Below are positions 1 to 43,463 of a stretch of 43,463 nucleotides of DNA, piece by piece (the first letter of the stretch is position 1; the number at the start of each line of letters is the position of its first letter). The stretch is from Gammaproteobacteria bacterium. GTDB taxonomy: Bacteria > Pseudomonadota > Gammaproteobacteria > S144-34. Location of the stretch: the NCBI GenBank assembly GCA_026989495.1, contig JALSJE010000128.1:1-43463 (forward strand), in the 5' to 3' direction. The notes under the pieces were generated by a model, which did not search any database, was not told where the DNA came from, and was given only the letters and a program-made list of their open reading frames with translations. A program made the position numbers and the translations under genes.

Positions 1-102
1 GTTTGGGCCACGGCCCGCGTGCATGGCCGCGTGCTGGTCACGCGCAACGAGCGCGACTTCCCGGCCGGCTCGGACGGCGTGCTGATTCCCTACCGCCTCT
101 GA
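1..102 (+). CDS. C-terminal end of a PIN-domain (VapC-like) protein, partial
   Basis: Only the last 33 residues lie in the window; the reading frame is open from base 1 and stops with TGA at 100-102. The tail contains VLVTRNERDF followed by GVLIPYRL. A T-R-N-x-x-D-F segment near the C-terminus is typical of PIN-domain nucleases of the VapC type, where the Asp belongs to the acidic metal site. The active protein would be a metal-dependent RNase, usually the toxin of a toxin-antitoxin pair. The antitoxin would lie upstream, outside the window. The family call rests on this short tail only. Confidence 0.6.
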   Translation, partial: VWATARVHGRVLVTRNERDFPAGSDGVLIPYRL

Positions 103-410
103 CCGGAGACCCTCCCCCGTGGGCGCGCCTTCCAGGCGCGCCGCATCGGCCTACGTCCCCAATCCCGCAGGCGCGGCTGCCACCGCGGTTCTCCTGCTTT
201 TCCGTAGGTGCGGCTTCCAGCCGCGCCGGGGCCGGCTGGAAGCCGGCCCCACAGGGGTTGGGTGCCCGGGGCCGGCAGGATGCCGGCCCCACGGGGTAGG
301 GAATGCCTCTCCGCCTCCGCAGGCGCGGCATCCGGCCGCGCGGATATCCCCCGTCGCCGGGCGTGGCAGTGCGACGCCTCACGGGGCCTCGTCCTTCCCG
401 TGGCCAGGCG
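103..410. repeat. Intergenic array of REP-like palindromes
   Basis: This 308-nt gap has no credible gene and is filled with GC-rich palindromes. Clear units are 210-224 (GCGGC / loop TTCCA / GCCGC), 228-250 (9-bp arms GGGGCCGGC and GCCGGCCCC, loop TGGAA) and 268-290 (the same arms, loop AGGAT). Degenerate units lie near 121-142 and 321-342. Units 2 and 3 repeat with a 40-bp period, and units 1 and 2 have complementary loops (TTCCA, TGGAA), so they are inverted relative to each other. Related units occur at 11976-11992 and 32849-32893. This is REP/BIME-like intergenic repeat behaviour. No RAYT transposase is present in the window. Confidence 0.75.
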
Positions 411-1109
411 TCAGAGCAGGCGTATCCAGCGCGCGTAGAGGGCGTCGGCGACCCGCTGGAGGCCGGCCACGCGGGCGGGCAGGTCCTCGAGCATGGCCTC
501 GGCCGTCTGCACGGCACCGCCACCACGCGAGAGCTCGTCCGCGTAGCGGGCCACCCACTCGCGCACCAGCGCCTCGGTCATCTCCACGTGGCACTGGAGG
601 GCGAGGGCCGGTCCGATGGCGAAGGCCTGGCGGGCGCAGGCCTCGCTCTCGAGCAGGAGCTCGGCGCCGGGCGGCAGGGTGAAGGTCTCGCCGTGCCAGT
701 GGAAGGCGAGAAACTCCGCGGGCAGGACCTTCCCCCAGGGCGAGGTCTCGGCCCCGTTGGCGCGCCGCACCGGGTGCCAGCCGATCTCCTTGAGCGGATT
801 GGGCTCGACCACGCCCCCCAGGGCCCTGGCGATGAGCTGGCCGCCGAGGCAGTGGCCCAGCACCGGGATGCCGCGCTCGACCGCCTGGCGGATGAGCCGC
901 AGCTCCTGGGCGATCCAGGGCAGCGGGTCGTTGACGCTCATGGGCCCGCCCATGAAGACCAGGCCCGAGACGTCGTCGAGGGTGGGAGGCACTGCAGCGC
1001 CTTGGTCGATGGCGACCAGCTCCCAGGGCACGCCCTCGCGCTCGAGCACCTCGGCGAGATAGCCGGGCCCCTCGCAGTCGATATGGCGGAAGATGCGGAC
1101 AGGCTTCAT
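411..1109 (-). CDS. Class I glutamine amidotransferase (GATase1) family protein
   Basis: 232 residues from an ATG at 1109, preceded by AGGGGAG as a plausible ribosome binding site. A longer in-frame start at 1160 adds 17 residues unlike the family and was not chosen. The protein is a stand-alone GATase1 domain: G-H-C-L-G-G-Q carries the nucleophile Cys87, and C-H-V-E carries His174 and Glu176, completing the triad. Such proteins release ammonia from glutamine or, in relatives, hydrolyse gamma-glutamyl compounds. No synthetase partner is adjacent, so the acceptor is unknown. It is divergent from the protease gene that follows. Confidence 0.88.
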   Translation of the reverse strand: MKPVRIFRHIDCEGPGYLAEVLEREGVPWELVAIDQGAAVPPTLDDVSGLVFMGGPMSVNDPLPWIAQELRLIRQAVERGIPVLGHCLGGQLIARALGGVVEPNPLKEIGWHPVRRANGAETSPWGKVLPAEFLAFHWHGETFTLPPGAELLLESEACARQAFAIGPALALQCHVEMTEALVREWVARYADELSRGGGAVQTAEAMLEDLPARVAGLQRVADALYARWIRLL

Positions 1110-1258
1110 GGACGGGTGCGGCTCCCCTGCGGCGGCATGGGCCCGTAACCGTACCGGCAAAGGGGGTCGCCAGCAAGCCGCCGACGGGCTAGGGTGTACG
1201 TGTACGGTTTGCGGCGGAAGGTTCCTCCCTGGGGTTGCGGGAAGGTGCGGGGCGCGCG

Positions 1259-1912
1259 ATGAGGCGAAGGCGGAGGGCCTGGTGGCTGGCGCTGGCTCTG
1301 CTGACGGCCCTGCTGCCGGCGCAGGCGGCGCCGCGGGTGCGGGTGCTGGCGCTCTTCCCGGGGAAGGCGCTGGTGGAGGTGGACGGCCGGCGCCATGTGC
1401 TGCGCGCGGGCCAGACCTCGCCCGAGGGCGTGCGCCTGATCGAGGCGGACGCGCGGCGCGCCGTCCTCGAGGTGGGCGGCCGCCGGGCGAGCTACACGGT
1501 GGGCGGCGGGCCGGTGAGCGCGCGCTATGCGGCGCCGCGCGCGGTGGAGGTGCGCATTGCGCCGGATCGTGCCGGCATGTACCGGGTGCCGGGCACCATC
1601 AACGGCCAGCCCGTGGACTTCATGGTGGACACGGGCGCGACCTTCGTCTCTCTGAGCGGAGCGCAGGCGAAGGCCCTGGGCATCCTCTACCGCGCCGAGG
1701 GCGAGCCCGCGGCGGTGCGCACGGCCTCCGGCGTGGCGCGGGCCTGGCGGCTCAAGCTGGACGAGGTGCAGGTGGGCGGCATACGGCTCCGCCAGGTGGA
1801 CGCGGTGGTGCTGGAGGGGCCGGGCCCGGCCCACGTGCTGCTCGGCAACTCCTTCCTCGGCCGGCTCCACCTGGAGCGCGAGGGCCCGGTCCTGGTCCTG
1901 CGCCAGCGGTGA
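1259..1912 (+). CDS. Secreted retropepsin-like aspartic protease (clan AA, TIGR02281-type)
   Basis: 217 residues from ATG 1259; GGAAGG lies about 13 nt upstream. A TTG at 1235 would add eight residues before the signal peptide. The N-terminus (RRRRR, then a hydrophobic stretch ending A-Q-A-A near residue 23) is a signal peptide, so the protein probably acts in the periplasm. The C-terminal half is a single-lobe retropepsin domain with the catalytic V-D-T-G-A (Asp124) and the downstream L-L-G-N-S-F-L (residues 194-200). A single lobe implies an active dimer, as in retroviral proteases. Substrate is unknown. The region 1110-1258 between this gene and the divergent amidotransferase shows no strong promoter. 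Confidence 0.85.
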   Translation: MRRRRRAWWLALALLTALLPAQAAPRVRVLALFPGKALVEVDGRRHVLRAGQTSPEGVRLIEADARRAVLEVGGRRASYTVGGGPVSARYAAPRAVEVRIAPDRAGMYRVPGTINGQPVDFMVDTGATFVSLSGAQAKALGILYRAEGEPAAVRTASGVARAWRLKLDEVQVGGIRLRQVDAVVLEGPGPAHVLLGNSFLGRLHLEREGPVLVLRQR

Positions 1913-1934
1913 GGGGCGGATAGCCGGCGGCGTT

Positions 1935-2783
1935 CTACGTCCCGTCGCCCGCCCCGGTCAGCGGCGGGTCCTTCTCCTTGTCACGCATGACCATGGCGTA
2001 GGCCGAGTGATTGTGGATGGACTCGAAGTTCTCCGACTCCACCACGTAGGCCGCGATCCGGTCGTCGGCGTTCAGGCGCACGGCGATGTCGCGCACCATG
2101 TCCTCGACGAACTTGGGGTTGTCGTAGGCGCGCTCGGTGACGTACTTCTCGTCGGGGCGCTTGAGCAGGCCGTAGAGCTGGCAGGAGGCCTCGGCCTCGA
2201 CCAGCTCGATCAGCTCCTCGATCCAGATGAAGCCGCGCGTGCGCACGTTGACCGTCACGTGCGAGCGCTGGTTGTGCGCGCCCCGCTCCGAGATCTCCTT
2301 GGAGCAGGGGCACAGGCTCGTGACCGGCACCACCACCTTGATGTTCATCACGGGCTCGCCCGCGCGCATCTCACCGATGAGGGTGACCTCATAGTCCATG
2401 AGGCTCTCCACGCCCGAGACCGGCGCGCGCTTGTTGACGAAGTAGGGGAAGCTCATCTCGATGTGGCCGGCCTCGGCCTCGAGGACCTCCGTCATCTCGG
2501 CGAGCATGTCCTTGAAGGACTCGACGCTGATCTCGCGCTCGTGGCGGTTGAGGATCTCCACGAAGCGCGACATGTGCGTGCCCTTGAAGTTGTGGGGCAG
2601 GTTCACGTACATGTTGAAGGTGGCGATGGTGTGCTGCTCGCCCTCGGAGCGGTCCTTGACCCGCACCGGATGGCGGATGTCCTTGATGCCCACCTTGTTG
2701 ATCGGGATGCGCCGCGTGTCGGCGCTGGCCTGCACGTCGGCGATGGGCGTGACGGTGCCGGGGGCGGTCCTGGTCGCGGTCAT
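1935..2783 (-). CDS. folE2: GTP cyclohydrolase FolE2 (type IB)
   Basis: 282 residues; converts GTP to 7,8-dihydroneopterin triphosphate, the entry step to folate and to queuosine precursors. Family signatures visible are L-C-P-C-S-K (Cys158, Cys160), A-H-N-Q-R-S-H (His170, His175) and E-N-F-E-S-I-H-N-H (Glu254, His257, His259), which hold the active-site metal and substrate. Type IB enzymes use several divalent metals and are known to substitute for the zinc-dependent FolE under zinc limitation. The start ATG overlaps the queD stop by 4 nt (ATGA, 2780-2783), so the two are translationally coupled. No Zur-type operator was recognised upstream of queD. Confidence 0.95.
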
Positions 2784-3169
2784 GGGGATCGGTCCTCGCT
2801 GTATCGCACGCAGGCGCGCTCGGTCTCCCAGATGGTCACGGCGCGCACGCGCACGCGCCCGTCGTCCAGCCGCCGCGCGAGCTCGCGGTAGATGTGCGCG
2901 GCGAGGTGCTCGGCCGTGGGGTTGACCCGGTCGAAGGGTGCGAGCTCGTTCAGGTTGCGGTGGTCGAGGCGGCCGGTCACCTCGCGGGCGGCGTCCTTGA
3001 TCACCTTGAAGTCCAGACCCATGCCGATCTCGTCGAGGGCGCTCGCCTCGACCTCCACCTCCACCTTCCAGTTGTGCCCGTGCAGGCGTGCGCAAGGACC
3101 CTCATAGCCGCGGAGCGCATGCGCGGCCGAGAAGTCCGTGACCACCTTCATGGTGTAGCGTGCTGCCAT
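2780..3169 (-). CDS. queD: 6-carboxytetrahydropterin synthase QueD (PTPS family)
   Basis: 129 residues, normal for QueD. It turns dihydroneopterin triphosphate, the product of the downstream FolE2, into 6-carboxytetrahydropterin on the way to preQ0 and queuosine. Zinc ligands are His17 (F-S-A-A-H), His30 and His32 (R-L-H-G-H-N-W). Cys26, Asp69-His70 and Glu115 (W-E-T-E) match the catalytic residues. The start at 3169 gives M-A-A-R-Y-T-M; Met7 (3151) is a possible alternative. It is first of a two-gene unit with folE2. queC and queE are not in the window, so a role in tetrahydropterin-like chemistry cannot be excluded. Confidence 0.92.
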
Positions 3170-3193
3170 CGAAAACCTGAGTGAAACGCTAAG

Positions 3194-3199
3194 ATATTA
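3194..3199 (-). promoter_or_regulatory. Candidate -10 box for queD-folE2 (TAATAT)
   Basis: On the minus strand TAATAT lies 25 nt before the queD start and includes the TAA stop codon of dxs (3197-3199). No convincing -35 is visible. The predicted transcription start is about 18 nt before the queD ATG. Confidence 0.45.
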
Positions 3200-5083
3200 C
3201 CGGCCCACCGAGCGGCGTGCAATCGGGCCGCCCAGGCGCCGCAGGACCGCCATCCGGATGCCCTCGGCGTCGAGGCCGCACTCGGCGAGCTGCTCGGTGC
3301 GGGTGCCGTGGGCGACGAAGCGGTCGGGCAGGCCGAGCTGGAGCAGGGGGACCGTGAGCCCGTGCGCAGCCAGGCACTCGGCCACGGCGCTCCCGGCTCC
3401 GCCCGCCACCACGTTCTCCTCCACCGTGACCAGCAGGCGGTGCCCGCCCGCGAGCTCCAGCACCAGGTCCTCGTCCAGGGGCTTGACGAAGCGCATGTTG
3501 GCCACGGTGGCGTCCAGCGCCGCGCCCGCCTCCAGCGCCGCCGTGAGCGGGGCGCCGAAGGCGAGGATGGCCACCTCGCGTCCGCGCCGGCGCACCTCGC
3601 CCTTGCCCACGGGCAGGGGCTCGAGGCCCGGGGAGACGGTGGCGCCGGGGCCGGCGCCGCGGGGGTAGCGCACCGCCGCGGGGCCGTCGAGCCCGTAGCC
3701 CGTGGTGAGCATGCGGCGGCACTCGTCCTCGTCCGCGGGCGTCATCACCGTGAGGTTGGGCACGCAGCGGAGGAAGCTGAGGTCGAAGGCGCCCGCGTGC
3801 GTGGGCCCGTCCGGCCCCACCAGCCCCGCGCGGTCGATGGCGAACAGCACCGGCAGGTTCTGCAGCGCCACGTCGTGGATGAGCTGGTCGTAGGCGCGCT
3901 GCAGGAAGGTGGAGTAGATCGCCACCACCGGCCGCAGCCCCTCGCAGGCGAGACCGGCGGCGAGCGTGACGGCGTGCTGCTCGGCGATGCCCACGTCGTG
4001 GTAGCGCTCGGGGAAGCGCTCCGAGAAGGCCACCAGGCCGCTGCCCTCGCGCATGGCCGGGGTGATGGCGACGAGCCGCGGGTCGCGCGCGGCCATGTCG
4101 CACACCCAGTCCGAGAACACCCGGGTGTAGGTGGGGCCGGCGGGTGCGGGCGCGCGCGGCCGGCCGGTGGCGGGGTCGAAGGGGCCCACGCCGTGGTAGG
4201 TGCAGGGGTCGGCCTCGGCCGGCGCATAGCCCTTGCCCTTGCGCGTGATGACGTGCAGCAGGCGCGGGCCCGGGAGATCGCGCACGTTGCGCAGGGTGCG
4301 CACCAGGCCGGGCAGGTCGTGGCCGTCGAAGGGGCCGAAGTACTGGAAGCCGAGCTCCTCGAAGAGCGTGCCCGGCACCACCATGCCCTTCATGTGCTCC
4401 TCGGCGCGGCGCGCCAGCTCCTTCACGGGCGGCAGGTGCCCGAGCACGCGCTTGCCGCCCTCGCGCACCGTGGTGTAGAGCCGGCTCGAGAGCACGCGCG
4501 CGAAGTAGTTGGAGAGCGCCCCCACGTTGGGCGAGATGGACATCTCGTTGTCGTTGAGGACCACGAGCAGGTCGGCGTCGAGGTCGCCCGCGTGGTTCAG
4601 GGCCTCGAAGGCCATGCCGGCGGTCATGGCCCCGTCGCCGATCACGGCCACCACCCGGCGCCGCACGCCCGCGCGCGCCGACGCCACCGCCATGCCGAGC
4701 GCCGCGCTGATGGAGGTGCTGGAGTGGCCGGTGCCGAAGGCGTCGTAGGGGCTCTCCTCGCGCCGGGGGAAGCCGGCGATGCCGCCGCGCCGGCGGAGCG
4801 CCCGCATGGCCTCGCGCCGCCCCGTGAGGATCTTGTGGGGATAGCTCTGGTGGCCCACGTCCCACACGAGGCGGTCGTGGGGGGTGTCGAGGACGTAGTG
4901 CAGGGCGATGGCGAGCTCCACCGCGCCGAGGCCCGCCGCGAGATGCCCCCCCGTCTCGGCCACGCGCGCCACGATCTCGCCCCTGAGCTCCTCGGCCAGC
5001 GCCGGCAGCTCCTCGGGCGCGAGGCGGCGCAGATCCTCGGGCGACCGGATGCGGTCGAGCAGCGGCGTGGCGGATTCGCTCAT
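3197..5083 (-). CDS. dxs: 1-deoxy-D-xylulose-5-phosphate synthase
   Basis: 628 residues, full family length. It condenses pyruvate and glyceraldehyde 3-phosphate to DXP, the first step of the MEP isoprenoid pathway and a precursor for thiamine and pyridoxal phosphate. Visible signatures are G-H-Q-S-Y-P-H-K, the thiamine diphosphate motif [16 protein letters not shown], and [15 protein letters not shown] in the pyrimidine-binding domain. It lies downstream of ispA with a 66-nt gap that carries a TATAAT box (5111-5116), so it may be expressed both from the xseB-ispA operon and alone. Confidence 0.97.
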
Positions 5084-5110
5084 GGGGGTGGGGTCGGCCT
5101 TGGGTGGGCC

Positions 5111-5116
5111 ATTATA
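5111..5116 (-). promoter_or_regulatory. Candidate internal -10 box for dxs (TATAAT)
   Basis: A perfect TATAAT on the minus strand lies in the ispA-dxs gap, the only AT-rich patch there, about 28 nt before the dxs ATG. No TTGACA-like -35 is seen, so activity is not certain. Confidence 0.5.
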
Positions 5117-5149
5117 CCCCCGAGGCCCGGGCGCCCCGGCCGGCGTGCT

Positions 5150-6049
5150 TCAGGCGCGCCGGTAGGCCATGCGCAGCGCGAGCCCGCGCAGGGCCTCGGC
5201 GGCGGGGCCGAGGGGGGCGAGGGTGGCAAGGGCCTCGCTCACCAGCTCCTCCAGCCGCTCACGCGCGGCGTCCAGCCCCACCGCGGCAGGGTAGGTGGCC
5301 TTTTCCCGGGCCGCGTCCTGGCCGCTCGCCTTGCCCGTCTCCTCCGGACGGCCCTCCACGTCGAGCAGGTCGTCGCGGATCTGGAAGGCGAGCCCCACCA
5401 CCTTGGCGAAATGGTCGAGGCGGTCGAGCAGCGCCTGCGGCGCGGCCCCTGCCGCCAGCGCCCCCAGCATCACGCTCGCGCGGATGAGGGCGCCGGTCTT
5501 GTGGATGTGGATGTCCTCGACCTGGGCGGCGTCCAGCCGCCGGCCGGCGGCGAGCAGGTCCAGGGCCTGCCCGCCCGCCATCCCGCGGGAGCCTGCGGCG
5601 CGGGCGAGCAGCGCCACCATGCGCAGGCGCACGGGCGGTGCCGGGGCCGGCGCCGCGGCCAGCGCCTGGAAGGCCAGCGCCTGGAGGGCGTCGCCCGCCA
5701 GGATCGCCATCGCCTCGCCGAAGGCGCGGTGGCAGGTGGGCCGCCCTCGGCGCAGGTCGTCGTCATCCATGGCCGGCAGGTCGTCATGCACCAGGGAGTA
5801 GGCATGGATCAGCTCCACCGCGCAGGCCGGCGCATCGAGGGCCTCGGGCGCGGCGCCCGCCAGCTCGCCCGCGGCGTACACCAGGGCCGGACGCAGCCGC
5901 TTGCCCCCGCCCAGCACCGCATAGCGCATGGCCTCGTGCAGGCGCGCGGGATGGAGCCGGGCGGAAGGCAGGAGCGCCTCCAGCGCGGCCTCCACCCGGC
6001 TGCGGTACTCGGCCAGCCGGGCGTCGAGGCCCGCGCCCGGCTCAGGCAT
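5150..6049 (-). CDS. ispA: Farnesyl diphosphate synthase (geranyltranstransferase)
   Basis: 299 residues, normal for bacterial IspA. It adds isopentenyl diphosphate to dimethylallyl and geranyl diphosphate to make farnesyl diphosphate for quinones, undecaprenyl phosphate and hopanoids. The first aspartate-rich motif is [11 protein letters not shown] (from Asp89) and the second is R-D-D-L-L-D (Asp226, Asp227, Asp230); G-G-G-K-R-L-R-P (from residue 47) binds IPP. Its start overlaps the end of xseB by 8 nt, and dxs follows: the usual gammaproteobacterial xseB-ispA-dxs order. Confidence 0.96.
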
Positions 6050-6299
6050 CGTCGCCTTCCCGGAAGGGGCGGGGCGTGTCCTCGCCCTCGAGCAGGATCT
6101 GGACCTTCTGCTCGGCCTCGCGCAGGGCCTGCTGGCAGGCGCGCGTGAGCGCGATGCCGCGCTCGAAGCAGCGCAGCGACTCCTCCAGGGTGAGGTCGCC
6201 GCCCTCCAGCTTCTCGACCAGGGACTCGAGCTCGGCCAGCGCCCGCTCGAAGTCGGGGAGCGCGCCGGCGCCGGAGCCTTCTGTGGGCGCTTCGCTCAC
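6042..6299 (-). CDS. xseB: Exodeoxyribonuclease VII small subunit
   Basis: 85 residues from a GTG start at 6299. It is the small subunit of the single-strand-specific exonuclease VII, which has a large subunit XseA encoded elsewhere. The family pattern F-E-x-A-L-x-x-L-E-x-x-V-x-x-L-E-G-G-D-L-x-L-E-E-S-L is plain at residues 18-43, followed by a helix with F-E-R-G. It heads the xseB-ispA-dxs operon. The last codons overlap ispA, so the two are probably translationally coupled. Confidence 0.94.
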
Positions 6300-6391
6300 G
6301 GTGTGGCCGCCTGTGGATGCCTTGAAAGGGGGGTGGGCGGCACCTACGTTACTGGAGCGCCGCCCGGGGGGTCAACGCGGCGGCGCTCGAT

Positions 6392-6421
6392 TTGACAGGC
6401 GGCGGCGGTCGCCGCTAGACT
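6392..6421 (+). promoter_or_regulatory. Sigma70-type promoter of the rubrerythrin operon
   Basis: TTGACA (6392-6397) is a perfect -35, followed by an 18-bp spacer and TAGACT (6416-6421, four of six matches). The expected transcription start near 6428 abuts the palindrome at 6431-6449. This is the best-formed promoter in the window. Confidence 0.7.
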
Positions 6422-6430
6422 GACGCCATG

Positions 6431-6449
6431 ATTTAGACATAGTCTAAAT
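6431..6449 (+). promoter_or_regulatory. Perfect palindromic operator at the rubrerythrin transcription start
   Basis: ATTTAGACATAGTCTAAAT: 8-bp arms ATTTAGAC and GTCTAAAT around ATA. It is an AT-rich island in GC-rich DNA, immediately downstream of the -10, which suits a repressor. Arm length, spacing and composition resemble sites of the Fur/PerR/Irr superfamily, which often control rubrerythrins, but the exact sequence is not a standard Fur box. Regulator identity is inference. Confidence 0.65.
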
Positions 6450-6507
6450 CTGGAGGCCGGGCATGGGGCCCGGCCGCGACGTTCGGCGACAACGGAGGAG
6501 GAAGACC

Positions 6508-6930
6508 ATGCCCTCGCTGAAAGGCACCAAGACCGAGGAGAACCTGAAGGCCGCGTTCGCGGGCGAGTCCCAGGCGAACCGGCGCTACCTCTACTTCGCC
6601 GCCAAGGCGGACGTCGAGGGCTACAACGATGTGGCGGCCGTCTTCCGCTCCACCGCGGAGGGTGAGACCGGCCACGCCCACGGCCACCTCGAGTACCTCG
6701 AGGAGGTGGGCGATCCGGCGACGGGCCTGCCCATCGGCTCCACGCGGGACAACCTGAAGGCGGCCATCGCCGGCGAGACCTACGAGTACACCGACATGTA
6801 CCCCGGCATGGCCAAGACGGCCCGCGAGGAGGGCTTCGACGAGATCGCGGACTGGTTCGAGACGCTGGCCAAGGCCGAGCGCTCGCACGCCAACCGCTTC
6901 CAGAAGGCCCTCGACAGCCTCGAGGACTGA
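6508..6930 (+). CDS. Rubrerythrin-type diiron protein lacking the rubredoxin domain
   Basis: 140 residues from ATG 6508 with a strong GGAGGAGG upstream; a longer frame from 6463 has no such site. It is a ferritin-like four-helix protein. Diiron ligands by pattern are Glu20 (A-G-E-S-Q-A-N), Glu53 and His56 (G-E-T-G-H), Glu90/Glu93 (G-E-T-Y-E-Y) and Glu124 and His127 (A-E-R-S-H). The C-terminal rubredoxin (FeS4) domain of classical rubrerythrin is absent, so electrons for peroxide reduction must come from another protein. The next gene, a two-cluster Fe-S protein, is the natural candidate (inference). Confidence 0.93.
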
Positions 6931-7080
6931 GCCGGAAGGATCCGGCGCCATCCCCCGCGGACGCGGGGGCGGCGGGCAGGCGCCGGCGCCTGCCCGGGGG
7001 CGGTCCCGCACGGGCCGCTCGCGGACAGGCGCCGTGCCCGGTTTCGCGACCCTGCATATCCCGGCCGGAGCGGTCCGGCC
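6931..7080 (+). other. Series of strong hairpins between rubrerythrin and the Fe-S gene
   Basis: The 186-nt spacer holds four perfect inverted repeats: 6931-6946 (GCCGGA, loop AGGA, TCCGGC), 6952-6969 (CCCCCGCG, GA, CGCGGGGG), 6974-6995 (a perfect 22-bp palindrome, half-site GGGCAGGCGCC) and 7063-7080 (GGCCGGA, loop GCGG, TCCGGCC). None is followed by a T-run, so they are not standard intrinsic terminators. They may set different mRNA levels for the two genes by stabilising ends or slowing decay, or may be part of a repeat. Confidence 0.7.
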
Positions 7081-7116
7081 GTTCGACGGCATCGCACAGG
7101 ATCGGAAGGCACACCC

Positions 7117-8460
7117 ATGGCAGAGAAAGAAGGTATCCGTGAAGGCAGCCTGGAGGCGCCTGAGCGCCACCCGCTCAACTGGCGGGACCCGGGCTTCTGG
7201 GACGAGGAGGCGCTCTATGCCGAGCTGGCCCGGGTCTTCGACATCTGCCACGGGTGCCGCCGGTGCGTGAACCTCTGCAACGCCTTCCCCACGCTCTTCG
7301 ACCTCGTGGACGAGTCCGAGACCATGGAGGTGGACGGGGTCGCGCGCGAGGACTACTGGAAGGTCGTGGAGCACTGCTACCTGTGCGACCTGTGCTTCAT
7401 GACCAAGTGCCCCTACGTGCCGCCCCACCAGTGGAACGTGGACTTCCCCCACCTCATGCTGCGGGCGAAGGCGGTGCGCTTCCGCAGCCGCGGTGCGCGC
7501 CTTCGCGACCGGGTGCTGGCCTCCACGGACGCGGTCGGCCGGCTCGCCTCCATTCCCATCGTGGTGAACGTGGTCAACGCCGCCAACGGCAGCGGTGCCG
7601 GGCGCGCCCTGCTGGACAAGACGCTGGGCGTGCATCCCGGGGCGCTCCTGCCGCGCTACCACGGCCGCACCTTCCTGCGGCGCGCGCGCGGGCGCCGGCC
7701 GCTTCAGGCCGAGGCCGTCGCCGCCGGGCCCACGCGGGGCAGGGTGGCGCTCTATGTCACCTGCTACGGCAACTACAACGAGCCGGAGCTGGCCGAGGAC
7801 CTCATCGCCATCTTCGAGCACAACGGCATCCCCGTGCGGGTGATCGAGCGCACCCGCTGCTGCGGCATGCCCCGGCTCGAGCTGGGTGACCTCGAGGGCA
7901 TCGAGCGCCTCAAGGACCACAACATCCCCGAGCTCGTGCGGCTCGTGGACGAGGGCTGGGACCTGGTGGCGCCCGTGCCCTCCTGTGTCCTCATGTACAA
8001 GCAGGAGCTGCCGCTGCTGTTCCCGGACGACGAGGCGGTGCGCAAGGTCAAGGAGGCCTTCTACGACCCCTTCGAGTACCTGGCCATCCGCCATCGCCAC
8101 GGGCAGCTCCGCACCGACTTCCAGCGCCCGCTGGGCAAGGTGGCCTACCACGCCGCCTGCCACCTGCGCGTGCAGAACATCGGCCTCAAGACGCGCGAGC
8201 TCCTGGAGCTGGTGCCTGAGACCGAGGTGCAGGTGATCGAGCGCTGCTCGGGCCATGACGGCACCTACGCCGTCAAGCGCGAGTACCACGAGGTCTCCAT
8301 GAAGATCTGCCGGCCCGTGGCGCGCAAGGTCAAGGAGCTCGCGCCGGACCACTACGCGAGCGACTGCCCCATGGCCGGCCACCAGATCGAGAACGCGCTC
8401 GGGCGCGAGCGTCCGCCCGAGCACCCCTTGCGCCTGCTGCGGCAGGCCTACGGAATCTGA
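7117..8460 (+). CDS. Heterodisulfide reductase-related / GlpC-like protein with two 4Fe-4S clusters and CCG domains
   Basis: 447 residues from ATG 7117, with GGAAGG upstream. The N-terminal domain has two ferredoxin-type motifs: Cys44, 47, 50, 54 ([11 protein letters not shown]) and Cys87, 90, 93, 98 ([13 protein letters not shown]). The C-terminal half has two CCG-type (PF02754-like) segments: the first ends R-C-C-G-M-P; the second begins A-A-C-H-L-R and ends R-C-S-G-H-D-G, with Ser in place of the second Cys. HdrD and GlpC use these domains to hold a non-cubane cluster or pass electrons to quinones. The position between rubrerythrin and DUF3501 suggests an electron donor for peroxide reduction. 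No membrane segment is seen, and the substrate is unknown. Confidence 0.88.
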
Positions 8461-8463
8461 AGG

Positions 8464-8616
8464 AGCTCTGGAAAATTCGATTTTTCAGAGCTTCCCCGCG
8501 GCCAGGGACGGCCGCGGGACGGTCCATGCACAGGGAAGTGCATGACGACACGCAAAAAATCGAAATGGACCGCGAAGCGCCATCGCGCTGATCGATCCGC
8601 GCAGCGGATCGATCAG
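8464..8616 (+). other. Folded spacer with alternative hairpins between the Fe-S gene and DUF3501
   Basis: Beginning 3 nt after the stop codon, four inverted repeats follow: 8464-8492 (13-bp arms, loop TCG, one G-U pair), 8495-8518 (CCCGCGGCC, loop AGGGAC, GGCCGCGGG), 8525-8544 (CATGCAC, loop AGGGAA, GTGCATG) and 8588-8616 (13-bp arms, loop GCA). In addition TTCGATTTTT (8476-8485) is exactly complementary to AAAAATCGAA (8555-8564), so a long-range pairing competes with the first hairpin. The layout is compatible with an attenuator, a processing site or a small mobile repeat. Confidence 0.65.
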
Positions 8617-8622
8617 GGTTTC
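8563..8622 (-). repeat. Dispersed 60-bp repeat, copy A
   Basis: Read on the minus strand, this segment matches 11911-11970 (plus strand) at 52 of 60 positions (87%). It contains the near-palindrome GATCGATCCGCTGCGCGGAT. It lies between the Fe-S gene and the DUF3501 gene, in the opposite orientation to copy B. Confidence 0.8.
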
Positions 8623-8662
8623 ATGAAGCTGGCGGGCCGAGGGCCCGCCCGGGAGACGGAAC

Positions 8663-9256
8663 GTGCAAGCCATGCAGAAGCTCAAGCGCGAAGACCTCTG
8701 GAGTCTCGAGGACTACCATCGCGAGCGGCCCGGGTTCCGCCGCAAGGTGATGGCGCACAAGCGCGACCGCATCGTGCCCGTCGGGCCGAACGCGACGCTC
8801 CACTTCGAGGACCGCCTCACCATGCACTACCAGGTGCAGGAGATGCTGCGCGCCGAGCGCATCTACGAGCCGGAGGCGATCCAGGAAGAGCTCGACGCCT
8901 ACAATCCCCTGATCCCGGACGGGACCAACTGGAAGGCCACCTTCATGGTCGAGTACGACGACCCGGAGGTGCGCCGCGAGATGCTGACCAAGCTGGTCGG
9001 CATCGAGGACAAGGTGTGGGTGCGGGTCGGCGACCTGCCCAAGGTCTACGCGATCGCCGACGAGGACCTCGAGCGCGACCAGCCCGGCAAGACCTCTTCG
9101 GTGCACTTCCTGCGCTTCGAGCTCACACCGGAGATGATCGCCGCAGCCAAGGCCGGCGCTTCCGTCGCGGTGGGTGTCGAGCACCCGCTCTACACCTACT
9201 CGGTCGATCCCGTGCCCGAGAACGTGCGCGCCTCCCTCGTGCGCGACCTGGACTGA
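8663..9256 (+). CDS. DUF3501 family protein
   Basis: 197 residues from GTG 8663, which sits 7 nt after GGGAG; the ATG at 8672 three codons later is an alternative. It opens M-Q-K-L-K-R-E-D-L-W-S-L-E-D-Y, followed by R-D-R-I-V-P-V-G-P-N-A-T-L-H-F-E-D-R, the characteristic start of the DUF3501 family. It has no cysteines in motifs, no signal peptide and no membrane segment, so it is a soluble cytoplasmic protein. The family is known to sit beside rubrerythrin and HdrD-like Fe-S genes, as here. Its biochemical role is not known to me. Confidence 0.88.
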   Translation: MQAMQKLKREDLWSLEDYHRERPGFRRKVMAHKRDRIVPVGPNATLHFEDRLTMHYQVQEMLRAERIYEPEAIQEELDAYNPLIPDGTNWKATFMVEYDDPEVRREMLTKLVGIEDKVWVRVGDLPKVYAIADEDLERDQPGKTSSVHFLRFELTPEMIAAAKAGASVAVGVEHPLYTYSVDPVPENVRASLVRDLD

Positions 9257-9375
9257 CCCCGCCTCCCGTGCGCGCCCGGCTTCGACCGCCCCCCAAGGTT
9301 CCCGGGGGCGGGGGCGGGGGGCGCGGGGCGGGCGTCGGCGGCCATGGATTGCCTCTTCCGCCGTGCGTCTGCGTG

Positions 9376-9381
9376 TATACT
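9376..9381 (+). promoter_or_regulatory. -10 box (TATACT) of the CNP1-like gene
   Basis: TATACT ends 9 nt before the ATG at 9391, so transcription would begin about 3 nt before the start codon. There is no Shine-Dalgarno sequence. A -35 is not clear; TTGCCT at 9349-9354 is too far (21-nt spacer). Confidence 0.5.
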
Positions 9382-9390
9382 ACGCGCGGC

Positions 9391-11893
<2,503 letters not shown>

Positions 11894-11910
11894 GGAGGTT
11901 CCCTCTATGG

Positions 11911-11970
11911 GAAACGCTGATCGATCCGCTGCGCGGATTGATCATCGCGATAGTGCTTCGATGTCCATCT
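11911..11970 (+). repeat. Dispersed 60-bp repeat, copy B
   Basis: This copy lies in the parE-parC gap and matches the reverse complement of 8563-8622 at 52 of 60 positions. It is followed directly by a REP-like palindrome (11976-11992). Nothing coding is evident. Confidence 0.8.
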
Positions 11971-11975
11971 GCAGG

Positions 11976-11992
11976 CGCGGCTTCCAGCCGCG
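11976..11992 (+). repeat. REP-like palindrome between parE and parC
   Basis: CGCGGC, loop TTCCA, GCCGCG. Same loop and arm design as the units at 210-224 and 32849-32869. Confidence 0.7.
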
Positions 11993-12071
11993 CGGGCAGG
12001 GCGGTCGGTGAACGGGGGCCGGCGACGCAAGCGGCGGGTAGCGAGGGTTCGGCTGCTGGGTGGCGAAGGCG

Positions 12072-14354
12072 ATGACGAGGCGGAAGGGCAGGCGGAAGGG
12101 CGAGCGCGAGGCGGCCGCGCCGGCGGCGGCCGAGGTCGAGCGCATGCCGCTCAAGGCCTTCGCCGAGAAGGCCTACCTCGACTATTCCATGTACGTGATC
12201 CTGGACCGGGCCCTGCCCCACGTGGGCGACGGGCTCAAGCCGGTCCAGCGCCGCATCGTCTATGCCATGTCCGAGCTCGGGCTCGGGCCGGGCGCCAAGC
12301 CCAAGAAGTCGGCGCGCACGGTGGGCGACGTGCTCGGCAAGTTCCATCCCCACGGCGACGCCGCCTGCTACGAGGCCATGGTGCTCATGGCCCAGCCCTT
12401 CTCCTACCGCTACCCCATCATCGACGGGCAGGGCAACTGGGGCTCGCCCGACGACCCCAAGTCCTTCGCCGCCATGCGCTACACGGAGGCGCGGCTCGCC
12501 CCCTACGCCGAGGTGCTGCTGGCCGAGCTCGACCAGGGCACGGTGGACTGGATGCCCAACTTCGACGGCACCCTGCGCGAGCCGGCCGTGCTGCCCGCGC
12601 GCCTGCCCAACGTGCTCCTCAACGGGGCCACGGGCATCGCCGTGGGCATGGCCACCGACATCCCGCCCCACAACCTGCGCGAGGTGGCCGCCGCCTGCGT
12701 GCATCTGCTCGAGCATCCCGAGGCCACGGTGGCCGAGCTGTGCGAGCGCATCCTCGGGCCGGACTTCCCCACCGAGGCCGAGATCATCACCCCGCGCGAG
12801 GAGATCGTGCGCATCTACGAGAGCGGCACGGGTTCGATCCGCATGCGCGCGCGCTACGAGCGCGAGAACGGCGCCGTCGTCGTCACGGCGCTGCCCTACC
12901 AGGTCTCGGGGGCCAGGGTGCTGGAGCAGATCGCCGCCCAGATGCAGGCGAAGAAGCTGCCCCTGGTGGCGGACCTGCGCGACGAGTCCGACCACGAGAA
13001 CCCCACGCGGCTCGTGATCGTCCCGCGCAGCAGCCGCGTGGACGTGGCCGCGCTCATGGACCACCTGTTCGCCACCACCGACCTCGAGCGCAGCTACCGT
13101 GTCAACCTGAACGTCATCGGCCTCGACGGCCGCCCGCGCGTGCTGAGCCTCCGCGATCTGCTCGCCGAGTGGCTGGAGTTCCGCACGCGCACCGTGCGCC
13201 GCCGCCTCCAGCACCGCCTGGAGAAGGTGCGCGACCGCCTGCACGTGCTCGAGGGGCTGTTCGTCGTCTATCTCAACCTCGACGAGGTCATCGCCGCCAT
13301 CCGCGCCGCCGACGAGCCCAAGCCCGCGCTGATGGAGCGCTTCGGGCTCACCGCGCGCCAGGCCGAGGCGGTGCTGGAGATGCGCCTGCGCCAGCTCGCG
13401 CGCCTGGAGCAGATCAGGCTCGAGGCCGAGCGCGGCGCCCTCGAGCGGGAGCGCGGCGAGCTCGAGCGCACGCTCGCTTCGCCGCGGCGGCTGCGCACCC
13501 TCATCCGCAAGGAGATCGAGGCCGACGCCGAGCGCTACGGCGACGCGCGCCGCTCGCCGCTGGTCGCGCGCGGTCCGGCAAGGGCGCTGGACGAGTCCGC
13601 GCTGGTGCCGAGCGAGCCCGTGACCATCGTGCTCTCGGCCAAGGGCTTGGTGCGCGTCGCCAAGGGCCACGACGTGGACCCGGAGGGGCTCGCCTACCGC
13701 CCGGGCGACGGCTTCCTCGCCGCCGCGCGCGGGCGCAGCAACCAGCTCGCGGTCTTCCTCGACTCCACGGGCCGCGCCTATGCGCTGCCCGCCCACTCGC
13801 TGCCCTCGGCCCGCAGCCTGGGCGAGCCGCTCTCGGGCCGGCTCAACCCGCCGGACGGGGCCACCTTCGCCGGGGTGATGGCGGGCGAGGCCGAGAGCCT
13901 CTGGCTGCTCGCCACCAGCGCGGGCTACGCCTTCCTCGCCCGCCTCGGCGACCTGCAGGCCCGCAACCGCTCGGGCAAGGCCGTGCTCAGCGTCCCGCAG
14001 GGGGCGCGGGTGCTGCGGCCGGCACCGGTGCCCCCGGGCGAGGGGACGCTGGTGGCCGCCGCGGCGAGCGACGGGCGGCTGCTCGTCGTGCCCGCCGAGG
14101 CGCTGCCGCGGCTCGCGCGTGGGCGCGGCACGCGGCTGCAGGGCATCCCCTCGAAGAAGCTCGCCGCGGGCGAGCTCGAGATGGTGGCGGTGGCGGCCGT
14201 GCCGGCGGGCGGAGCGCTCGTGGTGCGCGCCGGCAAGCGTCGCATGACGCTCAAGGCGAAGGACCTCGAGGCCTATCGAGGCGAGCGCGGCCGGCGTGGG
14301 GCGTTGCTGCCGCGCGGCTGGCGCGGCGTCGAGGCCCTGGAGCCGGCCTTCTAG
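12072..14354 (+). CDS. parC: DNA topoisomerase IV subunit A
   Basis: 760 residues from ATG 12072 (GAAGG just upstream; a GTG at 12060 is in frame). It is the DNA-cleaving subunit that works with ParE in chromosome decatenation. The catalytic tyrosine is Tyr137 (A-A-M-R-Y-T-E). The quinolone-determining segment reads [12 protein letters not shown], so the position of E. coli ParC Ser80 is Ala97, while the Glu84 equivalent (Glu101) is kept; the spacing of 40 residues to the tyrosine agrees. The C-terminal beta-propeller is short, as in ParC rather than GyrA. The stop TAG overlaps the stop of the convergent lipoprotein gene. Confidence 0.96.
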
Positions 14355-15451
14355 TCCTCGTGCGGCGCGGGCGGGGCGGTCGCCCCCGGCGCCTGCAGGC
14401 GCCGCAGGCCCTCGAGCACCCGTTCGGCGCGGGCGATCCAGCGCCCGAGCTCGGCATCGTCCGGGGCCAGCGCCGCTGCCTCCCGCCATAGGGCGAGCGC
14501 CTCCCGCACGCGGTCGCGGGCGTAGAGCGCCTGCCCCTGGCGCTTGAGCGCCCCCGCACGCTTCCGCGCCGCGGCCTCCGCCTCCGCCCACAGGGCCCGG
14601 GCGCGCGGGTCGTCCGGCGCGAGGCGCCCGGCCTCGCGCGCGGCCGCCAGGGCCTCGGCGATGCGGCTCGCGGCCAGGGCCTTCCGTCCCCGGTCCAGGG
14701 CGGCCTCGAGTGCCGCGCGGCGGCGGGCGGCCTGCGATGCGGCCCGCCGCGCCGCCTCCGCGCGCGCCGCCTCGGCCCGGCGGGCGGCGATGCGGTCCGC
14801 GATGGCTCGGGCCTCCGCGGAAGCGCCGGCCCTCCTGGCCGTGCGCACGAAGGCCTCGGCCGCCTCGAGACGCCCCTGGGCGAGGGCGCGCTCGGCGCAG
14901 GCGAGAAGGGGCCCGCGCAGCGCCTGCAGCCGGCGGCCGAGCTCCGCCACGGCCGCCGCGGGCGCGAGCTCGTCGGCGAGCACACGGGCGCGCGCCTGCG
15001 CGAGGGGGAGCCGGGCGGCCAGGTGCTCGGCCTCGGTGCGGGCCAGCGCGCAGTCCAGCCGCGCCAGCGCAGTGGCACGAGCCCGCTCGAGCCGTCGGCG
15101 CAGCGCCGCCAGCGCGGGATCCGCCGGCAGCGCCCGCTCTGCCCGCGCCAGCGCCGCCAGCGCCTCGCCCCAGCGCCCGGTGCGGGGTGCCGCCTCGACC
15201 GCCGCGGCGGCGCGCTCCCTGAGCGCGCGGGCCGCCGCCTCCCGCCGGCGCACGAGCCCTGGCAGGTCGGGATGGCCGGGCCGGGCCGCGCGCAGCCGCG
15301 CGATCAGCGCGTCGGCCTCGCTGATGCGGTCCGCCTCCAGGGCGGCGGCGATGTCCTCGGGCCTGGGCGGCGGCTCGGGGCGCAGCGTGGCGCACCCGCC
15401 GGCGACCACCAGCGCGGCGGCGAGGAGCAGGGCGGCGAGGCGGCCTTTCAT
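14351..15451 (-). CDS. Ala/Arg-rich TPR-like lipoprotein coupled to an adenylate cyclase
   Basis: 366 residues. The N-terminus is a lipoprotein signal (hydrophobic core, then V-A-G-G-C, Cys20), so the mature protein should be membrane-anchored in the periplasm. The rest is almost wholly helical and very rich in Ala, Arg and Glu. At least two TPR-like units are visible near the C-terminus ([18 protein letters not shown] and [17 protein letters not shown]). Its ATG overlaps the cyclase stop by 4 nt. It may assemble with the cyclase sensor domain (inference). I do not recognise a named family; coding is supported by the coupling and the coherent lipobox. Confidence 0.8.
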
Positions 15452-16959
15452 GCCGGCTCCGCGGCCCCCAGCCGTGCCTTGGCCTCGGCGAGCAGGGCCT
15501 CGCCCTCGGCCCGCAGCCCCGTGACGGTGTAGGTGGCCACGGGACGGCGCCTGCCGCGCACGCGGATGGGCCGCCCCCGTACGGCGAGCACGCGCGCGCG
15601 CACCAGGGGGTCCGACCACACCTCCTCCGAGAGCACGACCCCGCCCGGCTCGCCCACGCCGCTCAGGCGTGCGGCGAGGTTCACGGCGTCGCCCACGACG
15701 GTGTACTCCATGCGCTCGCGCGAGCCCAGGGTGCCCGCGAGCATGGGCCCCGTATTGATCGCCACGCGGAAGCGCACCGGGGGCTGGCCCGCCGCCTCCC
15801 GCGTGCGGTTGCGCGCGGCCACCAGGCGCTGGAGCAGCACGGCCGCGGCCACCGCGTGGAAGGCGTGCTCGGGGTCCGGCTCGGGCACGCCGAAGACCAC
15901 CATGGCGCAGTCGCCGATGAACTTGTCCACGGTGCCGCCGAAGGCGGCCGCGGCCCGGGGGGCGAGCGACAGGTACTCGTTGAGGAGCGCCGCCACCGCC
16001 TCCGGGCTCAGGGACTCGGCCAGCTCCGTGAAGCCCACGATGTCGGCGAAGAGCACGCTCGCCACCACCCGTCGCCCGCCGAGCTCCACCCGGTCCACCC
16101 GGGCGAGGAGCTCGCGGGCCACCGATGGCGAGACGAAGCGCGAGAAGACCTGCTCCACCTGGCGCTTCTGGATGAGCCCCTCGGCCATCTGGTTGAAGGC
16201 CGCCATGAGATGGCCGATCTCGTCGTTGCGCCGTTCCGGCAGGCGCGCGGGGCGGCGTCCCTCGCCCAGGGCGCGGCTCGCGTCCAGCAGGCGCAGGATG
16301 GGGGCCGACAGCCGCCGGCCGGCCACGAGCGAGGCCGCGAGCGCCAGCGTCAGGACCATGGCGACGGCGGCGAGCACCGCGCGCACCGCATCGTCCAGGG
16401 CCTGTGCCAGCGGCGCGCGGCTCAGCACCACCACCGCGTGGCCGGTCGCCAGGTCACGGTGGCGCACCGGGACCACGAAGACGGTGGCCGGCTCGCCGTC
16501 ACCGGTCGGCCGCCAGAGGAAGGCGCCCGGGGCCGTGCGCGGGTCCGGCGCGGGGGCCGTGCCCGCGGCGAAGGGATCGGCGCCGCGGCCGGCGAGCCGG
16601 CGACCGTCCGGGCCGTAGAGGGCGGTGCCCAGCACCGGGGGCCGGCCGCCGCTTCCCGCCACCAGCACCTCCAGCGCGAGCAGGTCGTCGGCGAGCAGGG
16701 GCTCGCGGGCGGCGACGGCGAGCTGCCCGGCGAGCGTGCGCCCGAGCTCGGCCATCTGGCGCGCCAGCACCCGCTGCTGGCTCTGTACGATGACCGCGGC
16801 GAGCAGCACCATGGCCGCGCAGGCCACGGCCGCGACCACCGCCGCCATGCGCCAGGCCACGGGCACGCGCCAGCCGGCGGCCCGCGCCCGCAGGCGCGCG
16901 GCGAGGGGCCGGCGGGCGGGGCGGCCGGCCGTGGGCGCGGTAGGGCGTCCGGTGTCCAT
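15448..16959 (-). CDS. Membrane class III adenylate cyclase with HAMP domain
   Basis: 503 residues from ATG 16959. Transmembrane segment 1 is at about 36-58, a periplasmic sensor region at 60-188, transmembrane segment 2 at about 190-214, HAMP at 215-265 and the class III catalytic domain at about 285-455. Metal-binding Asp306 (F-A-D-I-V-G-F-T) and Asp350 (F-I-G-D-C) are present. Lys346 and Thr420 fit adenine recognition, and Asn427 and Arg431 (V-N-L-A-A-R-L) fit transition-state residues, so an active enzyme making cAMP is expected. The sensor domain is not recognised. It is the first gene of a two-gene unit with the lipoprotein and divergent from htpX. Confidence 0.9.
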   Translation of the reverse strand: MDTGRPTAPTAGRPARRPLAARLRARAAGWRVPVAWRMAAVVAAVACAAMVLLAAVIVQSQQRVLARQMAELGRTLAGQLAVAAREPLLADDLLALEVLVAGSGGRPPVLGTALYGPDGRRLAGRGADPFAAGTAPAPDPRTAPGAFLWRPTGDGEPATVFVVPVRHRDLATGHAVVVLSRAPLAQALDDAVRAVLAAVAMVLTLALAASLVAGRRLSAPILRLLDASRALGEGRRPARLPERRNDEIGHLMAAFNQMAEGLIQKRQVEQVFSRFVSPSVARELLARVDRVELGGRRVVASVLFADIVGFTELAESLSPEAVAALLNEYLSLAPRAAAAFGGTVDKFIGDCAMVVFGVPEPDPEHAFHAVAAAVLLQRLVAARNRTREAAGQPPVRFRVAINTGPMLAGTLGSRERMEYTVVGDAVNLAARLSGVGEPGGVVLSEEVWSDPLVRARVLAVRGRPIRVRGRRRPVATYTVTGLRAEGEALLAEAKARLGAAEPA

Positions 16960-17094
16960 GGGCTTGCGGGCGCACGGGCGCAGGGCGAGGATAGCACCGC
17001 CACGCCCGGCGCGCCCGGACCCGGACCGGGGTTGAACCCGCCCGCCCCTTTCCCAATCTAAGCGCCCCGGGAGAGGCAAGCAGCGGAGGAATCC

Positions 17095-17982
17095 ATGCGA
17101 CGCGTCGTCCTGTTCCTTGCCACCAACGCCGCCGTCCTGGTGATGCTCGAAGTGAGCATCCGGGTGCTCGGGCTCGATGCCTGGCTCTACGCCCAGGGCA
17201 TCCCGGTGGGGGCCCTGCTCGCGATGGCCGTGGTCTTCGGCGCCGGTGGCTCGTTCATCTCGCTCGCCATGTCCAAGTGGGTGGCGAAGATGAGCACCGG
17301 CGCGCGGGTGATCGAGACCCCCCGGACCCCGGCCGAGGCCTGGCTGGTGGAGACCGTGGAAAGGCTCGCCCGCCAGGCCGGCATCGGGATGCCCGAGGTG
17401 GCCATCTACGACTCGCCCGATATGAACGCCTTCGCCACCGGCATGAGCCGCGACAATGCCCTGGTGGCGGTGAGCTCGGGCCTGCTGCTCGGCATGGAAC
17501 GCGACGAGGTCGAGGCGGTGCTGGCGCACGAGGTGAGCCACATCGCCAACGGCGACATGGTCACGCTCGCACTCGTCCAGGGCGTGCTCAACACCTTCGT
17601 CTTCTTCCTCTCGCGCCTTGCGGGCATCCTCATCGACCGGATGCTCTTCCGCGACCGCGGCTACGGCCTGGGCTACTGGGTGGGGACCATCGTGGCCGAG
17701 ATCCTGCTGGCGGTGCTCGCCACCGTCATCGTGATGTGGTTCTCGCGCTGGCGCGAGTTCCGCGCCGACGCCGGCGCCGCGCGCCTGGTGGGGCCCGCGC
17801 CCATGATCGCGGCCCTCGAGCGGCTCAAGGCCAGCGTGGACCACGAGCACCTGCCCTCGGAGCTCGCCGCCTTCGCCATCTCCGGACGCTGGGGGGCGGG
17901 GCTGGCGCGCCTGTTCATGAGCCACCCGCCGCTGGACGAGCGCATCGCCGCCCTGCGTCGCCTGGCCGGCCAGGCGGCCTGA
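17095..17982 (+). CDS. htpX: Membrane zinc metalloprotease HtpX
   Basis: 295 residues from ATG 17095, with AGCGGAGGAA as ribosome binding site. An inner-membrane M48 protease for membrane protein quality control. Zinc ligands are His145 and His149 in H-E-V-S-H, with Glu146 as catalytic base and Glu221 (W-R-E-F-R-A-D) as third ligand, close to the E. coli positions 139, 143 and 222. Hydrophobic segments lie at about 5-25, 38-60, 155-180 and 195-216. It shares a 135-nt divergent intergenic region with the adenylate cyclase, in which no strong promoter is recognised. Confidence 0.95.
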   Translation: MRRVVLFLATNAAVLVMLEVSIRVLGLDAWLYAQGIPVGALLAMAVVFGAGGSFISLAMSKWVAKMSTGARVIETPRTPAEAWLVETVERLARQAGIGMPEVAIYDSPDMNAFATGMSRDNALVAVSSGLLLGMERDEVEAVLAHEVSHIANGDMVTLALVQGVLNTFVFFLSRLAGILIDRMLFRDRGYGLGYWVGTIVAEILLAVLATVIVMWFSRWREFRADAGAARLVGPAPMIAALERLKASVDHEHLPSELAAFAISGRWGAGLARLFMSHPPLDERIAALRRLAGQAA

Positions 17983-18021
17983 ATCCCGGAAGGGAGGGGC
18001 AGGCCCGGGGCGCGGCTCTGG

Positions 18022-18027
18022 TAGAAT
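18022..18027 (+). promoter_or_regulatory. Candidate -10 box (TAGAAT) for the DUF1015 gene
   Basis: TAGAAT (five of six) lies 40 nt before the ATG at 18068 in the gap after htpX. No clear -35. The leader includes GGAGGGAGC just before the start codon. Confidence 0.45.
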
Positions 18028-18067
18028 CCGCGCCCTGTTTCCGTCGGCCTGAGCCCGGAGGGAGCGC

Positions 18068-19297
18068 ATGCCCCTGATCCAGCCCTTTGCCGCCCTGCGC
18101 CCGGCGCCGGGGCGGGCGGCGGACGTCATCGCCCCGCCCTACGACGTGGTGAGCACGGCGGAGGCCCGCGCCCTGGCGGCGGGGCGGCCCTGGAGCTTCC
18201 TGCACGTCTCGCGCCCGGAGATCGACCTCCCGCCGGGCACCGACCCGCACAGCCCCGAGGCCTACGCCAAGGCCGCGGAGAACCTGCGCCGCATGGTGGA
18301 GGCGGGGGTGCTGGTGCGCGACCCGGCACCGCGGCTCTACGTCTACCGGCTGGAGGCGGCCGGTCACGCCCAGACCGGGCTGGTGGCGGTGGCCTCCGTG
18401 GACGCGTACCGCGCCGGGCGCATCCGCCGCCACGAGCACACGCGCCCGGACAAGGAGGACGACCGCGTGCGCCAGATCGAGGCGGTCGGCGCCCAGACCG
18501 GCCCCGTGCTCCTCGCCTACCGGGCGCGCGAGGCCATGGACCGCCTCATCGAGGCCGGCGCCGCGGGCAAGCCCGTCGCCGACGTCACCGATGGCGAGGG
18601 CGTGCGCCACCGCTTCTGGGCGCCCGAGGACCGGGAGTGGACCGCGGCGGTGCTGCGCGAGGCCGACAGGCTGGAGGCGCTCTACATCGCCGACGGCCAC
18701 CACCGCTCGGCGGCCGCCGCGCGTGTGGCCGAACGCCGCCGCGCCGCGCACGGCCCCGGGAGCTGGGACTGGTTCCTGGCCGTCATCTTCCCCCACACGC
18801 AGATGCGCATCCTCGACTACAACCGCGTGGTGCGCGACCTCAACGGCATGGGCCCCGAGGCCTTCCTCGAGGCCGTGCGCGCGCGCGGCTTCGCCGTGGA
18901 GGCGGCGGCGGGGCCGGTGCGTCCGGCCGGCCGGGGCGAGTTCGGCATGTATCTGGCCGGACGCTGGCACCGGCTGCGGCTCGACCCCGCACGCATTCCC
19001 GACGATCCGGTCGGCCGCCTCGACGTGAGCCTGCTGCACCGCGAGCTCATCGAGCCCGTGCTCGGCATCGCCGATCCCCGCCGCGACCCGCGCATCGACT
19101 TCGTGGGCGGCAGCCGCGGCCTCGGGGCGCTGGCCGCGCGCGTCGACTCGGGCGAGATGGCGGTGGCCTTCGCGCTGCACCCCACCGCGCTCGAGGACCT
19201 GATGGCCGTGGCCGACGCGGGCGAGGTCATGCCGCCCAAGTCCACCTGGTTCGACCCCAAGCTCGCCGACGGCCTCGCCTCCCACGTGCTCGACTGA
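18068..19297 (+). CDS. DUF1015 family protein
   Basis: 409 residues, full family length, with GGAGGGAG before ATG 18068. It begins I-Q-P-F-A-A-L-R-P and A-P-P-Y-D-V-V, then has R-R-H-E-H-T-R-P-D-K-E-D-D-R, A-D-G-H-H-R-S-A-A-A-A-R and F-V-G-G, all hallmarks of PF06245. The D-G-H-H-R motif recalls the ParB/sulfiredoxin fold, some members of which are ATP- or ADP-dependent serine kinases. A kinase role is therefore possible but unproven here; serA and serC are not in the window. It is soluble, with no signal peptide, and convergent with the O-methyltransferase gene 25 nt away. Confidence 0.88.
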   Translation: MPLIQPFAALRPAPGRAADVIAPPYDVVSTAEARALAAGRPWSFLHVSRPEIDLPPGTDPHSPEAYAKAAENLRRMVEAGVLVRDPAPRLYVYRLEAAGHAQTGLVAVASVDAYRAGRIRRHEHTRPDKEDDRVRQIEAVGAQTGPVLLAYRAREAMDRLIEAGAAGKPVADVTDGEGVRHRFWAPEDREWTAAVLREADRLEALYIADGHHRSAAAARVAERRRAAHGPGSWDWFLAVIFPHTQMRILDYNRVVRDLNGMGPEAFLEAVRARGFAVEAAAGPVRPAGRGEFGMYLAGRWHRLRLDPARIPDDPVGRLDVSLLHRELIEPVLGIADPRRDPRIDFVGGSRGLGALAARVDSGEMAVAFALHPTALEDLMAVADAGEVMPPKSTWFDPKLADGLASHVLD

Positions 19298-19322
19298 GCG
19301 TGCCGCCGGCCGGGCGCCGCCC

Positions 19323-19982
19323 TCAGCGCTTGCGCGCCAGCGCGAGCCCGTCGGCGAGCGGGATCACGGAAAGGTCCACCCGCTCGTCCACGGCGAGGCG
19401 GGCATTGAAGGCGCGGATCGCCTCGGTGTCTGGATCGTCTCCACCCGGTTCGGCGACGCGGCCTCCCCAAAGGACGTTGTCCACCAGGATCACGCCGCCC
19501 GGACGCACCAGCCGCAGGCAGGTCTCGTAGTACGAGTGATAGGCGGTCTTGTCCGCGTCGATGAAGGCCAGATCGAAGGGGCCGGCCCCTTCGCGCTCGA
19601 GCGCGGCCAGGCTCGCGGCGGCGGGTCCCAGCCGCAGCTCGATACGGTCGGCAACGCCCGCCGCCTCCCAGTGGCGACGGGCGATGGCGGTCCAGTCGCG
19701 CGAGCGGTCGCAGGTGATCAGGCGGCCGTCGGGCGGCAGCGCCAGCGCCATCGCCAGCGCGCTGTAGCCCGTGAACGTGCCGATCTCCAGCACCTGCCGG
19801 GCCCCCATGAGCCGCACGAGCCACTGCATGAAGGCGCCCTGTTCGGGCGCGATCTGCATGTGCGCCTCGGGCAGCCGCGCGGTCTCCGCCCGCAGGCGCG
19901 CGAGCGCGGGATGCTCGCGCACCCCATGCTCGAGCAGGTAGCGATGGAGGCGGCCGTCGAGGCCGAGGCTGCGGTTGGACAT
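19323..19982 (-). CDS. Class I SAM-dependent O-methyltransferase (caffeoyl-CoA type)
   Basis: 219 residues. The SAM site is [16 protein letters not shown], followed by L-I-T-C-D and the family's [10 protein letters not shown], whose Asp residues bind the divalent metal; [10 protein letters not shown] is also typical. The family methylates catechol-like hydroxyls, and bacterial substrates are mostly unknown. It lies 18 nt after the FimX-like gene on the same strand and may be cotranscribed, although no functional link is obvious. Confidence 0.9.
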
Positions 19983-20000
19983 CGCCGCTGCCGCTGCGCC

Positions 20001-22097
20001 TCAGGCGACGGTCTCGGCGGTGAAGTCGAAGGAGAGGTGCTCGTCCGGCTCCTGCAGGAAGTGGCCCTGGATGTAGTTGACGCCGCACTGCCAGAGGATG
20101 GCGAGGCTGTTGGCGTCCTCCACGTACTCGGCGATGGTGAGCCGGCCCATGGACTGGGCCATGTCGGCGATGGATTTCACCACCTGCTGGTTCTCCTGGC
20201 TCCCGGCGAGGTTGTGGATGAAGGAGCCGTCGATCTTGAGGTAGTCGGCGGGGAGGTGCTTGAGGAGGTGGAAGGAGTTGAGCCCGCTGCCGAAGTGGTC
20301 CAGGGTGAAGCCGCAGTGCAGCTCCTTGAGCCCCTTGGCGAGCTGCTTGGTCTCCTTCAGGCGCGTGACGGCCTCGCTCTCGGCCACCTCGAACACGAGG
20401 CTGTCGCCCTGCACGCGGGCGCGCTTGAGCCGCTCGGCGAGCCAGGGAAGGAACTCCGGATCGGCCACGGTATCGCCCGAGAGCTTCACGAACAGCACCG
20501 TCTCGTGGCCCTGGCGGCGGCGGTCGGCCGCGATGTCGATGGCGCGCGCCACCACCCAGCGGTCCACGCGGCCCATGAGCCCCGCGCGGCGGGCGCTCGG
20601 CAGGAACTGCGCGGGCGGCACGAGCCCGCCCTTATCCTCGTCCACCATCCGCAGCAGGGCCTCGTACTTCTCGCCCGCGTCGCCGTGCAGGCTGACGATG
20701 GGCTGGAAGACCAGGCGCAGCCCTTCGCCGCCCTCGGCCAGCGCCGCCTCCAGCCGCTCCTGCCAGTAGGCGTCGCGCTCGCGCCCGGCCTGCTCGTCGG
20801 CGATGGGGTTGTGCAGGTGCACGCGGTTGCCGCCGGCGGTGCGCGCCACCTCGGCGGCGAGCTCGGCCTGCCCCAGCACCTCCTGGGCCGAGGGCGTGCG
20901 CTCGGTGACGAGGGCGATGCCGACGCTGGCGGTGGTGGCCACGGACTGCCCGCCCACGTCCGAGATGTGCTCCTCGACCATCTGGCGGATGCGCTCGGCC
21001 ACCGCCTGGGCCTCGCCGGCGCTGCGCCGATGCGTGAGCACGACGAAGGCATGGTCACCGAAGCGCGCCGGCACGTCGTCCTCTTCCACGGCCTGCCGTA
21101 TGAGGGTGGCCACGTCGGCCAGCACCAGGTCGCTGCCCGCGATGCCCACCGACTCCTTGATGGCCTTGAAGTTGTCCACCTCCACGTACAGCACCGCCAT
21201 CGGGCCGGCGCCGCCCAAGACGGCATTGACGGCCTGCTCCAGCTCCTCCAGGAAGTACTGGCGATTGTAGAGCCCCGTGAGCAGGTCCTGCTTGCTGAGG
21301 TACTTGAGCTTCTTCTCGAGCTCGGCCTCGCTCGTCTGCCGGTGGATCACGATCTGGGTGCAGGGCTCGCCCTCGTAGGAGGCCGGCGCGAAGGTCATGC
21401 GCGCGGGGAAGGTGCTGCCGTCGGGCTTGAGGCCCTTGAGCTCGAGCTCGTCGCCCTCGGCCTCGCCCCTGGAGAAGTCGCGCAGGAAGGCCTTGAAGCG
21501 CTCGTGGTCCTCCGGGGCCACCATGTCGAGGATGGGCACGCCCTCGAGCTCCTCGAGGTCGGCGAAGCCGAACATGTCGAGGTAGGTGGGGTTGGCGTAG
21601 ACGTGCATGCCCTCGTGCACGTAGGCGATGGCGTCGCGCGAGCTCTCGAGCAGCGCCGCGCAGCGCTTCTCGCTCTCGCGCCAGGCCTGCTCGCAGCGCG
21701 CGTGCGCGCGGCGCTGGGCCACGTTGTCGAGCTCACGCGCCACGACGAGGGCGAGATGGTCGGGATTCTCGCGGCTGACGTAGTCGGCGGCGCCCGTCTC
21801 CAGCGCCTCGACCACTTTCGCCTCGTCGTAGCCCTCCGCGATGGCCACCACCGGGATGCGCAGGCCCGCGGCGCCGATGGCCTGGCAGACGGCCTCGAGG
21901 CTGGGCTCGCCCAGGTCGGCGGCGCAGAGGACGATGTCCGGCGGCTGGCGCTCGAGGGCCTCGCCGAGGGCCTCGAGGTCGGCTGCGTGAGCGGGGCGCA
22001 CCGCGAAGCCGGCGTTGCGGAGCACGCTGTTGAGCGCCTCCGCCTCGTTCAGGGACTCCTCCACCACCAGCAGGCGGACGACCTTGTCGGGTTCCAT
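20001..22097 (-). CDS. FimX-like protein: degenerate REC, PAS, GGDEF and EAL domains
   Basis: 698 residues from ATG 22097 (AGGCGAG upstream). Domains: receiver-like 6-125, with Ala59 where the phospho-Asp should be; PAS about 140-255; GGDEF about 262-430, with the signature changed to F-G-D-H-A (346-350); EAL about 445-690. In the EAL domain E-A-L (479-481) and K-I-D (621-623) are kept, but the metal Asn is Lys538 (F-V-K-L-S) and D-D-F-G has become D-H-F-G (His601). Both catalytic sites thus look inactive, as in Pseudomonas FimX (similar length and domain order), a c-di-GMP receptor controlling type IV pili. A sensor or receptor role is inferred. Confidence 0.88.
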   Translation of the reverse strand: MEPDKVVRLLVVEESLNEAEALNSVLRNAGFAVRPAHAADLEALGEALERQPPDIVLCAADLGEPSLEAVCQAIGAAGLRIPVVAIAEGYDEAKVVEALETGAADYVSRENPDHLALVVARELDNVAQRRAHARCEQAWRESEKRCAALLESSRDAIAYVHEGMHVYANPTYLDMFGFADLEELEGVPILDMVAPEDHERFKAFLRDFSRGEAEGDELELKGLKPDGSTFPARMTFAPASYEGEPCTQIVIHRQTSEAELEKKLKYLSKQDLLTGLYNRQYFLEELEQAVNAVLGGAGPMAVLYVEVDNFKAIKESVGIAGSDLVLADVATLIRQAVEEDDVPARFGDHAFVVLTHRRSAGEAQAVAERIRQMVEEHISDVGGQSVATTASVGIALVTERTPSAQEVLGQAELAAEVARTAGGNRVHLHNPIADEQAGRERDAYWQERLEAALAEGGEGLRLVFQPIVSLHGDAGEKYEALLRMVDEDKGGLVPPAQFLPSARRAGLMGRVDRWVVARAIDIAADRRRQGHETVLFVKLSGDTVADPEFLPWLAERLKRARVQGDSLVFEVAESEAVTRLKETKQLAKGLKELHCGFTLDHFGSGLNSFHLLKHLPADYLKIDGSFIHNLAGSQENQQVVKSIADMAQSMGRLTIAEYVEDANSLAILWQCGVNYIQGHFLQEPDEHLSFDFTAETVA

Positions 22098-22202
22098 GGC
22101 TCGCCTTTTGCTTGAAACTCCGCGCGCTTGGGCCAAATATTAGAGCAAGGTCGGGTTTGCAGCCAGCCGAGTCATGAACGGGCTATCGAGCGGGAGGTGG
22201 AC

Positions 22203-22724
22203 ATGGGCATCGTGGTGCGCTGCGAGACCGAGCAGGACGCCGTCGCCGTCCAGCTCGTCAACCGGGCGGCCTTCGGGGGCGATCAGGAGGTGCGCCTCAT
22301 CCGGCGGCTGCGCGACACCGACAACGTGGCGCCGGGGCTCTCGCTGGTGGCCGAGGAGAACGGGCGCGTGGTGGGCCACGTGCTGCTGTCGAAGGCCCGC
22401 CTGGAGCGCGAGGGCGGCGGGAGCCTCGAGATCCTCGCGCTGGGGCCCATGTCGGTGGTGCCTTCCCATTCCCATCGCGGGATCGGCTCGCAGCTCGTGC
22501 GTGCCGCCATCGAGGAGGCCCGCCGGCAGGGCTATCCCGCCATCGTGGTCACGGGCTATCCCGACTACTACAGCCGCTTCGGCTTCGAGCCCGCGGCCAC
22601 GCGCGGATTGAGCTGCAACCTGGATGCGCCCGAGAATGCGGTGCTGGTGCTGGAGCTCCAGCCCGGCGTGCTCGCCGGCGGCGGGCGCATCGTCTATCCC
22701 ACGCCCTACGAGGAGCTGTTCTGA
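22203..22724 (+). CDS. GNAT family N-acetyltransferase (YhbS-like)
   Basis: 173 residues from ATG 22203, preceded by GGGAGGTGGAC, a strong ribosome binding site that decides the start over longer frames. A GNAT domain with the acetyl-CoA loop S-H-R-G-I-G-S-Q-L-V-R (about residues 90-100) and the later G-Y-P-D-Y-Y-S-R-F-G-F-E-P-A typical of the YhbS group (COG3153). Substrate is unknown. It is divergent from the FimX-like gene, and its 3' end lies 7 nt from the end of the convergent PilZ-like gene. Confidence 0.9.
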   Translation: MGIVVRCETEQDAVAVQLVNRAAFGGDQEVRLIRRLRDTDNVAPGLSLVAEENGRVVGHVLLSKARLEREGGGSLEILALGPMSVVPSHSHRGIGSQLVRAAIEEARRQGYPAIVVTGYPDYYSRFGFEPAATRGLSCNLDAPENAVLVLELQPGVLAGGGRIVYPTPYEELF

Positions 22725-22731
22725 GCGGCTC

Positions 22732-24519
22732 CTACAGCGCGCTCCAGAGGGCGTCGATGTCGTCCTCGCCCGGCTGGGGGTTCTCGCCCCGGTCCGCTCG
22801 GGCGTAGTGGAAGTGGGCGAAGCAGCCGGTGTTCTCCACCGTGCGCGTGAGCCGCACCGGGCACGTCCCGTCCGCTGAACGCAGCTCCACCACCGAGGCC
22901 TGCCGCAGCACGAAGGGCGGGGCGAGGATGCCCGCCGGCTGCTGCACCGAGCGCACCTCCGGCACGAGCAGCACCGGCGCCCACGGGGCCTGGGGGTCGC
23001 GGCGGGCGAAGCCCGGCTCGGCGCAGGAGGCGATCACCTGGATGCCCATCTCCACGCGGCCCGGCCCCAGGCACTTGGCCCAGCGCACGGCGGCGATCTG
23101 CCAACGGGACTCACCGCGCTCGCGCACGCCCACCAGCTCGCCCACCTGGAGCTGGAAGGTGCCGTCGTCGCCCGGGGCGCACCGGATGCGGTAGCCCCCG
23201 GGGCTCATGTTCTCCACCTGGCAGCGATGCACCGGGTACTCCAGCTCCGGGGGCGGTGAGGGCGCCGGCTCCGTCTCCGGCACCACCATGCGCGGCGAGC
23301 CCGTGGGGGGGGCGGCGTCGTAGGCCAGGTCCCAGACATCCGGGATTTCCCCCGGTGACGGGGCGCCCTCGAAGCGGGCCCGGCCGCTGATCACGGCCTC
23401 GATCCCGGGGACGGGCTCGGGCCCGTGCCACGCCGCGCCGGGCGTGGCCGCCTCCGGCGGCGCGGCCTCGCGCCGCAGGTGCTGGTGGATGGCGCTCAGG
23501 CCCACGAGCAGCTCGGCCTCGGCATGGTGCTCGGCGCGGGCGAAGCCGCGGCGGGGCATCACGCCCCAGTTCAGCACCAGCCGCCGCAGCAAGGCAGCGG
23601 TGGGACGCCCGTCCGTGGCCAGGGTGCCCCCGTCGCCTTCTCGGGCCCCGGACAGGGCCCGGCGCAGGTGCTCGCCGAGGGGGGCGGTGTCCAGCACCCG
23701 GCAGGTGGCGGGCGTGCAGGCCACGCGGTCGAGACTGCGGTAGCGGGGCGGCTCGTCGCTGTCCAGGTGCACCACGAACAGCCCCTCCTGGCGGATGGGG
23801 TCGCCGAGCGGCTCGAGCCGCGCCTGCCCGGACCAGGCGGCGAGCGCGCGGTAGACCGCCTGGACCTCGCCCTGGCGCATGCGGTAGGGGCAGGCGAGCG
23901 CCAGCAGCAGGGCGCGCTTGTAGGCCGCGGCTGGTGTGGGGGTGAGGTCGTCCCCGGCGGGGGTGCCTGCCGCCACCGGAACGCCGGCGAGGTCGTGGGT
24001 CTCGGCGAAGCCGTACAGGCGGTGCAGGCCGCGCCACAGCCCCTCCGGCGGCGGCCGGTAGACCTGGTAGGCGGTGAGAAGGACCCGCCCCAGGTGCTCG
24101 AGCGCCCCGTGGATGGCGCCCGACTTCAGGGAGGTCCTGCCGCCGCGGGCCGCCTCGCGCGCGGCCAGCTCGTAGCCGAGCGCCATCTGCCCGGCGAGCT
24201 CCATCGCCACCCGAGCCGCCTTGCGGCCGCGCTCGGGCAGCGGCAGCGGGCGGCCCACGAAATGGCGTCGCACCGCCGCCAGGACATCGGCCACCGGCTG
24301 CTCGAGGCTGCGAAGGAGCTCGAGGCGCTCGGGGGCCGGCAGGCGCGTGCGGTTCATCTCCCGCAGCGCCGCATGCACCAGCCGCCCGGTCTCGGCCACG
24401 TTGGCGAGGGGCAGCTCGGCCACCCAGGCGCGGAAGGCGCGTGGCCGGAAATCGTGCGATGCGGTCTCGCGCGGCTGGAGCGAGGCCAGGATGGCCTCGA
24501 TGCTCGCTGGCGCGTCCAT
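22732..24519 (-). CDS. Large cytoplasmic protein with C-terminal PilZ-like region
   Basis: 595 residues, no signal peptide or membrane segment. The first about 300 residues are helical and start with a conserved-looking block (F-R-A-W-V-A-E-L-P-L-A-N-V). A proline-rich linker near 380-405 leads to a beta-rich segment with C-Q-V-E-N-M-S-P-G-G-Y-R-I-R-C (about 410-425) and V-G-V-R, resembling the N-x-S-x-x-G part of PilZ domains; the preceding R-x-x-x-R signature is not clear. It may bind c-di-GMP or may be a PilZ-fold protein that does not. It lies near the FimX-like gene and downstream of epmB. Function is not established. Confidence 0.75.
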   Translation of the reverse strand: MDAPASIEAILASLQPRETASHDFRPRAFRAWVAELPLANVAETGRLVHAALREMNRTRLPAPERLELLRSLEQPVADVLAAVRRHFVGRPLPLPERGRKAARVAMELAGQMALGYELAAREAARGGRTSLKSGAIHGALEHLGRVLLTAYQVYRPPPEGLWRGLHRLYGFAETHDLAGVPVAAGTPAGDDLTPTPAAAYKRALLLALACPYRMRQGEVQAVYRALAAWSGQARLEPLGDPIRQEGLFVVHLDSDEPPRYRSLDRVACTPATCRVLDTAPLGEHLRRALSGAREGDGGTLATDGRPTAALLRRLVLNWGVMPRRGFARAEHHAEAELLVGLSAIHQHLRREAAPPEAATPGAAWHGPEPVPGIEAVISGRARFEGAPSPGEIPDVWDLAYDAAPPTGSPRMVVPETEPAPSPPPELEYPVHRCQVENMSPGGYRIRCAPGDDGTFQLQVGELVGVRERGESRWQIAAVRWAKCLGPGRVEMGIQVIASCAEPGFARRDPQAPWAPVLLVPEVRSVQQPAGILAPPFVLRQASVVELRSADGTCPVRLTRTVENTGCFAHFHYARADRGENPQPGEDDIDALWSAL

Positions 24520-24637
24520 CCTCTCCCCCGTCTTCCGCGCGCAGCCCGTGGCGGGCTGGGCTGCAGAACCGACTGCAGCCTAGCACAGGCGCGGTGCGGC
24601 ACCAATGCGGCCGCTTGCGGCACCAGACGGGCGGACC

Positions 24638-25651
24638 TCAGACGCCGAGGAGCGTCTTGGCGGGCGCGCCGGGCACCTCGCGCGCCAGCCGCGGCACGAG
24701 GTAGCCGGGCAGGGAGGCCGCCAGCGCCGCATGGAGGCGCCGTGCCTCGGGCTCGGGGACCTCGAAATGCGCCGCCCCCGCCACCGGGTCGAGCAGATGG
24801 AGGTAGTAGGGCAGCACACCGGCCTCGAACAGCCGGAAGCTGAGCTCGGCGAGGGTTTCGGCATCGTCGTTGACGCCGCGCAGGAGCACGCTCTGGTTGA
24901 GGAGCGTGGCGCCGCAGGCGCGCAGCCGGCCGAAGGCGGCGGCGACCGCGCCGTCGATCTCGCGGGGGTGGTTGACGTGCACCACCACCACCGGCCTGAG
25001 GCGCGCCAGCCCGTCCAGCCAGGCGCACAGGGCCGCGTCGACCCGTTGAGGGATGGCCACCGGCAGCCGCGTGTGGATGCGCAGCCGCCGCAAGTGCGCG
25101 ATGGACTCCAACGCCGCGGCCAGCGCGGCGAGCCGCCCGTCGGGCAGGGCCAGGGGATCGCCGCCGCTCAGGATCGCCTCGTCCACCTCGGGGTGCGCGC
25201 GCAGCCAGGCGAGCGCCGCCTCCCAGCGGCCGGCGGCCGCGGCCTCGGCATAGGGGAAGTGGCGGCGGAAGCAGTAGCGGCAGTGGATGGCGCAGGCGCC
25301 GGTGGCCAGCAGGAGTGCACGGCTGCGGTACTTGCGCATCAGGCCCGGCGCGGCGAGCGCCTCCGACTCTCCGAGCGGGTCGGCGCGGTAACCGTGCGGC
25401 TGCGGCTGCGTCTCGGCGCCCAGGGGGAGCACCTGCAGCAGCAGGGGATCGCACGGATCGCCGGGGCGGATGCGCGCGAGCCACGGCTCCGGCACGCGCA
25501 GGGGGAAGGCGGCGGCCGCCGCGCGCGCCGCCGGCAGCAGCGCCGGGTCGAGCCGCAGGCGCCGCAGCAGCTCGGCCGGATCCGTCACGGATGCGGCGAG
25601 GATGCTCTGCCACTCGGCGCGGGGGCGCGCCGGCGCGCTTCGGGGTATCAT
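24638..25651 (-). CDS. epmB: EF-P beta-lysylation radical SAM protein EpmB
   Basis: 337 residues from ATG 25651. It converts (S)-alpha-lysine to (R)-beta-lysine, which EpmA attaches to EF-P. The radical SAM cysteines are Cys120, Cys124 and Cys127 ([11 protein letters not shown]), and S-G-G-D-P-L and H-V-N-H-P-R-E-I belong to the lysine 2,3-aminomutase family. The length fits EpmB, shorter than clostridial aminomutases. It is divergent from efp with only 45 nt between start codons; its own start codon is part of the efp -10 box, and its promoter is not evident. Confidence 0.95.
25646..25651 (+). promoter_or_regulatory. Candidate -10 box (TATCAT) for efp
   Basis: TATCAT (five of six) lies 45 nt before the efp ATG. 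Its last three bases are the complement of the epmB start codon (25649-25651), so efp transcription and epmB translation initiation share these bases on opposite strands. Confidence 0.4.
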
Positions 25652-25696
25652 TGCGGCCCTTTCCGAGGTTCCAGAGCAGCCAGGCGAGGAGAGCGG

Positions 25697-26266
25697 ATGC
25701 CGAGCTACAGCACCAACGAGTTCCGCAGCGGGCTGAAGATCATCCTGGACGGCGAGCCCTGCGTCATCATTGAAAACGAGTTCGTCAAGCCCGGCAAGGG
25801 ACAGGCCTTCAACCGGGTCAAGGTGCGCAACCTCAAGACCGGCCGGGTCATCGACAAGACCTTCAAGTCCGGCGAGACGGTGGAGGCGGCCGACGTGGTC
25901 GAGCGGCCCATGCAGTACCTCTATTCCGACGGCGAGCACTGGCACTTCATGGACCCCGAGACCTACGAGCAGTACGCGGCCGACGCCAATGCGGTCGGCG
26001 AGGCCGCCAGGTGGCTCAAGGAGCAGGAGGTCTGCAACGTCACCCTCTGGAACGATGCCCCGCTGCTGGTCGCCCCGCCCAACTTCGTGGTCCTGCGCGT
26101 GACCGAGACCGACCCCGGCGTACGCGGCGACACCGCCCAGGGCGGCACCAAGCCCGCCACGCTGGAGACCGGCGCGGTGGTGCGCGTGCCGCTGTTCATC
26201 GAGCAGGGCGAGCTCATCAAGGTGGACACCCGCACCGGCGAGTACGTCTCGCGTGTGAAGGAGTGA
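25697..26266 (+). CDS. efp: Translation elongation factor P
   Basis: 189 residues from ATG 25697, with GGCGAGGAG as ribosome binding site. EF-P relieves ribosome stalling at polyproline. The loop K-P-G-K-G-Q-A-F places the modified lysine at Lys34, the position beta-lysylated in E. coli; both modification enzymes are adjacent (EpmB divergent, EpmA directly downstream), which strongly supports Lys34 as their target. The C-terminal [12 protein letters not shown] is family-typical. Confidence 0.98.
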
Positions 26267-26285
26267 GCCTGGAGTGGTGCGCGGC

Positions 26286-27317
26286 GTGAGCGGTAGCAGT
26301 CTCGCATGGGCCGGCGGCCCCGCCCCCGCGGCCGGACCGGGGGACTGGCTTCCTTCCGCCTCCCTCGAGGCCCTGCGTGCGCGGGCCGGGATCCTGCGCC
26401 GCATCCGCGGCTTCTTCGATGCGCGCGGCGTGTGGGAGGTGGAGACCCCGCTGCTCGCCGCCGCCACGGCCACCGACCCGGCGCTCGCGAGCCTCGAGAC
26501 CCGCTGCACCGCGCCCGGGGCGCCAGCGGTCCTCTACCTCCAGACCTCGCCCGAGCACGCCATGAAGCGCCTGCTCGCGGCGGGCAGCGGCTCCATCTAC
26601 CAGATCACCCGTGCCTTCCGCGATGGCGAGGCCGGCCGCCTGCACAACCCCGAGTTCACCCTGCTCGAGTGGTACCGCGTGGGCTTCGACGAGCACGCGC
26701 TCATGGAGGAGGTGGAGGCCCTGGTGCGCGAGGCCCTGGCGGGTTTCCGGGCGTTCCCGCCGCGTCCCTTCCGGCGGGTGGGCTACCGCGAGGCCTTCCG
26801 GGAGACCCTGGGGCTGGACCCGGCTCGGGCCGATGCCCGCGCCCTGGCGCGGGCCGCCCGCGCCGAGGGACTCGAGCCGGCCGGCGACCTCGTCCGCGAC
26901 CGTGCCGCGCTGGAGGCCTGGCTGCTCGGTTGCGTGGTGGTGCCGCGGCTGTCGGGTGCGGGGCCGGTGTTCGTCCACGCCTGGCCGGCCGAGCAGGCCG
27001 CGCTCGCCCGGGTGCGCCCTGGCGCGCCCCCCACGGCCGCCCGCTTCGAGCTCTTCGTGGACGGGCTCGAGCTCGCCAACGGCTACCACGAGCTCGCCGA
27101 TCCGCACGAGCAGCGGCTGCGGATTGAGCGCGACCGCCGGCACCGGCGCGCCGCGGGGCTGCCCGTTCCGCCCGTGGACGGACGGCTGCTCGCGGCGCTG
27201 GAGGCGGGGCTGCCCGACTGCGCGGGCGTGGCCCTCGGCGTGGACCGCCTGGTGATGGTGGCCCTGGGCCTGGGCGACATCCGCGCCGCCATGGCCTTCC
27301 CGCTGGAGCGTGCCTGA
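26286..27317 (+). CDS. epmA: EF-P--(R)-beta-lysine ligase EpmA (PoxA/GenX)
   Basis: 343 residues from GTG 26286, which has GGAG about 11 nt upstream; in-frame GTGs at 26274 and 26277 would start inside or next to that site. It is a lysyl-tRNA-synthetase-like enzyme without an anticodon-binding domain that transfers beta-lysine to EF-P Lys34. Class II motif 2 is F-R-D-G-E-A-G-R-L-H-N-P-E-F-T-L-L-E-W-Y-R and motif 3 is G-V-A-L-G-V-D-R-L. It is slightly longer than E. coli EpmA (325) because of an N-terminal Gly/Pro/Ala extension. It follows efp by 19 nt. Confidence 0.95.
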   Translation: MSGSSLAWAGGPAPAAGPGDWLPSASLEALRARAGILRRIRGFFDARGVWEVETPLLAAATATDPALASLETRCTAPGAPAVLYLQTSPEHAMKRLLAAGSGSIYQITRAFRDGEAGRLHNPEFTLLEWYRVGFDEHALMEEVEALVREALAGFRAFPPRPFRRVGYREAFRETLGLDPARADARALARAARAEGLEPAGDLVRDRAALEAWLLGCVVVPRLSGAGPVFVHAWPAEQAALARVRPGAPPTAARFELFVDGLELANGYHELADPHEQRLRIERDRRHRRAAGLPVPPVDGRLLAALEAGLPDCAGVALGVDRLVMVALGLGDIRAAMAFPLERA

Positions 27318-27363
27318 ACGCGCGGCTGTGACGCACGCCGCAGCCGCCGCGGCCGGAGCCGGC

Positions 27364-27369
27364 TAGACT
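27364..27369 (+). promoter_or_regulatory. Candidate -10 box (TAGACT) for the small PilZ gene
   Basis: TAGACT, identical to the -10 of the rubrerythrin promoter, lies 65 nt before the PilZ start codon in the gap after epmA. No clear -35. Confidence 0.35.
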
Positions 27370-27434
27370 GGCCGCATGCCGGACCGGCTTGGGCCGGAGG
27401 GGCGCTTGCCCCGCCCGGGAGGGAGGTTGCGACC

Positions 27435-27755
27435 ATGAAGATCATGGACCAGCGCGCGAGCGAGCGGCGGCCGATCGCCATCGAGGTGGACATCTTCCAG
27501 CGCGGCGCGCCCGTGCGCCACGGCCGCACCCGGGACGTGGGCCTGGGCGGCACCTTCGTCGAGGGCCCGGGGCTGCCGCTGCGGGCCGAGGTGGAGATCG
27601 CCTTCCGCATCCCGGGCGCGCACGAGCGGCGCCTGCGGGCGCGGGTGGTGCGGGTCGAGGACGCGGGCGCCGGGCTCGCCTTCCATGACCTGGACCTGGG
27701 CGGTGTCCGGGCGCTGCAGGACGTGATCGCCCTGGCCCGCTACGGCGCAGCCTGA
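27435..27755 (+). CDS. Single-domain PilZ protein
   Basis: 106 residues from ATG 27435, with GGGAGGGAGG upstream. It is essentially one PilZ domain: R-A-S-E-R (Arg7, Arg11) fits R-x-x-x-R and D-V-G-L-G-G (34-39) fits the second motif, with Gly for the usual Ser or Ala. Binding of c-di-GMP is therefore likely but not certain. Its partner is unknown. The 3' end overlaps the end of the convergent psd gene by 16 nt. Confidence 0.85.
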   Translation: MKIMDQRASERRPIAIEVDIFQRGAPVRHGRTRDVGLGGTFVEGPGLPLRAEVEIAFRIPGAHERRLRARVVRVEDAGAGLAFHDLDLGGVRALQDVIALARYGAA

Positions 27756-28705
27756 GCCCCGGACCCGGGCATCCCCCCCAGAGCCTGGCCCATGCGCACC
27801 CGCGTGCCGGGCGCGAGTCCCGGCGCCCAGGCGGGCGGGTGCGCCCACAGCACCACCACCGTCGAGCCCATCCGGAAGCGGCCCAGCTCCGCCCCGCGCG
27901 CGAGCGTGAGGCCGGCCGGGACCGCGAGCTCGCGGGGGCGGCGGGTGTGTCCGAGCCGCCCGCCCCACACCGTCTCGATGCCGCCCACCAGGAGCGCGCC
28001 CACCATCACCACCGCCATCGGGCCCCAGGCCGTGTCGAAGCGCAGGGCGAGCCGCTCGTTGCGCGCGGGCAGATCCGGCATCTGCGCGGCGATGGCCGGC
28101 GCCACGCTCAGGAGGCTTCCGGGCAGGTGCCGGGCCGCCCGCAGCGTCCCCGCGAGCGGCATGTGCACGCGGTGGTAGTCCCGGGGGGCGAGGTAGAGGT
28201 TGGCGTAGGCGCCGCCCGCGAAGGCGCGCGCGGCCCCCGTGTCGCCCAGCAGGGCGGCCAGGCTGTAGCCGCGGCCCTTGACGCCGAGGGTGAGCCCCGC
28301 GCGCACCGGGCCGATCTCGGCCAGCGTCCCGTCCACGGGCGAGACCGCCGTCGCCTCGCCGTCCGCCAAGGGCCGTGCGCCCGGACGCAGCGCCCGGGTG
28401 AAGAAGGCGTTGAAGCAGGGGTAGGCCTCGGGATCCGGCTCCGCGGCCTCCGAGAGGTCGACCCCGTAGCGGCGCACGAAGGCGCGGATGAGCGCGCGCC
28501 GCAGCGGCGGCCACCGGCTGTCTGCGATGCGGCCCGCCAGGGCGCCGAGCGCCCGCTGCGGCAGGGCCCGCTGCAGCGCGAGCGCCAGGCGCTGGCCCGG
28601 ACTCGGGCCGCGGTGCCTGCGCCCGTCGTTCCCGACGGATGCGACGCGGCTAGTGTCCCGGTCCGTCGTGATGGTGGCCGTCCTCCATTCCGGCCATGCC
28701 GCCAC
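27740..28705 (-). CDS. psd: Phosphatidylserine decarboxylase
   Basis: It makes phosphatidylethanolamine from phosphatidylserine at the inner membrane, using a pyruvoyl group formed by self-cleavage. The cleavage motif is F-R-M-G-S-T (Gly280-Ser281 in this frame); the catalytic S-P-V-D-G (Asp125) and D-Y-H-R-V-H-M (His178, His181) are present. Start is unresolved: the only standard in-frame start upstream of the conserved domain is GTG 28705, which overlaps the PCuAC gene by 56 nt and adds about 27 residues compared with E. coli Psd. Homology to other Psd proteins begins near residue 38 (G-Q-R-L-A-L-A-L-Q). A non-standard start closer to the domain is possible. Confidence 0.9.
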   Translation of the reverse strand: MAAWPEWRTATITTDRDTSRVASVGNDGRRHRGPSPGQRLALALQRALPQRALGALAGRIADSRWPPLRRALIRAFVRRYGVDLSEAAEPDPEAYPCFNAFFTRALRPGARPLADGEATAVSPVDGTLAEIGPVRAGLTLGVKGRGYSLAALLGDTGAARAFAGGAYANLYLAPRDYHRVHMPLAGTLRAARHLPGSLLSVAPAIAAQMPDLPARNERLALRFDTAWGPMAVVMVGALLVGGIETVWGGRLGHTRRPRELAVPAGLTLARGAELGRFRMGSTVVVLWAHPPAWAPGLAPGTRVRMGQALGGMPGSGAQAAP

Positions 28706-29210
28706 GGCGCACGGGCAGGGTGACCGCCTGCTCTGCCCCTTCGGCGAAGCGCAGGACCACGCGCACCGTCTCGCCCGGCCGCAGGGCCCGGCGGGGCCGG
28801 ATCAGCATCAGATGCATGCCCCCCGGGGCCATGCGCACCGTGCCTCCTGCAGGCACCTCCAGCCGCTGCACCGGCTCCATGCGCGCGACCCCGTCGCGCA
28901 TCACCGTGCGGTGGACCTCCACCCGCGCGAAGGCCGGGCTCGCGGCGCCGGTGATGGCCACGGACCGCCGACCGGGGTTGCGCAGGGTGAGGTAGCCGGC
29001 CATCACCGGCGCCCCGGGAGGCGCGGCACGGACGTGGCCCGTCACCTCGAGGCGGGCAGGGGCCGCCGCAGCGGCCGAGGCCACCAGCGCCGCCGCGGCG
29101 GCGCCCAGCCCGCATATTGCACCGAGGCGGAAGCGTGCGGGCCGATGGGCCAGCCCGCGACGGCTGGCGTGGCTTTGCGGCGGCTCCGTCCGGGGCCCTG
29201 GATGCGACAT
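28650..29210 (-). CDS. PCuAC periplasmic copper chaperone (DUF461)
   Basis: 186 residues. Signal sequence at about 27-50 (G-A-I-C-G-L-G, then Ala-rich), preceded by a long basic N-terminus, so the true start may be later. The domain fits the copper-binding pattern H-X10-M-X21-H-X-M exactly: His100, Met111, His133, Met135. The C-terminus is an extra Met/His-rich tail (G-M-E-D-G-H-H-H-D-G-P-G-H) that could bind more copper. PCuAC delivers Cu(I) to the CuA site of cytochrome oxidase, often together with SCO proteins; here SCO1 lies 29 nt upstream in the same unit. Confidence 0.92.
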   Translation of the reverse strand: MSHPGPRTEPPQSHASRRGLAHRPARFRLGAICGLGAAAAALVASAAAAAPARLEVTGHVRAAPPGAPVMAGYLTLRNPGRRSVAITGAASPAFARVEVHRTVMRDGVARMEPVQRLEVPAGGTVRMAPGGMHLMLIRPRRALRPGETVRVVLRFAEGAEQAVTLPVRRGGMAGMEDGHHHDGPGH

Positions 29211-29239
29211 GCGGGCTCCTGGGTTCTCCAGGCCGGATC

Positions 29240-29878
29240 TCACGGGGCTGCTCCTCCCGTCAGGCGCGCCAGCGTCCCCGCCAGGGCCTTCGCCTCCAGG
29301 GGCGGGGAGATCACGCCCGCGAAGCGGCCCGCGGGGTCCACCAGGAACAGGCTGGCGCTGTGGTTCACCAGGTAGCCGCCGTCGGGGCCGGGCTCCTCGA
29401 GCGCGTAGTAGGCCCCCACCGCGCGCGCCAGGCGCTCGATCTGGTCCGTATCGCCCGTGGCGGCCTCGATGCCGGCGCCGAAGTAGGCCACGTAGTCGGC
29501 CAGCCGCGCCCGACTGTCCCGGCGGGGGTCCACGGACACGAACAGCGCCCGCACCCGCCCCCGTGCCTGCGGGGGCAGGGCATCGAGGGCGGCGGCGAGG
29601 GCGGCCAGGGTGGTGGGGCAGATGTCGGGGCAGTGCGTGTAGCCGAAGAACAGCACCGACCACCGCCCCTTGAGCCCGTCGGCCGTGACCGGGCCCGACG
29701 TGCCCGCCAGGCGGAAGGCGGGCAGCGGCGCCCGCTGCGGCAGGAGCAAGGCCGCCCCCACCCGCTCCGGCTGCGGAGGGCGGCCGCCCCCGTGCAGCAG
29801 CCACCCGGCCACGGCCCCTGCCGCCAGCGCGACGAGGGCCGCCGCTGCGAGCTGCGTGCTGCGGGCGCCCGGTCTCAC
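29240..29878 (-). CDS. SCO1/SenC copper-binding thioredoxin-like protein
   Basis: 212 residues from GTG 29878. An N-terminal membrane anchor (about 9-29) exposes a thioredoxin-like domain to the periplasm. The copper site is Cys83 and Cys87 (T-H-C-P-D-I-C-P-T) with His173 (V-N-H-S-A-S), as in Sco proteins that assemble or reduce the CuA site of cytochrome oxidase. An out-of-frame ATG 10 nt upstream was rejected because it does not read into the Sco domain. A CATAAT sequence on the minus strand just before the start may be the -10. First of the SCO1-PCuAC-psd group. Confidence 0.92.
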   Translation of the reverse strand: MRPGARSTQLAAAALVALAAGAVAGWLLHGGGRPPQPERVGAALLLPQRAPLPAFRLAGTSGPVTADGLKGRWSVLFFGYTHCPDICPTTLAALAAALDALPPQARGRVRALFVSVDPRRDSRARLADYVAYFGAGIEAATGDTDQIERLARAVGAYYALEEPGPDGGYLVNHSASLFLVDPAGRFAGVISPPLEAKALAGTLARLTGGAAP

Positions 29879-29930
29879 GGGACGGCATTATGGCACGCCG
29901 CGCCCGGCGCGGTCCCCTGCGCCCCTGCGG

Positions 29931-29936
29931 TAAGAT
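29931..29936 (+). promoter_or_regulatory. Candidate -10 box (TAAGAT) for prmB
   Basis: TAAGAT lies 29 nt before the GTG start of prmB in an 87-nt divergent gap shared with SCO1. No clear -35. Confidence 0.4.
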
Positions 29937-29965
29937 GTCGCACCGTCGTTCCTGACGGATCCGCC

Positions 29966-30931
29966 GTGGACGAGGCCCTCGAGAGCACCCTGGTCACCCT
30001 GCGCGACGCCGTGCGCTGGGCCGCCTCACGCTTCAGCGCGGCGGGCCTGGCCTTCGGCCACGGCACCGACAACGCCCTCGACGAGGCCTACGCCCTCGTC
30101 TCGCACGTGGTGAGCCTGGCGCCGGGGGTGCCCGAGCCCTACCTGGACGCGCGCCTGCACCCGCAGGAACGCCGGCGCATCGTCGAGCTCGTGGACCGGC
30201 GCATCGCCTCGCGCAAGCCGCTCCCCTACCTCACGGGCGAGGCCTGGTTCGCGGGCCTGCCCTTCCACGTGGACGAGCGCGTGCTGGTGCCCCGCTCTCC
30301 CATCGCCGAGCTCATCGAGCGGCGCTTCGAGCCCTGGGCCCCGCCCACGGTGGGGCGCATCCTCGACATCGGCACCGGCTGCGGCTGCATCGCCGTCACC
30401 TGCGCGCTCGCCTTCCCGCGGGCGCGGGTGGACGCCGTGGACGTGGACGAGGGCGCGCTCGCGCTCGCCCGGCGCAACGCCGCACGCCACGGCGTGGCCG
30501 AGCGCGTGGAGGTGCTGCGCTCGGACCTCTACGCCGCGCTCGCCGGACGCCGCTACGACATCATCGTCAGCAACCCGCCCTATGTGCCGGAGGGCGAGCT
30601 CGCGAAGCTGCCGGCCGAGTACGGCCACGAGCCGCGCCACGCGCTCGCCTCGGGCCCGGAAGGGCTGGACCATCCCCTGCGCATCCTGCACGGCGCCGCC
30701 GCCCACCTGGGCGAGGGCGGCATCCTGGTGATGGAGGTGGGGGCGACACGGCCCGCCCTGGAGGCGCACCTGCCCGGGGTGCCGGTGCTGTGGGTGGATC
30801 TCGAGCGTGGGGGTGAGGGGGTGCTCCTGCTCACGGCCGAGGCGCTCACGCGCTACCATGCGCATTTCGAGGCGGCCCTGGCGGAGATCGCCGCGGCGGA
30901 CCGTGGGGGCGAGGGGAGGACCGCACCATGA
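29966..30931 (+). CDS. prmB: Ribosomal protein uL3 N5-glutamine methyltransferase
   Basis: 321 residues from GTG 29966, chosen because conservation starts at once (E-S-T-L-V-T-L-R-D-A-V-R-W) and only non-homologous sequence lies upstream. It methylates a glutamine of ribosomal protein L3 with SAM. The SAM site is I-L-D-I-G-T-G-C-G-C-I-A; the substrate glutamine motif is N-P-P-Y (203-206). V-D-E-R-V-L-V-P-R-S-P-I-A-E-L-I separates PrmB from PrmC/HemK. The stop overlaps the next start by 4 nt. Confidence 0.94.
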   Translation: MDEALESTLVTLRDAVRWAASRFSAAGLAFGHGTDNALDEAYALVSHVVSLAPGVPEPYLDARLHPQERRRIVELVDRRIASRKPLPYLTGEAWFAGLPFHVDERVLVPRSPIAELIERRFEPWAPPTVGRILDIGTGCGCIAVTCALAFPRARVDAVDVDEGALALARRNAARHGVAERVEVLRSDLYAALAGRRYDIIVSNPPYVPEGELAKLPAEYGHEPRHALASGPEGLDHPLRILHGAAAHLGEGGILVMEVGATRPALEAHLPGVPVLWVDLERGGEGVLLLTAEALTRYHAHFEAALAEIAAADRGGEGRTAP

Positions 30932-31245
30932 CGATGATGAAGCCGCGCACGCCCGAGGAGTACGTGGACCTGGTCCAGCAGGCCCTGTTCGAGATCGAGG
31001 AGCTCAGGGCCGCGGCCGAGTACGACATGGAGGAGATGGGCGAGGCCCTGGGCTTCGTGGACGAGCTCGAGGCCGGGATGCGGGCGCTCCTGGAGTCCAT
31101 GCGCGACGGCAGCTACCGCTTCGCCGACGAGGACCTGCCCTTCATGGCGACCGTCGAGCGCGTCCACGAGTCGCTCCTGCCCTTCAAGTCCCTGCTCAGG
31201 CTCATCAACGAGACCCACCGCACCGGGCTGGCCGCCGGGGACTGA
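30928..31245 (+). CDS. Small acidic helical protein of unknown function
   Basis: 105 residues; its ATG overlaps the prmB stop (ATGA, 30928-30931), which supports translation. The sequence is acidic and helical (E-I-E-E-L-R-A-A-A-E-Y-D-M-E-E-M-G-E-A-L-G-F-V-D-E-L-E) with L-P-F-M and L-L-R-L-I-N-E-T-H-R-T-G near the end. No cysteine, signal peptide or membrane segment. I do not recognise the family; the coupling suggests it is made in fixed ratio with PrmB. Confidence 0.8.
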   Translation: MTMMKPRTPEEYVDLVQQALFEIEELRAAAEYDMEEMGEALGFVDELEAGMRALLESMRDGSYRFADEDLPFMATVERVHESLLPFKSLLRLINETHRTGLAAGD

Positions 31246-31260
31246 GGCGCCCGTCCGACG

Positions 31261-31266
31261 TATACT
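31261..31266 (+). promoter_or_regulatory. Candidate -10 box (TATACT) for hemN
   Basis: TATACT lies 40 nt before the hemN ATG. No -35 and no FNR-type site (TTGAT-N4-ATCAA) is visible nearby, although hemN is FNR-controlled in several bacteria. Confidence 0.45.
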
Positions 31267-31280
31267 GTTCCGTAAACCCC

Positions 31281-31298
31281 GCGGGCGGCGACGCCCGC
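31281..31298 (+). promoter_or_regulatory. GNRA-capped hairpin in the hemN leader
   Basis: GCGGGCG, GCGA loop, CGCCCGC: a perfect 7-bp GC stem with a GNRA tetraloop, ending 8 nt before the hemN ATG. The leader has no Shine-Dalgarno sequence, and the hairpin occupies the place where one would be. Confidence 0.6.
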
Positions 31299-31306
31299 CC
31301 CGTTCC

Positions 31307-32719
31307 ATGAGCTCCGAAGCGCACCGCATCCAGTTCGACGAGGCCCTGATCCGGCGCTACGACCAGACCGGGCCCCGCTACACCTCCTACCCGACCGCGG
31401 TGCAGTTCCACGCGGGCTTCGGGCCGGCGGACTACGCCGCCCACGCCCGTGCCAGCAACGCCCCGCCCGCGCCGGGCGCGCCGCCGCGGCCGCTGTCGCT
31501 CTACGTCCACATTCCCTTCTGCGACACGGTCTGCTTCTACTGCGCCTGCAACAAGATCCCCACCCGGGACCGGGCCAAGGCCGACACCTACCTCGGCTAC
31601 CTCGCGCGCGAGGCCGACCTGCAGGCCGGCCTCTACGACCCACGGCGCGTGGTGGACCAGCTCCACTGGGGCGGCGGCACGCCCACCTTCCTCACCCCGG
31701 CCCAGATGAGCCGGCTGATGGAGATCCTGCGCGCGCGCTTCCGCCTGCGCGACGACGACCGGGGCGAGTACTCGGTGGAGGTGGACCCGCGCCGCATCGG
31801 CCCCGAGGTGATCGAGCACCTGCGCGCCCTCGGCTTCAACCGCCTGAGCGTGGGCGTGCAGGACTTCGACCCGCGCGTGCAGCAGGCCGTCAACCGCATC
31901 CAGAGCGAGGCCGAAACCCAGGCCGTGATCGACGCCGCGCGCCGCGTGGGCTTCCACTCGGTGAGCGTGGACCTGATCTACGGGCTGCCCTTCCAGAGCG
32001 TTGCGAGCTTCGCCCGCACCCTCGACCGGGTGCTCACGCGCCTGATGCCGGACCGGCTCTCGATCTTCAACTACGCGCACCTGCCCGAGCGCTTCCGCCC
32101 CCAGAGGCGCATCCGCGCCGAGGACCTGCCCGCGCCGGCGGAGAAGCTGCGCATCCTGGAGCTCGCCATCGAGCGCCTGACGGCGGCGGGCTACGTGCAC
32201 ATCGGCATGGACCACTTCGCCCGCCCCGACGACACGCTGGCCGTCGCCCAGCGCGAGGGGACGCTGCACCGCAACTTCCAGGGCTATTCCACCCACGCCG
32301 GCTGCGACCTGGTGGGCCTCGGCGTGAGCGCCATCAGCAGCCTCGAGCGGGCCTACGCCCAGAACGCCCACGCCCTCGAGGACTACTACGCCCGCCTCGA
32401 CCGCGACGAGCTCCCCGTCGCCCGCGGCGTGGTGCTGGACGACGACGACGTGCTGCGCCGCCACGTCATCATGGAGCTCATCTGCCACTTCCGCCTCGAC
32501 TTCGCCGCCGTCGAGGCGCGCTACGGCATCGATTTCCGCGCCTACTTCGCCGATGCGCTGGCGCAGGTGGAGGCCATGGCCGCGGACGGGCTGCTCGCGC
32601 TGGATCGGCGGGGCATCCGGGTGCTCGCGCGCGGGCGGCTCCTCATCCGCAACGTCTGCATGGCCTTCGACCGGTACCTCGCCGAGGGGCGCCGCGGCAC
32701 CTTCTCGAAGGTGATCTGA
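31307..32719 (+). CDS. hemN: Oxygen-independent coproporphyrinogen III dehydrogenase
   Basis: 470 residues, full length. A radical SAM enzyme that converts coproporphyrinogen III to protoporphyrinogen IX without oxygen. The cluster cysteines are Cys72, Cys76 and Cys79, with Cys81 following (C-D-T-V-C-F-Y-C-A-C-N-K), the true HemN signature that separates it from HemW/HutW-like proteins. H-W-G-G-G-T-P-T-F and the C-terminal domain (L-I-R-N-V-C-M-A-F-D-R-Y-L) are present. It suggests anaerobic or microaerobic growth. It is monocistronic as far as the sequence shows. Confidence 0.96.
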   Translation: MSSEAHRIQFDEALIRRYDQTGPRYTSYPTAVQFHAGFGPADYAAHARASNAPPAPGAPPRPLSLYVHIPFCDTVCFYCACNKIPTRDRAKADTYLGYLAREADLQAGLYDPRRVVDQLHWGGGTPTFLTPAQMSRLMEILRARFRLRDDDRGEYSVEVDPRRIGPEVIEHLRALGFNRLSVGVQDFDPRVQQAVNRIQSEAETQAVIDAARRVGFHSVSVDLIYGLPFQSVASFARTLDRVLTRLMPDRLSIFNYAHLPERFRPQRRIRAEDLPAPAEKLRILELAIERLTAAGYVHIGMDHFARPDDTLAVAQREGTLHRNFQGYSTHAGCDLVGLGVSAISSLERAYAQNAHALEDYYARLDRDELPVARGVVLDDDDVLRRHVIMELICHFRLDFAAVEARYGIDFRAYFADALAQVEAMAADGLLALDRRGIRVLARGRLLIRNVCMAFDRYLAEGRRGTFSKVI

Positions 32720-32963
32720 CCGGGCCGCCGGCGGCCGCAGCCGTCGCCCGAAGGGCCGGCCTGCATCCGGCTCCGACCTTCACCGGCCCAGCCCTCGCGC
32801 AGCCGCTTCCACCCCTCTCCCGGTCCATCCCTCTGAACCAGCCTCGTGGGGCCGGCTTCCAGCCGGCCCGGAGGCGCGGCTGGAAGCCGCGCCCACGGCG
32901 TTGGTGCCGGGGAGCGGAAGGGATGCCCCCCCGGCACCGCGGTGGGGCCCCTTGCCCCGGTGC
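32720..32963. repeat. Intergenic region with paired REP-like palindromes
   Basis: Two clear palindromes in opposite orientation lie at 32849-32869 (GGGCCGGC, loop TTCCA, GCCGGCCC) and 32873-32893 (GGCGCGGC, loop TGGAA, GCCGCGCC). This is the same design as at 210-250. A weaker related segment lies near 32752-32775. No gene is seen in the gap. Confidence 0.7.
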
Positions 32964-33209
32964 TCAGCCCCGGCGCGACGGGCGGCGCCGGTAGATCAGC
33001 CCCGGCTCGACCAGGATCTCTCCCGCGCGCAGCTGCTCCAGGGGCCAGTGGCCCTCGGCGTCGCACTCGGCCACGCGGTCGAAGACGTACTCCCCTTCGG
33101 CGGTTCGGAAGGACTCCCAGATCGGCCGGCCGAGATGCGTGCCCACCCGGCGGCCGTAGGTGCGGTGGGTCGGGTCCACGGCGTGCGCCTCCTCGCGTCC
33201 ATGTGCCAT
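32964..33209 (-). CDS. Small conserved-looking protein of unknown function
   Basis: 81 residues from ATG 33209. The sequence reads like a real small soluble protein rather than a GC-rich shadow: [31 protein letters not shown] and E-P-G-L-I-Y-R-R-R. Aromatic and acidic residues are well spread, with a basic C-terminus. I do not recognise the family. It is divergent from aroC (68 nt between starts) and its 3' side faces the REP pair. Confidence 0.6.
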
Positions 33210-33263
33210 CCGGGTGGTCTATCGGCCGCCGCGGCACGGCCTTTAGGCCATGCGCGGAGCGCG

Positions 33264-33269
33264 TACAAT
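33264..33269 (+). promoter_or_regulatory. -10 box (TACAAT) of aroC
   Basis: TACAAT (five of six) ends 8 nt before the aroC ATG, predicting a transcript with about 2 untranslated bases. No Shine-Dalgarno sequence lies at a usable distance. Confidence 0.5.
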
Positions 33270-33277
33270 ACGCCCCC

Positions 33278-34408
33278 ATGTCCGGGAACACCATCGGGCG
33301 GCTCTTCTGCGTCACCACCTTCGGCGAGAGCCACGGCCCCGCCGTCGGCTGCGTCATCGACGGCTGCCCGCCGGGGCTCGCGCTCAGCGAGGCCGACATC
33401 CAGCCCGATCTCGACCGCCGGCGCCCCGGCAAGACCCGCCATACCAGCCAGCGGCGCGAACCCGACCGCGTGCGCATCCTCTCCGGCGTCTACGAGGGCC
33501 GGACGACGGGCACGCCCATCGCGCTTCTCATCGAGAACGTGGACCAGCGCCCGCGCGACTACGCCGACATCGCCGACCGCTTCCGCCCCGGCCACGCCGA
33601 CTACACCTACATGCAGAAGTACGGCATCCGCGATCCGCGCGGCGGCGGGCGCAGCTCCGCGCGCGAGACCGCCGCGCGCGTGGCCGCGGGCGCGGTGGCC
33701 AAGAAGTACCTGCGGGAGCGCTGCGGCGTCACCGTGCGTGGCTACGTGGCCCAGATCGGGCCCATCCGCCCCGAGCGCTTCGAGTGGGACGCGGTCGAGC
33801 GCAACCCCTTCTTCTTCCCGGACCCGGACAAGGTGGGCGAGCTCGAGGCCTTCATGGACGCGCTGCGCAGGTCGGGCGACTCGGTGGGCGCGCGCGTGAC
33901 CGTGGTGGCGAGCGGCCTGCCCCCGGGCCTGGGCGAGCCCGTCTTCGACCGCCTCGACGCCGATCTCGCCCACGCCCTCATGAGCATCAACGCCGTCAAG
34001 GGCGTTGAGGTCGGTGCCGGCTTCCGCAGCGTGGAGCAGCGCGGCACCGAGCACCGCGACGAGATCACCCCGGGGGGCTTCCTCTCCAACAACGCCGGCG
34101 GCATCCTCGGCGGCATCTCCAGCGGGCAGGACATCGTCGCCAGCATCGCCCTCAAGCCCACCTCCAGCCTGCGGCTGCCGGCGCGCAGCGTGAACGTGCG
34201 CGGCGAGCCGGTGGAGGTCGTCACCAAGGGCCGGCACGACCCCTGCGTGGGCCTGCGCGCCACGCCCATCGCCGAGGCCATGGTCGCCATCGTGCTCCTG
34301 GACCACTACCTGCGCCACCGGGCCCAGAACGCCGACGTGCGCCCGCCCACACCCGTCATCCCGCCTGACGCCTGCCCGGGCGGAGGTCCGGGGGCGGGGG
34401 AGGGATGA
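33278..34408 (+). CDS. aroC: Chorismate synthase
   Basis: 376 residues. The last shikimate-pathway enzyme; it needs reduced FMN to make chorismate. Signatures include T-F-G-E-S-H-G (FMN/substrate), the R-R-R-P-G segment, [11 protein letters not shown] and H-D-P-C-V near the end. The C-terminus has a short Pro/Gly-rich extension. Its stop overlaps the MFS transporter start by 4 nt (ATGA). The mRNA appears nearly leaderless. Confidence 0.97.
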
Positions 34409-35601
34409 GCCCGGCGGTTCCCTACTGGCGCCTCTCCGCCTTCTACCTTTCCTACTTCGGCACGCTCGGCGCCCTCGTCCCCTACTGGAGCCTGTATCTC
34501 GACGGCCGCGGCTACGGCCCGCGCGAGATCGGGGAGGCCTTCGCCGTCATGGCCGCCACCAAGCTGGTGGCCCCCAACGTCTGGGGCTGGCTGGGCGACC
34601 GCACGGGTCGCCGCATGGCCATCGTGCGCCTGGGCTCCATGGGCGCCTTCCTCGTCTTCTGCGGGATCTTCCTCGTCGAGGGTTATGCGGGCCTGCTCGC
34701 GGTGGTGGCCGGCTTCAGCTTCTTCTGGAACGCGGTGCTGCCCCAGCTCGAGGCCACCACCATGAACCACCTGGGCGCCGACAGCCACCGCTACGCCCGG
34801 GTGCGCCTGTGGGGCTCGGTGGGCTTCATCCTGGCGGTGGCGGGGCTGGGCCCGGTGCTGGAGGCCACGGGGGCGGCGGTGGTGCCCTGGGCGGTGGCGG
34901 CGCTGCTCGCCGGCATCTGGGCCGCGAGCCTGAGCGTGCCGGAGGCACCGGGGCCGCACGGGGCGGGGATGGAGGCGGCCGGCCTCCTCGCCGTGCTGCG
35001 CCGGCGCGAGGTGGCGGGCCTGCTCGCCGTGTGCTTCCTCATGCAGGCGAGCCACGGGCCCTACTACGCCTTCTACACCCTCTACATGGAGCAGGCCGGG
35101 CACGGGCGCAGCGTCATCGGCGGCCTGTGGGCCCTGGGCGTGATCGCCGAGATCGGCGTCTTCCTGGTGATGCACCGCTGGCTGCCGCGCTTCGGCGCGA
35201 GCGCCCTGCTGCTCGCCGCGCTCGCCCTCACGGTGGTGCGCTGGCTCGCGGTCGCGGCCTTCCCGGGCTCGCTCACCCTCATGGCCGCGGCCCAGACCCT
35301 GCACGCAGCGAGCTTCGGCGTCTACCACGCCGCCGCCATCCATCTGATCCATGTCTGGTTCCGCGGCCGGCATCAGGGCCGCGGCCAGGCCCTCTACAGC
35401 AGCCTCAGCTTCGGGGCGGGCGGGGCGGCGGGGAGCTTCGCCGCCGGCCACCTGTGGGCGGGGGTGGGGCCGGCCGCCACCTACCTCGCCGCCGCGGCCG
35501 TGGCCGCCGTGGCGCTGGCCGTGGCCTGGCGCAGCCTTGCCGGCATGGGCCCGGCTCCCCGGCCCGGCCGCGCCGGGCCGGGCGCGGCGGGGGCGGTATA
35601 A
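34405..35601 (+). CDS. MFS transporter (MFS_1-like / HcaT-like)
   Basis: 398 residues, about 12 predicted membrane segments. N-terminal [26 protein letters not shown] and [11 protein letters not shown] match the group containing E. coli HcaT and nucleoside permeases. The second-half motif [16 protein letters not shown] is also typical. The substrate cannot be read from sequence; coupling to aroC suggests, weakly, an aromatic or shikimate-related compound. The TAA stop is part of the leuC -10 box. Confidence 0.88.
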
Positions 35602-35602
35602 T
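35597..35602 (+). promoter_or_regulatory. -10 box (TATAAT) of leuCDB
   Basis: A perfect TATAAT; its bases 35599-35601 are the TAA stop of the MFS gene. The leuC ATG follows 25 nt later. No clear -35 is seen, and no leucine leader peptide or attenuator is visible in the short leader. Confidence 0.5.
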
Positions 35603-35627
35603 GCCCAGCTTCAGCCCGGAGCGAGCC

Positions 35628-37043
35628 ATGCCTGGCCGGACCCTCTACGACAAGATCTGGGACGAGCACGTGGTGCGCGAAGAGCCCGACGGCACCACGC
35701 TGCTCTACATCGACCGCCACCTGGTGCACGAGGTCACCTCGCCCCAGGCCTTCGAGGGCCTGCGGCTCGCCGGCCGTCGGCCCTGGCGCGTCGAGGCGGT
35801 GGTGGCGGTTCCCGACCACAACGTCCCCACCACCGACCGCTCGCGCGGTATCGAGGACCCGGTCTCGCGGGTGCAGGTGGAGACCCTCGACCGCAACTGC
35901 GCCGAGTTCGGCATCCGCGAGTTCCGCATGGACGATCCCCGCCAGGGCATCGTCCATGTCATCGGTCCCGAGCAGGGCCTGACGCTGCCGGGCATGACCA
36001 TCGTCTGCGGCGACTCCCACACCTCCACCCACGGCGCCTTCGGCGCGCTCGCCTTCGGCATCGGCACCTCCGAGGTGGAGCACGTGCTTGCGACCCAGTG
36101 CCTGGTCACACGCCGGCTGCGCAACATGCGCGTGCGCTTCACCGGCACGCTCCCCGCGGGCGTCTACGCCAAGGACATGGCGCTCGCCCTCATCGGCCGC
36201 ATCGGCACCGCCGGCGGCACCGGCTGCGCCCTGGAGTACGCGGGGGATGCCGTGGCGGCACTCTCCATGGAGGGGCGCATGACGCTCTGCAACATGGCGA
36301 TCGAGGCCGGCGCGCGGGTGGGCCTGGTGGCGGTGGACGAGACCACGATCCGCTATCTCGAAGGGCGGCCCTTCGCGCCCAGGGGCGCGCTGTGGGAACG
36401 GGCGGTCGAGGCCTGGCGCGCGCTGGCGAGCGACCCCGACGCCGCCTTCGACCGCGAGGTCGAGCTCGACGTCTCCAGCCTCGAGCCCCAGGTGACCTGG
36501 GGCACCTCCCCCGAGATGGTGGCCCCCATCGGCGGGCGCGTGCCGGATCCCGCCGACGAGCCCGATCCCGTCCGGCGCGGCGCCATGGAGCGTGCGCTCG
36601 CCTACATGGGCCTGGAGCCCGGCACGCGCCTGGAGGCCATCGCCGTGGACCGGGTCTTCATCGGCTCCTGCACCAACGCGCGCATCGAGGACCTGCGTGC
36701 CGCGGCGGCGGTGGTGCGGGGACGGCGCGTCGCGCGCACCGTGCGCCAGGCCCTGGTGGTGCCGGGCTCCGGCCTGGTCAAGCGCCAGGCCGAGGCCGAG
36801 GGGCTCGACCGCATCTTCCGCGAGGCGGGCTTCGAGTGGCGCGAGCCCGGCTGCTCCATGTGCCTGGCCATGAACGCCGACCGCCTCGGCCCCGGCGAGC
36901 GCTGCGCCTCCACCTCCAACCGCAACTTCGAGGGCCGCCAGGGGGCGGGCGGGCGCACGCACCTGGTCAGCCCCGCCATGGCGGCCGCCGCCGCCATCGC
37001 CGGGCGCTTCGTGGACGTGCGCGAGCTGCTCGAGGCGGCCTGA
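35628..37043 (+). CDS. leuC: 3-isopropylmalate dehydratase large subunit
   Basis: 471 residues from ATG 35628 (GGAGCGAG upstream). With LeuD it isomerises 2-isopropylmalate to 3-isopropylmalate in leucine synthesis. The 4Fe-4S ligands are Cys348 (G-S-C-T-N), Cys409 and Cys412 (C-S-M-C). D-H-N-V-P-T-T-D and [12 protein letters not shown] are aconitase-family substrate loops. leuD and leuB follow in order. Confidence 0.97.
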
Positions 37044-37055
37044 GGGGAGGGGGCC

Positions 37056-37703
37056 ATGGAGCGCTTCGTACGGGTCACGGGCCTGGTCGCGCCGCTGGAC
37101 CGCGCCAACGTGGACACCGACCAGATCATCCCCAAGCAGTTCCTCAAGTCCATCCGGCGCACCGGCTTCGGCCGCTACCTGTTCGACGGCTGGCGCTACC
37201 TGGACGAGGGCCAGCCGGACCAGGACTGCGCAGGAAGGCCGCTCAACCCGGATTTCGTGCTCAACCAGCCGCGCTACCAGGGTGCCACCATCCTGCTCGC
37301 GCGCGACAACTTCGGCTGCGGCTCCTCGCGCGAGCACGCCGTGTGGGCGCTCGCCGACTACGGCTTCCGCGCCGTGATCGCGCCCAGCTTCGCCGACATC
37401 TTCCACGGCAACGCCCTCAAGAACGGTCTGCTGCCCGTCGTCCTGCCGGCGGAGGTGGTGGACCGGCTCTTCCGCGAGGTCGAGGCCCAGCCCGGCTACC
37501 GGCTCACCATCGACCTGCCCGCGCAGGTGGTGGAGACACCGTCGGGCGAGCGCTTCGGCTTCGACATCGACCCCTTCCGCAAGCAGTGCCTGCTGGAGGG
37601 GCTCGACGATATCGGCATCACCCTGCGCCACGCCGACGCCATCCGCGCCTACGAGGCGCGGCGCCGGCGCGAGGCGCCCTGGCTGTTCACCGACGCAGGC
37701 TGA
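37056..37703 (+). CDS. leuD: 3-isopropylmalate dehydratase small subunit
   Basis: 215 residues from ATG 37056 (GGGAGGGGG upstream), 12 nt after leuC. It is the swivelling partner of Leu[18 protein letters not shown] at the start and [14 protein letters not shown] are the family's substrate-binding motifs. [13 protein letters not shown] near the end is typical of proteobacterial LeuD. Confidence 0.97.
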
Positions 37704-38825
<1,122 letters not shown>

Positions 38826-38835
38826 GGCCGACGCG

Positions 38836-38853
38836 CGCCGGGGCGGCGTTTTT
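38836..38853 (+). terminator. Possible rho-independent terminator after leuB
   Basis: CGCCG (38836-38840), loop GGG, CGGCG (38844-38848), followed by five T residues. The stem is short but pure GC and the T-run is rare in this DNA. Confidence 0.45.
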
Positions 38854-38918
38854 GTGAACGGGCTAACAAACCGGCGCCGGCCGGTTGCAGAGAATCCGCA
38901 AGGAGCCTGCGCAAGACC

Positions 38919-39944
38919 ATGAGCGAAAAGCGTTTCGATGTGGCGGTCGTGGGTGCGACGGGGGCCGTGGGCGAGGCCATGCTGGAGATCCTCGCCGAGC
39001 GCGACTTCCCTGTCGGTACGCTCTACCCCCTGGCGAGCAGCCGCTCGGCCGGGAAGAAGATCCGGTTCAAGGGGAAGGACCTGACGGTGGGCGACCTCGC
39101 CGGGTTCGATTTCTCCAGGGTGCAGATCGCCCTGTTCTCGGCCGGCGCCTCGGTCTCGAAGGAGCACGCGCCGAGGGCGGCCGCCGCCGGCTGCGTGGTG
39201 ATCGACAACACCTCCCAGTTCCGCTACGACGACGACATCCCGCTGGTGGTGCCCGAGGTCAACCCGGAGAAGGTGGCCGGCTACCGCAGCCGCGGCATCA
39301 TCGCCAACCCCAACTGCTCCACCATCCAGATGGTGGTGGCGCTCAAGCCCATCCACGACGCCGTCGGCATCGAGCGCATCAACGTCGCCACCTACCAGGC
39401 GGTGTCGGGCACGGGCAAGGAGGCCATCGAGGAGCTGGCCCAGCAGACCGCGCTGCTGCTCAACGGCAAGCCGGTCGAGCCGCGCGTCTACCCCAAGCAG
39501 ATCGCCTTCAACGCGCTCCCGCACATCGACGTCTTCCTCGACAACGGCTACACCAAGGAAGAGATGAAGATGGTGTGGGAGACGCGCAAGATCCTGGGCG
39601 ACGAGTCCATACAGGTGAACCCCACCTGCGTGCGCATCGCCGTCTTCTACGGCCACTCGGAGGCGGTCCATATCGAGACGCGCGGGAAGATCACCGCCGA
39701 GCAGGCGCGCGCCCTGCTGGAGAAGGCGCCGGGCGTGCAGGTGATGGACGAGCGCGCGCCCGGCGGCTACCCCACGGCCGTGACCGAGGCCGCGCACCAC
39801 GACGCGGTCTTCGTGGGCCGCATCCGCGAGGACATCTCGCATCCGCGCGGGCTGGACCTCTGGATCGTGGCCGACAACGTGCGCAAGGGCGCGGCGCTCA
39901 ACAGTGTGCAGATAGCGGAAATTCTGGTAAAAGACTACCTCTGA
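38919..39944 (+). CDS. asd: Aspartate-semialdehyde dehydrogenase
   Basis: 341 residues. It reduces aspartyl phosphate to aspartate semialdehyde for lysine, diaminopimelate, threonine and methionine. V-G-A-T-G-A-V-G-E (residues 11-19) binds NADP; the catalytic Cys133 is in N-P-N-C-S-T-I-Q-M. N-V-A-T-Y-Q-A-V-S-G-T-G-K-E-A and F-Y-G-H-S-E-A-V-H complete the site. The upstream gap contains the inverted repeat AACCGG / CCGGTT (38869-38886). asd followed by fimV is a conserved gammaproteobacterial order. Confidence 0.97.
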   Translation: MSEKRFDVAVVGATGAVGEAMLEILAERDFPVGTLYPLASSRSAGKKIRFKGKDLTVGDLAGFDFSRVQIALFSAGASVSKEHAPRAAAAGCVVIDNTSQFRYDDDIPLVVPEVNPEKVAGYRSRGIIANPNCSTIQMVVALKPIHDAVGIERINVATYQAVSGTGKEAIEELAQQTALLLNGKPVEPRVYPKQIAFNALPHIDVFLDNGYTKEEMKMVWETRKILGDESIQVNPTCVRIAVFYGHSEAVHIETRGKITAEQARALLEKAPGVQVMDERAPGGYPTAVTEAAHHDAVFVGRIREDISHPRGLDLWIVADNVRKGAALNSVQIAEILVKDYL

Positions 39945-40059
39945 GAACGATAACGACAGCCTCGGCGGTCAGGGACGACGGCGGCCAGGGGCGGGCGCGG
40001 ACCCGCCGCGGGCCTGCGCGAGGGGCGCGCGTAACGGACAACCACTGAAGGGAGCGACC

Positions 40060-42717
40060 ATGGCGCGGAAACCGGCTCTTGCCCTCCTGCTGGCTCTGGT
40101 CCTCGCGCTGCCGCACCTGCCGGCCCATGCGCTGGCGCTGGGCGACATCCAGATCCGCTCGGCGCTCAACCAGCCGCTGGATGCCGAGATCCCCATCCTG
40201 GCTGCACGGGCCCACGAGATCGACGGCCTCGTGGTGACCCTCGCCGACGCGCAGGCCTTCGCGGCGGCGGGGCTCGAGCGGCCCTTCCTGCTGAGCCGGC
40301 TGCGCTTCGCGGTCGAGCGCGACGCCCGGGGGCTGCCCCGCATCCGCGTGCGCACGCGCCAGCCCGTGCGCGAGCCCTTCCTCACCTTCATCCTCGAGGC
40401 GACCTGGCCCCAGGGGCGGCTGCTGCGCGAGTACACGATCCTGCTCGACCCCCCGGTGACGACGGCCGAGGCGCCGCCCGCGGTGGCGGCGCCGGCCCGG
40501 CCCGCGCCGGCCCCCGCGCCAGCCGCGGCGTCCGCACCCGCTTCCGCGCCCGCGGCGCCGGCCGGCGCCGCGGTGGCCGCCGGCGGCCGCTACGGGCCGG
40601 TGCGCCGCAACGAGACCCTGTGGGCCATCGCGACCCGTCTGCGCCCGGCTGACGACGTGACGGTGGAGCAGATGATGCTGGCCCTGCTGGAGGCCAATCC
40701 CGAGGCCTTCGTGGCCGGCAACATCAACCGGCTGAAGGCCGGCTACGTCCTGCGGGTGCCGGCGGCCGAGACGGTACGCGCCATCGATCCCGCGGCGGCG
40801 CGTGCCGAGGTGCGCCGGCAGACGGCCGCCTGGCGCGCGGTGCGGCGCCGGGCCACGCAGGCCCGGGCTGGTGCGGGCGGCGGTGCGCAGCCGCGTCTGC
40901 GCCTGGTCGCCCCGGAGGCCGGGCCCGAGGCGGGGCGCGGCGCCGTGGCCGAGGCCGCCCCGGGCACGGGCACGCCCGGTGAGGCGGGCGCCGGGGGAGG
41001 CGAGGCCGCCCCCGCGGCGGGCGAGGCCCAGGCGCTCCAGGCGCGCATCGCCGAGCTCGAGGGGCGGCTCGAGCGGCTGCAGCAGCTCCTGGCCCTGAAG
41101 GACGACGAGCTCGCCACGTTGCAGGCCGAGCTGAGGCGGCTGCGAGGCGAGGCCGGCGAGGCCCGGGCCGGGGCCGAGGCCCCGGGTGCGGGCGAGGCGG
41201 CCCACGAGGGGCGGCCGGCCGCCCCGGGCGAGGCGGCCGGCCCGCCCGCTGCCGACGAGGCCGAGGCGGCGGGTGAGGCCGAGGCTGCGGGCCCGGCGGC
41301 GGAGGCCGAGGCGCCCGCCGGCGCGGGTGAGGGCGCGCAGCCACCGGCGGAAGAGGGCGAGGCCACCACCGTGGCGCAGGCCCCGGCCGGGACCAACCCG
41401 TATGCGCGGCCCGACTTTCCCCGGGTGGACGTGGAGCGCCTCAAGGCCCGGCCGCCCGCCACGCCGGCGCCGGCTCCCTCCGCGGCGGGTGGCAGTGGCT
41501 TCCTGGCGGCCCTCGCCGCCAACCCCTACACCCTGTGGGCGGGCGGCGTGGTGGCCGTGCTGCTCGCCGCCCTCCTGCTGCTCGCCATCCGGCGCCGCCG
41601 CCTGGCCGAGGAGGACTTCCAGGAGAGCATCCTCACCCAGCAGCCCGCCGCCGGAGCGGGTGAGGGCGCCGCGTCCGAGGCTGGGGCCGCCGAGCCCACC
41701 CCGGCGCGCGCCGCCGAGGGGGAGTCGGCCCTCATCAGCGACTTCGCCACCAGCGACCTCACGGCCCTGGAGACGGAGACCGAGGCCGATCCCATCGCCG
41801 AGGCCGACGTCTATCTCGCCTACGGTCGCTACCGCCAGGCCGAGGGCCTGATCCGGGAGGCCATCGAGCGGGAGCCGGAGCGCCTCGAGCTCAAGATCAA
41901 GCTGCTGGAGATCCTGCATGCGGCCGGCGACCGGACCGGCTTCGAGGGCGTGGTGGCCGAGCACCAGGAGGCGCTCACCGCCGACGAGGCCGTGTGGGCC
42001 CGCGTGCTGAGCATGGGGCGGGCGCTCGCGCCCGACAACCCGCTCTTCGCCGAGGCGGATGAGCCCGCGCCCGGTGTGGAGCCGGGCCTTGCCGAGGGGC
42101 CGACGGAGACGGACGGGGCCCAGCAGGTCGAGCTCGCCGACATCGAGCTCGGCGAGCTCGAGCAGGCCCCCGCCGAATCCGGCATGCCCGAGCCGGAGGA
42201 ATCCCTCGACTTCGATCTCGGCGAGCCGGGGGCTGCCCCCGGTGCCGAGGGGGTGCCCGAGGCGGCGGAGGGCGCCGCCGAGCCGGCCAAGGGCGAGGCA
42301 GAGGAGCCCTCGGAGGGCGCCGGTGGCCTGGAGGACACGGGCACCATCGAGTGGGAAGCGCCGGAGATCGAGCCTCCGGAGGAGGAGCTCGAGTCTCCGG
42401 AGGAAACGAGCGAGGCAGCCGCGGAGCCGGCCGAGCCCTCCCTGCCCGAGAGGGAGGCCGCCCCCGAGACGCCCGAAGGGGAGGGAGCCGCCCCCTCGGC
42501 GGCAGAGGGCGAGGGGGCGCCCGAGCCGGAGGGCGAGGTGGTGGCGGGCGGCCTCGCCAGCGACGGGGACGAGGTGGCCACCAAGCTGGACCTCGCCCGC
42601 GCCTACATGGAGATGGGCGATCCCGACGGCGCCCGCGAGCTGCTGGAGGAGGTCGTCGCCGAAGGCAACGAGGCCCAGCGCGAGGAGGCCGAGTCGCTCC
42701 TGAAGCAGCTCGGCTGA
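40060..42717 (+). CDS. fimV: FimV/HubP polar landmark protein
   Basis: 885 residues from ATG 40060 (GGGAGCG upstream). Signal peptide 1-26; the FimV N-terminal motif L-G-D-I-Q-I-R-S-A-L-N-Q-P-L-D-A-E-I-P-I-L (27-47); LysM peptidoglycan-binding region about 180-235; coiled coil about 324-365; one transmembrane segment about 484-512; a cytoplasmic acidic Glu/Ala/Pro-rich region; TPR-like repeats about 580-664; and the conserved C-terminal FimV domain about 840-885 (T-K-L-D-L-A-R-A-Y-M-E-M-G-D). Known homologues organise the cell pole, type IV pili and flagella; in Pseudomonas FimV supports cAMP production by CyaB. The asd-fimV synteny confirms identity. Confidence 0.95.
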   Translation: MARKPALALLLALVLALPHLPAHALALGDIQIRSALNQPLDAEIPILAARAHEIDGLVVTLADAQAFAAAGLERPFLLSRLRFAVERDARGLPRIRVRTRQPVREPFLTFILEATWPQGRLLREYTILLDPPVTTAEAPPAVAAPARPAPAPAPAAASAPASAPAAPAGAAVAAGGRYGPVRRNETLWAIATRLRPADDVTVEQMMLALLEANPEAFVAGNINRLKAGYVLRVPAAETVRAIDPAAARAEVRRQTAAWRAVRRRATQARAGAGGGAQPRLRLVAPEAGPEAGRGAVAEAAPGTGTPGEAGAGGGEAAPAAGEAQALQARIAELEGRLERLQQLLALKDDELATLQAELRRLRGEAGEARAGAEAPGAGEAAHEGRPAAPGEAAGPPAADEAEAAGEAEAAGPAAEAEAPAGAGEGAQPPAEEGEATTVAQAPAGTNPYARPDFPRVDVERLKARPPATPAPAPSAAGGSGFLAALAANPYTLWAGGVVAVLLAALLLLAIRRRRLAEEDFQESILTQQPAAGAGEGAASEAGAAEPTPARAAEGESALISDFATSDLTALETETEADPIAEADVYLAYGRYRQAEGLIREAIEREPERLELKIKLLEILHAAGDRTGFEGVVAEHQEALTADEAVWARVLSMGRALAPDNPLFAEADEPAPGVEPGLAEGPTETDGAQQVELADIELGELEQAPAESGMPEPEESLDFDLGEPGAAPGAEGVPEAAEGAAEPAKGEAEEPSEGAGGLEDTGTIEWEAPEIEPPEEELESPEETSEAAAEPAEPSLPEREAAPETPEGEGAAPSAAEGEGAPEPEGEVVAGGLASDGDEVATKLDLARAYMEMGDPDGARELLEEVVAEGNEAQREEAESLLKQLG

Positions 42718-42730
42718 ATCCTGCGCGTCC

Positions 42731-43381
42731 TTGCACCCGGCCATCCGCATCCTCCTGCTGCTGGCCCTCGCGGCGGGCGTGGGCCGTGCCTCGCCCGCGG
42801 GTGTGGCCCTCATGCTCCTCGGTGTCCTCGCCGCCTGGCTGCTCACCCCTGGCCTGGGATGGCGCGCGGCCGTGCGCCAGCTCCGTGCCCTGCGCTGGCT
42901 CCTGCTCGCGGTGCTGATCGCCTACGTCGGCTTCACGCCGGGCGAGCCCCTGTGGCCCCGTCTCCCCTGGTCGCCGAGCCGCGCCGGGCTGGAGGCGGGG
43001 CTGCTGCGGGCCGGGGCCCTGGCCGCGCTCGCGCTCGCGGTGCAGGTCCTGCTCGCGCGCACGCCCGCGGCGGAGCTGGTGGGCGGGCTGCGTTGGCTGC
43101 TGCGGCCCGCGGGGGCGCGCTTCGCCGACCGGCTCGCCCTGCGCCTGGCCCTCACGCTGGAGCAGGTGGCCCCGGCCCGCCAGCGCGCGCTGGCCGCCGT
43201 CGCGACGGCGGGGCGTCGGCCCGGCGCCCTCGTGGCGGGCGCCGCGGCGCTGTGGCGCGAGACCCTCGCCCGGGCCGAGGCGGCCGAGCCCGCCCCCGTG
43301 GCAGTGCCCGCGCAGGGCCGCCCGCGGGCCTGGGAGTGGGCCGTGCCCGCGGTCGTCCTCGGGCTGTTGCTGGTTGCCTGA
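42731..43381 (+). CDS. EcfT/CbiQ-like transmembrane protein
   Basis: 216 residues from TTG 42731, 13 nt after fimV, so probably cotranscribed. Four or five hydrophobic segments: about 5-38, 54-66, 90-110 and a last one at 198-215. The middle has A-L-A-L-A-V-Q-V-L-L-A-R-T-P-A-A-E-L-V-G-G-L-R-W-L-L-R-P-A-G (about 96-125), which fits the CbiQ/EcfT family coupling helices. EcfT normally links ATPases to a substrate-binding S component; none of these are here. The function may therefore differ. No good ribosome binding site is visible for the TTG. Confidence 0.65.
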   Translation: MHPAIRILLLLALAAGVGRASPAGVALMLLGVLAAWLLTPGLGWRAAVRQLRALRWLLLAVLIAYVGFTPGEPLWPRLPWSPSRAGLEAGLLRAGALAALALAVQVLLARTPAAELVGGLRWLLRPAGARFADRLALRLALTLEQVAPARQRALAAVATAGRRPGALVAGAAALWRETLARAEAAEPAPVAVPAQGRPRAWEWAVPAVVLGLLLVA

Positions 43382-43463
43382 CGGCGCCGCCCGCACATCA
43401 TGTGCCCACGGTGCCGCCGCCCTTGCGGCGGCGAGGCGAGGGCGGTAGAAGCGACGAGCGGTG
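43382..43463. other. Right edge with two inverted repeats, no gene start seen
   Basis: GCACAT-C-ATGTGC (43393-43405) and GCCGCCGC, loop CCTT, GCGGCGGC (43413-43432) are both perfect. No T-run follows, so neither is a standard terminator. By synteny, truA or another asd-fimV neighbour may start beyond the window. Confidence 0.5.

Follow-up and report, generated by a model that had tools for sequence, protein, structure and literature searches.

How does a rubrerythrin without a rubredoxin domain obtain its electrons, and when is it made? This question is raised by a locus in a 43,463-nt stretch of gammaproteobacterial DNA (JALSJE010000128.1:1-43463 of genome GCA_026989495.1), the whole of which we call the window. 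As an earlier note on this DNA had described, the locus contains three genes in the same direction, all on the plus strand: a 140-aa rubrerythrin (RBR, 6508-6930; Pfam Rubrerythrin, 2.4e-31), a 447-aa GlpC-like Fe-S protein (RFO, 7117-8460; Pfam CCG in two stretches), and a 197-aa DUF3501 protein (8663-9256; PF12007, 4.6e-74), for which homologues make the ATG at 8672 the likelier start (194 aa). The absence of a rubredoxin domain was also described correctly, with Pfam detecting only Rubrerythrin/Ferritin in RBR. The same note proposed that the trio is an uncharacterised system for peroxide or sulfur stress. We find that the trio is real, conserved and mostly known, and that what can be added to it is a regulatory link and an analysis of the RFO cysteines.

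The combination of RBR, RFO and DUF3501 was named and analyzed in 2016 as the "aerobic-type rubrerythrin system", in the study that also gave RFO its name (Cardenas, Quatrini and Holmes 2016, PMC5114695), and the description "uncharacterised" must be dropped. That study found all three families together in 185 of 4461 genomes, and an RFO-DUF3501 fusion in Nitrosomonas (PMC5114695). The trio was later reported even for mitochondria (PMC7050145), and a hot-spring study placed oxyR beside it in Sideroxydans (PMC7852563). We measured co-occurrence in 115 genomes of the class, sampled at nearly one per family. DUF3501 was present in 48 genomes and RFO in 46, all inside those 48, while aerobic RBR was found in the 48 DUF3501 genomes and one more. 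Every genome with RFO (46/46) also carried both DUF3501 and aerobic RBR, and the expected association of the three families is thus nearly perfect. In two of the 48 genomes, G066 (100% complete) and G081 (81%), we found RBR and DUF3501 and no RFO. The two-domain RBRs of other genomes in this set come without RFO and without DUF3501.

Gene order is likewise constant: RBR-RFO-DUF3501 was found in 114 of 128 loci, with several of the exceptions at contig ends, and in 15/15 DUF3501 loci from a phylum-wide sample. None of the fetched loci encoded an RFO-DUF3501 fusion, and plasmid-borne trios were limited to four records, all very large Burkholderia replicons. Clustering of neighboring genes identified xseB-ispA-dxs upstream and parE-parC downstream as recurring neighbors, and no additional electron-transfer gene that recurs around the trio. 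At our locus the RBR is free of rubredoxin, and both a DUF3501 gene and a COG0247/GlpC-like RFO gene adjoin it. We are highly confident in assigning the locus to the aerobic-type rubrerythrin systems, with a role in peroxide defence.

Upstream of the trio lies a sigma-70-type promoter (TTGACA-18 nt-TAGACT, plus strand, 6392-6421; 10/12 matches), the only one detected by a consensus scan of positions 6300-9400 (0.1 expected). Just downstream of its -10 element, and overlapping the likely transcription start, is a palindrome with perfect 9-bp arms, GATTTAGAC-ATA-GTCTAAATC (6430-6450), which occurs nowhere else in the window (0.01 expected) and has only one other site within two mismatches in the whole genome. 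The promoter and palindromic operator of the earlier note are therefore both present, but transcription of the entire trio from this single promoter is only likely, because the intergenic gaps measure 186 nt (RBR-RFO) and 202 nt (RFO-DUF3501) and the second contains a 159-nt dispersed, genus-specific repeat (8464-8622). We consider this repeat to lie outside the system: at least 40 other copies occur in the source genome at 89-94% identity, and two congeneric genomes lack it at this position and have a gap of about 42 nt. Its insertion may influence expression of DUF3501. An Rfam scan of the locus revealed no known RNA above threshold.

We explored the conservation of the palindrome by searching for its motif with up to two mismatches at 12 fixed positions. 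Of 118 loci, five of them with no usable upstream sequence, 73 have a match upstream of RBR; the region downstream of RBR has one in only 3 of the 118, and shuffled versions of the upstream sequences match in 1.8% of cases. The consensus is TTTAGA(C/A)TNA(G/T)TCTAAA, with a half-site that is mostly TTTAGAC. In most relatives carrying the motif, TTGACA begins 34-42 nt before it, and the motif's first base lies mostly 36-41 nt beyond that of TTGACA, which places it like a repressor site. From this conservation and placement, we assign the palindrome as a conserved operator (GATTTAGACATAGTCTAAATC). We predict it to be an Irr-type (ICE-like) box, with letters that we take to resemble those of the rhizobial ICE box.

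The source genome encodes two Fur-family proteins, Fur and a protein (L082:1405-1845) whose best curated models are IrrA (123 bits) and Irr (117 bits); we call the latter protein only Irr-like because both scores fall below the NCBIfam cut-offs (150 and 170, respectively). Irr-like proteins are encoded in 45 of the 115 genomes, and 34 of the 115 contain both the trio and an Irr-like gene (Fisher 6e-9, a value that ignores kinship among genomes related by descent). The operator follows the same distribution, being found in 26 of the 32 trio genomes that have Irr and in 3 of the 14 that lack it, again with shared descent ignored; in one of these three (G008), a diverged Irr-like gene adjoins DUF3501. 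An irr gene adjoins the trio in eight loci, four within the class set (L050, L074, L150 and L187) and four outside the class (L224-L227), and in the latter four it immediately precedes RBR and reads the same way. These four Irr proteins all exceed the IrrA cut-off of 150 (171-213 bits), and against the Irr model three score 188-198 bits (cut-off 170) and the fourth 158.

In a phylogenetic tree, all 39 Irr-type proteins group together and separately from Fur and Zur, with a support of 0.75. At least 95% of them carry the histidines of the HxH heme-binding motif (H96 and H98), a weak mark of Irr when taken alone because Fur carries histidines at the same place. Together, these data make an Irr-type member of the Fur family the very probable regulator acting at the operator, and we judge with good confidence that the trio is under Irr-type control. 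Irr binds its boxes when heme is absent (PMC7762939), and we therefore predict repression at low iron or heme. Rhodobacter offers a parallel, with its two predicted Irr boxes located ahead of genes for a rubrerythrin-like protein and a cytochrome c peroxidase (PMC3413700). We found no literature joining DUF3501 with Irr; the Irr regulon paper Rodionov 2006 lay outside our search, and the link may have been noticed earlier.

To which stress would such a regulon respond? In a search of 25 trio genomes for other operator sites, most matches were RBR promoters. Further sites were found at sodB (L211), at grx4-prx (L213), between xseB and katG, some 500 nt ahead of the latter (L047), at an oxyR-like fragment (L212), and at a bacteriohemerythrin gene (L210), and the source genome's second site, with two mismatches, precedes a di-heme peroxidase gene (L080). 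The extra sites are as many as the background obtained with the reversed pattern (5), so their weight rests on the identity of the genes they precede. On that basis, the operator's predicted other targets favor peroxide and iron stress over sulfur stress. Of the two stresses proposed for the trio earlier, peroxide is the one that gains from these targets; sulfur is disfavored both by this putative regulon and by cysteine losses in RFO, described below.

The aligned RBR sequences (115) share an invariant ligand set, E20, E53-H56, E90, E93 and E124-H127, indicating that RBR retains a complete di-iron ligand set. Its PDB matches are the rubrerythrins 4di0/9onm (1e-76) and sulerythrin (8e-55), and its closest relatives are Burkholderia rubrerythrin and sulerythrin. 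The related Fpx of Hydrogenobacter thermophilus, a single-domain protein, is a peroxidase required for aerobic growth; in vitro, NADPH/FNR suffices for its turnover, and its reduction of O2 is slow, in keeping with peroxidase behavior (PMC3317640).

RFO contains 15 cysteines that are invariant in 114/114 sequences. Eight of these form two ferredoxin-type 4Fe-4S motifs (C44/47/50/54 and C87/90/93/98), and seven belong to the CCG domains (C216/C248/C249/C290 in the first and C348/C377/C417 in the second). In an alignment of RFO to GlpC of E. coli (28% identity over 387 residues), the second CCG domain has S378 in place of GlpC C330 and A420 in place of GlpC C372, changing CCG to CSG and CxxC to CxxA, and the first domain has only one cysteine at its CxxC site. 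The earlier count of eight ferredoxin-type cysteines is accurate, but one of the two reported CCG segments is in fact CSG, with two of the GlpC cysteines lost. Directly after the CSG motif is a nearly invariant histidine (H380), giving the signature CSGHDGT...DCxxA.

We considered two family assignments for RFO and rejected both. It is not GlpC proper, as it falls under the cut-offs of the two NCBIfam GlpC models (234 bits against 278, and 156 bits against 280) and is accompanied by RBR and DUF3501, not glpAB. Assignment as HdrB/HdrD fails on the CSG...CxxA second motif and the single CxxC-site cysteine of the first, as seen across the 114 sequences. A search of PDB sequences with an RFO profile gave no matches; the predicted model (pLDDT 86.9) retrieved LutA, HdrB and EtfD in a fold search. 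Judged by sequence and predicted fold, RFO belongs with the GlpC/EtfD-like Fe-S proteins and combines two conventional 4Fe-4S motifs with two modified CCG domains. Each noncubane cluster of Hdr has a bridging cysteine located on its catalytic iron. The electron wire EtfD uses no such cysteine and carries a threonine at the second-cysteine position of one of its CCG motifs (PMC13083937). From this comparison and the cysteine losses of RFO, we infer that RFO is more wire-like than disulfide reductase-like.

The DUF3501 protein contains no cysteines. It has many invariant acidic residues and an invariant loop (E134-D135, R138, K143-T144 and H148); the predicted model is confident (pLDDT 91.7) except in a section that includes part of this loop, where its certainty is lowest. 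A fold search identified a single PDB relative, 3fjv, and the fold is uninformative on function because this is the protein's own structural-genomics relative. The lack of cysteines makes an adaptor or assembly factor likelier than an electron carrier, and we regard the chance that DUF3501 is such a factor as about even. A role as an RBR adaptor or in serving the di-iron site agrees best with this lack of cysteines and with its presence beside RBR even where RFO was not found (G066 and G081). Our literature search found no biochemistry on either RFO or DUF3501.

These considerations lead us to a model that we think fairly likely as a whole, in which RBR is the peroxidase, RFO its wire, DUF3501 an adaptor or loading factor, and an Irr-type protein the repressor. 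The di-iron site of RBR would be where H2O2 and organic hydroperoxides are reduced to water. RFO, which we infer replaces the missing rubredoxin, would act as a built-in wire that re-reduces RBR; GlpC and EtfD suggest by analogy that its own electrons come from an upstream donor such as a quinol or a flavoprotein. DUF3501 would dock RBR to RFO, or else load or protect the di-iron site. Transcription would begin just upstream of or inside the palindrome and be blocked by the Irr-type repressor when heme or iron is scarce; with iron or heme sufficient, or the regulator oxidised, the iron-costly trio would be made, in some genomes alongside other peroxide and oxygen genes. For the electron path itself, we lean toward RFO as the donor to RBR. 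The source genome also encodes a stand-alone rubredoxin, making RFO a plausible donor and not the sole candidate, and the two genomes with RBR and DUF3501 and no detected RFO suggest that RFO is not always needed. In a bolder and rather doubtful version of this model, the second CCG domain of RFO would hold a new type of cluster site, with three cysteines and the nearly invariant histidine. RFO would then tolerate oxygen while conducting electrons to a di-iron peroxidase from either the quinol pool or a flavoprotein, and the trio would be a respiratory chain-linked peroxide reductase within an Irr-type iron/heme regulon outside Alphaproteobacteria.

The same stand-alone rubredoxin, together with the in vitro turnover of Fpx with NADPH/FNR only (PMC3317640), would also suit a scheme in which rubredoxin or FNR supplies the electrons for catalysis and both RFO and DUF3501 serve in maturation or repair, delivering iron or re-reducing a damaged di-iron site. 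A cysteine-free DUF3501 that has many invariant acidic residues and stays with RBR where RFO is absent agrees with this scheme. We nonetheless consider it unlikely, as the eight ferredoxin-type and seven CCG cysteines of RFO, present in 114/114 sequences, are an electron-transfer layout, and no other electron-transfer gene recurs beside the trio.

The other two explanations we weighed assign the trio a different chemistry. RBR might mainly oxidize and store iron or reduce O2, with Irr control as for bacterioferritin iron storage. Its ferritin-like fold and the Irr-type operator agree with this role, which is nonetheless quite improbable given an electron transfer-like partner in RFO, the slow reaction of Fpx with O2 and its peroxidase behavior (PMC3317640), and the presence of katG, prx and a di-heme peroxidase gene among the other operator sites. 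A role for the trio in reducing persulfides, disulfides or sulfur compounds, in which RFO would be the reductase and resemble HdrD/HdrB, is very improbable. The HdrB-like fold and the CCG domains of RFO are what would be expected of it, but domain 2 has CSG/CxxA where GlpC has CCG/CxxC, domain 1 retains a single CxxC-site cysteine, the bridging cysteines that are catalytic in Hdr go unused in the wire EtfD (PMC13083937), and the operator's other targets are peroxide and oxygen genes, not sulfur genes.

An operator with a named candidate regulator provides a direct handle on when the trio is made. The Irr link predicts that the trio is co-regulated with further peroxide defences that depend on iron, and it would extend Irr-type control outside Alphaproteobacteria, and the RFO cysteine comparison narrows the possible chemistry.

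Compared with known systems, RFO matches GlpC of the anaerobic glycerol-3-phosphate dehydrogenase in its eight ferredoxin-type cysteines and first CCG domain and differs from it at S378/A420 (C330/C372 in GlpC) and in its invariant CSGH signature. Mycobacterial EtfD, which holds a linear 3Fe-4S and a noncubane 4Fe-4S cluster (PMC13083937), matches RFO in fold, and each protein has one altered CCG, with the second cysteine replaced by threonine in EtfD and serine in RFO. EtfD has a histidine ligand and RFO a nearly invariant histidine near the motif, whereas the membrane helices and b heme of EtfD have no sign of a counterpart in RFO. Fpx of H. thermophilus and sulerythrin are single-domain rubrerythrins like RBR, and for Fpx peroxidase function is demonstrated; unlike here, H. 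thermophilus encodes RFO elsewhere (PMC5114695), and the donor tested for Fpx was FNR.

The alphaproteobacterial Irr regulon (Rhodobacter mbfA and ccpA; PMC3413700) shares with our prediction a Fur-family HxH regulator and rubrerythrin-like and cytochrome c peroxidase targets. It differs in that the Irr-like proteins described here occur in a class where Irr would be an exception, since a review confines Irr, few exceptions aside, to Alphaproteobacteria (PMC7762939). The closest comparison is the aerobic-type rubrerythrin system itself (PMC5114695), which has the same three families, the same gene neighborhood, an RBR without rubredoxin and an RFO of the GlpC/HdrD family; nothing excludes our locus from membership. 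To that system we add the operator, the Irr link, the comparison of RFO cysteines, and the repeat between RFO and DUF3501.

The three genes encoding the rubrerythrin without a rubredoxin domain (RBR), the GlpC-like Fe-S protein (RFO) and DUF3501 are flanked upstream by a divergent xseB-ispA-dxs cluster (window 3197-6299) and downstream by parE-parC (window 9986-14354). The same arrangement was found again in about one third of loci, which points to vertical inheritance of the trio on the chromosome. Directly 3′ of DUF3501 lies an open reading frame for a small protein with a signal-like N-terminus (window 9391-9948), and about 27 related loci encode a small secreted-looking protein in the same position, 5′ of parE. 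Judged by eye, the window protein belongs to the same family.

One genome, G064, carries an additional copy of the operator between RBR and RFO (L035, 5050-5066), suggesting a second controlled promoter within the trio operon. Elsewhere in the window's own genome, the only near-match to the operator (L080, contig C140, 1817-1833) is positioned 5′ of a gene for a MauG/MbnH-like di-heme peroxidase, after which come genes for a metallophosphoesterase and a small protein resembling c-type cytochromes (1926-4215). At locus L212, an operator site is likewise followed by a phosphoesterase and cytochrome pair similar to that of L080.

The 100% complete genome G034 encodes an aerobic-type RBR (L230, 78-79% identical), and neither DUF3501 nor RFO was found in this genome. 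G034 thus constitutes a natural test of whether RBR needs these two partners.

The gap between RFO and DUF3501 holds a dispersed, roughly 159-nt repeat (window 8464-8622), with a partial second copy at 11911-11968. We detected at least 40 other copies in the same 2.5-Mb genome at 89-94% identity, a lower bound because scoring covered only 40 of 211 candidates; each of two congeneric genomes has about 20 scored copies (81-88% identity). The repeat is practically missing from 34 genomes that represent other families. Its structure comprises hairpins at either end and two internal hairpins with AGGGA loops, and its predicted folding is much stronger than that of shuffled sequences (z = -6.6). The repeat may represent either a small mobile element or a family of structured RNAs; it matches Rfam TwoAYGGAY at a below-threshold score.

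Follow-up and report, generated by a model that had tools for sequence, protein, structure and literature searches.

The window, by which we mean the whole stretch of 43,463 nucleotides analysed here, codes for an operon in which a rubrerythrin, a 4Fe-4S oxidoreductase (RFO) and a DUF3501 protein are co-localised, an arrangement that PMC5114695 describes as the "aerobic-type" rubrerythrin cluster; in the text of that paper neither "regulator" nor "promoter" is used. The orthologues of this rubrerythrin are 79-100% identical. A short palindrome lies between the promoter of the operon and its first gene, and the features of the locus, together with a candidate regulator encoded on another contig of the genome, are the following.

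6392 to 6397, plus strand: -35 hexamer TTGACA, beginning 48 bp ahead of the box centre
6416 to 6421, plus strand: -10 hexamer TAGACT, after an 18-nt spacer
6431 to 6449, no strand: putative operator, Irr-type box ATTTAGACATAGTCTAAAT, 28.2 bits with a symmetric matrix made from 90 rubrerythrin boxes
6494 to 6504, plus strand: ribosome-binding site GGAGGAGGAAG, read from the sequence
6508 to 6930, plus strand: rubrerythrin, single-domain ("aerobic-type"), 140 aa (Pfam PF02915, 109 bits; type as in PMC5114695)
7117 to 8460, plus strand: 4Fe-4S oxidoreductase (RFO; GlpC-like CCG protein), second gene of the operon (family and co-localisation as in PMC5114695)
8663 to 9256, plus strand: DUF3501 protein, third gene of the operon (Pfam PF12007, 249 bits; PMC5114695)
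C130:3330-3767 (= L011:1405-1845), minus strand, outside the window: Irr-like protein, 146 aa, best families IrrA and Irr

A preliminary description of this DNA had singled out 6431-6449 as a perfect 8-3-8 palindrome, a rare AT-rich island placed at a well-formed promoter, and palindrome and promoter were borne out. The letters ATTTAGACATAGTCTAAAT stand at exactly that position, no second match with three or fewer mismatches occurs in the window (none is expected from shuffled windows), and the TTGACA and TAGACT hexamers with their 18-nt spacer are the sole sigma-70-like match in 6200-9400. Judging from the position of the -10 box, transcription would start near 6428. A pattern search of the 2.54-Mb genome found the perfect TTTAGACNNNGTCTAAA only once, at the rubrerythrin site. 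Weak matches of the form TTTAGAACCCTTCTACA on contigs C54 and C73 were discarded, as one of them adjoins a transposase-like ORF and neither lies ahead of a plausible target.

Two other elements of this region deserve mention. A GC-rich hairpin, GGCCGGGC-ATGGG-GCCCGGCC, is located at 6455-6475, past the box and ahead of the ribosome-binding site. In two congeners a hairpin likewise occupies roughly this position, with letters that differ, which suggests that a structure in the 5' untranslated region is conserved. On the other side, xseB (6042-6299) is divergent from the rubrerythrin operon and in relatives (L262, L250) adjoins a box, so that the box lies in a shared intergenic region and may also influence the xseB-ispA-dxs side.

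To follow the palindrome across the class, we used a sample of 276 genomes, 126 of which have a close rubrerythrin, and read 125 upstream regions, calling a box when at least 12 of 14 positions matched (shuffled sequences average about 9.5). Upstream of 90 of the 125 rubrerythrin orthologues a box was present at this threshold, the remainder being near the shuffled level, and in two congeners (other species of the same genus) the 19-mer is identical and its flanks have diverged. The preliminary description had named a lack of conservation at orthologous rubrerythrin operons as the observation that would count against it, and we found the opposite. From the 90 boxes a matrix was derived whose consensus, ATTTAGACTnAGTCTAAAT, is a 9-1-9 palindrome carrying about 24 bits, TTAGA/TCTAA being nearly invariant; it is this 9-1-9 box that is conserved, and the window copy is asymmetric at the innermost pair only. 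A TTGACA-like hexamer begins 46-50 bp before the box centre in 49 of the 90 box-bearing promoters (48 bp in the window), which means that the box usually overlaps the transcription start, with a variable placement in the other promoters and a distance to rbr that ranges from 25 to 242 bp across loci. Comparison of these sequences leads us to the conclusion that the palindrome is a predicted operator rather than a chance palindrome. Variants were seen in two genomes: G063 has a second perfect box within the rubrerythrin operon, ahead of the Fe-S oxidoreductase gene (L262:2051-2067), and in G058 (L125 and L250) the rubrerythrin promoter has TTTAGACACAAGTCTAAAT, with a box spacer one base longer, and a perfect box is found ~3 kb off.

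Two genes of the Fur family are present in the genome, one for a canonical Fur (L010), the other for the 146-aa protein listed above. The two best NCBIfam families of the latter are TransRegIrrA and FeRespRegIrr, although its scores (123.4 and 116.7 bits) fall below their curated cut-offs of 150 and 170. The presence of the rubrerythrin box follows that of irr closely: 83 genomes have both, 5 irr only, 7 the box only and 28 neither (p=2.8e-16), and with one genome per family the counts are 50, 5, 4 and 19 (p=4e-10), both p-values modelling phylogeny incompletely. Box and irr also covary inside four families (f33, f44, f106 and f113).

Canonical Fur might be thought to bind the box, as it is present in the genome and the boxes of the Fur family measure about 19 bp. 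However, a strong Fur gene is found in all 30 irr-less genomes checked, of which 7 have the box and 23 do not, so the presence of Fur is no predictor of the box, and the sequence also misfits the Fur box, the consensus of which is GATAATGATAATCATTATC. The same data bear on the idea that the palindrome is not a DNA operator at all and serves, once transcribed, as a 5'-terminal hairpin of the mRNA, in stability or attenuation. The transcript could indeed fold the palindrome (z = -3.8 for 6425-6510), but a hairpin would not account for the conservation of the letters themselves, with TTAGA/TCTAA nearly invariant in 90 loci, for a presence that follows irr, or for boxes that lie 25-242 bp from rbr and also ahead of peroxidase genes, and no terminator-like tail was found at the palindrome. 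We rejected both readings, Fur because of the 23 of 30 Fur-bearing, irr-less genomes that lack the box, which leaves it very improbable, and the RNA hairpin because the letters themselves are conserved and the box tracks irr, which leaves it the slimmest chance of all.

The position of the boxes points to the Irr-like protein as well. The preliminary description had proposed checking whether a Fur-family gene carries this site in front of it, and of 79 irr loci (a few being counted twice) 17 have a box of at least 10 bits ahead of irr, for example AATTAGACTTTGTCTAATT in genome G045, while the irr promoter of the window genome itself has a weak half-site only. In alphaproteobacterial loci such as L310, L331, L336, L365 and L379, irr is directly upstream of rbr and the box lies between both genes, and in G186 irr is likewise just upstream of rbr. 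The correspondence has exceptions on both sides, with five irr-positive genomes without a good rbr box and seven box-positive genomes without detectable irr; for three of these seven, irr is present in a relative of the same family, so that an assembly gap or a recent loss is possible there. The same seven genomes would be expected if a different regulator that usually travels with irr were the one that binds the box. We consider this unlikely, given the boxes ahead of irr and between irr and rbr, and given the known case of an Irr that binds a box of similar kind at genes for a rubrerythrin-like protein and a peroxidase (PMC3413700).

Where the preliminary description had left the regulator unassigned, co-occurrence, autoregulatory boxes, irr-rubrerythrin synteny and regulon content thus allow us to name one, the 146-aa IrrA-like protein. 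We put the probability that the box is the operator of this protein at about 0.83, with binding deduced from comparative data. The broader reading of that description, a Fur-family type of operator distinct from the usual Fur box at the predicted start site of a peroxide-defence gene, held up. The rbr-RFO-DUF3501 operon would thereby gain a predicted regulator.

A genome-wide pattern search of 70 irr-positive genomes, with gene names read from the translations rather than from a Pfam scan, returned mostly rubrerythrin sites. The other genes behind a box code for cytochrome c peroxidases (L226, L252 and L257), KatG (L249, L256 and L259), AhpC in one genome (L258) and Irr itself (L246), and several sites are ahead of no clear target; no haem-synthesis or iron-uptake gene was found among the box-bearing genes. 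Besides rubrerythrin, the candidate regulon would therefore seem to consist mostly of peroxide-defence genes. In the window genome, weaker boxes precede two di-haem cytochrome c peroxidase genes, one of 19.0 bits at L004 (one mismatch to the degenerate box) and one of 18.1 bits at L002 (two mismatches), the latter directly after a TTGACA-TATTCT promoter, and among peroxidase loci of irr-positive genomes 12 of 30 have a box of at least 10 bits, compared with 0.4% of shuffles. This set parallels that of Rhodobacter sphaeroides, in which the two predicted Irr-box genes, mbfA (rubrerythrin-like) and ccpA, are both bound by Irr (PMC3413700). Some matches of the search lie ahead of other kinds of genes. 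In one irr-positive genome, a monothiol-glutaredoxin-like gene has a perfect box 87 bp ahead of it (L260:1531-1547), and boxes are located 34-42 bp upstream of metallophosphoesterase-like genes in two different families (L251:1491-1507 and L254:1477-1493). The products of the latter carry an N-terminal RRQFL signal, and these genes are possibly an unexpected member of the regulon.

The classical Irr consensus is TTTAGAA-N3-TTCTAAA. Our alphaproteobacterial irr-rbr boxes are of the same AGAA/TTCT form, as in ATTTAGAACAGTTCTAAAT of L379, and in the gammaproteobacteria the inner position is mostly C.G instead of A.T; the box described here co-occurs with irr and differs in its inner base from the alphaproteobacterial one. 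Residue 61 of the protein, in the recognition helix VS-K-ATVYNTL, ranks first of all alignment columns for association with this base: an inner C accompanies Lys61 in 111 of 154 half-sites and never occurs with Leu, Met or Gln (0 of 22). The Irr tree holds only about three independent changes, and an independent-pairs test, with too few pairs, was nonsignificant, so lineage effects may play a part and the link between Lys61 and the C.G variant is suggestive.

The closest known system is the Irr of R. sphaeroides (PMC3413700), which also has a rubrerythrin-like protein and a di-haem cytochrome c peroxidase as targets, a box on or close to the start site, and a protein that keeps HxH without a haem regulatory motif. 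It differs in that here the rubrerythrin, of the soluble aerobic type, shares an operon with RFO and DUF3501, the inner position of the box is C.G, and canonical Fur occurs alongside in the host, a gammaproteobacterium. Rhizobial Irr and its iron control element (ICE) share the protein family and the general layout of the box; that Irr, however, has wide control over haem synthesis and iron genes, whereas here the targets are mostly peroxide-defence genes and the haem regulatory motif is missing. PerRA of Leptospira interrogans, with Irr-box-like sites reported upstream of perRA, belongs to a spirochaete and has a different regulon (PMC8638967). Earlier papers treat Irr as a regulator of alphaproteobacteria (PMC8638967, PMC7762939), apart from a prediction for the Acidithiobacilli (PMC2631029); with respect to those papers, the wide gammaproteobacterial distribution, the C.G variant and the suggestive link to Lys61 are new. 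Judging by the Irr-like gene and its box, gammaproteobacteria of at least 50 families appear to have a peroxide-defence regulon of this kind, and the window genome, one of them, has retained Fur as well. The boxes and proteins form a ready set for probing how sensing diverged between Irr and PerR, and also how a helix of the Fur family shifts its DNA specificity.

According to an alignment with Bacillus subtilis PerR (2fe3), the five regulatory metal ligands H37, D85, H91, H93 and D104 correspond to H42, D90, H96, H98 and D109 of the Irr-like protein, and none of the five varies across 97 Irr-like proteins, H96 and H98 forming the HxH haem/metal motif of Irr. The translated protein of the window genome contains no cysteine, and neither do 48 of 69 relatives, which means that it has neither the Cys4 structural zinc site of PerR nor the haem regulatory motif (Cys-Pro), a motif that is present in only some Irr. 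The closest solved structure is that of a Fur-family protein, 5nl9 (68 bits), which we take to be from Leptospira. The protein thus resembles a repressor of the Fur family whose metal site is PerR-like, and by sequence it is nearest to Irr. With B. subtilis PerR it shares the metal ligands, the Asn in TVYN of the DNA-binding helix and a peroxide-defence regulon, and it differs in the missing cysteine zinc site and in the operator, which is TTATAATNATTATAA for PerR (PMC545781).

We propose that a dimer of the Irr-like protein would sit on the 19-bp box, where it would cover roughly +3 to +21 of the rubrerythrin transcript, blocking in this way the promoter of rbr-RFO-DUF3501; the same protein would very likely control both di-haem cytochrome c peroxidase genes of the genome. 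The repressor would most likely be metal-loaded (Fe or Mn) through the PerR-like His/Asp site, and oxidation of this site by peroxide would release it, so that the peroxidases are made when needed. We give peroxide an even chance of being the inducer. The main alternative keeps repressor and operator and takes iron or haem status as the signal, as in rhizobial Irr: apo-Irr would repress the iron- or haem-rich peroxidases at haem shortage, and haem bound at HxH would release it. That HxH is kept in 97 of 97 proteins agrees with this scheme, as does the fact that most box-bearing targets are iron or haem enzymes, and R. sphaeroides Irr still binds haem without a haem regulatory motif (PMC3413700). 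Against it, the protein has no Cys and thus no such motif, the iron-free AhpC carries a box in one genome (L258), and the box-bearing genes found include none for haem synthesis or iron uptake. We regard release by haem or iron as a reasonable but less probable option, the regulon making release by peroxide somewhat likelier in our judgement. In R. sphaeroides, the irr mutant is more peroxide-resistant (PMC3413700). A large group of gammaproteobacterial Irr proteins could form a branch that senses peroxide, with one recognition-helix residue accounting for the shift of its operator between AGAA/TTCT and AGAC/GTCT, a tentative idea that we would rate somewhat below even.

The genome also codes for an OxyR-like protein (243 bits, under the cut-off of the OxyR model), so peroxide sensing need not depend on Irr. 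In two congeners the OxyR-like gene adjoins a second, more distant rubrerythrin-like gene (G001:C219:900-2320 and G002:C383:8340-9760).
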